DNA of 51,983 bases from Deltaproteobacteria bacterium (GTDB lineage: Bacteria > Desulfobacterota > GWC2-55-46): the NCBI GenBank assembly GCA_016234855.1, contig JACRNO010000063.1, forward strand, positions 1 to 51,983. Direction: 5' to 3'. Positions 1-51,983 of the stretch are shown piece by piece. The notes beneath the pieces are model-generated. The model was not told the origin of the DNA. It saw only the letters and a program-made list of their open reading frames with translations, and did not search any database. The first letter of the stretch is position 1. Every line of letters begins with the position of its first letter. Position numbers and translations under genes: made by a program.

Positions 1-134
1 CCTGATATGCTGTGAGCCGCACAAAGATTTTTTACGAACCTGAACTGGCGCGGCAAGACCTTGCTATTTGTGCGCTCGTATTCTCTGAGTATCGGAAGCC
101 AACGCTTTACAATAACCTGATACGAATACTGCAT
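1..134 (-). CDS. Partial CDS running off the left edge; possibly transposase-related
   Basis: An ATG at 134 reads leftwards for 44 codons to the window edge without a stop. It is preceded by a very strong Shine-Dalgarno sequence, AAAGGAGG, at normal spacing. The visible N-terminus begins MQYSYQVIVKRWLPILREYE and is basic, helical and soluble-looking, with a Leu-Pro-Arg-Gln-Phe-Arg-Phe segment near residue 30. There is no signal peptide. The style recalls the N-terminal DNA-binding part of some DDE transposases, but too little is visible to assign a family. A TAGAAT hexamer at 163-158 could be its -10 box, without a good -35. The strong SD makes a real gene likely; the function is unknown. Confidence 0.55.
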   Translation of the reverse strand, partial: MQYSYQVIVKRWLPILREYERTNSKVLPRQFRFVKNLCAAHSIS

Positions 135-371
135 GAATACCTCCTTTGGCTTGCTTCATTCTACCAAAAGAGTTACCTAATTACTGAGCATGTACAAACG
201 TCCCCAATTACACATAAACATTTTTTTCACATCACACGAACGTGAGAAATGGCTTTAGACAAGGCGGGCGACGAGGAAAACCGCAGGCGTACTCTTTTGT
301 ACGTCGAGGATTTTCCGAGGAGCCCAACGCAGTATAAAGACATTTACCGCGTTCGTAATTATGCGTGAAGC
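135..371. other. Intergenic, no gene; possible interspersed repeat
   Basis: No convincing gene. From about 262 to 345 there is a GC-rich stretch with a CGTAC/GTACG inverted repeat (288-292 and 299-303) flanked by two related GAGGA..TTTCC-type segments, which looks like a short interspersed repeat. No clear terminator follows trpS, whose stop codon is at 372-374. Confidence 0.35.
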
Positions 372-1361
372 CTATTCCAGCCCGATCGCCCGCCTCACCT
401 CGTGCATCGTCGCGTTGGCGACCTCATGCGCGCGGCGGCTGCCGTCTTTAAGTATGGCGTCTACAATCTCAGGGGCGCGCTCATACTCGCGGCGGCGCGC
501 CTGTATGGGTTCGAGGTCGGCCAGGAGCTTCGGGATGACGGAACGTTTGCACTCGGTGCATCCGATAGAGGCCGTGGTGCAGCCCTCTCGCGCCCACGCG
601 ATATCGTCGGGGCCCGAGTACAGGTTGTGATACGTGATAAAAAACGGGCAGACGTCAGGGTTACCCGGGTCGGTCCGTCTCTTGCGCGCCGTGTCCGTTA
701 CCATCTGGAGTATCTTCTGCTCGACGGCCTTGGGCTCGTCGGTCAGGAATATCGCGTTATTATAGCTCTTGCTCATCTTCCTGCCGTCGGTGCCGAGTAT
801 CTTCGGCACCTGCGTCAGCAGGGTCTCCGGCTCGGGAAAGACCGGGCCGTAGAAGTTGTTGAACCTGCGGGTTATCTCGCGGGATATCTCTATGTGCGGG
901 GCCTGATCAACCCCCACCGGAACCTTGTTCGCCTTGTAGATGATTATATCAGCGGTCTGAAGCACAGGATAGCCCAGAAAACCGAGGTTGTGAAGGTCCT
1001 TGTCCCTTATCTCCGCAAGCTGCTCCTTGTAGGTGGGGTTGCGCTCAAGCCACGAAAGCGGCGTTATCATGCCGAGAAGGACGTATAGCTCCGCGTGCTC
1101 CTTGACGTGAGACTGCCTGAATATCGTCGTCTTTGCCGGGTCTATCCCGACCGAGAGCCAGTCGAGCACCATCTCGCGGACATTTTCCCTTATACCCTTC
1201 GGCGACTCGTAATCAGTCGTAAGCGCGTGCCAGTCGGCTACGAAGAAGAAACATTCATACTCGGTCTGCAGTTTGAGCCAATTCGTAAGCACTCCCCGAT
1301 AATGTCCGAGGTGGAGCCTGCCGGTCGGTCTCATGCCGGAAAGGACGCGCCCCTTTGTCAT
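372..1361 (-). CDS. trpS: Tryptophanyl-tRNA synthetase
   Basis: Charges tRNA-Trp with tryptophan in the cytoplasm (class I aminoacyl-tRNA synthetase). The 329 residues match the usual compact bacterial length. The HIGH-type signature appears as HLGH at residues 17-20 inside the GMRPTGRLHLGHYRG region, and the KMSKS loop is exact at 195-199. The C-terminal half carries the Cys-rich CTTASIGCTECK segment typical of the TrpRS tRNA-binding region. The ATG overlaps the TAA of the upstream M50 protease by one base (TAATG), so the two are probably translationally coupled and co-transcribed. Nothing in it is unusual. Confidence 0.97.
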   Translation of the reverse strand: MTKGRVLSGMRPTGRLHLGHYRGVLTNWLKLQTEYECFFFVADWHALTTDYESPKGIRENVREMVLDWLSVGIDPAKTTIFRQSHVKEHAELYVLLGMITPLSWLERNPTYKEQLAEIRDKDLHNLGFLGYPVLQTADIIIYKANKVPVGVDQAPHIEISREITRRFNNFYGPVFPEPETLLTQVPKILGTDGRKMSKSYNNAIFLTDEPKAVEQKILQMVTDTARKRRTDPGNPDVCPFFITYHNLYSGPDDIAWAREGCTTASIGCTECKRSVIPKLLADLEPIQARRREYERAPEIVDAILKDGSRRAHEVANATMHEVRRAIGLE

Positions 1362-2002
1362 TATAGAGAGCCTCCAAGGAGAGTGCCGGCCAGCAGATAG
1401 ATGACCGGGGCGAAGATTTTACTGAAGGTGTCGGTTGCTATGAAAAGCAGAAGTATCATGAACCCGTACGGCCGAATCCGCGCAAAGGCGCGGGCGCTGG
1501 CCGGAGGCAGCAGTACCGCGAGTATGTGGCTGCCGTCAAGCGGCGGAATAGGCACCATGTTGAATACGGCCATGGCGACATTTATGATTACGCCGAACTG
1601 AGTCATCAGGTACAAGGGGGTAAAGAGCCACGGCGCCGCCGCGGCTGCCATCGGCTCGAAAGCGGCCATTATCTTCAAAAGAACGGCGCACGCAACGGCC
1701 AGGGCGAGGTTGGAGACTGGCCCGGCCGCCGAGACGATAATTTCGCCGCGCTTATAATCCCTGAAGTTCCTCGGATTGACGGGCACCGGTTTCGCCCAGC
1801 CGAAAAGCCCTGAAAAAAAGAGCATGATGGTGCCGATTGGGTCGAGATGCTTCAGCGGGTTGAGGGTAAGCCTGCCGAGCATCTTCGCCGTCGGGTCGCC
1901 CATGTATAACGCCGCCCACGCATGGGCGCACTCATGCACGGTCAGGGAAATAATTATCGGCGGCGCGGTAATGGCGAGCCTCTGGATGTACTCTTGTATC
2001 AT
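1361..2002 (-). CDS. Site-2-protease-like M50 family membrane metalloprotease
   Basis: Predicted zinc metalloprotease embedded in the inner membrane, of the short M50 (SpoIVFB/YwhC-like) type found beside trpS in many bacteria. From the chosen start (213 residues) the zinc motif is HECAH at residues 23-27 in the first hydrophobic helix. The second conserved motif, NMVPIPPLDG, lies in a later helix and supplies the third ligand, Asp. Several further hydrophobic helices follow and there is no PDZ domain. The frame stays open upstream to 2140, but that extension (Cys/Arg/Ser-rich) does not look like the family, so the ATG at 2002 is preferred although its SD is weak. It overlaps trpS by one base. 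The substrate is unknown. Confidence 0.9.
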   Translation of the reverse strand: MIQEYIQRLAITAPPIIISLTVHECAHAWAALYMGDPTAKMLGRLTLNPLKHLDPIGTIMLFFSGLFGWAKPVPVNPRNFRDYKRGEIIVSAAGPVSNLALAVACAVLLKIMAAFEPMAAAAAPWLFTPLYLMTQFGVIINVAMAVFNMVPIPPLDGSHILAVLLPPASARAFARIRPYGFMILLLFIATDTFSKIFAPVIYLLAGTLLGGSL

Positions 2003-2362
2003 TATATCCGTTGCCCCTGATTGTATGCCGCGTCGTTTACAACGACTGACGGATGATCCATTATGATGCGGGAATCGAGGACAACCTTGTCCGGTTCGGA
2101 AAATGACAAAAATCGACGCCGCTGCAACCGGCGCGGTCAAACACCATCATGACGGAAAGGACAGACGCCTTTTTCGCCGCTGCAATGCCGGAAAAAACAA
2201 TACGCAGCGTCAATGCGCCCTTAACTTTAAAGTTTATCAGATGGGGTCTCCATGCGTCAATTCAAATCTTTTCCGGACAATCTCCTCTTTTTTTCACCGC
2301 CGCCGCTGAAATCCCTGGAATACAGGCAAAGTCCCGGCCGCCAAAGCTCAGGAAAATAAATA
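2003..2362. other. Intergenic between divergent M50-trpS and the ANTAR gene
   Basis: About 360 bases separate the leftward M50-trpS pair from the rightward ANTAR regulator. Short open frames exist on both strands (for example from 2149 rightwards), but they lack a ribosome-binding site and recognisable composition. I see no repeat or RNA structure I can support here. Confidence 0.4.
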
Positions 2363-2391
2363 TTGACTATGTAGCGGCCGATATATTATGC
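2363..2391 (+). promoter_or_regulatory. Sigma70-like promoter of the ANTAR regulator
   Basis: TTGACT at 2363-2368, followed by TATTAT at 2384-2389 (15-bp spacer) or TTATGC at 2386-2391 (17-bp spacer). A start of transcription near 2397 would give a short leader holding an AAGAAGG SD (2405-2411) and an ATG at 2421. This layout decides the likely start of the downstream gene. Confidence 0.55.
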
Positions 2392-2420
2392 TTACGCAAT
2401 AGTCAAGAAGGCTATAAAGC

Positions 2421-3028
2421 ATGACGCGAGGGATGCGCTGAAACAAGAAAAAGAAAATAGCCGGGTAATAATTGCCGAAGATAACGCCAAGACTCGCTTA
2501 TTCCTCAAGAATCAGCTTGAGTTGCTGGGTTATCAGGTAGTAGCCGCGGTATCAAATGGCCAGGCAGCGGTCGAGATGGTGGATGAATTCCATCCGACCC
2601 TTGTAATAATGGACATAAAGATGCCCAAGCTGGACGGCATTGAAGCGGCCAGGGCGATAACCGCCAAAGGCCCGGTACCTATCATCCTAATCACGGGGAT
2701 GTCGTCCGACGAGATGGCGGCAAAGGCCATTGAGGCCGGGGTCTTCGCCTATCTCGTAAAACCCGTCACAAAGAAGCAGTTGGAGCCGGCCATCAAGCTC
2801 GCGCTTGCCCGATACGAGCAGTTCAAGGGGCTAAAGACCGAGGTCAGCGACCTGAAAGACGCCATGGAAACGCGTAAACTCGTCGAGCGCGCCAAGGGCA
2901 TCCTGATGAAGCGTTGCAACGTCTCGGAAGAAGACGCATTCAAGCTCCTTCAGGAACACTCTCAGAAAGAGAACAAGAAGATGCGCGAGATTGCGGAAAA
3001 TATCATCTCCGCCACGAAGATACTATAG
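2421..3028 (+). CDS. Response regulator with ANTAR RNA-binding output (5' end frameshifted)
   Basis: Cytoplasmic receiver-ANTAR protein of the NasT/AmiR kind. Such proteins bind paired-hairpin RNA leaders and prevent transcription termination. The receiver starts at the VIIAEDN strand (about 2465), with its phospho-acceptor Asp in VIMDIKMPKLDG and the conserved Lys in LVKPV. The ANTAR domain covers the last about 55 residues (LVERAKGILMKRCNVSEEDA). The conserved frame is open from 2375 but has no ATG, GTG or TTG before the TTG at 2522, and starting there would remove the first strand and acidic pair of the receiver. The ATG at 2421, with promoter and SD in place, is one base out of frame and stops after six codons. 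One extra G in the GGG at 2430-2432 would join them. The partner kinase and RNA target are not visible. Confidence 0.85.
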
Positions 3029-3068
3029 TAGCAGGCTGCCAAGCCCCGTCCGTCTAACGTCAGCTAAC

Positions 3069-3096
3069 GCCCCGCCAACCCGGCAGGGCTTTTTTA
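3069..3096 (+). terminator. Rho-independent terminator after the ANTAR gene
   Basis: GC-rich hairpin with arms 3069-3076 and 3082-3089 (one mismatch) and a five-base loop, followed by six T (3090-3095). It lies 41 bases after the ANTAR stop codon and just before the end of the convergent DUF3108 gene. Confidence 0.85.
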
Positions 3097-3098
3097 TT

Positions 3099-4019
3099 TT
3101 ACGGGCTCGCCGCCCTGGCCGGGCTCGCACCCTTTATCAGCCCCATGCCGAAACCCATCCTCACGAGCCTGCCGCGCACGTCGCCGAACAGGACGATGTC
3201 CTTTGCGACCGCCTCGGTCGGCAGCATATCCTCGTTAAAGAGTATCTCGACGTCGCCGCTTTGCGAGCCGAAGAGGTCTCTATCCACCCGCGCATACGCC
3301 AGGTACCGGGCCGTCGTGTTACCACCCTTTCTTGCCTCAAGCTCTGCCCTTGACGCCATGCGAAGCATTATACGCGGCACATCGTCGCCTTTCGGGAAGG
3401 TGTATACGGTGTAATCCATCCCTTCCTTCACCGGGCCGTAGGCGCCGTAACGGAAGTTGTAAAAAGCGGTTAAAGGGTCGTCCACCCAGGTGCCTGGCGG
3501 TATTACGCCGCTGCCGCTCCTGGCCTCCTTCTCGCCGCCCCACGAGCGCCACGTCACGAGCCTCCTGTCATAGTCAAAGACCGTCAGCCCCATGCGCACG
3601 TCCCCTGACTTATCGACCATCTTCTCAAAGGTCCTGGATACGAACCGCTGGCCGTCGGGAGTAAGCGTCATGTGCACGACGAAGGTGTCCTTCCTGTATT
3701 TCAACGCCCAGCCGGTAAGCCCGGTCGTCCATGCCGAGAGCGTTGCGACGTAATCGTTATCCGTGCCCTTCTCAAGGGTCACCCTGCCTTCGGCAACGTC
3801 ATTGAATATCCAGAACCCGATGCGGTAGTGCAAATCCTCGCCTACGAAGGCGTCGGCTATCGTCGGTTTGCTTGCGGCTTCAGCCTGTCCCGCCGCCGCA
3901 GCCGATGAAGCAAAAAGAACGGCAGGCAGAAAGGCCATACAAAAAACGAGACAGGCCGGCACGGCAAGCAAAATCTCAAGGCCTCGCGCCGGGTTATAAA
4001 TCTTCTCACGTCTACGCAT
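3099..4019 (-). CDS. DUF3108-type exported protein
   Basis: Predicted periplasmic or outer-membrane-associated protein of the DUF3108 family (function unknown). From the chosen start (306 residues) there is a basic N-terminus, a long hydrophobic core ending in an Ala-rich stretch (about residues 15-45) that fits a signal peptide, and then the family opening VGEDLHYRIGFWIFNDVAEG, which begins the beta-rich domain. The frame is open to 4094, but GGAGG at 4033-4029 lies nine bases before the ATG at 4019. The in-frame ATG at 4028 would sit directly on the SD, so 4019 is preferred. It converges on the ANTAR gene and has no operon partner. The exact role is not known. Confidence 0.8.
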   Translation of the reverse strand: MRRREKIYNPARGLEILLAVPACLVFCMAFLPAVLFASSAAAAGQAEAASKPTIADAFVGEDLHYRIGFWIFNDVAEGRVTLEKGTDNDYVATLSAWTTGLTGWALKYRKDTFVVHMTLTPDGQRFVSRTFEKMVDKSGDVRMGLTVFDYDRRLVTWRSWGGEKEARSGSGVIPPGTWVDDPLTAFYNFRYGAYGPVKEGMDYTVYTFPKGDDVPRIMLRMASRAELEARKGGNTTARYLAYARVDRDLFGSQSGDVEILFNEDMLPTEAVAKDIVLFGDVRGRLVRMGFGMGLIKGASPARAASP

Positions 4020-4108
4020 CTTCTCCATCCTCCACCGGTAACAACCGGCCTTATCAGGGCGATATTTATATTTTAGATTGAAGCGCCTGTACAATCAAGC
4101 AAAATAGG

Positions 4109-4137
4109 TTGAAGCAACGGTCAGACCAATGTATACT
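4109..4137 (+). promoter_or_regulatory. Sigma70 promoter of the small exported protein
   Basis: TTGAAG at 4109-4114, a 17-bp spacer and TATACT at 4132-4137, giving a predicted start near 4144 and a leader of about 44 bases before the ATG at 4188. Confidence 0.6.
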
Positions 4138-4187
4138 GTATTGATAGGGGAATACCGCGGCTTCAGCGAACCGCCTATGACAAGGAC

Positions 4188-4493
4188 ATGAAAAACAACT
4201 ACACGTCTGTAATGATAATGCTCCTCGGCCTTGCCACCCTCGCCTGTATGCGCCCTGTGACGGCATCGGCGGAAGAGAAACCCGGCATAATAGCGGAGAC
4301 GAAAGAGGCCGGCAAAGAGACGGGCAGGACCGTAAAAAAGGCCGTAACAAAAGAAGAAGTTAAAGAGACAGGCCGCGCCATAAAAGAGGCGGGAAAAGAG
4401 ACGGGCCATGCCTTGAAGGAAACCGGCCATGAATTGAAAGAGGAGATAAAGAAGCTGACGAACGGCAAGAAGAAGCGGAAAAAGAAGGACTAG
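4188..4493 (+). CDS. Small exported Lys/Glu-rich helical repeat protein
   Basis: A 101-residue protein of no recognised family. Residues 1-28 look like a signal peptide: Lys near the start, a hydrophobic core with a Cys at 20, and an Ala-Ser-Ala site near 27. The mature part consists almost wholly of charged amphipathic-helix repeats in which KEAGKETG, KETGHALKETG and similar segments recur about every 11 residues, ending in a Lys-rich tail. This resembles LEA-like or apolipoprotein-like helices by pattern only. A good promoter precedes it, but the SD (AAGGA) sits almost against the ATG. A periplasmic stress or envelope role is a guess. Confidence 0.65.
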   Translation: MKNNYTSVMIMLLGLATLACMRPVTASAEEKPGIIAETKEAGKETGRTVKKAVTKEEVKETGRAIKEAGKETGHALKETGHELKEEIKKLTNGKKKRKKKD

Positions 4494-4522
4494 ACCGCGG
4501 CGGTTTGAGCGACGGTTTGAGA

Positions 4523-4551
4523 TTGACACCCCATCGGGCCTGTGTTACTAA
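4523..4551 (+). promoter_or_regulatory. Promoter of tRNA-Leu
   Basis: TTGACA at 4523-4528, a 17-bp spacer and TACTAA at 4546-4551. The predicted start near 4558 leaves a leader of about 60 bases to be removed by RNase P before the mature tRNA at 4619. Confidence 0.65.
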
Positions 4552-4618
4552 ATAACGCATATTGAATGAACATGCCGCGCAAGACCCGTCCATAGCAAAA
4601 GCATCCGCAAACAATCAA

Positions 4619-4705
4619 GCCGGAGTGGTGAAACAGGCAGACGCGCGGGACTCAAAATCCCGTACCCGAAAGGGTGTGTGGGTTCGATTCCCACCTCCGG
4701 CACCA
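4619..4705 (+). tRNA. tRNA-Leu (anticodon CAA)
   Basis: An 87-base class II tRNA. The acceptor stem GCCGGAG (4619-4625) pairs with CTCCGGC (4695-4701) and the CCA end is encoded. The anticodon stem CGGGA/TCCCG encloses the loop CTCAAAA with CAA at 4653-4655, which reads UUG. A variable arm CCC-GAAA-GGG and a standard T arm with TTCGATT follow. It is a single gene with its own promoter and terminator. Confidence 0.97.
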
Positions 4706-4794
4706 ATTACTTTCTTTTTCGAGAAAAAGAAAAAGCATCATAAAATACGCACAAAAAAGCCCGAACGCTACCTCCCGCACCAATACAAAAACTG

Positions 4795-4830
4795 AAGGGT
4801 CAACGGTTTTCAAGTTGACCCTTTTGATTT
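4795..4830 (+). terminator. Terminator downstream of tRNA-Leu
   Basis: Perfect 10-bp arms, AAGGGTCAAC (4795-4804) and GTTGACCCTT (4814-4823), followed by a T-rich run. It can also act from the other side on the convergent hybrid-kinase transcript. Confidence 0.8.
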
Positions 4831-4880
4831 TGTGTTGGTATCCGATAACGGAACTCCGGCCGCTCCTGGGTCATCCGGCG

Positions 4881-7046
4881 TCAGCGCGGCGTAACGATGG
4901 CGTTCCTGACCGCCCTGGTCATGGCGGCCGGGTTATAGGGCTTTGGGATCGTCCCGCAAAACCCGTATCTTTCGTATTCCGCCATTACTGAATCGTTTGA
5001 ATAACCGCTGGATACGACGGCCCTGACATCCGGATAGAGCGCAAGCAACTGCCGTATGCACTCCTGCCCGCCCATGCCCCCGGGTATGGTCGCATCCATG
5101 ATAACCAGGTCAAAAGACCCGCCGGACGCCGCGGCCTGCCTGTATAGCTCAATAGCCTCCTTGCCGTCCCTGGCGCATTCGACCTCATAGCCGGCCTCTT
5201 TGAGGACAATAGCCGCGACGTCTCTAATCATTTCATCATCGTCCATTACAAGTATCCTGCCGCTGCCGGCAACTATCGCCTCGTCCGCATCCCGGCCCGT
5301 TGCCGCGACAACCTCATCCGACGCCTCAAGATAGACGTCGAATCTCGTCGGCCCGCCGGGAACGGACTTAACGCTTATATGCCCGCCGTGCCTCTTGACT
5401 ATGGAATATGCGGATGCAAGCCCCAGGCCGCTTCCCGTCGATTTGGTGGTGAAGTACGGGTCGAATATCCTTGGCATATCCTCAGGGGCGATACCCTGGC
5501 CGTTATCCTCAACAAAGAACCTGACGAACCTGCCTTGCTTGAGGGGGAGCGCGCTGCCCGGGCCGATGCTCAGTTCCTCCGCGCCAACCTTTATCACCCC
5601 GCCGTCAGGCATGGCCTGCTCGGCGTTGATAACAATATTGTTTATGACCTGATTTATCTGCCCGATATCGGCCTTTACGTTAAGAGGGCCGCCGGGGATA
5701 TGGAATTCACACCTTGTCCTTGCTCCGCTGAGCGCAAAAGAGACCGATGAGGTCAATAATTCCCCTACTGAAAATGGCTCCATGACCGGGGTCCCGCCTT
5801 TTGAAAAAGTAAGCAACTGCTGTGTCAGATCCGTTGCCCTGCGGCACGCCCTATCAGCCTCCATCAGCCGTTCATGGGCCTTGTTCTCCGGCCCTATCAG
5901 ATGCGCGGCCATTGAGACGTTGCCGATGATGCCGGTGAGCATATTATTAAAATCGTGCGCTATTCCGCCGGCGAGGATCCCGAGCGATTCGAGCTTCTGC
6001 GTCTTTACCCGCTCTTCTTCGAGGCTCTTGCGCATGGCAACGTCATGAACGACGACCAGCGCGGCGCCGTGTCCATGGCATACCGTGGAGGATGAGACAA
6101 ACTCCACCGGGACAGGCGTCCCGTCCTTCGAGACAAATGCAGTCTCGCACCTGTAAGAGGCCAGCCTGGCGTCCATCAATTCCCTGATACGGCCTTCAAT
6201 CGCGCCTGCATTGTCCTCGGGCAGAAGGTCCTTAAAGCGCATACCGGAAAGTTCGTCATGGCCGTAGCCCAACATCTGCGCCATACGCGCATTAGCGCAA
6301 AGACAACCTTCAGTTACAATCAGGATGCCGTCTGTGGAGCTATCCATTATCTTCTCGAAGTTCCCATCCCTCTCCGCGAGCATCCTGCCGGTCCAAGCGT
6401 GTCTTTCCATCTCGGCCTTGAGTTCGGCGGTACGGGCCTCGATTGCCGCCTCAAGCCCCTGACGGTATTTCTCAAGCTCTTCCTCGGCCTTCTTCCTCGC
6501 GGCTATATCGGTCATCACCATCTTCAAATCCGCGCCGCAACCCGCATCCCCGGTCGCGATGCCCATCAACTGCACGGGCAGCAAGCCCCCCTTGACCGCA
6601 AGGGTCAGCTCCGTGGTCGTCTTCTCGCCAGTCAATATGGCATCCCTCATATAGTCCATGAATCTCTTGAAGTCATCGCGCAGCAGATAAGGCAGAAAGG
6701 GTCTTCCGGTAAGAAAGGCCCGCTCGGTGCCGAGCATGAGCGAGCCGGTAAGATTTATCTCTTTGATGACGCCTTTTTCAGTAAGGGTGACATAGCCGAC
6801 GGGCGCAAAGTCAAAGAGGTCCGAGTATCTGTGACGGCCCTCCTCGATTGTGGCCTGGGCGTCGCGCAAATCCTCGTTTTGCATCTCGAGCTCTATCTGG
6901 TGGACCTCAAGCTCGTGTACGAGCCTTTGGAGCACCCCGTCCGGCGCGCCCGCGCGCGTGGCCCCCCTTTGCGCAAGCCGTTGCTCGGCCTCTGTCCGCA
7001 ACATGGCTGCATTGCCGCCGGTCGAGTTATCCTTATCTAAAGCCAT
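4881..7046 (-). CDS. PAS-containing hybrid histidine kinase
   Basis: Probable cytoplasmic sensor kinase, since no membrane helix is visible. Order over 721 residues: a helical N-terminus rich in Glu/Gln (about 35-70), PAS (about 74-185), a coiled linker, a second PAS (about 230-340), HisKA with the H-box GGIAHDFNNML (His364), HATPase_c with N box NIVINAEQAM and the GSGLGLA G2 box, then a receiver (about 596-716) with acceptor Asp651 and Lys702. Hybrid kinases of this form normally pass phosphate to a separate Hpt or autoregulate through the receiver. GGAGG lies eight bases before the ATG. It lies downstream of the CheB-CheR-PAS gene on the same strand with a 322-base gap, so a functional link is plausible. 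The ligand is unknown. Confidence 0.93.
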   Translation of the reverse strand: MALDKDNSTGGNAAMLRTEAEQRLAQRGATRAGAPDGVLQRLVHELEVHQIELEMQNEDLRDAQATIEEGRHRYSDLFDFAPVGYVTLTEKGVIKEINLTGSLMLGTERAFLTGRPFLPYLLRDDFKRFMDYMRDAILTGEKTTTELTLAVKGGLLPVQLMGIATGDAGCGADLKMVMTDIAARKKAEEELEKYRQGLEAAIEARTAELKAEMERHAWTGRMLAERDGNFEKIMDSSTDGILIVTEGCLCANARMAQMLGYGHDELSGMRFKDLLPEDNAGAIEGRIRELMDARLASYRCETAFVSKDGTPVPVEFVSSSTVCHGHGAALVVVHDVAMRKSLEEERVKTQKLESLGILAGGIAHDFNNMLTGIIGNVSMAAHLIGPENKAHERLMEADRACRRATDLTQQLLTFSKGGTPVMEPFSVGELLTSSVSFALSGARTRCEFHIPGGPLNVKADIGQINQVINNIVINAEQAMPDGGVIKVGAEELSIGPGSALPLKQGRFVRFFVEDNGQGIAPEDMPRIFDPYFTTKSTGSGLGLASAYSIVKRHGGHISVKSVPGGPTRFDVYLEASDEVVAATGRDADEAIVAGSGRILVMDDDEMIRDVAAIVLKEAGYEVECARDGKEAIELYRQAAASGGSFDLVIMDATIPGGMGGQECIRQLLALYPDVRAVVSSGYSNDSVMAEYERYGFCGTIPKPYNPAAMTRAVRNAIVTPR

Positions 7047-7158
7047 GATACTGCCTCCGCGATGTAATGCTATTTACCTATCCATTTACCTGATGATAAA
7101 CAAGCTGCTTAATCATTTATATGACATCGGTCACAAAACCGGTATATACGCCGGCACG

Positions 7159-7268
7159 GCCGCGGGTTCAAGTTTGCAACTTGTAAGCCATGAGTTCGTG
7201 TGCGAAAAAAACAACGCGTTCTTTGCAATTACATAATAAAAGGCACAAACTGCGAACCTGAGCCCGCC
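7159..7268. repeat. MITE-like element, copy 1
   Basis: About 110 bases that match 17565-17672 throughout, including a shared core with CATGAGTTCGTG and ACGCGTTC blocks. Both ends are imperfect inverted repeats: the left end starts GCGGGTTCAAGTTTGCAACTTG and the right end, read on the other strand, starts GCGGGCTCAGGTTCGCAG, giving roughly 25-bp arms. No open frame is present, as expected for a small non-autonomous element or long hairpin. The rest of 7047-7368 holds only AT-rich sequence and the possible kinase promoter. Confidence 0.7.
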
Positions 7269-7301
7269 CAAGGTCTTTCACGACCATTTAGTCGAGTTTA
7301 A

Positions 7302-7330
7302 ACTATTGCAGGAATATTATGCACTGTCAA
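7302..7330 (-). promoter_or_regulatory. Possible promoter of the hybrid kinase
   Basis: Reading leftwards, TTGACA occupies 7330-7325 and, after a 17-bp spacer, AATAGT occupies 7307-7302. The -35 is perfect and the -10 is weak. The leader to the kinase start would be about 250 bases and would contain the MITE-like element. Confidence 0.35.
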
Positions 7331-7368
7331 GAATCGCACCCTGCCTAACGTAGCGCTCTTCAAGACGC

Positions 7369-10299
7369 TCAAGGACACGGCGCAACCTGGTCAAAGGCTA
7401 CCAGTATCATATCGGGCCTGTCTGCCACCCTGGTTATCTTGCGGGCCTTGAGGACGATATTGCGCCGGCCCAGCCCCCTGAACTCATGCTCGACCTTAAC
7501 CCCTTCGACTACCGTGCCGCCTGGGATTATCTCCTCAAGCATGGCGCGCAAGGCCGGTATATTCCACTGGCCGCCGTTAATGTCATAAATAAGCCGCGCC
7601 TGCGTCTCCGCGGACGTAAGCTTGAACGTCTCATAGAATGCCCTGTTGGCCAACCTCACGCGAAGCCCGGCGTCGAGCACGAGCAGCGGCTCTTTAACGG
7701 TATCCACGATGCCCTCGGCATACACCCTGGCATCGTTTATGGCAAGCTCGGCCTGCTTCAGGCGAGTAATGTCGCTGCAGGTGATGACCAGACCGTCTAT
7801 GACGTCTTCCGCCGTGCGATACGGCAGTATCCTTACGCTGAACCACACCCCGTCCTTTGTCGTCACCTCGATGTTTCCAGGCGCCAACGTGGCCAGCACC
7901 TCCCCGGCAACGGCGCAGAGACAGACGTCCGGCTCAAACCTGGACGTAATGTCCCCGAAAGGACGGCCTATGTCGGAGGCTATAAGATTAAAGACCCTCT
8001 TTGCCAAGGGCGTGAAACGCTTTATGCAAAGGGCGCGGTCAAGGAATATGGCTCCTATCTCAATGTTTGACAGGAGGTTCTGAAGATCGTTATTCATCCG
8101 GGAGATCTCTTCAACCTTGTCATGAAGCTCGGCGTTAACCATAACCAACTCTTCATTTGTGGAGTGAAGTTCCTCCTTGGAGGTATCCATCTCCTCATTT
8201 GTGGATTGCAACTCTTCATTGGCGGACTGCAACTCCTCATTCATGGCTCTGAGTTCTTCATTGGCCGTTCCCAGTTCCTCTATGATGGTCTGCAGGTATT
8301 CCCTGGTGGACTTCAACTCCTGTTCGAGCACGGCCAACCGGGGGTCTGCCTTCCCGCCCGTCCTTGCCTTCTTCTTTTTCAGCGGCGATTTATCCGGGCC
8401 CGGCTTCTCCTCGAAGACGACCATAAACAGACCGTTGCACGAGAGATTAACGCCAACCGGCCTGACCACGAGGTTTATATGGCGCACACCCGCGCCTTCC
8501 GTCACCGGCAGGTCGTCCTCCACGACGGTCTTCTTCTGTTGAACGGCCTTATGGAGCGCCAGACTCAGATTATGGCGGATCTCCTCCCTCGCCATCCTGA
8601 TGACGTTAAGACTCGCCTCGCCTGACGCCTGAACGAGATATCTGTCGGTCTTGCCGTAAAAGTAGAGGGCGTCGAACTTGTCGTCAACGAGCACGCCCGG
8701 CGGACCGTACTCGTCAAGGATAAGCCGCTCGACGAGCTCGCGCGCGCCCGGACGCGCGGTCTTTGCAGCCTCGATACCCGCCGGCATCAAAGGCCTTACG
8801 CCCGTGGAGAGTTCGGGCACAAAGGCCTTTCTTCCCGTGGGCGAGCCTTTCCGTCTGAATATCTTCCACTTTGTGCTGACCGGACTGAAGAGGTTGCTGA
8901 ACGTACCTATGCTCTCGGACGAGCCGAGGAAGAGACACCCCCCCTCGTTCAGGGTGTAATAGAAGAGCGGTATGATCTTTTTTTGCATGCTCATATCCAT
9001 GTATATGAGCATATTCCTGCAACTGACCATATCGAGCCGTGAAAACGGCGGGTCTTTGGCTACGTTCTGCTCGGCAAAGACCACCATCTCGCGCAGCTCT
9101 TTTTTCAACCTGTAGAAACCGCCCTCTCTGGTGAAAAAAAGCTTCAGCCGCTCAGGGCTAACGTCCGCGGCTATGCCTTCCGGAAAAACAGCCGCGCGCG
9201 CATGGTTTATGGCATCCTTATCTATATCGGTGGCGAATATCTGGACGGTCAGGCGCTTCCCAACGGCATCCATCACCTCGACAAAGAGCATGGCTATGGA
9301 ATACGCCTCCTCCCCGGTCGCACACCCCGGCACCCAGACGCGCGCCACCGAATCCGATGGTTTATCCCTGACGATATCCGCGACCACCTTCTCCTTGAGG
9401 ATGTTAAACGCGGCGGCGTCCCTGAAAAAACCGGTCACGCCGATAAGAAAGTCCTTATATAGCGCATCCACCTCGCAGACATTCTCTTTCAAGAGCCGCA
9501 AATAAACGGCGATATGCTTAATCCGGTGCAGGACCATGCGCCTTTCAATCCTGCGGCGTATGGTGGTAAGTTTATAATTGGAAAAATCCTGACCGGTCGT
9601 TGTCCGGACGACGAGTAATATCTTCTGGAGGGCGGCATTAAACTCCTTACCTGCCGGGACTGCCTTGCCCTTGTCGCGAAAATACGGCTGGCCCGCGAAC
9701 CCTGCAATGACCGCGGGCATCTCTTCCACGGGCATGATATAGTCGGCCAGCCCTGTGCCAATGGCACTGCCGGGCATCCCTGGGTATTTTGCCTGCTTTT
9801 CTTCCTGAACAAAGCTCACGCCGCCGGCCTCCTTTACGGCCTTCAACCCGATGGCGCCGTCGCTGCCCGTGCCTGACATGACCACGCACACGGCCCTGCC
9901 TCCCAGCGTCTGCGCGAGAGATATAAAGAAGTTGTCGATAGGAAAACGGACGGGACGGGAACTACCAGGCTCGGTCAGATACAACACCCCTTTGAGCAGG
10001 CCCGCGTCCATGCCGGACGCGTTGAGATATACGACATTCGGCTCTACCTTGACCCCGTCGGTTATCTCGACGACCTTCATCCGCGTATATTTGGATAGAA
10101 GACCGGCCATGACGCTCTTGTGTCCCTGGACAAGGTGCTGGATGACCACGAAGGCGCAACCGGTATCAGGCGTAACGTTGGAAAAAAACATCTCAAGGGC
10201 CTCAAGCCCTCCGGCGGATGCGCCTATACCGACAACCGTAAATATATCCTTCTTCTTTGCGCGGGCAAGTCTTGTCGGCTTTGCGTTCTTTTTCAGCAT
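7369..10299 (-). CDS. CheB-CheR-PAS fusion signalling protein
   Basis: A large cytoplasmic fusion of chemotaxis methylesterase and methyltransferase modules with PAS sensing. From the ATG at 10299 (976 residues): a CheB domain without a receiver (about 20-200), with the catalytic Ser28 in GIGASAGG, His55 in IQHL and Asp147 in SGTGSDG; CheR (about 220-485) with the SAM motif PGCATGEE; a Glu/Asn-rich coiled coil of NEEL repeats (about 650-740); then two PAS domains to the end. Many relatives end in a histidine kinase, but this one stops after the second PAS, and a hybrid kinase is the next gene. A GTG at 10308 is possible, but it overlaps the GGGG that serves as SD for 10299. Confidence 0.93.
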   Translation of the reverse strand: MLKKNAKPTRLARAKKKDIFTVVGIGASAGGLEALEMFFSNVTPDTGCAFVVIQHLVQGHKSVMAGLLSKYTRMKVVEITDGVKVEPNVVYLNASGMDAGLLKGVLYLTEPGSSRPVRFPIDNFFISLAQTLGGRAVCVVMSGTGSDGAIGLKAVKEAGGVSFVQEEKQAKYPGMPGSAIGTGLADYIMPVEEMPAVIAGFAGQPYFRDKGKAVPAGKEFNAALQKILLVVRTTTGQDFSNYKLTTIRRRIERRMVLHRIKHIAVYLRLLKENVCEVDALYKDFLIGVTGFFRDAAAFNILKEKVVADIVRDKPSDSVARVWVPGCATGEEAYSIAMLFVEVMDAVGKRLTVQIFATDIDKDAINHARAAVFPEGIAADVSPERLKLFFTREGGFYRLKKELREMVVFAEQNVAKDPPFSRLDMVSCRNMLIYMDMSMQKKIIPLFYYTLNEGGCLFLGSSESIGTFSNLFSPVSTKWKIFRRKGSPTGRKAFVPELSTGVRPLMPAGIEAAKTARPGARELVERLILDEYGPPGVLVDDKFDALYFYGKTDRYLVQASGEASLNVIRMAREEIRHNLSLALHKAVQQKKTVVEDDLPVTEGAGVRHINLVVRPVGVNLSCNGLFMVVFEEKPGPDKSPLKKKKARTGGKADPRLAVLEQELKSTREYLQTIIEELGTANEELRAMNEELQSANEELQSTNEEMDTSKEELHSTNEELVMVNAELHDKVEEISRMNNDLQNLLSNIEIGAIFLDRALCIKRFTPLAKRVFNLIASDIGRPFGDITSRFEPDVCLCAVAGEVLATLAPGNIEVTTKDGVWFSVRILPYRTAEDVIDGLVITCSDITRLKQAELAINDARVYAEGIVDTVKEPLLVLDAGLRVRLANRAFYETFKLTSAETQARLIYDINGGQWNIPALRAMLEEIIPGGTVVEGVKVEHEFRGLGRRNIVLKARKITRVADRPDMILVAFDQVAPCP

Positions 10300-10981
10300 C
10301 GCGAACACCCCGTAATTAAAACGCCGTTGACCTTTCTTCTGAGATTGATTTCAGGCCCCCCATAACATCGGATATCCAAGGAAGGTGTGGTTAATTCTCT
10401 TTTTGTCATTGCGAGGATTATGACCACCGACTAAACCATTCGAGGGCAGCCTCAGCAATGACAGATTTTCCCATACGTCGTGTGCGCTAACGTGTGTCGT
10501 GTGCGCTAACGTTATGTCTTTAGCGCCTTTGGCGCCATTCCCGCATGCTTTTAGCGGGAATCCGATTCCCCGTCAGATACACACGGGGACATGCTTTTGG
10601 GCGCAATGGATTCCCACTGGAGTTTACCATCGCACAAGCGGATCCGGAAATGACGACATAAAACGGCAGCGCCGGTTTTTTCAGCAAACTGCTAAAGAAA
10701 ACCGGTAAAGATGAAGCGCATGAAACCAAAACAATACCGACCCGTCAAGTATATCAGTTTTTATGCTGAAAGGCAGATTCAGGAGACCCTTGTCCCCGAA
10801 TCCGTATTATACAAGGACTTTATCAATAATAGCCGCCCCATCATAAGGCTGCATTCCTGCGGCCGTGGCTTGGTAATTATATTTGCGCCGGAGCAGGTTC
10901 ATTAACCCGCCGCTGACATGGGATAAAACCGTAGCCCGGACCAACCAGTCCTGAGCCGCATCCATAAGTCTAATCACATCC
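10300..10981. other. Intergenic filled with palindromic repeats
   Basis: No gene is supported in this stretch of about 680 bases. It holds a GTCATTGC...GCAATGAC inverted repeat (about 10408-10462), one copy of the 20-mer mini-element (10478-10536), an ATTCCCGC/GCGGGAAT hairpin next to it (10537-10561), and a second ATTCCC-type segment ending near 10690 in TTTTTTCAGCA. The last block is also found near 21600-21690. Confidence 0.6.
10478..10536 (+). repeat. 20-mer modular mini-element, copy A (two units plus cap)
   Basis: Unit 1 (10478-10496) is a 19-base variant. Unit 2 (10497-10516) is TCGTGTGCGCTAACGTTATG. The cap (10517-10536) is TCTTTAGCGCCTTTGGCGCC, itself largely palindromic. The block sits directly against the ATTCCCGC hairpin. 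Related copies are at 22612, 25508 (inverted), 27654 and 50957. Confidence 0.85.
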
Positions 10982-11009
10982 TTGACTTGACCTGCAGTTG
11001 GGTTATACT
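10982..11009 (+). promoter_or_regulatory. Sigma70 promoter of the ferritin-like/receiver gene
   Basis: TTGACT at 10982-10987, a 16-bp spacer and TATACT at 11004-11009. The predicted start near 11016 gives a leader of about 26 bases. The gene therefore appears to be a single transcription unit. Confidence 0.7.
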
Positions 11010-11041
11010 GAAAGTAGAGAAGAAATGGAACTAATAGAACC

Positions 11042-11920
11042 ATGAAAGAGCTAATAGAATGGCTCCAGACCATAGAGGAGCGCGCATTCCTCCTCTATGA
11101 ATTCGCCGCAGAGGCATTTGCCGGGGACAAGGCCCTCAAGGGCCTGCTCCTGCATCTCGCCGAAGAGGAGCGGCTCCACTTCGAGTTGCTCCGCAGGGCA
11201 GGGGCATATCTTAAAGACACCCCTACCGCGCCGGCCATCATCTCGGTAGACGATATAAAGAAGACGATAGAAAAGCCTTTTATCGAATGCATGGAAAAGG
11301 CGAAGGCGGGCAAGCTCTCCAAGGATGAACTCCTCGGCTACATAACCCTCATCGAATACTCCGAACTGAACCACGTCTTTCTCTATCTCATCGACTCGCT
11401 CAAGCACCGCTCGCCCATATTCTCAGGCGTCACCGAGAATATCGAACTTCACAAGGACTGTCTGAAAAGATACCTGCTGACCCAGCCCAACACAGGTGCG
11501 CTCATCGGAAGGATAGAGCGGATGCCTGTAACCAACCGCGAGGCCATTCTCGTGGTAGACGACAAACCCGCGAACGTTAACCTCCTGAAGGCGATACTTG
11601 AGCCGATAGGACGTGTCGAAGGGGCCTGCGACGGGCTCGACGCCCTGAAGAAGGTCGTGCTGAGGCGGTACTCGGCAGTCGTAACCGACGTCGAGATGCC
11701 GCGCATGAGCGGGACGGAGTTCTACTCGAAAGCCACAAAGATGCTGCCGAGGCTCAAACACAAGTTCGTCTTCTACACCGGCGCGTCAAGCGCGGCCGAA
11801 TTCGAGTTCTTCCGCGCTAACAACCTGAAATACATCATCAAGCCCGCGCCTATAAACGAGATAAGAAAGACCGTCAGCGAGACCATCTCGGCGGAGTCCC
11901 GCTCGGCGCAGCCGGCCTGA
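11042..11920 (+). CDS. Ferritin-like (rubrerythrin-type) domain fused to a receiver domain
   Basis: A 292-residue soluble protein. The N-terminal part (about 1-150) is a four-helix ferritin-like domain. Its helices show Glu20, the EExxH motif at Glu43/His46, Glu82 and a second ExxH at Glu108/His111, with a further Glu at 105, which is a reasonable diiron ligand set. The C-terminal part (about 166-290) is a response-regulator receiver with acidic residues Asp173/Asp174, acceptor Asp216 in VTDVEMP, Thr246 and Lys267-Pro in YIIKPAP. There is no DNA-binding output, so iron, oxygen or peroxide sensing coupled to phosphorelay is the natural inference. It has its own promoter and no operon partner. 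I do not know this exact fusion as a characterised family. Confidence 0.85.
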   Translation: MKELIEWLQTIEERAFLLYEFAAEAFAGDKALKGLLLHLAEEERLHFELLRRAGAYLKDTPTAPAIISVDDIKKTIEKPFIECMEKAKAGKLSKDELLGYITLIEYSELNHVFLYLIDSLKHRSPIFSGVTENIELHKDCLKRYLLTQPNTGALIGRIERMPVTNREAILVVDDKPANVNLLKAILEPIGRVEGACDGLDALKKVVLRRYSAVVTDVEMPRMSGTEFYSKATKMLPRLKHKFVFYTGASSAAEFEFFRANNLKYIIKPAPINEIRKTVSETISAESRSAQPA

Positions 11921-12123
11921 ACACGCGGGCCCGCGCCCCTGAAAGCGGGCTGTCACCTGCCGCTCTCTTAAACCCCATGCTGTTTTAAAAGGAAGGTTTT
12001 TCACCCCTCTTTTCAAAGTGGGGCTGATGGGTTGACCTGTCTGTGAAGTGAGGGTAACCGGCGGATACACATAAGGAGAAGAAGAGACAGACAGCGGCAT
12101 GAGCGGCATACGTCAGACTCGGG

Positions 12124-12720
12124 CTACCTGAACTTGTTCTCGGTCCCCGCGGCAAGCCGTTTTATATTATCGGTATGCTTGATTATTATGATTACCGCTA
12201 TCACGATACCCAGCGGCACATATACGACGCCGCCCGGTATAAAGAGCAGGAATACCGGAAAGAGCGCGGCGCCGAGTATCGAGCCTACCGAGACGTATCG
12301 CTTTATCAGGAGCGCAGCGATAAAGACGACGAGCGAGCCGAGGGCGGCCAGAGGCGAGACGACCAGAAAAACGCCCAGGGCCGTGGCCACGCCTTTTCCG
12401 CCCTTGAATCCCAGGAAGACGGAGAAGATATGACCGAGAAAGGCCGAGACGCCCACGACGCTCAACAGGAGCGGGTCATGCAGGAAATGCCGGAGAACAT
12501 AGACCGGCGCCGCGCCCTTTAAGACGTCTGCTATGAGGGTGACTATGCCGGCGGTCTTTCCCGCTGTGCGGCCCACGTTGGTCGCGCCTATATTACGGCT
12601 GCCGCCCTCGCGCGGGTCTACCCCCGCGAATATGCGCGCCGCGATTACGCCGGCCGGTATCGCACCGATAAGATAGGCTGCGGGGACGAAGATGAAGTAT
12701 AAATTAGATACAGTGGTCAT
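12124..12720 (-). CDS. plsY: Glycerol-3-phosphate acyltransferase PlsY
   Basis: Transfers the acyl group of acyl-phosphate to glycerol-3-phosphate, the first step of phospholipid synthesis, in the inner membrane. The 198 residues form about five hydrophobic helices. The three PlsY motifs are visible: GSRNIGATNVGR (about 40-51), GHIFSVFLGFKGGKGVAT (about 96-113), and a third conserved hydrophobic segment ending in KHTDNIKRL. AAGGAAC serves as SD just before the ATG. A TTGAAA-17-TAAATT promoter lies upstream. Length and motifs are normal. Confidence 0.96.
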   Translation of the reverse strand: MTTVSNLYFIFVPAAYLIGAIPAGVIAARIFAGVDPREGGSRNIGATNVGRTAGKTAGIVTLIADVLKGAAPVYVLRHFLHDPLLLSVVGVSAFLGHIFSVFLGFKGGKGVATALGVFLVVSPLAALGSLVVFIAALLIKRYVSVGSILGAALFPVFLLFIPGGVVYVPLGIVIAVIIIIKHTDNIKRLAAGTENKFR

Positions 12721-12741
12721 GTTCCTTGTTCATAAGATGAA

Positions 12742-12770
12742 AATTTATACTTGACACGGTTTATTTTCAA
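12742..12770 (-). promoter_or_regulatory. Promoter of plsY
   Basis: Reading leftwards, TTGAAA at 12770-12765, a 17-bp spacer and TAAATT at 12747-12742. It overlaps the opposite-facing promoter at 12751-12779. Confidence 0.5.
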
Positions 12771-12779
12771 TTGTATACT
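12751..12779 (+). promoter_or_regulatory. Near-consensus promoter facing antisense into the DUF3800 gene
   Basis: TTGACA at 12751-12756, exactly 17 bp, then TATACT at 12774-12779. A GGAGG follows at 12786-12790. The only thing downstream on this strand is the antisense of the DUF3800 gene, with an open frame of about 158 codons from 12784 that resembles no protein. It could make an antisense RNA or be an orphan promoter left by a rearrangement. Confidence 0.6.
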
Positions 12780-12828
12780 TTAAATGGAGGCTTTGGCGAC
12801 TTCGGTCGACATTGCCTTTTTGTTATTT

Positions 12829-13704
12829 CTACTGCCCGGCCTCAAACCTTTCGTCCCGCGACCTAAGATCATCAATAAAAACAAAGCTCCATTGTGGGTA
12901 TTCCTCTGTTCCCAGCCTGACCATCCTCCTGTAGCGAAGGCGCAAGACCATGTCGGCAAATTCCTTCAACTCCGGCCTTGCGGGCGCTCTCATATCTGGT
13001 ATCCGAACCGCCCATGCAACGATATATGCCACAAGGTCTGCCAACTGAATAGCGGTTGTGAGATGACTGTGCACGAAGAAAGGTTCCGGTATTATGCGGC
13101 TTGCCCGAGTTACACCCCTGCCGGTCCCTCTAAAATAACGGCTCATCTGGTCTATCAGGATATGACACTGAGAGCGTTCAAGCTCGTCAAAAACAACAAG
13201 TCCACGGCCATCCACCGAGACATTCTCAAGAAAGTTATAATATCGCTCGAAAAGATATGAGTAGTCCTTGCGCAGAAAATCACGCTCTGTGCGCCCGGCA
13301 TCGCGATCTACAATACTTGCAAATGCGCGAACGTGATATCGCACGCACAACTCAAGAACGTATTTCACAAATGCAATCTTTGCCTGTGCCAGCGCTGACA
13401 ATTCCTCAGGCGTAGCGCCGCCCCTGTGCAGCAAACACTGTTTAGCCAGAAAAGCTCTTCTATTCGGTTCAATTGCCGGGAGCAATGCAGCATGCCTAAA
13501 CACCTTCTTCTTAAGCATCTTCTTCCCTTTCAATTCCAGCAAGCCCGACGATATGCGCTGCCCAAAGAATTCCTCTTCCTTGTCCTGCACGTCACAGATG
13601 AGATCCCACAAATCATGGTCTTCTACACAAACACCGGCCAGCACCTCATACGGCGACTCTCTCCGGTCACATCCGCTCTCATCCATAAACAGAAGATAAC
13701 TCAT
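12829..13704 (-). CDS. DUF3800 domain protein
   Basis: A 291-residue protein of the DUF3800 family, a presumed RNase H-like fold often found in mobile or defence-associated settings; its activity is unproven. The signature FMDESG (Asp8, Glu9) opens the chain, an internal acidic strand VVFDELE follows at about 170-176, and the C-terminal IQLADLVAY motif supplies the last conserved Asp. The ATG has a GAGGAG SD and lies only seven bases after the glmS stop, so it is probably read from the glmS transcript. The placement behind a housekeeping gene, with an outward promoter on the opposite strand at its other end, suggests it was acquired. Confidence 0.85.
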   Translation of the reverse strand: MSYLLFMDESGCDRRESPYEVLAGVCVEDHDLWDLICDVQDKEEEFFGQRISSGLLELKGKKMLKKKVFRHAALLPAIEPNRRAFLAKQCLLHRGGATPEELSALAQAKIAFVKYVLELCVRYHVRAFASIVDRDAGRTERDFLRKDYSYLFERYYNFLENVSVDGRGLVVFDELERSQCHILIDQMSRYFRGTGRGVTRASRIIPEPFFVHSHLTTAIQLADLVAYIVAWAVRIPDMRAPARPELKEFADMVLRLRYRRMVRLGTEEYPQWSFVFIDDLRSRDERFEAGQ

Positions 13705-13711
13705 CCACTCC

Positions 13712-15532
<1,821 letters not shown>

Positions 15533-15596
15533 AATAAAACCTCTCACTTAAACCTGACTACAAAAAAAACGGGAAAGTTCCGAACCCCTATCGTCC

Positions 15597-15687
15597 TCTC
15601 GTTGCCAAGCTCTGCCTGGTAACGCAATTATATGGAAGCTCAGCTTCTCAAGCAAACCCGTTCCCAAGCAGAGCTTGGGAACGGGAA
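15597..15687. repeat. GTTCCCAAGC-type palindromic repeat pair
   Basis: A degenerate copy (CGTTGCCAAGCTCTGCCTGGTAACG) is followed by a clean one (CCGTTCCCAAGC...GCTTGGGAACGG). The same hairpin recurs at 22704-22733, 48390-48414 and 48506-48535. It lies between glmU and glmS. Confidence 0.8.
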
Positions 15688-15717
15688 TAAAAAGGATACT
15701 ATATGCGCTATCGGCCC

Positions 15718-17115
15718 TTATCCCTTCTTCCGCTTGATTGCCCAACCCTCGACCACGCGCGCCGATACCCGCGTCACGACGAGCGCGTCAGGCGGCACGT
15801 CCTTTGTGACCGTCGTGCCTGAGCCGACGTATGCGCCCTTGCCGACCTTTACAGGAGCCACAAGCTGCGTGTCGCTGCCGATGAAGGCGCGGTCTTCGAT
15901 AACGGTCCGGTGTTTCTTTGCGCCGTCGTAGTTGCAGGTTATGGTGCCCGCGCCGATATTTACACCCGCGCCGATGACGGCGTCGCCAAGGTAACTCAGG
16001 TGATTGGCCTTGGTGCCTTTGCCGATGGTCGTTTTCTTTACCTCGACGAAGTTGCCTATGCGCGCCTCGTCCGCGATGACGTTACCCGGACGAAGCCGCG
16101 CAAACGGACCGATGATAACGCCCTTGCCGGCCTTCGTCCCTTCTATAAGAGAATACGCCTTGACAGTCGTGTTGTTGCCGAGTATGGAATCGACGAGATG
16201 CGAGCCTTGCTCTATGACGCAGTTTGCGCCGATTACCGTAGCCCCGGCGATGCGCGCGCCCGGATGGATTATCGAATCGACGCCAACGCTGACGTCCGCG
16301 TCGATATACGTTGTGTCCGGGTCTATGATGGTAACGCCTGAGAGCATCATGGCGGTGTTTATACGCTGGCGCATGACGCGAGCGGCCTTTGCAAGCTCCA
16401 CGCGGTTATTTATGCCCATCACCTCTTCGGTGTCGTGGTGCGTAAGGGCCTTTACCTTATGTCCGGCCTTTCTTGCCAGTCTCACGAGGTCAGGCAGGTA
16501 ATACTCGGACTGCGCGTTCCTGTTGCCGAGTCTTTTAAGGTTCTCAAAAAGAAACCCTGCCTTCACAATATAGATGCCCGCGTTTATCTCGTGGATGGCC
16601 CTCTCGCAATCGCCGCAGTCCTTCTCTTCGACCACGGCCTCGACCGCCCCGGCATCATTCCTTAAGACCCTGCCGTAACCGGACGGGTTGGCAAGCATAG
16701 CGGTCACAAGGGTCATAACCGGCGCGGCCTTGCCCCCGCTCCTGTGAAATTTTACCAGGGCCGTAATCGTATCGGCCGTTATCAGCGGCACGTCGCCGGA
16801 TAATATCAGGACGTCGCCGTCAACGCCCTTTAACGCGGCAGAGGCCTGCATAACGGCATGGCCCGTGCCGAGTTGGTCTTTTTGATAGACAAAGCTCAGG
16901 CCCCTCCCGCCAAAGGCCGCCTTGACGTCCTCGGCGCCGCAGCCGACGACGGCCACCACCTTCGAGTTCGAAGAGCAGACCCTCTTGACGACGCTGACCG
17001 GATAATGGAGCATCGGGAGCCCGCATACCGGGTGAAGCACCTTGGGCAGGGCCGACTTCATCCGCGTCCCCTTGCCAGCGGCAAGGATTATCACCGAAAG
17101 ATTACGCATAGACAT
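15718..17115 (-). CDS. glmU: Bifunctional GlcNAc-1-P uridyltransferase / GlcN-1-P acetyltransferase
   Basis: Catalyses the last two steps to UDP-GlcNAc. The N-terminal pyrophosphorylase has ILAAGKGTRM followed by the PKVLHPVCG segment, and LSGDVPLI. The C-terminal left-handed beta-helix (from about residue 250) has hexapeptide repeats and the acetyltransferase signatures GTKANHLSYLGDA and NYDGAKKHRT. From 17115 the protein is 465 residues, close to the usual 450-460. The frame extends to 17145, but the AGAGGGG at 17135-17129 fits the ATG at 17115 (or 17109) better. It precedes glmS on the same strand, with 185 bases of repeats between. Confidence 0.97.
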   Translation of the reverse strand: MSMRNLSVIILAAGKGTRMKSALPKVLHPVCGLPMLHYPVSVVKRVCSSNSKVVAVVGCGAEDVKAAFGGRGLSFVYQKDQLGTGHAVMQASAALKGVDGDVLILSGDVPLITADTITALVKFHRSGGKAAPVMTLVTAMLANPSGYGRVLRNDAGAVEAVVEEKDCGDCERAIHEINAGIYIVKAGFLFENLKRLGNRNAQSEYYLPDLVRLARKAGHKVKALTHHDTEEVMGINNRVELAKAARVMRQRINTAMMLSGVTIIDPDTTYIDADVSVGVDSIIHPGARIAGATVIGANCVIEQGSHLVDSILGNNTTVKAYSLIEGTKAGKGVIIGPFARLRPGNVIADEARIGNFVEVKKTTIGKGTKANHLSYLGDAVIGAGVNIGAGTITCNYDGAKKHRTVIEDRAFIGSDTQLVAPVKVGKGAYVGSGTTVTKDVPPDALVVTRVSARVVEGWAIKRKKG

Positions 17116-17203
17116 AAAGATATAAGAACCCCTCTGATTCGTCAAGGCATATTAAGGCATCGAACGGCCTTGTGCTCGAAGACCCGTAATAACGACGCGC
17201 CCA

Positions 17204-17237
17204 TATAAAAAAGCGCCCCCCGATAAAAAGGGCGCTT
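17204..17237 (-). terminator. Terminator of the zinc-ribbon gene
   Basis: Arms AAGCGCCC (17211-17218) and GGGCGCTT (17230-17237). Read leftwards, the hairpin is followed by a run of six or more T. It isolates the zinc-ribbon gene from glmU. Confidence 0.8.
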
Positions 17238-17263
17238 CGTGAAATATGCTTATACGCCGCCTG

Positions 17264-17479
17264 CTACAGCTTGAACTTGCTCTGCTCCGTGTTGGGCCTC
17301 ATGGCAACCTCGAAGCCGTCCATCGTGGCCAGCTCCTTCATCGGGAGTTCGCCTTTGACCTGCAACTCGGAAGAGCAGCACAGCGGGCATTTTAAAACCT
17401 TGCCGTGAGGCATGGCCCTGAACCCGTCCCTGTAGACATAACCGCAGTGCGCGCACTCGATATCGATTTCTATATCCAA
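17264..17479 (-). CDS. Small zinc-ribbon protein
   Basis: A 71-residue acidic protein of unknown function. Two CxxC pairs, CAHC at 9-12 and CPLC at 31-34 followed by another Cys at 35, form a predicted zinc ribbon. The C-terminus (ELATMDGFEVAMRPNTEQ) is not recognised. The start is TTG at 17479, supported by GGAGG six bases upstream. It is flanked by its own terminator downstream and by repeats upstream, so it is probably monocistronic. Confidence 0.75.
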   Translation of the reverse strand: MDIEIDIECAHCGYVYRDGFRAMPHGKVLKCPLCCSSELQVKGELPMKELATMDGFEVAMRPNTEQSKFKL

Positions 17480-17564
17480 CCCGAGCCTCCGTCTCTAACG
17501 TGCTAATCTCTATGAGAATCATACATCAGACAGATCGGAAAAGCCAGTTGAAAATGACCGGACT

Positions 17565-17672
17565 GCCGCGGGTTCAAGCTTGCAACTTGACCCCATGAGT
17601 TCGTGCGCGGAAAAACGACGCGTTCCTTGCTATTACGTAATGAATGGTTCAAGTTACAAACCAGAACCCGCC
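17565..17672. repeat. MITE-like element, copy 2
   Basis: The left end begins GCCGCGGGTTCAAGCTTGCA. The right end, reverse-complemented, begins GGCGGGTTCTGGTTTGTAAC, so imperfect inverted arms of about 26 bp surround a core shared with 7159-7268. A related half element with ACGTAAT...GGTTACAAACC...CCCGC occurs at 51800-51836. It lies between nrdJ and the zinc-ribbon gene with no coding capacity. Confidence 0.7.
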
Positions 17673-17745
17673 GGAGGGGGTTTTTCTCCTCCCCTTATTT
17701 AAGGGGAGGCCGGGTGGGGTTAGTCCTTTGCATATCAACATTAAC

Positions 17746-17812
17746 GCCCCGCGACCCACGCCACTTGACGTGGGTACCCCGCCTCTTTAAAAAGAGGGGG
17801 TCCTTCCGCTTA
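17746..17812. repeat. CCCACGCC...GGCGTGGG plus CCTCTTTAAAAAGAGG composite repeat, copy 1
   Basis: Two adjacent palindromes, one GACCCACGCC/ACGTGGGT and one CCTCTTT/AAAGAGG, almost identical to 24628-24683. It lies just past the nrdJ stop and could serve as its terminator. Confidence 0.75.
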
Positions 17813-17818
17813 TACCGA

Positions 17819-20239
17819 TTAACCGCACTCCGAGTATCCGCAGCCGCGGCAGACCACGCATCCGTCGACGTGCTCGACCGACGAGCCGCAGTCAGGGCAT
17901 GCCCCGCGCTTCATTATCTCCGGGGCAAGCGTGAAATCGAGCCTTGAATGCGCCACGCTGTGCGCGTCGGAACCTGCCCCGTGACCGGCGCCCGGATTCG
18001 CAAAAAAGAGCGGGGAGGCCGAGTTCCTCTTGAGACCGACGTACCACTCCATGGCCTGGGCCATGGCGTCGGCGCATGACATGACCTTGCCTGACGAGGA
18101 CCAGACCGGCTGATGGCAGCTTATGCCGCGCATCTGCTTGACTATCACCTCGGCCTCTATGCCGCTTCTGAGCGCAAGTGAGGTCATCCTGCCCATGGCC
18201 TCGCACTGCGAGGCCACGCAGCCGCCGGCCTTGCCTATCTGCGTGAATATCTCGCACGGCCTGCCCTCTTCGTCCTCGTTGATGGTGACGTAGAGGTTGC
18301 CGCAGCCCGTCTTTATCTTCCTCGTTACGCCGAAGGCCACCTCCCCCCTCACCTTGGGCTTGGGAGAAGCAACAGGGGCCGGGACCACCTCGGCGGTTGC
18401 TGCAGCGGCCTTGGTCGGCGAGCCGCTGCCCTTGGTCAGCACCTGCACGTCGCGCGAGCCGTCGCGGTAGACGGTAACGCCCTTGCACCCGAGTCTGTAG
18501 GCCATGAGATAGACCTTGGCCACGTCCTCGACCGTCGCCTCGTTCGGGAAGTTGACGGTCTTGCTGACGGCGTTGTCCGTATACTTCTGAAAGGCGGCCT
18601 GCATCCTTATATGCCACTCAGGCGAGATATCATGCGCCGTGACAAAGACCCTCGTAATCTCGTCCGGCACGCCGGTTATGCCGTGGAGCGAGCCCGTGGC
18701 CGCAGCCTGCTTCATCACCTCGGGGCTGTCAAAGCCGCGAGCAACGGCCGCCTCTTCAAGGAGCGGGTTTACCTCGACGAGTTCTGTGCCCTCCATCACG
18801 GTGCGCGTAAACGCGAGGGCAAAGAGCGGCTCGATGCCTGAAGAGCACCCGCCTATGATGGATATCGTCCCGGTAGGCGCGATGGTCGTTACGGTGGCGT
18901 TTCTCGGCGCGGGCTTGCCGTCGTATATCGAGCCTTTATAGTTGGGGAACGCCCCCCTTACATCCGCAAGCTTGACCGAGGCCTCGCGCCCCTTCTCCTG
19001 GATAAAGCGCATGACCGACTCGGCGAGGTCTATGGCCTCGTCCGAGTTATACGGTATGCCGAGACGTATGAGCGCGTCGGCAAAGCCCATGACGCCGAGG
19101 CCTATCTTGCGGTTGGACCTCGTGACCTCGGCTATCTGCGGGATGGGATACGAGTTCATGTCTATCACGTTATCAAGGAAGTGGACGGCCTTGCCGACCG
19201 TGGCCTCTAACTTTTCCCAATCCATCTCGTAACGCTCGCCTTTGCCGTTGGCAGGTTTGCGGAGCATGAGGCTCAGGTTTATGGAGCCGAGATTGCAAGA
19301 CTCGTACGGCAGGAGAGGCTGCTCGCCGCACGGGTTGGTGGACTCGATTGCGCCCAGGAGCGGAGTCGGGTTGTCCCTGTTCATCTGGTCGATGAATATG
19401 ACGCCGGGGTCGCCGTTGCACCATGCCTTCTCGACTATCTTATTAAAAACCTCGCGCGCCTTCATCCTTGCAACGGCCTTGCCGGTGTGCGGATTACGCA
19501 GGTCGTACTCGCCGTCGTTGTCCACCGCGTTCATGAACTCGTCCGTGAGGCTCACAGAAATATTAAAATTATTGAGTCTTGCGTTGTCTTCCTTGCACAC
19601 GATAAAGTTCATGATATCGGGATGGTCGACCCTGAGCATCCCCATATTGGCGCCCCTGCGGGTGCCGCCCTGCTTTATGGCCTCGGTGGCGGAATCGAAT
19701 ACCGTCATGAAGGATATCGGGCCGGAGGATATGCCGGAGGTCGAACCGACGACGTCGCCCGAAGGCCGAAGCCTTGAGAACGAAAAGCCGGTCCCGCCGC
19801 CTGATTTGTGTATCAGGGCCGTATGCTTTACAGCCTCGAATATCGACTCCATCGAGTCCTCGACCGGCAGGACGAAACATGCCGAGAGCTGCTGCAGGTC
19901 CCTGCCCGCGTTCATTAAAGTCGGGGAGTTGGGGAGGAAAGCGAGCGAGGTCATCACCTCGTAGAACTCGGCGGCCGTGGCTTCCACGTCCGCGTCCTTG
20001 CCGTAGCGCCTGTCCGCTTCCGCGATATTGCGCGCCACGCGCTCGAACATGTCCGCGATGGTCTCGATGGGCTTGCCGTCGGAGTCTTTCTTAAGGTAGC
20101 GCTTTTCAAGCACCCTGACCCCGTTCTCGTTAATCCTGACCTCGGGCCTTTGCGGCCTGTCCGCGCGCTTTTTATGCGCCGTTGTATGGCGCGGGGTCTC
20201 GCTCAACAGCCTCGCGTATGCCTCATGATCCATGCTCAC
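17819..20239 (-). CDS. nrdJ: Adenosylcobalamin-dependent (class II) ribonucleotide reductase
   Basis: Reduces ribonucleotides to deoxyribonucleotides with a B12-generated thiyl radical and needs no oxygen. The 806 residues show the N-terminal catalytic Cys in LSACFVLPVEDS, a GGTGFSFS loop, the NPCGEQPLLPYESCNLGS active-site segment, the TIAPTGTIS phosphate loop, and a C-terminal zinc-finger-like redox tail with CPDCG and CRGCGYSEC. There is no intein. The start is GTG at 20239 (SD GGAGG, five-base spacing) or ATG at 20233 (eleven bases). No class I reductase genes are nearby. I see no cobalamin riboswitch upstream, only a hairpin and a tandem repeat. Confidence 0.96.
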   Translation of the reverse strand: MSMDHEAYARLLSETPRHTTAHKKRADRPQRPEVRINENGVRVLEKRYLKKDSDGKPIETIADMFERVARNIAEADRRYGKDADVEATAAEFYEVMTSLAFLPNSPTLMNAGRDLQQLSACFVLPVEDSMESIFEAVKHTALIHKSGGGTGFSFSRLRPSGDVVGSTSGISSGPISFMTVFDSATEAIKQGGTRRGANMGMLRVDHPDIMNFIVCKEDNARLNNFNISVSLTDEFMNAVDNDGEYDLRNPHTGKAVARMKAREVFNKIVEKAWCNGDPGVIFIDQMNRDNPTPLLGAIESTNPCGEQPLLPYESCNLGSINLSLMLRKPANGKGERYEMDWEKLEATVGKAVHFLDNVIDMNSYPIPQIAEVTRSNRKIGLGVMGFADALIRLGIPYNSDEAIDLAESVMRFIQEKGREASVKLADVRGAFPNYKGSIYDGKPAPRNATVTTIAPTGTISIIGGCSSGIEPLFALAFTRTVMEGTELVEVNPLLEEAAVARGFDSPEVMKQAAATGSLHGITGVPDEITRVFVTAHDISPEWHIRMQAAFQKYTDNAVSKTVNFPNEATVEDVAKVYLMAYRLGCKGVTVYRDGSRDVQVLTKGSGSPTKAAAATAEVVPAPVASPKPKVRGEVAFGVTRKIKTGCGNLYVTINEDEEGRPCEIFTQIGKAGGCVASQCEAMGRMTSLALRSGIEAEVIVKQMRGISCHQPVWSSSGKVMSCADAMAQAMEWYVGLKRNSASPLFFANPGAGHGAGSDAHSVAHSRLDFTLAPEIMKRGACPDCGSSVEHVDGCVVCRGCGYSECG

Positions 20240-20464
20240 CGTAACCTCCGTACGACCTTAAAATTTCCGGTTGATTTGCCCTGTTGCTTGCTTAATCTAT
20301 ATAAAAAAACCGGCAACCGTTACATGTGCGGGCCGCATCCGGCTTAAAAATAAAACAGATGGCCGATAGCCGACAAACCCCGCATTGAATGATACCCTGC
20401 ACGGCAGCCTGAATGGATTTAAGGTTTTTCCGCAACCTGTTAGATATTTCAGTAAACCGCGAGA

Positions 20465-20494
20465 CCGTAACCCCTGCACTACCAGGGGTTACGG
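20465..20494. repeat. Perfect 12-bp inverted repeat upstream of nrdJ
   Basis: CCGTAACCCCTG (20465-20476), a six-base loop and CAGGGGTTACGG (20483-20494). It lies about 225 bases before the nrdJ start. It could be an operator, a terminator stem without a T run, or one more repeat. Confidence 0.6.
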
Positions 20495-20540
20495 CACATC
20501 AAATACAATAACCGCTCGGCCCGCTGCCCTGTAACCCCGC

Positions 20541-20752
20541 CCCATTATGCCCTACTGTTAAATATCGAGCTTGAGAGACTGCCAACCACAGCCATGCGCC
20601 AAATCTTACAATTATGCCCGGTTGCAAGAGAGGGGCAACCCCACATATCCGCAAAATCCACCACCCCATTATGCCCGGCTGCAAAAGGTCGAGTATGAAA
20701 AACTGCCAACCTCGGACATGAGCCAAATCCCCAAATTACGCCCGGCTGCGGA
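20541..20752. repeat. Imperfect tandem repeat with about 124-bp period
   Basis: Four ATTATGCCC/ATTACGCCC blocks start at 20544, 20611, 20668 and 20735, with spacings 67, 57 and 67, so a two-part unit of about 124 bp is present nearly twice. Shared segments include ACTGCCAACC and GCCAAATC. It fills the space between leftward nrdJ and the rightward exported-protein gene. Confidence 0.65.
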
Positions 20753-20887
20753 ACTATTTGATTTTTATGGATAAATCACTTTATGTGGTAGTGTTAACCT
20801 AATTAGACCACAACATATTGTGTCTGTCAAGAAAAAATATTTCCATTTAAAATCAGGCAGATTGGCTTACCAAAGGGAGATTTCCGG

Positions 20888-20893
20888 TATAAT
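20888..20893 (+). promoter_or_regulatory. -10 box of the exported aromatic-basic protein gene
   Basis: Perfect TATAAT. Possible -35 elements are TTGGCT at 20862-20867 (20-bp spacer) or TTACCA at 20867-20872 (15-bp spacer); neither is ideal. The leader to the ATG at 20948 would be about 48 bases. Confidence 0.45.
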
Positions 20894-20947
20894 TACTGCA
20901 TGGTTTTCAGCGGCGCAGCGATGCGCCGCCAAAAAAAGGAGGCATAT

Positions 20948-21463
20948 ATGCGCGGATTTTTCAGGGTCGTCTGCATCTCTGTTTTCACCTGTTGCCTTTT
21001 GGCCGGGACCATATTAACGCGGATTGAGACGGCAATTGCCGCAGGGCCGCCGCTGCCCGCGCTCGGGATAAAAACGGCGCCGGAACTCATGCCGCTTCCC
21101 GATATAGACGTCTACGTAATCGCTGACCTTGACATGGACGTCGCCTTCTACAATGGATGGTGGTGGCGGATGCACGACAACAGGTGGTACCGGGCCTCCG
21201 AGTATAACGGGGCATGGGGACTGGTAATCGCGGGAAAGGTCCCTGAGATAATCCTTGGCCTGCATCCCGGTTTCAGGGGAAGAGGGCTTGGCAACACGCG
21301 AATCCCCTACGGCCAGTTCAAAAAGAACTGGAAGAGATGGGAGAAAGAAAAACGGTGGCACAAGGCTGAAAGGAAGATGGAGCACAGGGAAGAGAAATCA
21401 CGGGACAGGCAAGACCGCAACGGACGCGGACAGGGGCACGGGGGCGGCAAGGGAAGGCGTTAA
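20948..21463 (+). CDS. Exported Trp/Tyr-rich protein with basic tail
   Basis: A 171-residue protein without assigned function. Residues 1-33 form a signal peptide with a hydrophobic core and a TAIAAG cleavage region. A Pro-rich linker follows, then the domain VAFYNGWWWRMHDNRWYRAS with YNGAWGLV. This Trp/Tyr-rich motif is known from small exported proteins of deltaproteobacteria. The last about 45 residues are Lys/Arg/Glu-rich and end Gly-rich. AAAGGAGG before the ATG at 20948 fixes the start; the frame is open further upstream but without an SD. It may bind polyanions, which is only an inference from charge. Confidence 0.75.
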   Translation: MRGFFRVVCISVFTCCLLAGTILTRIETAIAAGPPLPALGIKTAPELMPLPDIDVYVIADLDMDVAFYNGWWWRMHDNRWYRASEYNGAWGLVIAGKVPEIILGLHPGFRGRGLGNTRIPYGQFKKNWKRWEKEKRWHKAERKMEHREEKSRDRQDRNGRGQGHGGGKGRR

Positions 21464-21855
21464 GGTGTTCAGGCCTTGATTTTACCGGGCGCGGATGTTC
21501 TAATAGGCTGCGGGAAAACTCTCGATACGTAATTCCCGAGGTCTCTATCCCCGACTAATACATTCGGGGACGAATCCAATCTATGTGGAATCAACGGGTA
21601 TGGATTCCCGCTGCAGCCTGCCCTCGTGAAGACGGGGGCGGGAATGACGGCATAAAGCAGCAATACTGAGTTTTTCAGCAGTCTGCTAATAAGCCGCTGT
21701 CCGGCCTCTCGCCTCTCACTTGACGCCGCTTTGTATCGCAAGGATTTGCGCTGATTCACCGGCAAGATGACGGGGAGTTACGCCGGGCGGACGATACAAG
21801 AGGGCATCTCCATGAGCGGCTTACAAAAGAAAAAACGGATGGAGGCCTCATCCCG
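21464..21855. other. Intergenic with interspersed repeats
   Basis: No gene. The segment 21549-21582, with ACTAATACATTCGGGGACG at its core, recurs at 25671-25703. An ATTCCCGC...GCGGGAATGACGGCATAAA block near 21600-21655 and the TTTTTCAGCAGTCTGCTAA block after it echo 10609-10690. GGAGG at 21841-21845 is the likely SD of the next gene. Confidence 0.55.
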
Positions 21856-22509
21856 ATGAACAAACTGACGGAACTCTTTTCCAACAACCGGAGATGGGCC
21901 CATACGACCGAAGAAGGCAGGCCTGACTTCTTCAAGACCCTTGCGCATCAGCAAAGCCCTGCATATCTCTGGATAGGCTGCTCTGACAGCAGGGTTCCGG
22001 CGAACGAGATAGTCGGGCTCATGCCGGGCGAGCTATTCGTGCATCGTAACGTCGCCAACCTCGTCGTGCACAGCGACATGAACTGCCTGACCGTCATGCA
22101 ATACGCCATAGACGTATTGAAGGTGCGACACATCATCGTCTGCGGCCATTACGGCTGCGGGGGCGTGGTGGCGTCACTTGAAGAAGAAAGGCACGGCCTT
22201 ATCGACAACTGGCTCAGGCACATAAGGGACATCCATGCCTCGCACCAGACCGATCTGAAGAGATACAAGGATAAGAGGTCATTGACCGACCGTCTGTGCG
22301 AGCTGAACGTCGTCTGGCAGGTCTATAACGTCTGCAACACCACCGTGGTGCAGGACGCATGGGGCAGACGTCAGCCCGTAACCGTGCACGGCTGGATATA
22401 CGGCATCGAAAACGGCCTGCTGAGGGACTTGGACGTCTGCGTCGCGGGGAAGACGGATTACAAACGGGTCTTCAAAGACGAGAAAAAGCCAATGCCGCGC
22501 AGGTGGTGA
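21856..22509 (+). CDS. can: Beta-class carbonic anhydrase
   Basis: Interconverts CO2 and bicarbonate in the cytoplasm. The 217 residues contain the zinc ligands Cys42, His98 and Cys101 and the Asp44-Arg46 dyad in GCSDSRVPAN, with GHYGCGG around the second ligand group. Length and motifs match the plant/E. coli Can-type subgroup. It has a GGAGG-containing leader and stands alone between repeat-rich gaps. Confidence 0.95.
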   Translation: MNKLTELFSNNRRWAHTTEEGRPDFFKTLAHQQSPAYLWIGCSDSRVPANEIVGLMPGELFVHRNVANLVVHSDMNCLTVMQYAIDVLKVRHIIVCGHYGCGGVVASLEEERHGLIDNWLRHIRDIHASHQTDLKRYKDKRSLTDRLCELNVVWQVYNVCNTTVVQDAWGRRQPVTVHGWIYGIENGLLRDLDVCVAGKTDYKRVFKDEKKPMPRRW

Positions 22510-22611
22510 AGCTCACCCCCTCTTTTTAAAACGGCGGGGTACCCGCGCCAAGGGACATGGGTCAGGGGAGTTATAAAGACGCGCATAATCTCCCCCCTCA
22601 CCTCAATCCTC

Positions 22612-22669
22612 TCGTGCGCTAACGTTGTGTCGTGTGCGCTAACGTTATGTCTTTAGCGCCTTTGGCGCC
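22612..22669 (+). repeat. 20-mer modular mini-element, copy B (two units plus cap)
   Basis: Unit 1 (22612-22629) is the 18-base form TCGTGCGCTAACGTTGTG. Unit 2 (22630-22649) is the full 20-base form. The cap (22650-22669) is identical to copy A. It interrupts a repeat that reads CAATCCTC followed directly by CCCC..GGGG elsewhere. Confidence 0.85.
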
Positions 22670-22703
22670 TCCCCGAAGGGGAGAGGAAGTTAGTTCTGTC
22701 CCC

Positions 22704-22733
22704 CTCGTTCCCAAGCTCCTGCTTGGGAACGAG
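22704..22733. repeat. GTTCCCAAGC palindrome
   Basis: CTCGTTCCCAAGC and GCTTGGGAACGAG with a short TCCT-type loop. Same family as 15597-15687, 48390-48414 and 48506-48535. Confidence 0.85.
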
Positions 22734-22813
22734 AAGATTGCTTCGTTGCGCAATGACGGGTCGGGGAACTAAGCAGGGGTTACCTGGCGCACATAGCAAA
22801 GAGGCCGCACCTG

Positions 22814-23464
22814 TTATCTTATCACGTCTTTAAGCTCGCTGAAGCTGTTCAAAAGGATATCGAAGCCCGTAAGCTCTTCTTTGCCCCTATAACCGTAGGT
22901 CATCCCGATTGTGAAGATACCCGCGGCCCCGCCCGCCTCGGCGTCAACCGGGCTGTCGCCAACCATGACAGCGGCCTCGTTCGCGCCGCCTGCCGCCTTT
23001 ATTGCGGCCTGTACAGGCTCTGGCGAGGGCTTACGCACGGCCAGCGTATCCCCGCCCACAACGGCCCGAAAATACCGGCTCAAGTCCATCTCGTCGAGCA
23101 AGCGTCTGGTCAGGGTCTCCGGCTTATTGGTGACTACGGCCATCTTCTTGCCCAGAGCGGCAAAACCGTCAAGTGTCTGTCTGACGCCGGGATAGACGGT
23201 GGTCTCGACCACAAGGCGTTCGCCGTAAAACTCAAGAAAGCTCCGGCGCGCCGAAGCTATCCTCTCCGGAGGTTCGGACGGCATGAGCCTTTCCAACAGC
23301 ACCTTGACGCCCCAGCCTATGTCCGCCTTTATCCGCTCGATATCAAGCCCGATATAACCCATCAGCTCAAGGGTGCGGTTGGCGGCATGGGCGATATCAT
23401 GGGACGAGTCAACGAGCGTGCCGTCAAGGTCGAATATTATAAGGTCAGCCGCTATTGTTTTCAC
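22814..23464 (-). CDS. HAD-family phosphatase, phosphoglycolate-phosphatase-like
   Basis: Predicted cytoplasmic small-molecule phosphatase of the Gph/PGP subfamily. The 216 residues show motif I FDLDGTLVDS (nucleophile Asp12, Asp14), motif II VVTNKP, the Lys of motif III in RKPSPEP, and motif IV VMVGDSPVDAEA, with an alpha-helical cap between I and II. The start is GTG at 23464 with an AAGGGAA SD. Phosphoglycolate is the likely substrate by family, but HAD specificity cannot be read from sequence. It faces leftwards, alone. Confidence 0.88.
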   Translation of the reverse strand: MKTIAADLIIFDLDGTLVDSSHDIAHAANRTLELMGYIGLDIERIKADIGWGVKVLLERLMPSEPPERIASARRSFLEFYGERLVVETTVYPGVRQTLDGFAALGKKMAVVTNKPETLTRRLLDEMDLSRYFRAVVGGDTLAVRKPSPEPVQAAIKAAGGANEAAVMVGDSPVDAEAGGAAGIFTIGMTYGYRGKEELTGFDILLNSFSELKDVIR

Positions 23465-23585
23465 GCCAAATTCCCTTGGAATGTAATGAACCGCCCTGAA
23501 GCAACCTACAGGAAATTACATGATTAAATTATCATATCCATCCTCTCAAATACCACCGTTTTCCCGGCATTATAGCCACCTGGCA

Positions 23586-23613
23586 TTGACACTTGCCAAG
23601 GGTGTGGCATAAT
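23586..23613 (+). promoter_or_regulatory. Promoter of the thioredoxin-TPR gene
   Basis: TTGACA at 23586-23591, a 16-bp spacer and CATAAT at 23608-23613, with a leader of about 80 bases. Confidence 0.65.
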
Positions 23614-23698
23614 AAAAATAGGGACTTGGCATGCAACGGACAGGCCGCGAAACGGCCTGATAAAGTCATATTAACGTCGTGCAGCGGGGTGTATCATT

Positions 23699-24262
23699 AT
23701 GATGCCCATAAGATGGCTCAAAGGACTGACCAAAGCCGAAAATGAGGCCCATGTCTCGGACAAGCTCGTCCTCCTCTTCTTTCACAGTTCAAAGTGCGGC
23801 GGGTGCCGCAAGACCGAGTCAATGACCTTTGCGGACGGACATGTGACCGAGCTCATAGAGAAATGTTGCGCGCCCGTAAGCCTCGATGTGACGGCCGACC
23901 AGGGACTGACGGCGCACTATAAGATAGAGTGGACACCGACCTTCATCCTCGCCGACAGCTCTGGCGTTGAGCTTGAGCGCTGGGTCGGTTTCCTGCCGCC
24001 TGAGGACTTCATCCCGCAGTTGTACCTTGCGATAGGTTTATCGTCCTTCCACAGGGGTCTGTTCAAGGAGGCGGAGACGGCCTTCGAAAGGATTATCGAC
24101 AACCACACGACATCCGTGGCCGCGCCGCAGGCCAGGTACTACATGGGCGTGGCCCTTTACAAGGCCACGGGCGACGCAAGCCACCTCAAGAGGACGTGGG
24201 AGGCGATGAGCCGCAGATTCCCCAATGACTTCTGGACGAAGAAGGCCTCTGCCTGGTCATAA
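23699..24262 (+). CDS. Thioredoxin-fold protein with C-terminal TPR
   Basis: A 187-residue protein without a clear signal peptide. A thioredoxin-like domain (about 15-105) has the redox motif CGGC (Cys33, Cys36) and the cis-Pro in WTPTF. Residues about 110-180 form one or two TPR-like helical hairpins (LFKEAETAFERIIDNH, AAPQARYYMGVALYK). The combination suggests a disulfide or redox adaptor working on a protein partner; the partner is not identifiable. Two adjacent ATG codons (23699, 23702) are possible starts. DUF488 follows nine bases later and is probably co-transcribed. Confidence 0.85.
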   Translation: MMPIRWLKGLTKAENEAHVSDKLVLLFFHSSKCGGCRKTESMTFADGHVTELIEKCCAPVSLDVTADQGLTAHYKIEWTPTFILADSSGVELERWVGFLPPEDFIPQLYLAIGLSSFHRGLFKEAETAFERIIDNHTTSVAAPQARYYMGVALYKATGDASHLKRTWEAMSRRFPNDFWTKKASAWS

Positions 24263-24271
24263 ACCCGCCCA

Positions 24272-24625
24272 ATGGTCAAAACCAAGAGCATATACTCGCC
24301 CGAATCTCCTGACGACGGACTGAGAATCCTTGTAATGAGATACTGGCCGCGCGGCATAAAGAAGGAACGCGCAAGCCTGTGGCTGCGCGAACTCGGGCCG
24401 GGCACGGGTCTCATAAAGAGATGGAAGGCCGGTGAATTGACTTGGGCTGCGTTTGCGCGGGAGTATAAAACCGAGTTCAATATTGATGCCAGAAAAAAGG
24501 CATTTGCCGGGTTGAAGGAAATTATAAAAAAGACCGGTAGCGCGCCAGTGACCCTTTTGTGCGCATGCCCTGATGAGGAGACCTGCCACAGAGGGCTCTT
24601 AAAGAAGATGCTGGAGAAGGAGTAA
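24272..24625 (+). CDS. DUF488 family protein (YeaO-like)
   Basis: A 117-residue cytoplasmic protein of the DUF488/YeaO family, whose function is not established. Typical segments are RILVMRYWPRGIKKE near residue 20, LRELGPG..LIKRWK (about 39-52), and a C-terminal CACPDEETCHRGLL containing three Cys and a His, as usual for the family. It begins nine bases after the thioredoxin-TPR stop. A redox or metal role is sometimes proposed for the family from the Cys cluster, but I cannot support it further. Confidence 0.85.
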   Translation: MVKTKSIYSPESPDDGLRILVMRYWPRGIKKERASLWLRELGPGTGLIKRWKAGELTWAAFAREYKTEFNIDARKKAFAGLKEIIKKTGSAPVTLLCACPDEETCHRGLLKKMLEKE

Positions 24626-24627
24626 CT

Positions 24628-24683
24628 CCCCGCGACCCACGCCGCTTGGCGTGGGTACCCCGCCTCTTTAAAAAGAGGGGGTT
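24628..24683. repeat. CCCACGCC...GGCGTGGG plus CCTCTTTAAAAAGAGG composite repeat, copy 2
   Basis: Nearly identical to 17746-17812. It begins two bases after the DUF488 stop, so it may act as the transcription terminator. Confidence 0.75.
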
Positions 24684-24831
24684 CTAATTACGCTTACCTA
24701 TCATACAAAACTATCCCTTCGGAATGACAGACAACAAAACCCCGGCAACTGACATAAATCATTTGGTTCAAGGTTTGGCCGTGATATGTTAAAATTATAA
24801 GAGTAAGACTACCTGAACGGAGGAATCTATC

Positions 24832-25314
24832 ATGACCGAAAACATAACAAAACTCGACCTGCGCGAGATACCTGTTTCCGAGCGCCATCCGAGCATATTC
24901 GACGCATGGGAAGACCTTGCCCCGGAGGGCGTCCTGCAACTCACAAACGACCACGACCCGAAGCCCCTGCGCTATCAGTTCGAGGGCGAGTACAAGGACA
25001 AGTTCTCGTGGGATTACATCAAGCAGGGGCCGACGGACTGGGTGGTGAATATAACCAAGCTGAAGCTCGTCGAGGCAACCGGCGCGGAATTGCGCAAGAA
25101 GGTCGAAGAGGCGTTGGACGAGGTGCGGCCGTATCTGCAGGCCGACGGCGGCAACGTCGAGCTCGTCGAGATAGACGAGGCAGCGCGTGTCGTAAGGGTA
25201 CAACTCACTGGCGCCTGCGGCGGGTGCCCGTCAGCCGCCATGACCCTGAAGGCGGGCGTCGAGAATACGGTCAGGAAATACGCGCCTGAGATACGCTCGG
25301 TCGAGCAGGTCTGA
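24832..25314 (+). CDS. DUF2249 domain fused to NifU C-terminal Fe-S scaffold domain
   Basis: A 160-residue cytoplasmic protein. Residues about 6-75 are a DUF2249 domain ([19 protein letters not shown], ending with the [13 protein letters not shown] segment). Residues about 86-158 are a NifU C-terminal domain with [12 protein letters not shown] and the cluster-binding CGGC at Cys129/Cys132. NifU-C domains hold transient Fe-S clusters for transfer; DUF2249 often accompanies redox or respiratory proteins. GGAGG stands seven bases before the ATG. It is a single gene with a strong terminator. Confidence 0.88.
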
Positions 25315-25362
25315 CCCGGGCCTGATTCGATTGCGTCGGCATGAAGTGAACAGATAAATAAG

Positions 25363-25402
25363 ACGGGCGGTCTGCCGTAAGGCAGACCGCCCGTTTCTTG
25401 TT
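25363..25402 (+). terminator. Strong terminator after DUF2249-NifU
   Basis: Perfect 14-bp arms (25363-25376 and 25381-25394) around a GTAA loop, followed by a T-rich tail. Confidence 0.92.
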
Positions 25403-25759
25403 GGACCTTTGCATAACCCCGCCTAAGCGCATGGCAATCGGCTTTTAGGGGCTGGATTCCCGCCAAAACTTGCCCTCGAATGTTTCTTTCGGGGGACATG
25501 CGGGAATGGCGCTAAAGGCGCTAAAGACATAACGTTAGCGCACACGACATAACATTAGCGCACACGACATAACATTAGCGCACACGACATAACGTTAACG
25601 CACGAGACAATTTCTCGATCTTTTTATCCGTCATTCCCGATGCGTTACTCCGTCCCCGAATGTCTAAGTCGGGGACTAATACATTCGGGGACGAATCCAA
25701 TCTTTAAGTTATGCGAAGCTCTCATTACTTATGGGATGAAAAACGCCTGCCGCGCTTCC
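25403..25759. other. Intergenic with repeats
   Basis: Holds an ATTCCCGCC/GCGGGAAT pair around 25450-25508, the longest copy of the 20-mer mini-element (25508-25605), and a CCCCGAATGT/ACATTCGGGG inverted repeat whose right part (25671-25703) is shared with 21549-21582. No gene on either strand. Confidence 0.6.
25508..25605 (-). repeat. 20-mer modular mini-element, copy C (four units plus cap, inverted)
   Basis: Read on the minus strand: an 18-base distal unit (25605-25588), three 20-base units (25587-25568, 25567-25548, 25547-25528) and the 20-base cap (25527-25508). The middle two units carry ATT in place of GTT. The order distal short unit, full units, cap, then host ATTCCCGC hairpin is the same as in copy A. 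Confidence 0.9.
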
Positions 25760-25954
25760 TCAATAATCCTTGGTCAGGCAATCCGGCGCAAAGCAGCAAC
25801 CGGTCTGGTCACAGTACCCGTCGGAGGTGCCGAAACACGGGAAGTTTCCCTCGGCCGCCTGAATCTGACGTATCAATTCGAGTTTTTTGATCTTTCCCGC
25901 AGCCACCTTCAGACCGGCTGCCTTTGCCCTTTTCTTAATCTCTTCTATCTGCAT
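25760..25954 (-). CDS. Small SAP-like Cys-rich protein
   Basis: 64 residues from the chosen ATG. The N-terminal half (IEEIKKRAKAAGLKVAAGK) followed by KKLELIRQIQ is a SAP-like helix-loop-helix that may bind nucleic acid. The C-terminal half has CFGTSDGYCDQTGCCFAPDC, a Cys cluster that could bind metal. Small proteins of this form are frequent in deltaproteobacteria and uncharacterised. GGAGG is eight bases before the ATG at 25954; the frame is open to 25978 without a better SD. A TTGACA promoter lies upstream. Confidence 0.8.
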   Translation of the reverse strand: MQIEEIKKRAKAAGLKVAAGKIKKLELIRQIQAAEGNFPCFGTSDGYCDQTGCCFAPDCLTKDY

Positions 25955-26054
25955 CGGTAGAACCTCCATCAACTGCAAAGATTAGACATCCAAAAAGGCC
26001 CGGCCCGTTATCGGCCGTGACCCGGCCTTACAACGCCTAACTGCACATACTATA

Positions 26055-26083
26055 GATTAAGCCCTAATTTTTCTCCTTGTCAA
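26055..26083 (-). promoter_or_regulatory. Promoter of the SAP-like gene
   Basis: Reading leftwards, a perfect TTGACA at 26083-26078, a 17-bp spacer and TTAATC at 26060-26055. The -10 is weak. Confidence 0.45.
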
Positions 26084-26166
26084 CGGGTGCGGACGTTTTT
26101 TATGGCCGCACCCCAGGCGGTATGCTAATATGACGGCGTAACGCACCCCTTCAAACGGAGGCCGCA

Positions 26167-27549
26167 TTGAAACTCCAATTCATCGGCGGCGCGAGCACGG
26201 TTACCGGCTCGTGCTTCTACCTTCAGACAAACAATATGAAGTTCCTCGTCGATTGCGGGATGCATCAGGGTAACGGCGCCGACGAAATGAACAGGCGGCC
26301 GCTGGCCGTGCCTCTCGAAGAGATCGAGTTCATCCTCGTCACGCACGCGCACATGGACCACTCGGGACTCCTGCCGAGGGTCGTCAGGGACGGCTTCAAG
26401 GGGCGCATCATCACCACGCAGGCCACGCGAGATCTCCTCGAACCGATGCTCTACGACTCGGCCGCGATCCAGGAGTCCGACGCGGCGTGGGAGACGAAAA
26501 AGGGCATGCGCCTGGGGAAGGAACCGGTCGAGCCGCTCTACACGTCAGAGGACGTGACAAGCATCCTGCCGCGTTTCGACCTCAAGCCCTACAACAAGGT
26601 CTTCCATCTCGGCAACGGGGTGAAATGCAGGTTCATCGACGCCGGGCACATATTGGGATCCGCATCCCTTGAGATATGGTTCCAGGACAGCGCGAAGGAG
26701 AAGAAGATCGTCTTTTCCGGGGATATCGGCAAGAGCGGCAGCCCGATAATCAAAGACCCGTCCACGGCATCTGACGCCGACTACGTGGTCATGGAATCCA
26801 CCTACGGCAACCGCACCCACAGGCCGATTGAAGAATCGATAAACGAGCTTGTGGACGCGATAAAGACGACGTTCAAGCGCGGAGGCAACGTCTATATCCC
26901 GTCGTTCGCCGTGGGGCGCGCGCAGGACCTGCTCTTCATAATAAACGACCTTGTGCGCACCGGCCGCCTGTATAAGATCGACGTCTACCTCGACAGCCCG
27001 CTTGCCGAGGAGGTCACGCGCGTCTACGCCTCGCACCCGGAGTGCTTCGACGCCGAGGCAAAGGAACTCTTCTCCGCGCGCGAGCGCGACTACTCGATGC
27101 GCCTGCACTTCGTGCGCACGGTGGAGGAGTCCATGCGCCTGAACAGCCTGCGCGGCGGCTCGATAATCATAGCTGGAAGCGGGATGTGCGACGGCGGCAG
27201 GATAAAGCATCACCTGAAACACAACATCTGGCGGCACGACTGCGGGGTCATCTTCGTCGGCTATCAGGCCAAACACACCCTCGGCAGGCGCATAGTCGAC
27301 GGCGCGCGCACCGTAAACATCCTTGGCGAAGAGGTCATGGTCAAGGCGGCCATCCACACGATAAACGGCTTTTCCGCGCACGCCGACCGGAACGAACTAC
27401 TCGCGTGGCTCACCGCCATAGACAAGTCCCCGAAGGTCTTCATCGTCCACGGCGAGGACGCGTCCGCAGACGCGCTTAAAGAGCTGATAAAGGCGCGACT
27501 CGGCCTCGACGCGCACAGGCCCAAGGACGACGAGGTGGTGGAGTTGTAG
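26167..27549 (+). CDS. Beta-CASP metallo-beta-lactamase-fold ribonuclease
   Basis: Predicted zinc-dependent RNA nuclease of the bacterial CPSF/YSH1-like group. 460 residues: the MBL part shows THAHMDHSG, GHILGSASLEI and FSGDIG metal motifs; the inserted beta-CASP part follows with VMESTYGNRTH, PSFAVGRAQ and GSGMCDGGR; the C-terminal Zn-binding His lies in INGFSAHADR and the final VHGE segment. The start is TTG at 26167 with GGAGG five bases before. A GGGTGCGG/CCGCACCC hairpin (26085-26113) lies in the upstream region. RNA processing or decay is the family role; the target is unknown. Confidence 0.93.
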   Translation: MKLQFIGGASTVTGSCFYLQTNNMKFLVDCGMHQGNGADEMNRRPLAVPLEEIEFILVTHAHMDHSGLLPRVVRDGFKGRIITTQATRDLLEPMLYDSAAIQESDAAWETKKGMRLGKEPVEPLYTSEDVTSILPRFDLKPYNKVFHLGNGVKCRFIDAGHILGSASLEIWFQDSAKEKKIVFSGDIGKSGSPIIKDPSTASDADYVVMESTYGNRTHRPIEESINELVDAIKTTFKRGGNVYIPSFAVGRAQDLLFIINDLVRTGRLYKIDVYLDSPLAEEVTRVYASHPECFDAEAKELFSARERDYSMRLHFVRTVEESMRLNSLRGGSIIIAGSGMCDGGRIKHHLKHNIWRHDCGVIFVGYQAKHTLGRRIVDGARTVNILGEEVMVKAAIHTINGFSAHADRNELLAWLTAIDKSPKVFIVHGEDASADALKELIKARLGLDAHRPKDDEVVEL

Positions 27550-27653
27550 AAAGACAAGAGATTAGGAAACAGCACAGCCCTCTTTCCCCTTGGGGAGAGC
27601 AGGGGTGAGTGGTATGAGAAATGACATAACAAGACCCCCTCACCTCAATCCTC

Positions 27654-27682
27654 TCGTGCGCTAACGTTGTGTCTTTGGCGCC
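27654..27682 (+). repeat. 20-mer modular mini-element, copy D (one unit plus shortened cap)
   Basis: One 18-base unit TCGTGCGCTAACGTTGTG (27654-27671) and a cap from which nine bases (AGCGCCTTT) are missing (27672-27682). It has the same host context as copy B: CAATCCTC before it, CCCC..GGGG after it. Confidence 0.8.
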
Positions 27683-27704
27683 TCCCCAAAGGGGAGAGGA
27701 AGTT

Positions 27705-27786
27705 TATCGTGGCGTCAGGAGTTTCCTCCTGACGCCGTTACAAAAAAACTAACCCCTCCCGACCTCCCCTTGGATAAAGGGAGGAA
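27705..27786. repeat. Composite repeat, left flank of the small membrane protein gene
   Basis: TATCGTGGCGTCA, a GGAGTTTCCTCC-type hairpin, TGACGCC, then ACTAACCCCTCCC and CCTCCCCTT..AAGGGAGG. The same succession of modules occurs at 28304-28384, so the intervening gene is framed by direct repeats. Confidence 0.75.
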
Positions 27787-27924
27787 AAAAGCCGATACCT
27801 AAATCCAGAAAACACACAGCAGCTTACGCGGATACCCCAACAGGGAAGAAGCATATCTTACGCTCAGACAACACCGCGCCAACGGCACAATTACCTCCCA
27901 ACCTCGCCTGCCCTGCGAGACCGG

Positions 27925-28278
27925 TCAGTCACCAAACTTGTTGTCTAAGATTGCAAAACATTTAAGCGCGCCCTTGAATATCCAGCGTATAACCTCGGTC
28001 AGAATCCTGCCGAGAGGGGCCAGGGCAAGGCTACCCGGAGCAAAGACCAACTTCACATCAAGCACGTATACGAAGAATACGGCGAGAATAATTCCTCCAA
28101 GAATCATCTCGGCCGCCATCTGTAAAAGATGTATCTTAGTTACAACCGGACTCTCATAAGACGATAGACTGAAGGGCTTTTTTTTGACGACTACGGCCTT
28201 ACTATCTCCGTTTACTATCAAATCCAAGATACGCAATATTCTTTTGGTATAAGAAACATTTTCCACAAAGGCTCTCAT
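27925..28278 (-). CDS. Hypothetical small membrane protein
   Basis: A 117-residue protein of no recognised family. One strong hydrophobic segment (about 57-77, AEMILGGIILAVFFVYVLDVKLVF) and a weaker one (about 80-105) suggest one or two membrane helices; the N-terminus is basic. No clear SD precedes the ATG at 28278, which lowers confidence. It lies between two direct copies of a composite repeat and may have moved or been captured with them. Confidence 0.5.
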   Translation of the reverse strand: MRAFVENVSYTKRILRILDLIVNGDSKAVVVKKKPFSLSSYESPVVTKIHLLQMAAEMILGGIILAVFFVYVLDVKLVFAPGSLALAPLGRILTEVIRWIFKGALKCFAILDNKFGD

Positions 28279-28303
28279 AAGACTATCGCGCGGTTCCCTG
28301 CAC

Positions 28304-28384
28304 TATCGTGGCGTCATGAGTTGCCTCCTGACGCCCTTGCAAGCACTAACCCCTCCCAGCCTCCCCTTATATAAGGGGAGGAGA
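28304..28384. repeat. Composite repeat, right flank of the small membrane protein gene
   Basis: Second copy of the 27705-27786 composite, in the same orientation and differing by scattered substitutions. Confidence 0.75.
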
Positions 28385-28400
28385 AAGACACCACCTTCTC

Positions 28401-29609
28401 TCACTTGAACAGCTTCAGCTCTCCCTTGTCATCCGCATCCGCGCCTGAGGCGGGCTTGGTCTGTTTCCCGGGATTGGCGTCCTTGTGCGCGGGTTCGGAC
28501 GCGCCGCCTTTTGAAGCATGGGCGGACTGACCGTGCGAGGCGCGTGACGCGGGAACCTTAGGTTCGGCAAACCGCGCATTCAACTCCTCGGCCATGTCCT
28601 TTAAAACAGGCGCGGCGAGCGGCGCCCTGGCCTGGGCCGTTGCCTCGGCATGGCCCGGGCCGCGGGGCGCGCCCTTGTAGATATACCGCTCGAACATCCG
28701 CTGGTACGGCGTCCAGCCCGTGCCGTCGTCAGGCCCGTCTTCGATAAGCGTCTTTACGGCCGTGACCTTTGCGTCAAGGTCGTCGAGATACGACAGGACT
28801 ATCGCCTCCATCGTCTTAGGCCTCTTTGGCGAGCCAAACTCAAGTTGACCGTGATGGCTGAGGAGCATATGCTTCAGCAGGACAGCCTTGTGAACGGGAA
28901 AACCCTCTATGCTTGCAATCTTCCCATCCACCAGTTCGATGCCTATGGTGATATGACCGAGGAGCCTGCCCGCGTCCGTGTACTCGAATGCGCGCTCGTA
29001 AGAAAGCTCGTCAATCTTGCCGATGTCATGGAGCATTACGCCTGCAACAAGCATGTCCTTGTCGATAAGGGAACCGTAATGTCCAGCGACCTTCTCGGCA
29101 AGCCCGCACAAGGACAATACGTGCTCAAGCAGGCCGCCGAGGTATGGATGGTGCATGGACTTGGCTGCCGGGGCCGTTGAAAAGCGCCCGCGTATCTCGG
29201 CGTCGTTGAATATGGCCTCAAGGAGCGCCTTTATATGGACGTCGCCAATCCCGGCTATGAAGGCGTCAAGCTCGACAAGCATCTCTTCGGGCGGCCTTTT
29301 TGACGCAGGCAGGAAGTCCCGCATCGTATACGCGCCCTCTTTAAGCGCGCTGACGGACGAGACGTTCACCTGCACCCCGCCCTGATAGGCCACCGCGTAA
29401 CCCTTGAGCGAGACCACGTCGTTCTTGTTAAACCCCCTTGAGACGGCCTCTGCATCGTCCCAGACCCGCGCCTCCATCTCTCCGGTCGAGTCCATTATGC
29501 GGATATTCAGATAGGCCTTGCCGGTCTTGCTCACCCCGACGTCCTTTTTGCTGACAAGGTACGTGCCAACGACCTGGTCTTTTTCCCGTATATCTCTTAT
29601 CTTCTTCAA
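28401..29609 (-). CDS. HD-domain 3'-5' exoribonuclease, YhaM-like
   Basis: A 402-residue protein with an N-terminal OB-fold nucleic-acid-binding domain (about 10-95), an HD domain (about 155-290) with the metal motif MLHDIGK and the His residues HHPYLGGLLEHVL and LLSHHGQLEFGSP, then a low-complexity Ala/Lys/Pro-rich tail (about 320-402). This architecture is that of YhaM/CBF1-type exonucleases, which trim RNA or DNA 3' ends. The start is TTG at 29609, overlapping the epimerase stop as TTGA, with AGGGGG upstream. The tail is longer than in Gram-positive YhaM. The exact substrate is not certain. Confidence 0.88.
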   Translation of the reverse strand: MKKIRDIREKDQVVGTYLVSKKDVGVSKTGKAYLNIRIMDSTGEMEARVWDDAEAVSRGFNKNDVVSLKGYAVAYQGGVQVNVSSVSALKEGAYTMRDFLPASKRPPEEMLVELDAFIAGIGDVHIKALLEAIFNDAEIRGRFSTAPAAKSMHHPYLGGLLEHVLSLCGLAEKVAGHYGSLIDKDMLVAGVMLHDIGKIDELSYERAFEYTDAGRLLGHITIGIELVDGKIASIEGFPVHKAVLLKHMLLSHHGQLEFGSPKRPKTMEAIVLSYLDDLDAKVTAVKTLIEDGPDDGTGWTPYQRMFERYIYKGAPRGPGHAEATAQARAPLAAPVLKDMAEELNARFAEPKVPASRASHGQSAHASKGGASEPAHKDANPGKQTKPASGADADDKGELKLFK

Positions 29610-30580
29610 TTGGCCGCCCCCTTGAGCTTACGCCCCTCGCGCTCCAGAAACCATTTGACGTATCTGGCCACGCCCTCGGCAATATCGACCGTAGGCTCGA
29701 AACCGAGGAGCCTGCGCGCTTTGGTCACGTCCGCGTATGTCACGGGCACGTCTCCGGGCGCAACAGGCCCGTAGACGATATCGGCCTTGCGTCCGAGGTT
29801 CTTCTCGATGAGCGCGATAAGCCCGTTGACCTCGATTGTGTGCGAGCCGCCGAGGTTCACTATCTCGAAGCGCGAGGGCGTGTATATGGCGTTGACAAGC
29901 CCGGTGATGATATCACCGACGTATGTAAAGTCGCGCCGCGCCGTGCCGTCGCCGTAGACCTGTATGGAGCGGGCCTCGTGTATCAGGCGCGTGAACTTGG
30001 CCACGGCCATGTCGGGCCTGCCCCTCTCGCCGTAAACGGTAAAGAACCGCAGGCACGTCGTCGGTATCGCGTACAGGTGAGAATATGCGTAACAGTAAAG
30101 CTCGCCCGCGCGCTTAGTGGCCGCGTAAGGCGAGATGGTCGAGGTTATAGGGTCATCCTCCGAGAACGGTATCTTGCTGTTTATGCCGTATACCGACGAG
30201 GACGACGCAAAGACGAAGTTCCTGACCTTCCTCTCTTTGGCGGCATCGAGCAGGTTGAGCGTCCCGCGGCAATTCGTCTCTTCGTAGAGTATCGGGTCTT
30301 CTATCGATGGCCTCACGCCGGCGCGCGCCGCCAAATGACAGATGACGTCCGGGGCCTCTTTCTCGATGATCTCGAAGACTCGCGCCCTGTCGCGGATATC
30401 CGCCTCGTGAAGCGAATAATTCGGGTTAGCAATATACGGCGCAACGTTCTCCCTCTTGAGCAACGGGTCGTAGAAGTCGTTAAAGTCGTCTATGACCGTT
30501 ACCCGTTCCCCGCAATCAAGGAGCGCCGCGACAAGGTGCGAGCCTATGAAACCCGCGCCTCCTGTGACAAGTATCTTCAT
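29606..30580 (-). CDS. NAD-dependent nucleotide-sugar epimerase (UDP-glucuronate 4-epimerase-like)
   Basis: An extended short-chain dehydrogenase/reductase of 324 residues, predicted to epimerise a UDP-sugar for polysaccharide or LPS synthesis. The NAD motif is GGAGFIGSH at residues 7-15, Ser/Tyr/Lys catalytic residues lie in SSSSVYG and YAATKRAGE, and a C-terminal substrate region contains RFFTVYGERGRPDMA. That last segment is typical of UDP-glucuronate/galacturonate epimerases. AGGAG is six bases before the ATG at 30580, which excludes the open frame to 30613. It overlaps the downstream YhaM-like gene by four bases. Confidence 0.9.
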   Translation of the reverse strand: MKILVTGGAGFIGSHLVAALLDCGERVTVIDDFNDFYDPLLKRENVAPYIANPNYSLHEADIRDRARVFEIIEKEAPDVICHLAARAGVRPSIEDPILYEETNCRGTLNLLDAAKERKVRNFVFASSSSVYGINSKIPFSEDDPITSTISPYAATKRAGELYCYAYSHLYAIPTTCLRFFTVYGERGRPDMAVAKFTRLIHEARSIQVYGDGTARRDFTYVGDIITGLVNAIYTPSRFEIVNLGGSHTIEVNGLIALIEKNLGRKADIVYGPVAPGDVPVTYADVTKARRLLGFEPTVDIAEGVARYVKWFLEREGRKLKGAAN

Positions 30581-30728
30581 CTCATTCTCCTGCCCGGCCG
30601 GACATATTCGCAACGCGACCGGAAGATATTATAACGTGTTCATCCTTATGAAACTATCACATAAAAATCCCTTAATCAACAGACACGGCAAGACAAACGG
30701 CAACGGCTTACGCCATAAAACCGCGCCC

Positions 30729-30756
30729 TTGACGCGGGGCGCACAGGTGTTAGAAT
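30729..30756 (+). promoter_or_regulatory. Promoter of archease with leaderless spacing
   Basis: TTGACG at 30729-30734, a 16-bp spacer and TAGAAT at 30751-30756. The ATG follows after six bases (30763), so the transcript would begin at or next to the start codon. No SD is present. Confidence 0.6.
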
Positions 30757-30762
30757 CAAATC

Positions 30763-31191
30763 ATGAGCTACACCTATTTTGAGCACGTCTCGGACGTCTG
30801 CCTGCGCGCCGAAGGCACAACGCTTGCCGGGGCGATTGAGAGCGGGGCCGAGGCCATGTTCAACGTCTCCTTCGACCTGGAAACGATAACCGAGCGCGAG
30901 ACCGTTGCAATCAGGGCAGAGGCGCGCACCCCTGAGTTGCTCTTCGTCGAAGTGCTTAACGAATGCCTCTCGCTGCAGGCAATAGGAGAGCTGGCGCTCA
31001 AACGGCTGCTGACTCAAGAGATAAAAAAACTTGATAAGGGCCTCTCATACACCGGCGTTGCCTATGGAGAGGCCTTTGACAGGGACAAACACACGGTAAG
31101 GACCGAGGTCAAGGGCGCGACCTACTCCGGCCTTACCTACAATAACGGCAAAGGCGGCACGCACGTGCTGACCTGTGTCTTAGACGTGTGA
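30763..31191 (+). CDS. Archease (RtcB activator)
   Basis: A 142-residue protein of the archease family, which speeds guanylylation and turnover of the RtcB RNA ligase. It opens YFEHVSDVCLRAEGTTLAGA (the usual form is a short hydrophobic-H-T/S-A-D-V start) with the metal-binding Asp12, and ends with the VKGATYSGL...VLTCVLDV block that supplies the other acidic ligand. There is no SD, but a promoter is positioned for leaderless translation. rtcB lies 446 bases downstream on the same strand beyond a run of repeats. Confidence 0.88.
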   Translation: MSYTYFEHVSDVCLRAEGTTLAGAIESGAEAMFNVSFDLETITERETVAIRAEARTPELLFVEVLNECLSLQAIGELALKRLLTQEIKKLDKGLSYTGVAYGEAFDRDKHTVRTEVKGATYSGLTYNNGKGGTHVLTCVLDV

Positions 31192-31636
31192 TTCTCCGAA
31201 CTACTTCTCCCCTTGGCAAGGTACCCACGCCAAGGGGCGCGGGTCGGGCTGGGATGAAGGGTATGCCGCGTGAAGCACGAAACCACCCCTCACCTCAATC
31301 CTCCGCAAGGGGAACGAGGGATTTCTCCTCCCCTTATTTAAGGGGCGGGGCCCCCGTTGCGCCCAGCACCACTTCCGGCTCAAACCTTCGTTGCCTTACG
31401 CATGAGACAAAAGTGGTGCTGGGCAATGCAACGGGGAGTGGGGAGGGGTTAATCCTTGCAACACCGGCGATTGCTTGCTACCTCGCGCGTGCCCCAAATT
31501 AACTCCCCCCCACCCCCTCTTTTACAAAGAGGGGGACTTTCGCGCCTCTTGACAACACAGTTCCTCTCCCCAAAGGGGAGAGGAAGTTTAACCCCTTCTC
31601 CCCTTGGGGAGAAGGTTGGGATGAGGGGGATGAGCG
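31192..31636. other. Repeat-filled gap between archease and rtcB
   Basis: No gene. Contains CCACGCC- and CACCTCAATCCTC-type blocks, the large inverted repeat 31352-31436, a CCCCCTCTTTTACAAAGAGGGGG hairpin, and two nested hairpins CCTCTCCCC/GGGGAGAGG (31563-31583) and CCTTCTCCCC/GGGGAGAAGG (31594-31615) directly before rtcB. The GAGGGGGA after them is the likely rtcB ribosome-binding site. Confidence 0.65.
31352..31436. repeat. Large inverted repeat with about 23-bp arms
   Basis: The left arm 31352-31374 reads CCCCGTTGC then GCCCAGCACCACTT. The right arm 31411-31436 is its complement with a three-base insertion. The CCCCGTTGC/GCAACGGGG part also occurs as a simple hairpin at 43258-43289, so an inner element with AGTGGTGCTGGGC ends appears to have entered that hairpin. 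Confidence 0.75.
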
Positions 31637-33097
31637 ATGAAGATTGAAATCAAACAGATAAGGGACTACGTCTGGGAGATCCAGCGGACGCCTGAGATGC
31701 TCGTCCCGGGCATCGTCTACGGAGATACGGACTCCATCGTCACGCTCAAGAAAGAGCTAGCCGCCAAGCACGGCGGCTTCACCCCGGCGCTCGTGCAGGT
31801 GGCCAACGTCGCCACGCTGCCCGGCATAGTCAACGCCTCTCTGGCCATGGCCGACATCCATCCGGGCTACGGGTTCGCCATCGGCGGGGTGGCGGCCTTT
31901 GACATGGATACCGGCGTCGTCAGCGTGGCGGGGGTCGGCTTCGACATAAACTGCGGGGTGCGGATATTAAAAACCCAGCTTGAGCGCAAAGACGTCGAAC
32001 CTGTAAAAGAGCGGCTGGCCGACGCGCTCTTTCGCGGCGTGCCGTCCGGCGTCGGGTCCGAGGGCGAGATAAAGCTGAAAGAAAAAGAGATAGACAAGCT
32101 CCTTGTAAAAGGCGCGGCATTCGTGGTCGAGCAAGGCTACGGTACGCCCGACGACCTCGAATATACGGAAGAGAACGGCGCGATAAAGGGCGCTGACCCG
32201 GCCTGCGTAAGCCCGCGCGCAAAGGAGCGCCAATTCAAGCAGACCGGCACGCTCGGCAGCGGCAACCACTACCTTGAGTGCCAATACATAGAGGAGATAT
32301 ACGACGAGGAGGCGGCAACCGTCTACGGCCTGCACAAGGGCCAGGCGCTCATCGCCATACACTGCGGCTCGCGCGGCCTCGGCCACCAGATAGGCACCGA
32401 TTACCTGAAGACACTTGAAGAGGCCTCGCGCAAATACAACATCCCCATACGCGACAGGGAGCTTGTCTGCGCGCCGATAAAAAGCCCGGAGGGCAAACGG
32501 TATCTCAGCGCTGTCTACGCAGGCATCAACTGCGCCTTCGCCAACAGGCAGGTCATCTCGCACCTTAGCCGCAAGGCCTTTGCCGAGGTCTTCGGGATAA
32601 GCCCGGCCTCGGTCAGGCTCCTCTACGACGTAGGCCACAACACCTGCAAGGCCGAAGAGCATGAGGTGGGCGGCAGGACAAAGACGCTCCTCGTCCACCG
32701 CAAGGGCGCGACGCGCGCGTTCGGCCCGGGCAGAATAGAATGCCCCACGGCCTACCGGGACGTCGGCCACCCGCTCCTCATCGGAGGCACCATGGGCACG
32801 GCCTCTTACATAATGCGCGGCACGGCGCTCGGCATGACCGAGACCTTCGGCAGCACCATACACGGCGCGGGCAGGGCGCTCTCAAGGATGCAGGCGAAGA
32901 AGCAATGGAGCGGCGCCGAGGTAATCAGGGAACTCGGAGAGCGCGGGATAGTGATAAGGTCGCACAGCAAGGCCGGGGTGGCGGAAGAGGCCCCGGGCGC
33001 GTACAAGGACGTTGACAGGGTAGTGGATATCATGCACAACGCGGGGATAAACAGGAAGGTGGCGCGGCTTCGGCCGATGGTGTGCGTCAAGGGATGA
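31637..33097 (+). CDS. rtcB: RNA-splicing/repair ligase RtcB
   Basis: A GTP- and Mn-dependent ligase joining 2',3'-cyclic-phosphate (or 3'-phosphate) and 5'-hydroxyl RNA ends. 486 residues, the normal length. Visible motifs are HPGYGFAIGGVAAF (about 75-88), the metal Cys106 in GFDINCGVR, GSGNHYLE, HCGSRGLGHQ and the HRKGATRAFGPGR region with the guanylylated His. The SD (GAGGGGGA) lies in repeat-derived sequence. It is linked to archease upstream. Its natural substrate in this bacterium (tRNA, rRNA or toxin-cleaved RNA) cannot be read here. Confidence 0.97.
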   Translation: MKIEIKQIRDYVWEIQRTPEMLVPGIVYGDTDSIVTLKKELAAKHGGFTPALVQVANVATLPGIVNASLAMADIHPGYGFAIGGVAAFDMDTGVVSVAGVGFDINCGVRILKTQLERKDVEPVKERLADALFRGVPSGVGSEGEIKLKEKEIDKLLVKGAAFVVEQGYGTPDDLEYTEENGAIKGADPACVSPRAKERQFKQTGTLGSGNHYLECQYIEEIYDEEAATVYGLHKGQALIAIHCGSRGLGHQIGTDYLKTLEEASRKYNIPIRDRELVCAPIKSPEGKRYLSAVYAGINCAFANRQVISHLSRKAFAEVFGISPASVRLLYDVGHNTCKAEEHEVGGRTKTLLVHRKGATRAFGPGRIECPTAYRDVGHPLLIGGTMGTASYIMRGTALGMTETFGSTIHGAGRALSRMQAKKQWSGAEVIRELGERGIVIRSHSKAGVAEEAPGAYKDVDRVVDIMHNAGINRKVARLRPMVCVKG

Positions 33098-33103
33098 TGG
33101 GCC

Positions 33104-33616
33104 TCAACAAAGAGGGGGTCCGGTCAACGCCCCCGTCTTCAATTTATCCATAGGTATCTTGATTTGCGCCGCTTTATATGTTTTGTAAGATATATTTTCG
33201 AGCAGCGGCCTGACTTCATATCGAAGCATCTGTTTGCATTCTTCTTCCATCTCCCTCATAAAGAATAGCCTCATCAATTTATCATTTGCATGTCCTATAG
33301 GCTCCTTACCCGACTCCCATCTGGATATGCTGACCTTATTGACGCTTAACAACCTGGCAAGGTCTACGGCTTTCAGTTGCATCTCCTTTCTCACGAATCG
33401 AATGCCCTCTCCGGTTAACGGAGTTTTTGATTTTACAATTCCCATCGCAATAGCCCTATGAAGGCCCTCTATACTAGGAATCACCGGCATCTTTTCGCCG
33501 CAGGAACACACACGGATTGTAACGCCTGTAAGGACAACGTTGCTTAATCCCGATTCGGTATAATGATAGCTCCCTTTCGTCTGTCTCATCTTTAGACCGC
33601 AATTCGGACAAAACAT
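33104..33616 (-). CDS. MqsA/YgiT-type antitoxin (zinc ribbon plus HTH)
   Basis: A 170-residue protein. The N-terminal zinc-binding part has CPNCG near residue 3 and CSCG about 35 residues later, as in MqsA. The central HTH-XRE domain (about 75-125) includes KAVDLARLLSVNKVSISRWESGKEP. The C-terminal helical region is unassigned. It binds and neutralises its toxin and represses the operon in characterised relatives. GAGAGG is six bases before the ATG at 33616, which lies two bases after the toxin stop, so toxin precedes antitoxin as in mqsRA. Confidence 0.85.
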   Translation of the reverse strand: MFCPNCGLKMRQTKGSYHYTESGLSNVVLTGVTIRVCSCGEKMPVIPSIEGLHRAIAMGIVKSKTPLTGEGIRFVRKEMQLKAVDLARLLSVNKVSISRWESGKEPIGHANDKLMRLFFMREMEEECKQMLRYEVRPLLENISYKTYKAAQIKIPMDKLKTGALTGPPLC

Positions 33617-33618
33617 AA

Positions 33619-33921
33619 TCAACCTCTCATACAAGTTATCAGTATATTCTTATCCGCCTCTAACGCAACGACTATGGCCAATGACGCGCCGTCTATTGTT
33701 TTACCCTCCACCTTATACTTCCATTGATTGACCTTCATATCCAACTCAGGCTCGTCAAAGATTGAACCGGTCTTCAGCAGATATATAACGTCCTGCATCG
33801 AAACCTTCCTCTGCTCCATCCTTTGCCTGAAATGAGCTGTCGTGGCCACTCCGCCGTTGACGAGATTTTTCCGTATAAGCTTTACGGCTTGAGATTTCGC
33901 ATATTTCTTATAAGTTAACAT
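33619..33921 (-). CDS. DUF4258 (MqsR-like) toxin
   Basis: A 100-residue basic protein. The DUF4258 core is visible: HFRQRMEQRKVSMQDVIYLLKTGSI (about 30-54), then YKVEGKTIDGASLAIVVALEADKNILITC. The family shares the RelE/MqsR-like fold and is often paired with MqsA/HTH antitoxins, where it acts as an mRNA-cleaving toxin; the activity here is inferred from pairing. An imperfect palindrome with GGTTAGC and GTTAACTT around ATAAT overlaps the ATG, and TTGACA lies at 33941-33936. Confidence 0.8.
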   Translation of the reverse strand: MLTYKKYAKSQAVKLIRKNLVNGGVATTAHFRQRMEQRKVSMQDVIYLLKTGSIFDEPELDMKVNQWKYKVEGKTIDGASLAIVVALEADKNILITCMRG

Positions 33922-34013
33922 TATGCTAACCTATCTGTCAAGCCCTGAATCTGCGACAAAACAGTTCTGCCGCAGCAATGGAGAAGGTTATCGCCCCGTT
34001 CAGGCAGCGCCCT

Positions 34014-34196
34014 TTAAAAATCCTCTTCCAGGTATATCTCATCCGTCTCTTTCTTCTTTCGTATCTTGAGCGGCGTCGAACAATACGTGCAGAATATCTG
34101 GTCGCCCGGCCTGTCATCCTGAGTGATGGTTATCTCGACGTCGCACATCGGACAATCAATGCTTATCCCGTGCTTCCCGCTGTCCATTGCCGCCAT
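34014..34196 (-). CDS. Small zinc-ribbon protein, LysW-like in form
   Basis: A 60-residue acidic protein. CPMC and CTYC pairs about 20 residues apart form a zinc ribbon, followed by a Lys-rich strand and an acidic end, TDEIYLEEDF. The arrangement recalls LysW-type amino-group carriers, but the characteristic C-terminal Glu-Asp-Trp-Gly-Glu is absent and no lysine/arginine carrier genes are nearby, so that role is unlikely to be exact. GGGGAGG stands seven bases before the ATG at 34196; the frame open to 34223 lacks a better SD. Confidence 0.7.
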   Translation of the reverse strand: MAAMDSGKHGISIDCPMCDVEITITQDDRPGDQIFCTYCSTPLKIRKKKETDEIYLEEDF

Positions 34197-34261
34197 GATA
34201 ATACCTCCCCGTTCGGTTATCAATATCGTTTAAAGCCTTTCCGCATCTAACAACCCGGTTC

Positions 34262-35794
34262 TCAAAAGAGCGGCTCCCCGTCCATCTCGCGGGGCTTTTC
34301 AAGCCCCATTATCTTCAATACGGTAGGGGCTATGTCCTTAAGCCCGCCTCCAGGGCGAAGCTTTACCGAACGGCGCTCGTCGTCCGCGAGTATGAACGGC
34401 ACGGGGTTGGTGGTGTGCGCGGTAAACGGCGCGCGCGTCACCGGGTCAATCATCTGCTCGGCGTTGCCGTGGTCAGCGGTTATCAGACACGCCCAGCCGC
34501 GCTCGAGCGCCGCGTCCACGACCATGCCCACGCCCTTATCAACGGTCTCACAGGCCTTGATTGCAGCCGGAAGCACCCCGGTGTGCCCGACCATGTCGCC
34601 GTTTGCGAAGTTCATGATGATAAACTGAAACCCGCCCTCTTTTATCGCGGTTACGGCCGCCCCGGCAATCTCGATGGCGCGCATCTGCGGTCTCAAATCG
34701 TAGGTGGCCACGTCCTTTACCGACGGGATAAGGAGCCTCTCCTCCCCGGGATACGGCGTCTCAGCGCCGCCGTTGAAAAAGAATGTCACGTGGGCGTACT
34801 TCTCGGTCTCGCTTACGCGAAACTGCCTTGCCCCGGCCATGGCAAGGACCTCGGGCAGGATGTTCTCGAGCCCCTGCGGCGCGAAGACCACCGGCAGGCC
34901 GAGCTTCCTGTCGTACTCGGTCATGCAGAGGAACCGGGCAAGCCTCGGCGCGCGCCCCCTGTCAAACCCGCTGAAATCATCCGTGGCAAGGGCGGCTGAT
35001 ATCTCGCGCGCCCTGTCCGCGCGGAAGTTAAAAAAGAAAACGCCATCGCCGTCCTCGATGCGCCCCACCGGCTTGTCGCCGTTGGTGATGACCGTCGGCA
35101 GCATGAACTCGTCCGTCAACCCTGCCTTGTAAGAGGCCTCTATCGCACCGATAGAATCAACCGCCGTATCCCCTTCGCCCCGCGTCATGGCAACATAGGC
35201 CCTGGCCACCCTTTCCCAGCGCGTATCCCTGTCCATAGCGTAGAAACGCCCGCAGACCGTGGCGACGCGGCCGCATCCTGTCTTTGCAAGGAAGACGGAG
35301 AGTTGTTTCATATAGCCGAGCCCGCTGTCCGGCGGGGTGTCCCTGCCGTCGAGGAAGGCGTGGATAAAGACCTTCTTCAAGCCCTTTGCAGCGGCCGCAT
35401 CTATGATGCCGAAGAGGTGGCCTATGTGGCTGTGCACGCCGCCGTCGGATAAAAGCCCCATCAGGTGCAGCGCCCTGTCCTTCTCTTTAAGCTCATCTAT
35501 AAGGCCGCAGAAGAGCGGGTTCCTGTGAAACTCGCCGTCCTTTACAGCCTTGTCTATCCTCGTAAGCTCCTGGTATACGACGCGCCCGGCCCCGATGGCC
35601 AGATGGCCGACCTCTGAGTTGCCCATCTGGCCCTGGGGCAGACCCACTGACTCGCCTGACGTATCTAATGCGGTTGAAGGATATGCGGCCGTAAGACGGG
35701 AGAGATTGGGAGTAGCGGCAAGAAGGGTGGCGTTGCCTTCCCTTTCGGGGTTAAGCCCCCAGCCGTCCATTATGATGAGACATACCGGTTTCAA
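34262..35794 (-). CDS. gpmI: Cofactor-independent phosphoglycerate mutase
   Basis: Interconverts 3- and 2-phosphoglycerate in glycolysis/gluconeogenesis, using two Mn ions. The 510 residues match the family. MDGWG near the N-terminus carries a metal Asp. The phosphorylated Ser is in QMGNSEVGH (about residue 60). HSHIGHL and GRDTPP follow, and ITADHGNAEQM and the AHTTNPVPF segment close the phosphatase half. The start is TTG at 35794 with AGGGGG upstream. It lies downstream of lapB in the nadD cluster. Confidence 0.96.
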   Translation of the reverse strand: MKPVCLIIMDGWGLNPEREGNATLLAATPNLSRLTAAYPSTALDTSGESVGLPQGQMGNSEVGHLAIGAGRVVYQELTRIDKAVKDGEFHRNPLFCGLIDELKEKDRALHLMGLLSDGGVHSHIGHLFGIIDAAAAKGLKKVFIHAFLDGRDTPPDSGLGYMKQLSVFLAKTGCGRVATVCGRFYAMDRDTRWERVARAYVAMTRGEGDTAVDSIGAIEASYKAGLTDEFMLPTVITNGDKPVGRIEDGDGVFFFNFRADRAREISAALATDDFSGFDRGRAPRLARFLCMTEYDRKLGLPVVFAPQGLENILPEVLAMAGARQFRVSETEKYAHVTFFFNGGAETPYPGEERLLIPSVKDVATYDLRPQMRAIEIAGAAVTAIKEGGFQFIIMNFANGDMVGHTGVLPAAIKACETVDKGVGMVVDAALERGWACLITADHGNAEQMIDPVTRAPFTAHTTNPVPFILADDERRSVKLRPGGGLKDIAPTVLKIMGLEKPREMDGEPLF

Positions 35795-35919
35795 AACAAC
35801 CCCCTATAAGAACAGGATGTAGGAGGCGGAGAGCGGATGTGGCAATGACTTTACCACTCCCTACTACCTCCCACTCCCAACTCCCAATCATCTCGAAATC
35901 TCAAACGTCCGCCATGCGT

Positions 35920-37269
35920 TTAATCCCTGCGTTCACGTACGGCAGCCGGTCTCTGCGCGCCGGCCATGACCAGCGTATTCCACTCGCCGCAGGCCGGACA
36001 GCGCGGCTCCCACGACGAGGCCTCTTCGCGGCACGAGGCGCACTCGAACGGCGGGTAGAACTCCTTGTCCTTGTCTTTATCTGTGACGAGCGCCTTCTGG
36101 AAGAGTTGCGCGGCGCGCAGCGAGTGCTTACGCCGCAGATACGCCTCGGCAAGGAGTATCTTCGGATAGTATGCGTCCTCGGCCTCCTGGGTTATGCGCT
36201 CAAGCGACTCTATGGCCGCATCGACCATCTCGAGGCGCAGATAGAGCCTCGCAAGGAGCAGTCTCAGATTTATATTGTTCGGCCTGGACGATATCTCGCG
36301 CTTGTATTTGTCGAGTATCCTGTCCGGCTCGGCGGCGCGTATATAGGCGTCTTCAAGCTTAAGCAGCAGCGGCTCGGAAGCCGGATACCTGCCATAGGCC
36401 TTCTCCCAGACCTTTATCGCGCCCGCCGTATTGCCCTGCCTATAGATGGCCTCGCCAAGGAGCATGTGCGCGGGCATAAAGGCCATGTCGATTTTAAGCA
36501 CCTCTTTGACCTTGCCAACCGAGTCGGCAAGCCTGCCGTCCTCAAGATAACTCACCGCCGCCTCGAAGAGCAGACCGGCGAGGAGGCGCCTTTCCCGTCT
36601 CTTCGACCCCTCGTCCCTTACGCAATCGGCGATATTCTTCTGCAGGGCGGCGGCCTCGCCCCACGACCTGTCCTTGACCCTTATCTCGCGAAGCCTGCGA
36701 AGCGCGCTCAGGTTTTTAGGGTCGAGTTCGACCACGCCCTCAAGGGCCTTGGCCGCCCGGCGCGTCTCACCCGCGTCAAAGGCGCAGGCGGCAACGGCGT
36801 TAAGAAGGACGACCGAATCCGGCGTCGAGACAAGCCCGCCTTCGAGAATCTTAAGCCCTTCCCTGGCATTGTTCTCGCGGATATAGGTCTCGGCAAGGGC
36901 CTGTATCATGCCTGAGTCGTTCGGTTTGGCCTTGATGGCGCGCTCTATAAGAGCGCGGGCCGCGGCGTTGTCGCCGTGGTTCATGGCGTCAAGACCGCGC
37001 CTGTAGGCCTCGTCGGCCGACGCGACAACCTTCCTCTCGCGCCTCTCGCGTATCTCGCGCAGCGCGCGCCTCGCGTCCCCGGCAAGCGAGTTCAGGGCCG
37101 CGATTACAATGCCCGCGAGGAAACCCGCAAAGACGAGCACGGTCGCCGGCTCTTCATAGGTATGACCTGGGGATACGGTATAGGTCACCACGGACGGGTT
37201 CTGTGTATGCAGATAGAAGAACCCGATAAGGATGAGTATGACGGCTATGAGGATGATCTTGGTATGCAT
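35920..37269 (-). CDS. lapB: LapB-like TPR protein with C-terminal rubredoxin-type zinc knuckle
   Basis: Inner-membrane-anchored assembly/regulatory protein of LPS synthesis (in E. coli LapB controls LpxC proteolysis). From the ATG at 37269 (449 residues) there is one N-terminal membrane helix (about 4-20) and a second hydrophobic stretch (about 42-58). Many TPR units run through 85-395, and a C-terminal metal knuckle CASC...CPACGEW completes it. The knuckle and TPR array are the LapB/YciM signature; the second hydrophobic stretch is unusual. The SD is weak; the frame is open to 37296. It lies between rlmH and gpmI. Confidence 0.85.
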   Translation of the reverse strand: MHTKIILIAVILILIGFFYLHTQNPSVVTYTVSPGHTYEEPATVLVFAGFLAGIVIAALNSLAGDARRALREIRERRERKVVASADEAYRRGLDAMNHGDNAAARALIERAIKAKPNDSGMIQALAETYIRENNAREGLKILEGGLVSTPDSVVLLNAVAACAFDAGETRRAAKALEGVVELDPKNLSALRRLREIRVKDRSWGEAAALQKNIADCVRDEGSKRRERRLLAGLLFEAAVSYLEDGRLADSVGKVKEVLKIDMAFMPAHMLLGEAIYRQGNTAGAIKVWEKAYGRYPASEPLLLKLEDAYIRAAEPDRILDKYKREISSRPNNINLRLLLARLYLRLEMVDAAIESLERITQEAEDAYYPKILLAEAYLRRKHSLRAAQLFQKALVTDKDKDKEFYPPFECASCREEASSWEPRCPACGEWNTLVMAGAQRPAAVRERRD

Positions 37270-37367
37270 TATATTTTGCAGGCGACCGGGCCGCAACCCG
37301 CTCTCTATTGATAATTATATCGGCCGTAACGGATATTCAAGCCCGAACGCCGCCGGCGCGACACCGT

Positions 37368-37838
37368 TCAATGCGAGTACGGCTCACCCTTGATAATCGT
37401 AAACGCCCGGTAGACCTGCTCAAAGAGGACGAGCCTGGCGAGGTCGTGCGGCAGCGTCATGCGCGAGAGCGATAACGCGATATCCGCGGCCTCCATGACG
37501 CCGGGGTCGAGCCCGTACGCCCCGCCCACGATAAAGACAAGGGTCTTGCAGCCGGCCGTCATATGCCCCTCGACGAACGACGCTAACCCCTTTGACGTGA
37601 ATTCCTTGCCAGCGTCGGCGCATACAACGACGGCATCTCCGGGCGAGAGCTTACGGAGTATCCGCTCTGCCTCGTCGCGCAGGGAGTCTTTTTTCGGCGT
37701 CTTTGCAGAGCCGGACGCTTCCCTGACCTCGACCACGTCCACTCTGATATACCGGCTTATCCTCTTGAAATAATCAGAGACCGCATCCTTCAGATATGAC
37801 GCCTTAAGCGTGCCAACTACAATAAAAGTAATCTTCAA
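37368..37838 (-). CDS. rlmH: 23S rRNA pseudouridine-1915 N3-methyltransferase
   Basis: Methylates the pseudouridine at helix 69 of 23S rRNA on assembled 70S ribosomes. 156 residues, the normal length, with a SPOUT knot: FIVGGAYGLDP and LSLSRMTLPHDLARLVLFEQVYRA, ending in EPYSH as in almost all RlmH proteins. The start is TTG at 37838 with only a weak SD, in line with translation from an operon mRNA. It lies between rsfS and lapB. Confidence 0.96.
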   Translation of the reverse strand: MKITFIVVGTLKASYLKDAVSDYFKRISRYIRVDVVEVREASGSAKTPKKDSLRDEAERILRKLSPGDAVVVCADAGKEFTSKGLASFVEGHMTAGCKTLVFIVGGAYGLDPGVMEAADIALSLSRMTLPHDLARLVLFEQVYRAFTIIKGEPYSH

Positions 37839-37932
37839 GGTTCAAATCCGCGAGAATGCCGCGCCAGGAGGCGGTCATAAAACGGCACATGACGAGCGCG
37901 GGACACGGCCTTGTCGTCAGTCAGCCGGTCCT

Positions 37933-38628
37933 TTATCTCTTCTTTGCGACCGCCTTCCTGACCTTCTTGACGGCCTTTTTCACGGCCTTCTGCACTGCCT
38001 TCTTCGCGGCCTTCACCGCTGGCTTGCGTTTTGCGACCGCCTTCGCGACCTTCTTCTCGATTTTTTTCACGGCCTTCTTCACGGCGGGCTTACGCTTTGC
38101 AATCGCCTTCGCGACCTTCTCCCCGACCTTCTTCACGGCAGCCTTCACGGCCTTCTTCGCGGCCTTTGCAACCGGCTTACGCTTTGCCATACTCTTTGCC
38201 ACCTCCTTTACAACTGGTTTTAGTTTCTCAACCGGCTTTGGTTTCAACTCGGCCGCCACGTCCAGCCTCACGGCCTCCGCCCACAGGCCGTCGATATCGT
38301 AGTACTCGCGCACGGGCCCGGTGAAGACGTGCGCCACCACGTCGTTGCAGTCAATCAGCGCCCACCTGCCTGAAAGCGCGCCCTCGACGCCGAGCGGACG
38401 CTCGCCGGCGCGCCTCATCACGTCGTCAATCTCGTCGGCCACTGCCTTCAACTGGGGGGCGGACTCGACGGTGCATATCACGAGATAATCGGTAAACGAC
38501 GAAAGCTTCCTGATATTGAGAACGGCCACATCTTCGGCTTGCTTCTCTTCTGCTATGCGCGCGATGAGCAGCGCCTTCTTCCTGGCGTCCAGTATGTTTG
38601 CCTCCCCCGGGTTATTGATGACAGTCAC
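37933..38628 (-). CDS. rsfS: Ribosome silencing factor RsfS with histone H1-like Lys/Ala tail
   Basis: The N-terminal domain (about 14-122) is a complete RsfS/Iojap: IAEEKQAEDVAVLNIRK, FTDYLVICT, GRWALIDCNDVVAHVF, YYDIDGLW. It binds ribosomal protein uL14 and blocks subunit joining in starved cells. Residues about 128-231 are an added tail made of Lys, Ala, Val, Arg and Pro in AKRKPAVKKAVKK-type repeats, very like histone H1 or AlgP tails. Ordinary RsfS ends near residue 120. The tail DNA is continuous with the domain and in frame. The GTG start overlaps the nadD stop as GTGA. The tail may bind rRNA or DNA. Confidence 0.93.
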   Translation of the reverse strand: MTVINNPGEANILDARKKALLIARIAEEKQAEDVAVLNIRKLSSFTDYLVICTVESAPQLKAVADEIDDVMRRAGERPLGVEGALSGRWALIDCNDVVAHVFTGPVREYYDIDGLWAEAVRLDVAAELKPKPVEKLKPVVKEVAKSMAKRKPVAKAAKKAVKAAVKKVGEKVAKAIAKRKPAVKKAVKKIEKKVAKAVAKRKPAVKAAKKAVQKAVKKAVKKVRKAVAKKR

Positions 38629-39260
38629 TTATATAGCCCCTCTTTGATGATATAATCGATGACAGGGTCAGGGGTCAGATACCTGAGCGACGCGCCTTGC
38701 CCCGCGCGCCTGCGTATCTCGGTTGAAGATACGCCGAAGAGCGTCGTAGCCGCGTATGTCAACGTGCCGCCCCATGTATTCCTGTAGCACTCAGAGTCCG
38801 CATCATACCAGAAGTTGCGCGCAAGAGCAACAGGCAACGCCTCGCCTGGTTTCTTCGGCGGATAATCGGGACGCGCCACGACTACAAGGTTTACCAGCGT
38901 GATAAGCGTCTCGTAATCGCACCACGTGTTTATCTCGTTGAAGGAATCGTTGCCGATGATGAGCGTGAGTTCGGTTCCAGTACCCGCCAGTTCCCTGACC
39001 GTGTCTATGGTAAAGGAACGGCCTCCCCTTTTTATCTCCATGTCGGATGCTTCAAAACCGGGGTTGCCGGAGATTGCGAGCCTGACCATCTCAAGGCGCG
39101 CCAACGCGGGCGTAATCGCCTCTTCAGGCTTGTGCGGCGTGACGGCGGTCGGCACGATGAGCACCTTATCGAGACCCAGCCCTTCGCGAACCTCTTCAGC
39201 GCAGCGAAGGTGCCCGTAGTGTATCGGGTCGAACGTCCCGCCCATGATTCCAATACGCAT
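38625..39260 (-). CDS. nadD: Nicotinate-nucleotide adenylyltransferase
   Basis: Makes nicotinate adenine dinucleotide from NaMN and ATP in NAD synthesis. 211 residues from the chosen ATG, with GGTFDPIHYGHL at the N-terminus (nucleotide-binding GxFxPxHxGH) and SSTEIRRR near the C-terminus. GGGGGA precedes the ATG at 39260. A TTGACA-17-TAACAT promoter at 39306-39278 places the transcription start near 39271, which excludes the in-frame upstream codon at 39278. First gene of nadD-rsfS-rlmH-lapB-gpmI. Confidence 0.96.
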   Translation of the reverse strand: MRIGIMGGTFDPIHYGHLRCAEEVREGLGLDKVLIVPTAVTPHKPEEAITPALARLEMVRLAISGNPGFEASDMEIKRGGRSFTIDTVRELAGTGTELTLIIGNDSFNEINTWCDYETLITLVNLVVVARPDYPPKKPGEALPVALARNFWYDADSECYRNTWGGTLTYAATTLFGVSSTEIRRRAGQGASLRYLTPDPVIDYIIKEGLYK

Positions 39261-39277
39261 TCGTTCCCCCTGAATCA

Positions 39278-39306
39278 ATGTTAGACGATATGAATAGGCG
39301 TGTCAA
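39278..39306 (-). promoter_or_regulatory. Promoter of the nadD cluster
   Basis: Reading leftwards, TTGACA at 39306-39301, exactly 17 bp, then TAACAT at 39283-39278. It gives a leader of about ten bases holding the nadD SD. Confidence 0.75.
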
Positions 39307-39350
39307 TGGGACAATCTCGCATGAGTCTTCGAGCCCGCACGTTGCGCTCC

Positions 39351-39379
39351 TTGCCATCGAGCCGCGAGCGTAGTAAAAT
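39351..39379 (+). promoter_or_regulatory. Promoter of rarA with leaderless spacing
   Basis: TTGCCA at 39351-39356, 17 bp, TAAAAT at 39374-39379, then six bases to the rarA ATG at 39386. No SD is present. Confidence 0.55.
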
Positions 39380-39385
39380 CCATCC

Positions 39386-40705
39386 ATGGAACTCTTTGAG
39401 AGAGAAAGACCCGCTGCGCCGCACGCGCCGCTTGCCGAGAGGATGCGGCCACGGAGGATTGAGGACTTCGCCGGACAGGAGCGAATCGTCGGGCCGGGTA
39501 AGCTCCTCGAACGGGCGATTAAACAAAAGGAGCTTCCTTCGCTCATCCTCTGGGGCCCGCCCGGCAGCGGCAAGACCACGCTTGCGCGGATACTTGCGGA
39601 GGCCACAGGCGCGGAGTTCGTGGAATACTCGGCGGTCCTGTCCGGCGTAAAGGAAATCCGCGAGGCGGCAAAGGACGCCGAGGCCGCGATGCGCCGGGGC
39701 GCTCGCACCGTACTCTTCATAGACGAGATACACAGGTTCAACAAGTCTCAGCAGGACGCATTCCTCCACAGCGTTGAAGAAGGCGTCATAACGCTTATCG
39801 GAGCCACCACGGAAAACCCCTCATTCGAGGTCAACTCGCCGCTCCTGTCGCGCTGCAAGGTAGTCGTGCTCGAGCCTCTCTCCCTCGAGTCGATAAAGCT
39901 CATCGTCAACCGCGCCATCACCGACAAGAAGAACGGGCTTGGGAAGACACCGGTGAAACTTGCCGAAGGCGTCGTCGATTTCATAGCTCAATCATCTGAC
40001 GGCGACGGCCGCGCCGCGCTTAACGCTATTGAGGCCGCGTTCATGATTACCGAGCCGGACGCACAGGGCGTCAGACGGATAACAATCGAGGCTGCGCAGG
40101 AGGCCCTGCAGAAGAAGGCCCTGTTATATGACAAGGCCGGTGAGGAGCACTACAACGTCATCTCGGCGTTTATCAAGTCCATGCGCGCATCAGACCCTGA
40201 CGCCGCGCTCTACTGGCTGGCCCGCATGGTGGAGGCAGGCGAAGACCCGCTCTTCATCTGCCGGCGCATGGTGATATTCGCGTCCGAAGACGTGGGCAAC
40301 GCCGACCCCCGCGCCCTGAGCGTTGCGATAGCCGTAAAAGACTCGGTCCACTTCGTAGGCATGCCGGAAGGTTTTATACCCCTTGCTCAGGGCGCGACCT
40401 ACCTCGCGACCGCGCCAAAGTCAAACGCCTCATACGCGGCCTATCTCGAGGCAATGGCAGACGTGAGGAAACACGGAGCGCTGCCCGTGCCTCTTCACAT
40501 ACGGAACGCCCCCACCCGCCTGATGAAGGACCTTGGCTACGGCAAAGGCTACAAATACCCCCACTCGTTCACAGAGGCCCTTGTCGACCAGCAGTGCCTG
40601 CCGGATGTCGTCAAGGAGAAGCGGTACTATAAACCAACAGGGCGCGGCTACGATAAGGTAATTGCGGACCGGATGAAGGAGATTGAGCGGAAGAAGAAAT
40701 CATGA
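39386..40705 (+). CDS. rarA: Replication-associated recombination protein RarA (MgsA)
   Basis: A clamp-loader-like AAA+ ATPase that acts at stalled forks with SSB. 439 residues: Walker A GPPGSGKTT (about 52-60), Walker B LFIDEIHR, sensor-1 region IGATTENPSFE, then the MgsA C-terminal tetramerisation domain with DPDAALYWLARM and the closing Tyr/Gly-rich segment before QQCLPD. Length and motifs are standard. Translation probably begins on a leaderless transcript. Divergent from nadD. Confidence 0.96.
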   Translation: MELFERERPAAPHAPLAERMRPRRIEDFAGQERIVGPGKLLERAIKQKELPSLILWGPPGSGKTTLARILAEATGAEFVEYSAVLSGVKEIREAAKDAEAAMRRGARTVLFIDEIHRFNKSQQDAFLHSVEEGVITLIGATTENPSFEVNSPLLSRCKVVVLEPLSLESIKLIVNRAITDKKNGLGKTPVKLAEGVVDFIAQSSDGDGRAALNAIEAAFMITEPDAQGVRRITIEAAQEALQKKALLYDKAGEEHYNVISAFIKSMRASDPDAALYWLARMVEAGEDPLFICRRMVIFASEDVGNADPRALSVAIAVKDSVHFVGMPEGFIPLAQGATYLATAPKSNASYAAYLEAMADVRKHGALPVPLHIRNAPTRLMKDLGYGKGYKYPHSFTEALVDQQCLPDVVKEKRYYKPTGRGYDKVIADRMKEIERKKKS

Positions 40706-40730
40706 TGCGGTTATATATCGCCTGAACTGC

Positions 40731-41123
40731 CTATGAAGCTTGGGCTTTTTTAACGTTAAAAACCGTGCGGCAGAACTCTTTCCCGTCAATGAAGATGGTG
40801 TAGGTATAAGCGCCTTCTTGTGATACTTTAAAAGGAAAGACACCGTGATTTATATGCAAACTACCATTCAGGGTCATTGTAGTCTCATTGCCTCCAACAA
40901 ATTGTTCAACCCCATTAGAATTTTTGAGACTAACTCTAAAATGGTAGTCACCTTTTCCGCCCGATAGCCTGGTAAAGAAGCGTAATTGTGGCAATTCTGC
41001 CGGTAAGGATGGAAAAATTATATCGTTCTCATATACTCCCATAAGCGAATTCTTATTCCCGATTTCAAAACGGATGTCGTCGGCTATAAGAGTAAATTCA
41101 TGTTTTGGTAGATGTTTATTCAT
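40731..41123 (-). CDS. DUF6941-like protein downstream of hicAB
   Basis: A 130-residue, beta-rich cytoplasmic protein. The opening FTLIADDIRFEIGNKNSLMGVYENDIIFP followed by a LPAELPQLRFFTRLSG segment matches my memory of the DUF6941 family, whose function is unknown. AGAGGT stands eight bases before the ATG at 41123, twelve bases after the HicB stop, so it is read as the third gene of the hicAB operon. Its base composition is more AT-rich than that of neighbouring housekeeping genes, which fits acquired DNA. Confidence 0.75.
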   Translation of the reverse strand: MNKHLPKHEFTLIADDIRFEIGNKNSLMGVYENDIIFPSLPAELPQLRFFTRLSGGKGDYHFRVSLKNSNGVEQFVGGNETTMTLNGSLHINHGVFPFKVSQEGAYTYTIFIDGKEFCRTVFNVKKAQAS

Positions 41124-41135
41124 CTTAGTCACCTC

Positions 41136-41702
41136 TTAATGTTTTGCTGTGTAATCACTCTGCTTTGTCTCTGCATGAGAGCCAACTGGCCAATTTAAAA
41201 TCTTGCATGGTGGGCTGGATGCAGCGTTTGCAACCACGTTAGCCACCTGAGCCGCACGACCATGCGCAGCTTCCATTCCAACGATAGCCGTTTCAAGCCT
41301 CTTCATCTTGTCTTCCATCTCAGTCGCAACCGTCTCCACCGTCAACGCCGCGCTTCTTTCCGACAGCAACGTCGCAACATGGGCATTAAGGCTGCGCCCC
41401 TCAACGGCTGCCTGCTCTGCAAGGCGTTTGTGAAGCGCAGGAGTAAGCCTTGCCACAAATTTTCCGCTATAGTCATCATCGGTCTTTGGTTCGTTGATTG
41501 AGATACCTGACGTCAACGCTTCCACTAACCATTCCTTCTTGACTTCCTGTGCAAGCTTTACGGCGCTCGTTGGGGTTGTGCCATGAACCATACAGCCCGA
41601 CAGGTCGGGGAATTCGACAAAATACACCTTGTCATCGGCATCCCAAATCAAATTCATGGGATAGTTTAAAGAAAGATAATAATTGAGGTCTTTATCTGAC
41701 AT
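41136..41702 (-). CDS. hicB: HicB-type antitoxin
   Basis: 188 residues. The N-terminal HicB RNase H-like domain has LNYPMNLIWDADDKVYFVEFPDLSGC and the AVKLAQEVKKEWLVEAL helix. A central Arc/CopG-like DNA-binding segment GKFVARLTPALHKRLAEQAAVEGRSLNAHV follows. The C-terminal about 60 residues are a helical extension not usual in short HicB proteins. It would neutralise HicA and repress the operon at the palindrome 41991-42016. It overlaps the hicA end; adjacent ATG codons at 41705 and 41702 follow a GGGGAGGAGG SD. Confidence 0.85.
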   Translation of the reverse strand: MSDKDLNYYLSLNYPMNLIWDADDKVYFVEFPDLSGCMVHGTTPTSAVKLAQEVKKEWLVEALTSGISINEPKTDDDYSGKFVARLTPALHKRLAEQAAVEGRSLNAHVATLLSERSAALTVETVATEMEDKMKRLETAIVGMEAAHGRAAQVANVVANAASSPPCKILNWPVGSHAETKQSDYTAKH

Positions 41703-41979
41703 CATCCTCCTCCCCTTTTTCCATACGAATAACTTCATCTATTGAGGCTATGCACTTTTTTATATAACGCTCAAATATCTTATTTTCCTGGCCCTTTTCT
41801 TTGTGCTCGGTCACCGTTACAATAAGAAAACGGTACTTCTTATGTTTATACAACCGGCAATGTTTGGCATCCCTTGATTCAAAATCAAATATAGACATCA
41901 ATTTTCTAAGTTCACTTGCTCGCACATTGTTCGGGCGGGAGCGTAACTCTTCTAATAATTTGATTTTGTCAGGTGGCAT
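41692..41979 (-). CDS. hicA: HicA-like toxin
   Basis: A 95-residue basic protein, by form and pairing a HicA mRNA interferase of the longer subtype: KLLEELRSRPNNVRASELRKLMSIFDFE followed by a short double-stranded-RNA-binding-like strand set AKHCRLYKHKKYRFLIVTV and a C-terminal helix. The usual Gly-Ser-His-His around the catalytic His is replaced by Lys-His-Cys-Arg, so the His is kept but the context is altered. The start is ATG at 41979 (a GTG at 41982 is possible) with GAGGGT close upstream. Confidence 0.75.
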   Translation of the reverse strand: MPPDKIKLLEELRSRPNNVRASELRKLMSIFDFESRDAKHCRLYKHKKYRFLIVTVTEHKEKGQENKIFERYIKKCIASIDEVIRMEKGEEDDVR

Positions 41980-41990
41980 CACACCCTCAC

Positions 41991-42041
41991 TAATAGTATC
42001 ACATATGATACTATTATACCCATAGAGGCATGCCCTGTCAA
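41991..42041 (-). promoter_or_regulatory. hicAB promoter with perfect operator palindrome
   Basis: Reading leftwards: TTGACA at 42041-42036, exactly 17 bp, TATAAT at 42018-42013, a full consensus. A perfect 11-bp inverted repeat, TAATAGTATCA (41991-42001) and TGATACTATTA (42006-42016), overlaps the -10 and the transcription start. This is the arrangement expected for HicB autorepression. Confidence 0.85.
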
Positions 42042-42083
42042 GTACAAATACTATATGCGCAGTTTTGGAACTCTAGTCACATT

Positions 42084-42138
42084 GATTGTCAACCTTGCAT
42101 TATTAACGGTTGACAATCGCTCAACCCTCATGTAATTT
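42084..42138 (+). promoter_or_regulatory. bio operon promoter with BirA-type operator
   Basis: GATTGTCAACC (42084-42094), a 13-bp spacer and GGTTGACAATC (42108-42118) form a perfect 11-bp inverted repeat that matches the BirA operator form TTGTnAACC...GGTTnACAA. The right arm contains the -35 TTGACA (42110-42115), followed after 17 bp by TAATTT (42133-42138). Bound BirA-biotinyl-AMP would therefore cover the promoter. Confidence 0.82.
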
Positions 42139-42183
42139 ATATCTATCAGATGCGGCGCAAAGCGCCGGATAAACTCAAATCAC

Positions 42184-43170
42184 ATGAACGACAACATCCT
42201 CGATATAGCCCTGAAAAAAGGGATGAATGGAGAAGGCCTGTCGCTTATCGAGGCACGCGAGCTGGCGCGCCTTCCGATGAGCGCCATCTACGGCCTTCTT
42301 GCCGTCACCGATAAGGTCACGCGGCGGCACAAGGGAACGGAAGTCAACATCTGCTCCATCGTCAACGCCAAGAGCGGCCTGTGCAAGGAAGACTGCTCGT
42401 TCTGCAGCCAATCGGTTAAATACTCGACCAACGTCACGGCCTACCCAATGGCCGCGACCAACGTCATCGTCGAGGCGGCGCGCTCAGCCGTGGCAGGCGG
42501 GGCGCGCGAATTCTCGATTGTCACAAGCGGCACGCGGATCGAAAAAGAAAGCGACGTGGCCGCCCTCGTCGAGACGCTCAAAACGATGAAAGAGCAGGTC
42601 GCGATGGAGCGGTGCGCCTCGCTCGGCATAGTAAGCCGGGACGTGCTTACGCGCCTCAAGGACGCGGGACTTGAGAGCTATCACCACAACCTCGAGACCT
42701 CGCGGAGCTTCTTCCCTAAGATATGCACCACCCACGTTTATGACGACGACGTTATGGCGGTGGCCGAGGCAAAGGCCCTCGGCCTGCACGTATGCTGCGG
42801 CGGGGTCTTCGGCCTGGGCGAGGCGTGGGAAGACAGGATCGAACTCGCTTCCACCCTGAGAGAGCTCGACGTCGACTCCATCCCGGTGAATTTCCTCAAC
42901 CCGAGGCCGGGCACGCCCTTGGAGGGGGCCGCTCACCTCACGCCCCTTGTCTGCCTGAAGATAATAGCGCTCATGCGGCTGATGCTCCCGCTAAAGGACA
43001 TCGTCGTCTGCGGCGGCAGGAACGTCAACCTGCGCGACCTGCAGCCTCTCATCTTCGCGGCAGGCGCAAACGGCATGATGACCGGCAACTACCTCACCAC
43101 GCCCGGCAGGGCCGTTAGCGAAGACATGCGGATGCTCGTTGACCTCGGACTCACTCCGAGGGGGCTTTGA
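42184..43170 (+). CDS. bioB: Biotin synthase
   Basis: A radical SAM enzyme inserting sulfur into dethiobiotin. 328 residues. The [4Fe-4S] Cys67, Cys71 and Cys74 lie in CKEDCSFCSQ, with further conserved Cys in MERCASLG and HVCCGG for the [2Fe-2S] cluster. YHHNLETSRSFF and NFLNPRPGTPLEG are typical BioB segments. The SD is weak. First gene of bioB-F-H-C-A-D; the leader (42145-42183) contains a small GGCGC/GCGCC hairpin. Confidence 0.97.
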   Translation: MNDNILDIALKKGMNGEGLSLIEARELARLPMSAIYGLLAVTDKVTRRHKGTEVNICSIVNAKSGLCKEDCSFCSQSVKYSTNVTAYPMAATNVIVEAARSAVAGGAREFSIVTSGTRIEKESDVAALVETLKTMKEQVAMERCASLGIVSRDVLTRLKDAGLESYHHNLETSRSFFPKICTTHVYDDDVMAVAEAKALGLHVCCGGVFGLGEAWEDRIELASTLRELDVDSIPVNFLNPRPGTPLEGAAHLTPLVCLKIIALMRLMLPLKDIVVCGGRNVNLRDLQPLIFAAGANGMMTGNYLTTPGRAVSEDMRMLVDLGLTPRGL

Positions 43171-43241
43171 CATAAATGTCGGGATTCCCGCAACTGAGAG
43201 ATGTATACCATTTCGAACTGACTGTTGGCGCGCGCAAGACT

Positions 43242-43316
43242 AACCCCTCCCCCCGCTCCCCGTTGCATTTCGCTACGCGCGCAACGGGGACCCCTCCCCT
43301 TAGATAAGTGGAGGAG
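43242..43316. repeat. Palindromic repeat composite before bioF
   Basis: AACCCCTCCCCCCGCTCC, the hairpin CCCCGTTGC (43258-43266)/GCAACGGGG (43281-43289), then CCCCTCCCCTTAGATAAGTGGAGGAG. The last GGAGGAG (43310-43316) is the SD of bioF. A related hairpin is interrupted by an insertion at 31352-31436. Confidence 0.8.
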
Positions 43317-43322
43317 AAAAAA

Positions 43323-44483
43323 ATGAACTCTTACATTTCCGATGAACTCGCAAGACTTACGCAGGCCGGGCTCGCCCGTTCGATGAGGCTCGTCGAATCG
43401 GCGCAGGGACCGGTCGTTCTCATGGACGGGCAAGAGGTGCAGCTCCTCTGCTCCAACGACTATCTCGGCCTTGCAAACCATCCGGCGATTAAAGAAGCGG
43501 CCATCCGCGCCATTGAAAAATGGGGGTTCGGCGCGGGTGCATCGAGGCTCGTCTCCGGCACCATGCCGCCGCACGTCGCGCTCGAGGAGCGGCTTGCGGC
43601 CTTTAAACAGACTGCAGCCGCGCTCCTTTTCAACTCCGGGTACCACGCCAACCTCGGCTGCATCACCGCGCTTTGCAACAGGACGACCGACGTCTTTTCC
43701 GACAGGCTCAACCACGCCTCCATCACGGACGCATGCGTGTTGAGCCGCGCCAGAGTCAGGCGCTACGCCAATCGCGACGTGGACGGACTTGAGCGCCTTC
43801 TGAAAAAATCAACGGCAAAGACGAAAATCATTATCACGGACGGCGTCTTCAGCATGGACGGGACGCTCGCGCCGCTTGCGGATATCGCGGGCCTGCTCGA
43901 CAGATACAACGCAACCCTCATACTCGACGACGCGCACGCCACGGGATGTCTCGGCGAGCACGGCAGAGGCACGCTCGAACGATTCAACATCAAGCACCCG
44001 GCCATCATACAGATGGGCACGCTCGGCAAGGCGCTCGGCTCGTTCGGCGCGTTCATAGCGGGCGGCAAAAACCTGATAGACCTTCTCGTCTCAAAGTCCC
44101 GGCCTTTCATCTACACGACCGCCCTGCCGCCAGCGGTCGCGGCTACGGCAATCAAGGCGCTCGATATCGTCGAGGCCGAACCTGAACGCCGCGCAAGGCT
44201 GCATGAGAACGCCGCCTTTTTCAGAGACGGGCTTAACCGTGCGGGATTTGACACGCTCGGGTCTGAGACGCAGATAGTGCCGATACTCACGCAAGACGCG
44301 GCAAGGACTATGGAGTTCAGCAAACGGCTTTTAAAAAAAGGCGTCTTCATACAGGGGATACGCCCGCCAACGGTGAGCGCGGGCACATCAAGGCTTCGCG
44401 CCTCTGTCTCAGCCGCGCATACAAAGGCCGGGCTGACTTCTGCCCTGAACGCAATCATAGAGACGTTAAATGAGCGGGACTAA
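43323..44483 (+). CDS. bioF: 8-amino-7-oxononanoate synthase
   Basis: A PLP enzyme condensing pimeloyl-ACP with L-alanine to 8-amino-7-oxononanoate. 386 residues from the ATG at 43323: NDYLGLANHP, GFGAGASRLVSG, FNSGYHANLG, the PLP-contacting DDAHATGCLGEHGRG and the Schiff-base Lys in MGTLGKALGSFGAF. The GTG at 43308 lies within the SD region and is rejected. The gene ends 14 bases inside bioH. Confidence 0.97.
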   Translation: MNSYISDELARLTQAGLARSMRLVESAQGPVVLMDGQEVQLLCSNDYLGLANHPAIKEAAIRAIEKWGFGAGASRLVSGTMPPHVALEERLAAFKQTAAALLFNSGYHANLGCITALCNRTTDVFSDRLNHASITDACVLSRARVRRYANRDVDGLERLLKKSTAKTKIIITDGVFSMDGTLAPLADIAGLLDRYNATLILDDAHATGCLGEHGRGTLERFNIKHPAIIQMGTLGKALGSFGAFIAGGKNLIDLLVSKSRPFIYTTALPPAVAATAIKALDIVEAEPERRARLHENAAFFRDGLNRAGFDTLGSETQIVPILTQDAARTMEFSKRLLKKGVFIQGIRPPTVSAGTSRLRASVSAAHTKAGLTSALNAIIETLNERD

Positions 44484-45258
44484 AATCCTCTACATACACG
44501 GCTGGGCAACGGACGCCTGGACATGGCGCTCTGCTGCCGAACGAATCGGCGCGAGTTGCATCAACATGACGCTTCCCGGCCACGGCGTCAGCGCAAGATG
44601 GGATACGCCGACGCTTGATCCCGGCGTGAGGGAATGCGCAAGGCTTGCGGCCCCGGAATTGCCCGGCACGCTCGTCGGCATCGGATGGTCTCTGGGCGGG
44701 CAGGTCTTGCTTGCCTCGGCCATGAGAGAGCCGGGCAGGTTCAAGGCATTGATACTCGTCGGCGTAACCCCGCGCTTTGTCGCGTCAAAGGATTTCCCAT
44801 GCGGCCAGAGGCCCGGCGTGGTAAGGCGCATGATAACGGATATGCGCAAAGACCCGGCAACAACCCTTGAAAGATTCTACGGATTGAATTTTACCGAAGA
44901 TGAATTAAAGGGTATCGAGGCCGCAGGTTTTTTACAACGCTACAAATACCCGGGCCCCGTTGATTGCAACACGGACAGGCCGGGCTGCTTCCCGGCCTTC
45001 AGATACGCGGAGATCACCGCTGCGCTCGAAGCCCTATATTCGACTGACCTCTGCGACAGTCTCAGTAAATTAAACCTGCCCGTACTCGTCATCCACGGCT
45101 CTGCTGATGCGGTAACGCCGGTCAGGGCAAGCGAGTATCTTGCCGGACACATAAAGGGCGCGCAGCTCGTTGTCATGGACGACGCTGGCCACTGCCCTCA
45201 CCTCACGCAGCCGGACGAGTTCGCAAAAACCGTAAAGAGATTTCTGGGGTCATTATGA
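44470..45258 (+). CDS. bioH: Pimeloyl-ACP methyl ester esterase, BioH-like alpha/beta hydrolase
   Basis: Predicted to cleave the methyl ester of pimeloyl-ACP, ending the BioC/BioH branch. 262 residues with an alpha/beta-hydrolase fold: oxyanion segment LYIHGWATDAW, nucleophile Ser74 in GIGWSLGG, acid Asp in HGSADAVTP and His in DDAGHCPHL. The GWSLGGQ elbow and the position between bioF and bioC support BioH over a general hydrolase; bioG and bioK are not present. It overlaps bioF by 14 bases and bioC by four (ATGA). Confidence 0.88.
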   Translation: MSGTKILYIHGWATDAWTWRSAAERIGASCINMTLPGHGVSARWDTPTLDPGVRECARLAAPELPGTLVGIGWSLGGQVLLASAMREPGRFKALILVGVTPRFVASKDFPCGQRPGVVRRMITDMRKDPATTLERFYGLNFTEDELKGIEAAGFLQRYKYPGPVDCNTDRPGCFPAFRYAEITAALEALYSTDLCDSLSKLNLPVLVIHGSADAVTPVRASEYLAGHIKGAQLVVMDDAGHCPHLTQPDEFAKTVKRFLGSL

Positions 45259-46067
45259 TACGGCGCGATAAAGAGGCCGTGCGGCTGGCGTTCTCAGGCG
45301 CGTCAACCACATACGACGCCTCCTCGCCCATGCAAAGGGAGGTCGGCAAGGCGCTTCTCGATTTTCTGTGAAAGCTCGGGTCTGAGGCCGCTTTAAAAAA
45401 ACCGAGCCAACCCGATACCATACTCGACGCGGGATGCGGCACAGGCAGGCTCTCGTTAGAGTTGAAGCGCGAATATCCCGGGTCTACGGTCGTGGGCTGC
45501 GACTTTGCGCTGCCCATGCTTATCGAGGCGCAAAGGACGGATGCAAGCAAGCGGCTCGTTGTCGCTGACGTGGACGCCATGCCGTTTCCATCCGGTATAT
45601 TCGACCTTGTCGCATCGAACCTTGCCTACCAGTGGCCGCCGGATACGCTCGCGTCATTTCAAGAGGCCGGACGCGTATTGAAGCAAGGCGGCTTGTTTGC
45701 GCTGAGCACCCTCGGGCCGCAAACGCTCTTTGAGATGCGCGAGGCATGCAGGCATGCCGCCATGCCCACGGCACAGATGAACTTCCTGCGGCCCGACGAG
45801 GTAGACGGCATACTCGCTGGCGCGGGGTTCAGCGTCATTACAATAGACAGACAAACCTTTACGCGCGAGTACGCGGACATGCGCGCATTATTGCGCGCGC
45901 TGCGTAATATCGGCGCGATGCCGCATCCAGCCGCTTCCGCAGGCGCGCTCATAACAGGCGTGCTCCTTAAAAAGGCCGGACGCATCTATCGCGAGAGGTT
46001 CCCTGGCCCGTCCAACGGCATAACAGCCACCTATGACGTCATATTCGCGGCGGCAAGGAAAGGATAA
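45255..46067 (+). pseudogene. bioC: Malonyl-ACP O-methyltransferase BioC, interrupted by an in-frame TGA
   Basis: BioC starts pimeloyl synthesis by methylating malonyl-ACP with SAM. The ATG at 45255 overlaps the bioH stop (ATGA) and gives the BioC N-terminus MIRRDKEAVRLAFSGAS, TTYDASSPMQREVGKALL. Codon 39 (45369-45371) is TGA, after which the same frame continues with the SAM motif ILDAGCGTG, VVADVDAMPF, ASNLAYQW and the BioC C-terminal region to 46067 (270 codons in all). Both halves are well conserved, so the break is recent, a sequencing error (for example TGG to TGA) or read through. A GCTCGG/CCGAGC inverted repeat lies 3-35 bases after the TGA. A TTG at 45462 exists but would start after the SAM motif. 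Confidence 0.85.
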
Positions 46068-46068
46068 C

Positions 46069-47538
46069 ATGAAAAGAAAATCCCCCCCACCCCCCCTTTT
46101 TCAAAGGGGGGAGTCTGAATCTTCGCTTCCTGCGTCTTTAAAACGAGGGAACTCGACTCCCACCCGTCATCGTCTCTCAAAGGCAGGGGCCTCGGCAAAA
46201 CTTCGCGCCCTCGACAAGGAGTTCGTCTGGCACCCGTTCACCCAGATGCGCGAGTGGGAGACGATGGAAAATGTCATAATAGAATCCGGCGAGGGGAGCT
46301 ATCTGATTGACACCGACGGCAGGCGCTACCTCGACGGCACTGCCTCGCTCTGGACGAACGTCCACGGCCACAGGAAAAAAGAGATAGACGCGGCCATAAA
46401 GGCGCAGATGGACAGAATTAGCCACACGACGCTCCTGGGCCTGGGCAACGTCCCGTCCATTGAGCTTGCCGGGCGGCTTGCGACAGTCACGCCTGCCGGG
46501 CTTACCAAGGTCTTTTATTCCGACGACGGCTCGACCGCGGTCGAGATAGCCCTGAAGCTCGCCTTCCAATACCACGAGCAGACGCGCAAGGCCAATCGCA
46601 AGAGGCGGTTCGTCGCATTCACCGGCGCGTATCACGGCGATACCTTCGGGTCCATGAGCGTGGGTGAAATCGACATATTCGTAAAGAAGTACCGGCCGCT
46701 CCTTTTCAAGGCATTCCGCGCGCCGTACCCTTACTGCTACAGGTGCCCGCTCGACAAAGAGCCGAAAGACTGCGCCATGGCCTGCCTCTACTCATTCGAG
46801 GCCATACTTAAAAAGAACCACCGCGAGATTGCCGCGTGCATCATAGAGCCGCTCCTTGCGGGCGCGGCAGGCATGATAACCTCGCCAAAGGGCTTTTTGA
46901 AAGAGGTTCGCAGCCTCACGCTTAAATACGATGTCCTGCTTATCGCGGACGAGGTGGCAACGGGTTTCGGCAGGACGGGGAGCCTATTCGCCTGCGAGCA
47001 GGAAAACGTAAGCCCGGATATCATCTGCCTTGCAAAGGGCCTGAGCGCCGGGTATCTGCCCCTTGCGGCCACCATTACCACGCGCAAGATTTACGAAGCC
47101 TTCCTCGGCGAATATACAGAGTATAAGAGTTTCTTTCACGGGCATACCTATACCGGAAACCCGCTCGGTTGCGCGGCAGCGATTGCAAATTTGAAACTGT
47201 TCGAGAAAGGACGCGTAATCGAGAGACTGCAACCAAAGATAAAACTATTCGCAGGACTTCTTGAAAGATTCAAAGACCTTCCGGCTGTCGGGGATATCCG
47301 TCATATCGGCATGGCCGCGGGCATCGAGCTTGTATCCGACAGGGCGACAAAAAAACCTTTTGCCCCTGCCATGCGCATCGGACACAGGGTCTGCATGGAG
47401 GCGCGAAAGCGTGGGCTTATCATCCGGCCTCTCGGAGATACGGTCGTAATCATGCCGCCGCTCTCGATTAAAGTTGCGGAGCTTAAAAAGATGACAGGCA
47501 TCATCTATAAGTGCATCGAGCAGGTGACTGAGAACTAA
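46069..47538 (+). CDS. bioA: Adenosylmethionine-8-amino-7-oxononanoate transaminase with repeat-derived N-terminus
   Basis: A PLP enzyme using SAM to aminate KAPA to DAPA. 489 residues from the ATG at 46069; AAGGA stands five bases before, and bioC ends two bases upstream. The conserved protein begins at LRALDKEFVWHPFTQM (about residue 47), followed by YLDGTASLWTNVHGH, the ADEVATGFGRTG segment and Lys in LAKGLSAGY. The first about 40 residues (KRKSPPPPLFQRGES...) are translated from a CCCCCC..TTTTTCAAAGGGGGG palindromic repeat of the kind otherwise intergenic here. No other start codon lies between, so the repeat is part of the protein. Confidence 0.94.
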   Translation: MKRKSPPPPLFQRGESESSLPASLKRGNSTPTRHRLSKAGASAKLRALDKEFVWHPFTQMREWETMENVIIESGEGSYLIDTDGRRYLDGTASLWTNVHGHRKKEIDAAIKAQMDRISHTTLLGLGNVPSIELAGRLATVTPAGLTKVFYSDDGSTAVEIALKLAFQYHEQTRKANRKRRFVAFTGAYHGDTFGSMSVGEIDIFVKKYRPLLFKAFRAPYPYCYRCPLDKEPKDCAMACLYSFEAILKKNHREIAACIIEPLLAGAAGMITSPKGFLKEVRSLTLKYDVLLIADEVATGFGRTGSLFACEQENVSPDIICLAKGLSAGYLPLAATITTRKIYEAFLGEYTEYKSFFHGHTYTGNPLGCAAAIANLKLFEKGRVIERLQPKIKLFAGLLERFKDLPAVGDIRHIGMAAGIELVSDRATKKPFAPAMRIGHRVCMEARKRGLIIRPLGDTVVIMPPLSIKVAELKKMTGIIYKCIEQVTEN

Positions 47539-47570
47539 CCCTTCCAGCGTCTCTTCTAAGATGAATAAAA

Positions 47571-47652
47571 CCGTAGCGCAGACCTTTAGGTCTGCAACAT
47601 CGCCGCGCAACACATCATTGCAGGACAGCAGGGCTGAAGCCCTGCGCTACGG
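47571..47652. repeat. Bipartite palindromic (BIME-like) repeat between bioA and bioD
   Basis: Outer perfect 11-bp arms CCGTAGCGCAG (47571-47581) and CTGCGCTACGG (47642-47652) contain two inner hairpins: GCAGACC TTTA GGTCTGC (47578-47595) and GCAGGGC TGAA GCCCTGC (47628-47645). Next to it is a CCCCTCCCCTT/AAGGGGAGGG hairpin (47671-47694). Confidence 0.85.
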
Positions 47653-47716
47653 GCGATGAAGATGCCTTATCCCCTCCCCTTGACAAGGGGAGGGTCAGGG
47701 TGGGGTTAAAATCGAC

Positions 47717-48349
47717 ATGACCAAACGCGCATACTTCATAATCGCCACGGACACTGGCGTTGGCAAGACGTTCATTGCGTGCGGCCTTGCAAAGGCGTTC
47801 AGGTCAATGGGCCTGAGCGTCGGTGTGATGAAGCCGTTTGAGAGCGGCTGCGGCGTCAGGAATGGCGCGCTCGTACCAGCGGATGCGCTCGCGCTGATAA
47901 AGGCCGCCTCGTCAACAGACCCGCTCGACCTTGTAAACCCTTACAGGTTCAGGGCGGCGCTCGCGCCGAATATCGCGGCGCGGCTTGAACGAAAAAAAAT
48001 CAATCTTGAAAAGATAAAAAAGGCCTTCAAGATGATAGCCGACGGATACGACGTAACGCTCGTCGAAGGCGCGGGCGGGATACTATCACCTATAACAAAT
48101 GCCATGAGCAACGCCGACCTTGCCCTGCTCATGGGGCTACCCGTGATCATCGTCGTCCCGTCGAGGCTCGGGGCAATCAATCAGGCGTTGCTTGCAATTG
48201 AAGCGGCGCGGACGCGCGGACTTGAGGTTAGCGCGGTGGTGCTGAACCGGCTTCCGCAGATGGGACACAGAGGAAGTGACAATAGCTTGCGTTATAACAG
48301 AGGGGAAATCAAACATATCGGAGGCGTGGAAGTGGTGGAGGTGGGATAA
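47717..48349 (+). CDS. bioD: Dethiobiotin synthetase
   Basis: An ATP-dependent carboxylase forming the ureido ring of dethiobiotin from DAPA and CO2. 210 residues: P-loop ATDTGVGKT (10-18), KPFESG, VEGAGGILSPI (Walker-B-like with ligand Glu) and VVLNRLPQ near the C-terminus. The tail after NRLP is short and ends GGVEVVEVG. The SD region (AGGGTGGGG) lies in the downstream edge of a palindromic repeat. Last gene of the biotin cluster. Confidence 0.94.
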   Translation: MTKRAYFIIATDTGVGKTFIACGLAKAFRSMGLSVGVMKPFESGCGVRNGALVPADALALIKAASSTDPLDLVNPYRFRAALAPNIAARLERKKINLEKIKKAFKMIADGYDVTLVEGAGGILSPITNAMSNADLALLMGLPVIIVVPSRLGAINQALLAIEAARTRGLEVSAVVLNRLPQMGHRGSDNSLRYNRGEIKHIGGVEVVEVG

Positions 48350-48599
48350 TGGGGCGTGCTGCTTGAAAGCAGAGCTTTCATGGCAAATGCGTTCCCAAGC
48401 GAAGCTTGGGAACGAGGGCCTGTTTGAACCATTCCTGCGGCTTCTTATTCATTGGCTTACTTTACCGTAATCTGTGCTCATTCTACAACCATTAACACCC
48501 CACCCTCGTTCCCAAGCTCCAGCTTGGGAACGAGATAAATCTTACCGTTACCTACGCTCATTCTATAACCATTAACGAAATTATGCAAACCTGCGCGTC
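48350..48599. other. Convergent intergenic between bioD and aconitase, repeats
   Basis: No gene. Two GTTCCCAAGC palindromes (48390-48414, 48506-48535), a TGAAAGC/GCTTTCA palindrome (48364-48380), and two similar segments containing CATTCTA(C/T)AACCATTAAC (ending near 48497 and 48574), so a unit of about 78 bp is duplicated. Confidence 0.65.
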
Positions 48600-48633
48600 C
48601 AAAAAACAAGCCGCCTTCCTTTCGGAAGGCGGC
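48600..48633 (-). terminator. Terminator of the aconitase gene
   Basis: Perfect 10-bp arms GCCGCCTTCC (48610-48619) and GGAAGGCGGC (48624-48633) around a four-base loop. Read leftwards it is followed by TTGTTTTTT. Confidence 0.9.
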
Positions 48634-48662
48634 CTAGCGAACATCTATACGGATATGAGACC

Positions 48663-50597
48663 TTACTTCGCTTTCGCGGTCGTGTAGTTGAGCGTGCCGC
48701 CGGCGATAATCGTATCCACCTGCCTCGGGGAGTAGCCGTGCTTGAGTTTAAATTGCTTGCCGTTGGCAAGGTCTTTTAAAATCACCTGCCCGCCTGAACT
48801 GAGAGCGGCCTTGAGGCCCGGCAGCTCCAGCTCGTCTCCGGCCGCAATCGCGTCATAGTCAGCCGGGTTCTCGAACGTGAGCGGCAGTATGCCGAAGTTC
48901 ACGAGGTTGTCCTTGTGGATTCTCGCAAAGCTTTTTGCCACTATCGCCTTGATGCCAAGGTACATCGGGCACAGGGCCGCGTGCTCGCGTGAAGAACCCT
49001 GTCCGTAGTTCTCGCCTCCGAGGACAAAGCCGCCTCCGGCGGCCTTCGCCTTCTCGTGAAACTTTGCGTCTATCTGAGAAAAGACCGACTCCGAGTACTT
49101 GGGCACGTTGCTCCTGTACTTGAGCCAGGTGCCCGCGGGCGTAATATCATCAGTCGTGATGTTGTCGCCGAGCTTTATCAGCACCTTGCCCTTGAGTCCG
49201 TCGGCAAGGGCTACGGCCTTGGGCAGGGGCTGGATGTTCGGCCCCCTCATTACATTGACCTTTGACGGGTCTTTGGTCGGCGCGATTACCATGGAATCAT
49301 CAATAAGGAACTTCTTCGGCTGCGCGATCTTCGGGTACTTGCCGAGCTTACGCGGGTCGGTGACAACGCCGTATATCGCGGCTGCGGCCGCCACTTCCGG
49401 GCTGCACAGGTAGACCTTGCCGTCCTTGGTCCCGCTCCTGCCTTCGAAGTTTCTGTTGAACGTGCGAAGAGATACGCCGCCCGACGGGGGCGACTGGCCG
49501 TTGCCGATGCACGGGCCGCATGCGGATTCCAGTATCCTCGCGCCCGCCTCTATAAGGTGTGAAAGCCCCTTGTTAAGGGCGAGCATATCAAGCACCTGCT
49601 TGCTGCCCGGGGAGACCGTCATGGAGACTTCCGGGTGCACCTTGTGTCCGCCTTTCTTGAAGACGTCGGAGACGACCATGAGGTCTCTGTAGGATGAGTT
49701 GGTGCACGAGCCTACGCAGACCTGGTCAACCTTCATGCCCTCGATGTCCGAGACCTTGCAGACCTTATCCGGCATGTGGGGCTGGGCTATCATCGGCTCG
49801 ACCTTGGCAAGGTCTATGTCGATATGCTCGTCGTACTTCGCGTCCGCGTCGGCCACGAGCTCGGACCAGTCCTTTACGCGGTCCTGCGCCAGTAAAAAGT
49901 CTTTGGTAACGCCGTCGCTCGGAAATACCGAGGTGGTTGCGCCAAGTTCCGCGCCCATGTTGGTGATGGTCGCGCGCTCAGGCACGGTGAGGCTGGCCAC
50001 GCCCGGGCCGCCGTATTCTATAATCTTGCCCACGCCGCCCTTGACAGTCATGCGGCGAAGAAGCTCCAGTATGATGTCCTTGGCCGATACCCACGGCTTG
50101 AGCTTGCCTTTGAGGTTCACGAGCACGACCTTGGGATATGTGAGGCTGAACGCGCCCCCGCCCATGGCAACGGCCACGTCAAGCCCGCCCGCGCCGATGC
50201 AGAGCATGCCTATGCCGCCGGATGTGGGCGTGTGGCTGTCCGAGCCGAGCAGTGTCTGGCCCGGCACGCCGAACCTTTCAAGGTGCACCTGATGGCAGAT
50301 GCCGTTGCCCGGCCTTGAGAAGTAAATGCCGTATTTCGATGCGAGGGTCTGGAGGAACCTGTGGTCGTCGGCATTCTCAAAACCGCCGTACTGCAGGGTG
50401 TTGTGGTCGACGTAGCTGACCGAGAGCTTCGTCTTCACCCTCGGCACGCCCATCGCCTCGAACTGCAGGTACGCCATGGTGCCGGTCGCGTCCTGCGTAA
50501 TGGTCTGGTCTATCCTGATGTTGACTTCCTTGCCCTGGACAGCCTCGCCGGATACCAGGTGGCTGTCTATCAACTTCTGCGCGACGTTCTTTCCCAC
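48663..50597 (-). CDS. acn: Aconitate hydratase
   Basis: A TCA-cycle [4Fe-4S] hydro-lyase interconverting citrate and isocitrate. 644 residues, the compact form common in deltaproteobacteria and thermophiles rather than the about 890-residue AcnA. The N-terminal domains contain DHNTLQ, GSDSHTPTSGG and the cluster Cys in CVGSCTNSS and SACGPCIGNGQSP. The swivel domain has GDNITTDDITPAG and GGENYGQGSSREHAAL. The start is GTG at 50597 with GGAGGAGG about eight bases before. It is a single gene with its own terminator. Confidence 0.96.
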   Translation of the reverse strand: MGKNVAQKLIDSHLVSGEAVQGKEVNIRIDQTITQDATGTMAYLQFEAMGVPRVKTKLSVSYVDHNTLQYGGFENADDHRFLQTLASKYGIYFSRPGNGICHQVHLERFGVPGQTLLGSDSHTPTSGGIGMLCIGAGGLDVAVAMGGGAFSLTYPKVVLVNLKGKLKPWVSAKDIILELLRRMTVKGGVGKIIEYGGPGVASLTVPERATITNMGAELGATTSVFPSDGVTKDFLLAQDRVKDWSELVADADAKYDEHIDIDLAKVEPMIAQPHMPDKVCKVSDIEGMKVDQVCVGSCTNSSYRDLMVVSDVFKKGGHKVHPEVSMTVSPGSKQVLDMLALNKGLSHLIEAGARILESACGPCIGNGQSPPSGGVSLRTFNRNFEGRSGTKDGKVYLCSPEVAAAAAIYGVVTDPRKLGKYPKIAQPKKFLIDDSMVIAPTKDPSKVNVMRGPNIQPLPKAVALADGLKGKVLIKLGDNITTDDITPAGTWLKYRSNVPKYSESVFSQIDAKFHEKAKAAGGGFVLGGENYGQGSSREHAALCPMYLGIKAIVAKSFARIHKDNLVNFGILPLTFENPADYDAIAAGDELELPGLKAALSSGGQVILKDLANGKQFKLKHGYSPRQVDTIIAGGTLNYTTAKAK

Positions 50598-51051
50598 TGT
50601 TAGTCCTCCTCCTGCCTGATGGTCATTAGCTGGTTTTTGTTACAGCGCTCAGTGACGGATACGAAGAAGAAACCACCACCTTTTATTATATCGCAAGACG
50701 TAAGACATAATCCATATAATACATGGGGTTATACGGCTGCTATTCCGGCGGGGCTATAAATATCACACAAAACAGGGCTTGATGTCAATCGGAAAATGAG
50801 ACGGGGCGGAAGAGAGGCGACACGAACAAGGGGCGGTTACCGGCAGACAAATGACGGCCGATGGAAGCTCTGATTAATTAATGATTCGTCATTGCGAGCG
50901 TAGCGAAGCAATCTCGTATCGTAGGCAAATCAGCAGGTTACGAGATTGCTTCGTCGCTTGTGCGCTAACATTGTGCTTTTGGCGCCAACAGCGCTCCTCG
51001 CAAAGACAAAAGGGAATTAATCAGAGCTTCCCTATGTCTGCCGGCGTCTAT
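50598..51051. other. Intergenic upstream of aconitase and the second hicAB
   Basis: No gene. The segment 50888-51011 is a large imperfect palindrome of the GTCATTGCGAG...GAGATTGCTTCGTCGC...CTCGCAAAGAC type, carrying mini-element copy E (50957-50986) near its right stem. The outer sequences (GGAAGCTCTGATTAATTA and AATTAATCAGAGCTTCC) are also complementary, so the whole of about 50865-51031 can fold. Confidence 0.65.
50957..50986 (+). repeat. 20-mer modular mini-element, copy E (one degenerate unit plus short cap)
   Basis: CTTGTGCGCTAACATTGTG (50957-50975) followed by CTTTTGGCGCC (50976-50986). It lies inside the large palindrome, after GAGATTGCTTCGTCG. The most diverged of the five copies. 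Confidence 0.7.
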
Positions 51052-51095
51052 TGCAACTAAGATTTAGTTGCATTCAGCCGACACCATGATATAAT
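51052..51095 (+). promoter_or_regulatory. Second hicAB promoter with operator palindrome and leaderless spacing
   Basis: TTGCAT at 51068-51073, a 16-bp spacer and TATAAT at 51090-51095, then six bases to the hicA ATG at 51102. A perfect 9-bp inverted repeat, TGCAACTAA (51052-51060) and TTAGTTGCA (51064-51072), overlaps the -35 and fits HicB repression. Confidence 0.75.
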
Positions 51096-51101
51096 TATAA
51101 A

Positions 51102-51359
51102 ATGAGCAGGATAGACAAGCTCCTCAAGAGACTTCTAACGCTGCCGAAGGATTTTACATACGACGAGCTTACCAGGCTCTTGACCTACTTCGGCTATAAA
51201 GAATCGAACAGAGGTAAAACATCAGGCTCGGCAGTAGCCTTTATAAACCATGATACAGGACATATTATCAGGCTGCATAAGCCGCACCCAAGGCCGATAC
51301 TCAAAAAATATCAGATGGAAGAAGTAATAGAGGCATTAAGAGAAAGGGGCAAGATATGA
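51102..51359 (+). CDS. hicA: HicA family toxin
   Basis: An 85-residue predicted mRNA interferase. It has the family pattern: DKLLKRLLTLPKDFTYDELTRLLTYFGY, then KTSGSAVAFINHDTGHIIRLHKPHPR with the SGS and catalytic-region His, then a C-terminal helix VIEALRERGKI. No SD is visible; the -10 box ends six bases before the ATG, so leaderless translation is likely. The stop overlaps hicB (ATGA). Confidence 0.88.
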   Translation: MSRIDKLLKRLLTLPKDFTYDELTRLLTYFGYKESNRGKTSGSAVAFINHDTGHIIRLHKPHPRPILKKYQMEEVIEALRERGKI

Positions 51360-51748
51360 AGGACACGCTGGCATATAAAGGATTCACAGGCTCCGTCCAT
51401 TTCAGCGCGGACGACAAGGTCTTCCACGGCAAGCTCATGGACATTAACGACCTTGTCACATTCGATGGCGAGACAGTAGACGAGCTTATAAACGCCTTCC
51501 ATGACGCAACAGACGACTACCTCGCCCTGTGTAAAGAGGTGGGAAAGGAGCCTGCAAAGGCCCCGAAAGGCAGCTTCAACGTCCGCATTTCTCCGCAATT
51601 GCACGGTCAGGCCATCAGGGCGGCAAGGATACAGAAGATCACGCTGAATAAACTGGTGCAGACGGCCCTGGCGCATGAAGTAAAAAGGCTCACGGATGCG
51701 CCCGCAAAACGCAAGAAGGAGAAGAAGATGGGAGAGTGTCATTCATAG
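51356..51748 (+). CDS. hicB: HicB family antitoxin
   Basis: 130 residues. The N-terminal HicB domain has YKGFTGSVHFSADDKVFHGKLMDINDLVTFDGETVDEL, followed by FHDATDDYLALCKE. The C-terminal ribbon-helix-helix GSFNVRISPQLHGQAIRAARIQKITLNKLVQTAL binds DNA. A Lys-rich end follows. It neutralises HicA and should bind the palindrome at 51052-51072. Overlaps hicA by four bases. Confidence 0.92.
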   Translation: MKDTLAYKGFTGSVHFSADDKVFHGKLMDINDLVTFDGETVDELINAFHDATDDYLALCKEVGKEPAKAPKGSFNVRISPQLHGQAIRAARIQKITLNKLVQTALAHEVKRLTDAPAKRKKEKKMGECHS

Positions 51749-51884
51749 GACGGAAAGGATGTTGAAGCGGCGGATGTGATACGGCCCTACGCTTGCTACA
51801 CGTAATATGGGGAGCAGGTTACAAACCTGCTCCCGCAAGAGACATCCCCCTTTAAAAAAGGGGGATTAGCAACTGTCTTACGTG
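51749..51884. other. Intergenic with hairpins
   Basis: GGGGAGCAGGTT (51809-51820) and AACCTGCTCCC (51824-51834) form a hairpin that resembles the right half of the MITE-like element, and CCCCC/GGGGG around TTTAAAAAA (51846-51864) forms a second. No gene. Confidence 0.6.
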
Positions 51885-51983
51885 TCAAGTATTTTGATTA
51901 CAACCTTCAACCCATGGTGTTTGATGTTTGAGCATTGCGTTGAGAATCGTAAGGAGTTTACGCATACAGGCGGTAAGGGCAAC
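51885..51983 (-). CDS. C-terminal end of an IS110-family transposase (partial)
   Basis: Reading leftwards from the window edge, 32 codons end in TGA at 51887-51885. The peptide VALTACMRKLLTILNAML followed by KHQTPWVEGCNQNT is the classic C-terminus of IS110/IS1111-group transposases (DEDD plus Ser catalysis). These elements lack terminal inverted repeats, so the element boundary cannot be set precisely, though it should lie within the next tens of bases to the left. The rest lies outside the window. Confidence 0.88.
   Translation of the reverse strand, partial: VALTACMRKLLTILNAMLKHQTPWVEGCNQNT

What the first reader, a model, noticed from the sequence alone, without database searches (positions are those of the whole stretch)
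25508..25605. A modular mini-element: 1-4 copies of a 20-bp unit plus a 20-bp cap, five times, next to or inside other repeats
Copies at 10478-10536 (2 units), 22612-22669 (2), 25508-25605 (4, inverted), 27654-27682 (1) and 50957-50986 (1). The unit is TCGTGTGCGCTAACGTTATG and the cap is TCTTTAGCGCCTTTGGCGCC. Order is constant: the outermost unit is a 18-19-base variant, full 20-base units come next, the cap is last, and in four copies the cap abuts a host hairpin (ATTCCCGC.. or CCCC..GGGG). At 22.6 and 27.6 kb the same host repeat (CAATCCTC + CCCC..GGGG) is interrupted at the same point. Unit number varies like a VNTR while the cap is fixed or internally deleted. There are no unique spacers, so it is not a CRISPR. 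It could be a very small mobile or slippage-amplified element that targets palindromes.
Basis: seen in the sequence. Interest (0 to 1): 0.78.

Follow-up and report, generated by a model that had tools for sequence, protein, structure and literature searches.

The report
Tiny 29-letter DNA that inserts itself
A 29-base DNA unit has spread to over 100 places in one uncultured bacterium's genome, always landing just after a C, usually inside or beside other hairpin repeats and even inside its own copies; nothing this small is expected to jump so precisely, and the bacterium carries enzymes of a type that could plausibly move it.

Summary
The sequence is real, but its unit was misread. The repeat is one 29-bp unit, TTGTGCGCTAACGTTRTGTCTTTRGCGCC. 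Lengths measured without assuming a period peak at 29, 58, 87 and 116 bp. The genome holds about 175 matches; I parsed 184 units at 115 sites. The element was not found in the same-genus genome or 57 other relatives, nor in exact scans of GTDB genomes and IMG/VR, nor in phages or plasmids; one lone two-mismatch hit appeared elsewhere in the phylum. Insertion is exact, with no target duplication beyond 1 bp, and follows a C: of 90 distinct contexts, C^T 66 and C^A 22. Internal insertions use both CT dinucleotides of the unit. Uninserted versions of about 30 sites exist. So it is a very small mobile element, not a VNTR or CRISPR. The genome encodes three REP-associated HUH (RAYT) transposases; the congener has none detected. 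RAYTs are known to cut at CT or CA beside hairpins, so RAYT-driven single-strand transposition is the best mechanism, but inferred: no direct link was shown and no strand bias found.

The parts
25508..25605 (-). Nested element of 98 bp: outer unit head TCGTGCGTTAACGTTATGTC, two extra 20-bp heads, one complete inner 29-mer (GTGTGCGCTAACGTTATGTCTTTAGCGCC), outer 9-bp tail TTTAGCGCC; the tail abuts ATTCCCGC
25517..25545 (-). Complete inner 29-mer of the copy above
10480..10536 (+). Two units, nested: inner 29-mer 10499-10527 inside an outer 28-bp copy (one base deleted), inserted at GTC^TTTGGCGCC; host ATTCCCGC repeat follows
22612..22669 (+). Two units, nested (58 bp): inner 29-mer 22632-22660 at GTC^TTT of the outer copy; host hairpin CAATCCTC^TCCCC..GGGGAGAGG
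27654..27682 (+). Single 29-bp unit in the same host hairpin CAATCCTC^TCCCC..GGGGAGAGG
50958..50986 (+). Single 29-bp unit in host repeat CTTCGTCGC^..GCGCTCCTCGC
46085..46108 (+). Uninserted copy of a host hairpin (CCCCCCTTTTTCAAAGGGGGG), empty-site comparator
31599..31622 (-). Uninserted copy of a host hairpin (ACCTTCTCCCCAAGGGGAGAAGG), empty-site comparator

Best explanation
Shown: a 29-bp non-autonomous element (5'-TTGT-GCGCTAA-CGTTRTGTCT-TTRGCGC-C-3', able to fold as a 7-bp stem with a 10-nt loop) has inserted itself, whole and in one register, at about 115 sites after a C and before T or A. It often sits in or beside older palindromic repeats, and it has inserted repeatedly inside its own copies, at their internal CT dinucleotides and at the copy-copy junction. 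Composite (nested) forms occur in several unrelated hosts, so composites appear to travel as units (or are spread by conversion). Inferred: movement is by single-strand cut-and-join by a HUH Y1 transposase of the RAYT (TnpA_REP) kind. The enzyme would cut 3' of C on both sides of the folded hairpin and release a C-ended strand, linear or a tiny circle whose C^T joint lies in the second, 5-nt loop. It would then join that strand at another C^T or C^A exposed as single strand, for example where hairpin repeats are being replicated. Local 20-bp duplication adds some heads.
For: (1) Lengths found without assuming 29 peak at 29 (46 copies), 58 (19), 87 (8), 116 (3). (2) Removing an inner 29-mer restores an outer consensus copy at 37 sites; insertion offsets within the unit are only 7, 9 and 19 (one case at 27), i.e. 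at its two CT dinucleotides and a derived form. (3) Left base C in 114/115 sites; distinct contexts C^T 66, C^A 22 of 90, against CT and CA near 6% each in the flanks. (4) Exact uninserted counterparts, e.g. L149 'cttaactcccccctgccccctc[29]ttttgcaaagagggggag' against L074 'cttaactccccctgccccctcttttacaaagagggggag'. (5) The same nested architecture lies in five unrelated hosts. (6) Three RAYTs above the NCBIfam equivalog cutoff (NF047646), with HxH and Tyr motifs visible in the translations, in this genome and none detected in the congener that lacks the element. (7) TnpA_REP cuts at CT, and one of them also at CA, 5' or 3' of REP hairpins (PMC8266576). (8) Two of the three RAYT genes have a copy just downstream, about 110-150 bp. 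(9) The stem is more stable than shuffles, z -1.8 to -3.6 for the linear unit. (10) No IS110 or Cas1 gene detected.
Against: No RAYT was shown to act on the unit. The RAYT genes are flanked by other palindromes (GTAGCGCAGGCCTTCAGGCCTGC; GTTCCCAAGCTCCTGCTTGGGAAC; GGGACACTTCCC), which look like their own REPs; the two nearby 29-mers lie in a common host hairpin and may be there by chance. The unit lacks the GTAG tag that the tested RAYTs need. One third of units begin with G, not T, so their 5' junction would be C^G. Adjacent copies agree in orientation in only 22 of 45 pairs, so there is no sign of the strand bias expected of lagging-strand transposition. No covariation in the stem. The CT/CA rule rests partly on repeated host families.
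Confidence: 0.5

Rival explanations
1. A very small mobile repeat of the SDR type (as in cyanobacteria) moved by an enzyme that is not a RAYT, perhaps a recombinase not looked for here or one lost since.
For: Size, precision, insertion into other repeats and tandem growth match what is reported for SDRs: some 20 bp, tandem in varying number, possibly mobile (PMC2884548); SDR5 inserted precisely between bases 3 and 4 of HIP1 (PMC4390886). The three RAYTs seem to have their own REPs.
Against: The C^T/C^A rule is that of TnpA_REP. No IS110 or Cas1 gene detected; other recombinases were not searched.
Confidence: 0.25
2. The 29-mer inserted only a few times; host repeats with the insert were then dispersed by other machinery, and gene conversion or template switching among copies mixed the architectures.
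For: Copies in one host class share the exact insertion point; each nested type could be a single event; hosts are themselves dispersed repeats.
Against: At least six host classes and a dozen or so one-off sites; nested and tandem insertion at each CT of the unit; uninserted copies with long matching flanks.
Confidence: 0.17
3. A plain VNTR grown by replication slippage (20-bp units, fixed cap).
For: Two extra identical 20-bp heads at 25508-25605; head-to-tail 29-bp arrays such as L065.
Against: Cannot explain dispersed single copies, three different nestings that each add 29 bp, or exact empty sites.
Confidence: 0.03
4. Pieces of an IS110-type (bridge-RNA) element, which can use CT cores and REP targets.
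For: CT at many junctions and palindromic targets fit what is known of some IS110 elements (from memory).
Against: No IS110 transposase detected in the genome; C^A sites have no shared CT; targets are too varied.
Confidence: 0.03

Closest known systems
REP elements and their RAYT/TnpA_REP transposases (REPtrons)
   Same: Short hairpin units, high copy number, intergenic, clustered; C^T (and C^A) junctions equal the known cleavage sites (PMC8266576); RAYTs present; some REPs are reported inside other palindromes (PMC3733652)
   Different: No GTAG or CGTC tag; single head-to-tail units, not inverted pairs, are the inserting entity, whereas REP singlets are thought immobile (PMC3116915); self-nesting; no demonstrated cognate RAYT
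Small dispersed repeats (SDRs) of cyanobacteria (Elhai et al. 2008; original paper not readable here)
   Same: About 20-30 bp, tandem in variable number, precise insertion, often in other repeats
   Different: Different sequence and, as far as found, lineage; target is after C rather than within HIP1; here nesting and a candidate enzyme can be stated
IS200/IS605 elements and their non-autonomous derivatives
   Same: HUH Y1 enzyme class; no target duplication; hairpin units
   Different: No left and right ends; 29 bp in all; no strand bias seen
REPINs
   Same: RAYT-linked small mobile DNA
   Different: REPINs are two inverted REPs; here one unit

Membership tests
REP element | Palindromic unit of about 20-50 nt in high copy, intergenic | tested here: met
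   29 nt, 7-bp stem, about 175 matches; flanking genes in the window are ordinary
REP element | Conserved tetranucleotide (GTAG, or CGTC) at the foot of the hairpin | tested here: not met
   Foot is TTGT or GTGT
REP element | Physical association with a cognate RAYT gene | tested here: inconclusive
   Copies lie about 110-150 bp from two of three RAYTs, but other palindromes flank all three
REP element | Cleavage at CT/CA next to the hairpin by the cognate enzyme | not testable with these tools
   Junctions fit; no biochemistry
REPIN | Two inverted REPs as the mobile unit | tested here: not met
   Units are single or head-to-tail/nested, same orientation
SDR (cyanobacterial) | About 20-bp dispersed unit, precise insertion, tandem growth | tested here: met
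SDR (cyanobacterial) | Sequence relation to a described SDR family | not tested
   Original paper not held; an exact scan of GTDB genome contigs found nothing
IS200/IS605 derivative | Separate left-end and right-end hairpins | tested here: not met
   One hairpin only
IS200/IS605 derivative | No target-site duplication | tested here: met
   Filled and empty sites differ by exactly 29n; at most a 1-bp C is shared
CRISPR array | Repeats with unique spacers, Cas1 | tested here: not met
   No spacers; no Cas1 detected
IS110-mobilised element | IS110 transposase in the genome | tested here: not met

The most novel reading that the evidence does not exclude
A single 29-nt hairpin is by itself a complete mobile substrate: a RAYT or other HUH enzyme excises it as a tiny single-stranded (perhaps circular, dumbbell-shaped) intermediate and pastes it at C^T/C^A, including inside itself. 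It would be among the smallest well-defined transposing DNAs and would explain how SDR-type repeats spread.
Probability: 0.35. Interest if true: 0.85.

Novelty: new variant of a known kind. Interest (0 to 1): 0.68.

Why it matters
How 20-30 bp repeats (SDRs, REP singlets) spread in bacterial genomes is an open question. Here self-nesting and empty sites give base-exact insertion rules and a candidate enzyme, so the question becomes testable with a 29-nt oligonucleotide and three purified proteins. The apparent absence from its congener points to a recent burst within one lineage.

Tried and rejected
Empty orthologous sites in the same-genus genome: genes align at about 74% identity, but the spacers do not align and even the host palindromes are missing there, so no site-by-site test was possible. 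The first greedy parse excised in wrong phases because overlapping matches were skipped; redone with overlapping matches. The shifted-join control (43 sites with a hit at the exact join against 0-11 when shifted by 1-4 bases) comes from that first parse and should be read as approximate. In one search the removed lengths are multiples of 29 by construction; the independent length evidence is. Covariation in the stem: none, family too young. Strand bias: none. dif/Xer-like and attC-like resemblances were considered by eye and dropped: central spacing and core motifs do not fit. IS110 and Cas1: no genes detected.

Full report
What is there. The five window copies are real and far beyond chance. 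They belong to a genome-wide family: about 175 matches with up to 3 mismatches in the 2.3-Mb assembly (174, 178), none for the reversed pattern.

The unit. When the copies were delimited from short tokens without assuming a period, lengths peaked at 29, 58, 87 and 116 bp (46, 19, 8 and 3 copies; 27-30, 38-39, 56-59 and 67-69 account for most of the rest). Simple copies are TTGTGCGCTAACGTTRTGTCTTTRGCGCC; the first base is T in 119 and G in 61 of 183 units. Head-to-tail arrays have period 29 (for example L096: 3, L065: 6 plus a truncated one).

Nesting. A second form has the inner copy after GCGCT(C), and a third has a further copy in that one at GCGC^TAAC. Each adds 29 bp. Recursive excision gave 184 units at 115 sites, 37 of them nested, with inner insertion points at offsets 7, 9 and 19 of the unit plus one at 27. 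The unit has two CT dinucleotides, GCGC^TAAC and GTC^TTT, and both are used; tandem copies use the third, GCC^TTG. (The parser removes 29-mers by construction; one search is the independent evidence on length.)

The target. The base before the insertion is C in 114 of 115 sites. In 90 distinct contexts the junction is C^T 66, C^A 22, C^G 1, A^T 1, against CT and CA near 6% each in the flanks. The hosts are at least six unrelated repeats, mostly palindromic, such as CCCC^TTTTnCAAAGGGG, CTC^TCCCC..GGGGAGAGG, CGTCGC^..GCGCTCCTC, the ATTCCCGC repeat and CCCACGCC^AAGTGGCGTGGG, plus a dozen or so one-off sites. Each common nested architecture occurs in several of them: the type nested at offset 19 in five.

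Empty sites. Thirty of 114 sites have an uninserted counterpart in the fetched DNA, several with 50-60 matching bases around the junction (one of these, L098, matches copies of the element itself, being a nested site). The hairpin CCCCTTTTnCAAAGGGG occurs 16 times without insert. Filled and empty differ by 29n with no target duplication beyond a possible single C.

Distribution. No match in the congener (86% complete) or 57 other relatives; one lone two-mismatch match among 394 other genomes of the phylum, some of them the same relatives, which could be chance; no exact match in GTDB genome contigs or IMG/VR; none in phages or plasmids. The collections may leave out this genome itself. A housekeeping protein places the organism near uncultured groundwater Deltaproteobacteria (69% identity).

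Mechanism. The unit folds as TTGT-(GCGCTAA)-CGTTRTGTCT-(TTRGCGC)-C, z about -1.8 to -3.6 against shuffles. In a circle or tandem, the C^T joint falls in a second loop of five bases. The genome encodes three RAYTs above the NCBIfam equivalog cutoff; the congener has none detected, while about half of the more distant relatives have some Y1 gene without the element, so a Y1 gene alone does not bring the element. TnpA_REP enzymes cut at CT, one also at CA, 5' or 3' of the REP hairpin (PMC8266576). Copies lie about 110 and 150 bp behind two of the three RAYT genes. This is suggestive only: intergenic copies are common, and other palindromes flank these genes. I put RAYT-driven single-strand transposition first, at 0.5, and mobility of the 29-mer as such at about 0.9.

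What speaks against it: no GTAG tag, G-starting units, no orientation bias (22 of 45 adjacent pairs alike) and no covariation, and apparently separate REPs for each RAYT. IS110 and Cas1 routes were tested and not found.

Known kinds. REP singlets are considered immobile remnants of REPINs (PMC3116915), yet here single units insert. REPs within other palindromes have been reported (PMC3733652). Cyanobacterial SDRs are the nearest in behaviour. I therefore call it a new variant of a known kind.

Noticed in passing
G000 contigs C20, C25, C27, C83, C91, C92 (loci L074, L077, L079, L139, L146, L148): Several contigs of the assembly begin or end at or close to the element (e.g. C91 ends and C27 begins at a copy), so copy number and long arrays are probably underestimated.
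   Followed up: partly
L065 (C9:23825-24012): Array of about seven 29-bp units with one truncated unit (GTTGCC) inside a CGTCGC-type host repeat.
   Followed up: no
L162 1465-2136 (C5): Third RAYT-like gene, 223 aa, flanked by inverted AATTAGGGACACTTCCCTATTT repeats, an apparent separate REP system.
   Followed up: no
L144 (C88) and L149 (C93): RAYT genes flanked by GTAGCGCAGGCCTTCAGGCCTGC and GTTCCCAAGCTCCTGCTTGGGAAC palindromes, probably their own REPs; GTAG-type REPs often lie next to the 29-bp element's hosts.
   Followed up: partly
L257 (G299:C30:43480-43503): Single two-mismatch match GCGCCAACGTTCTGTCTTTGGCGC in a distant genome of the phylum; may be chance.
   Followed up: no
window 37962-38166: Tandem 12-bp and 66-bp repeats (CTTCACGGC...), probably coding for a repetitive protein tail.
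   Followed up: no
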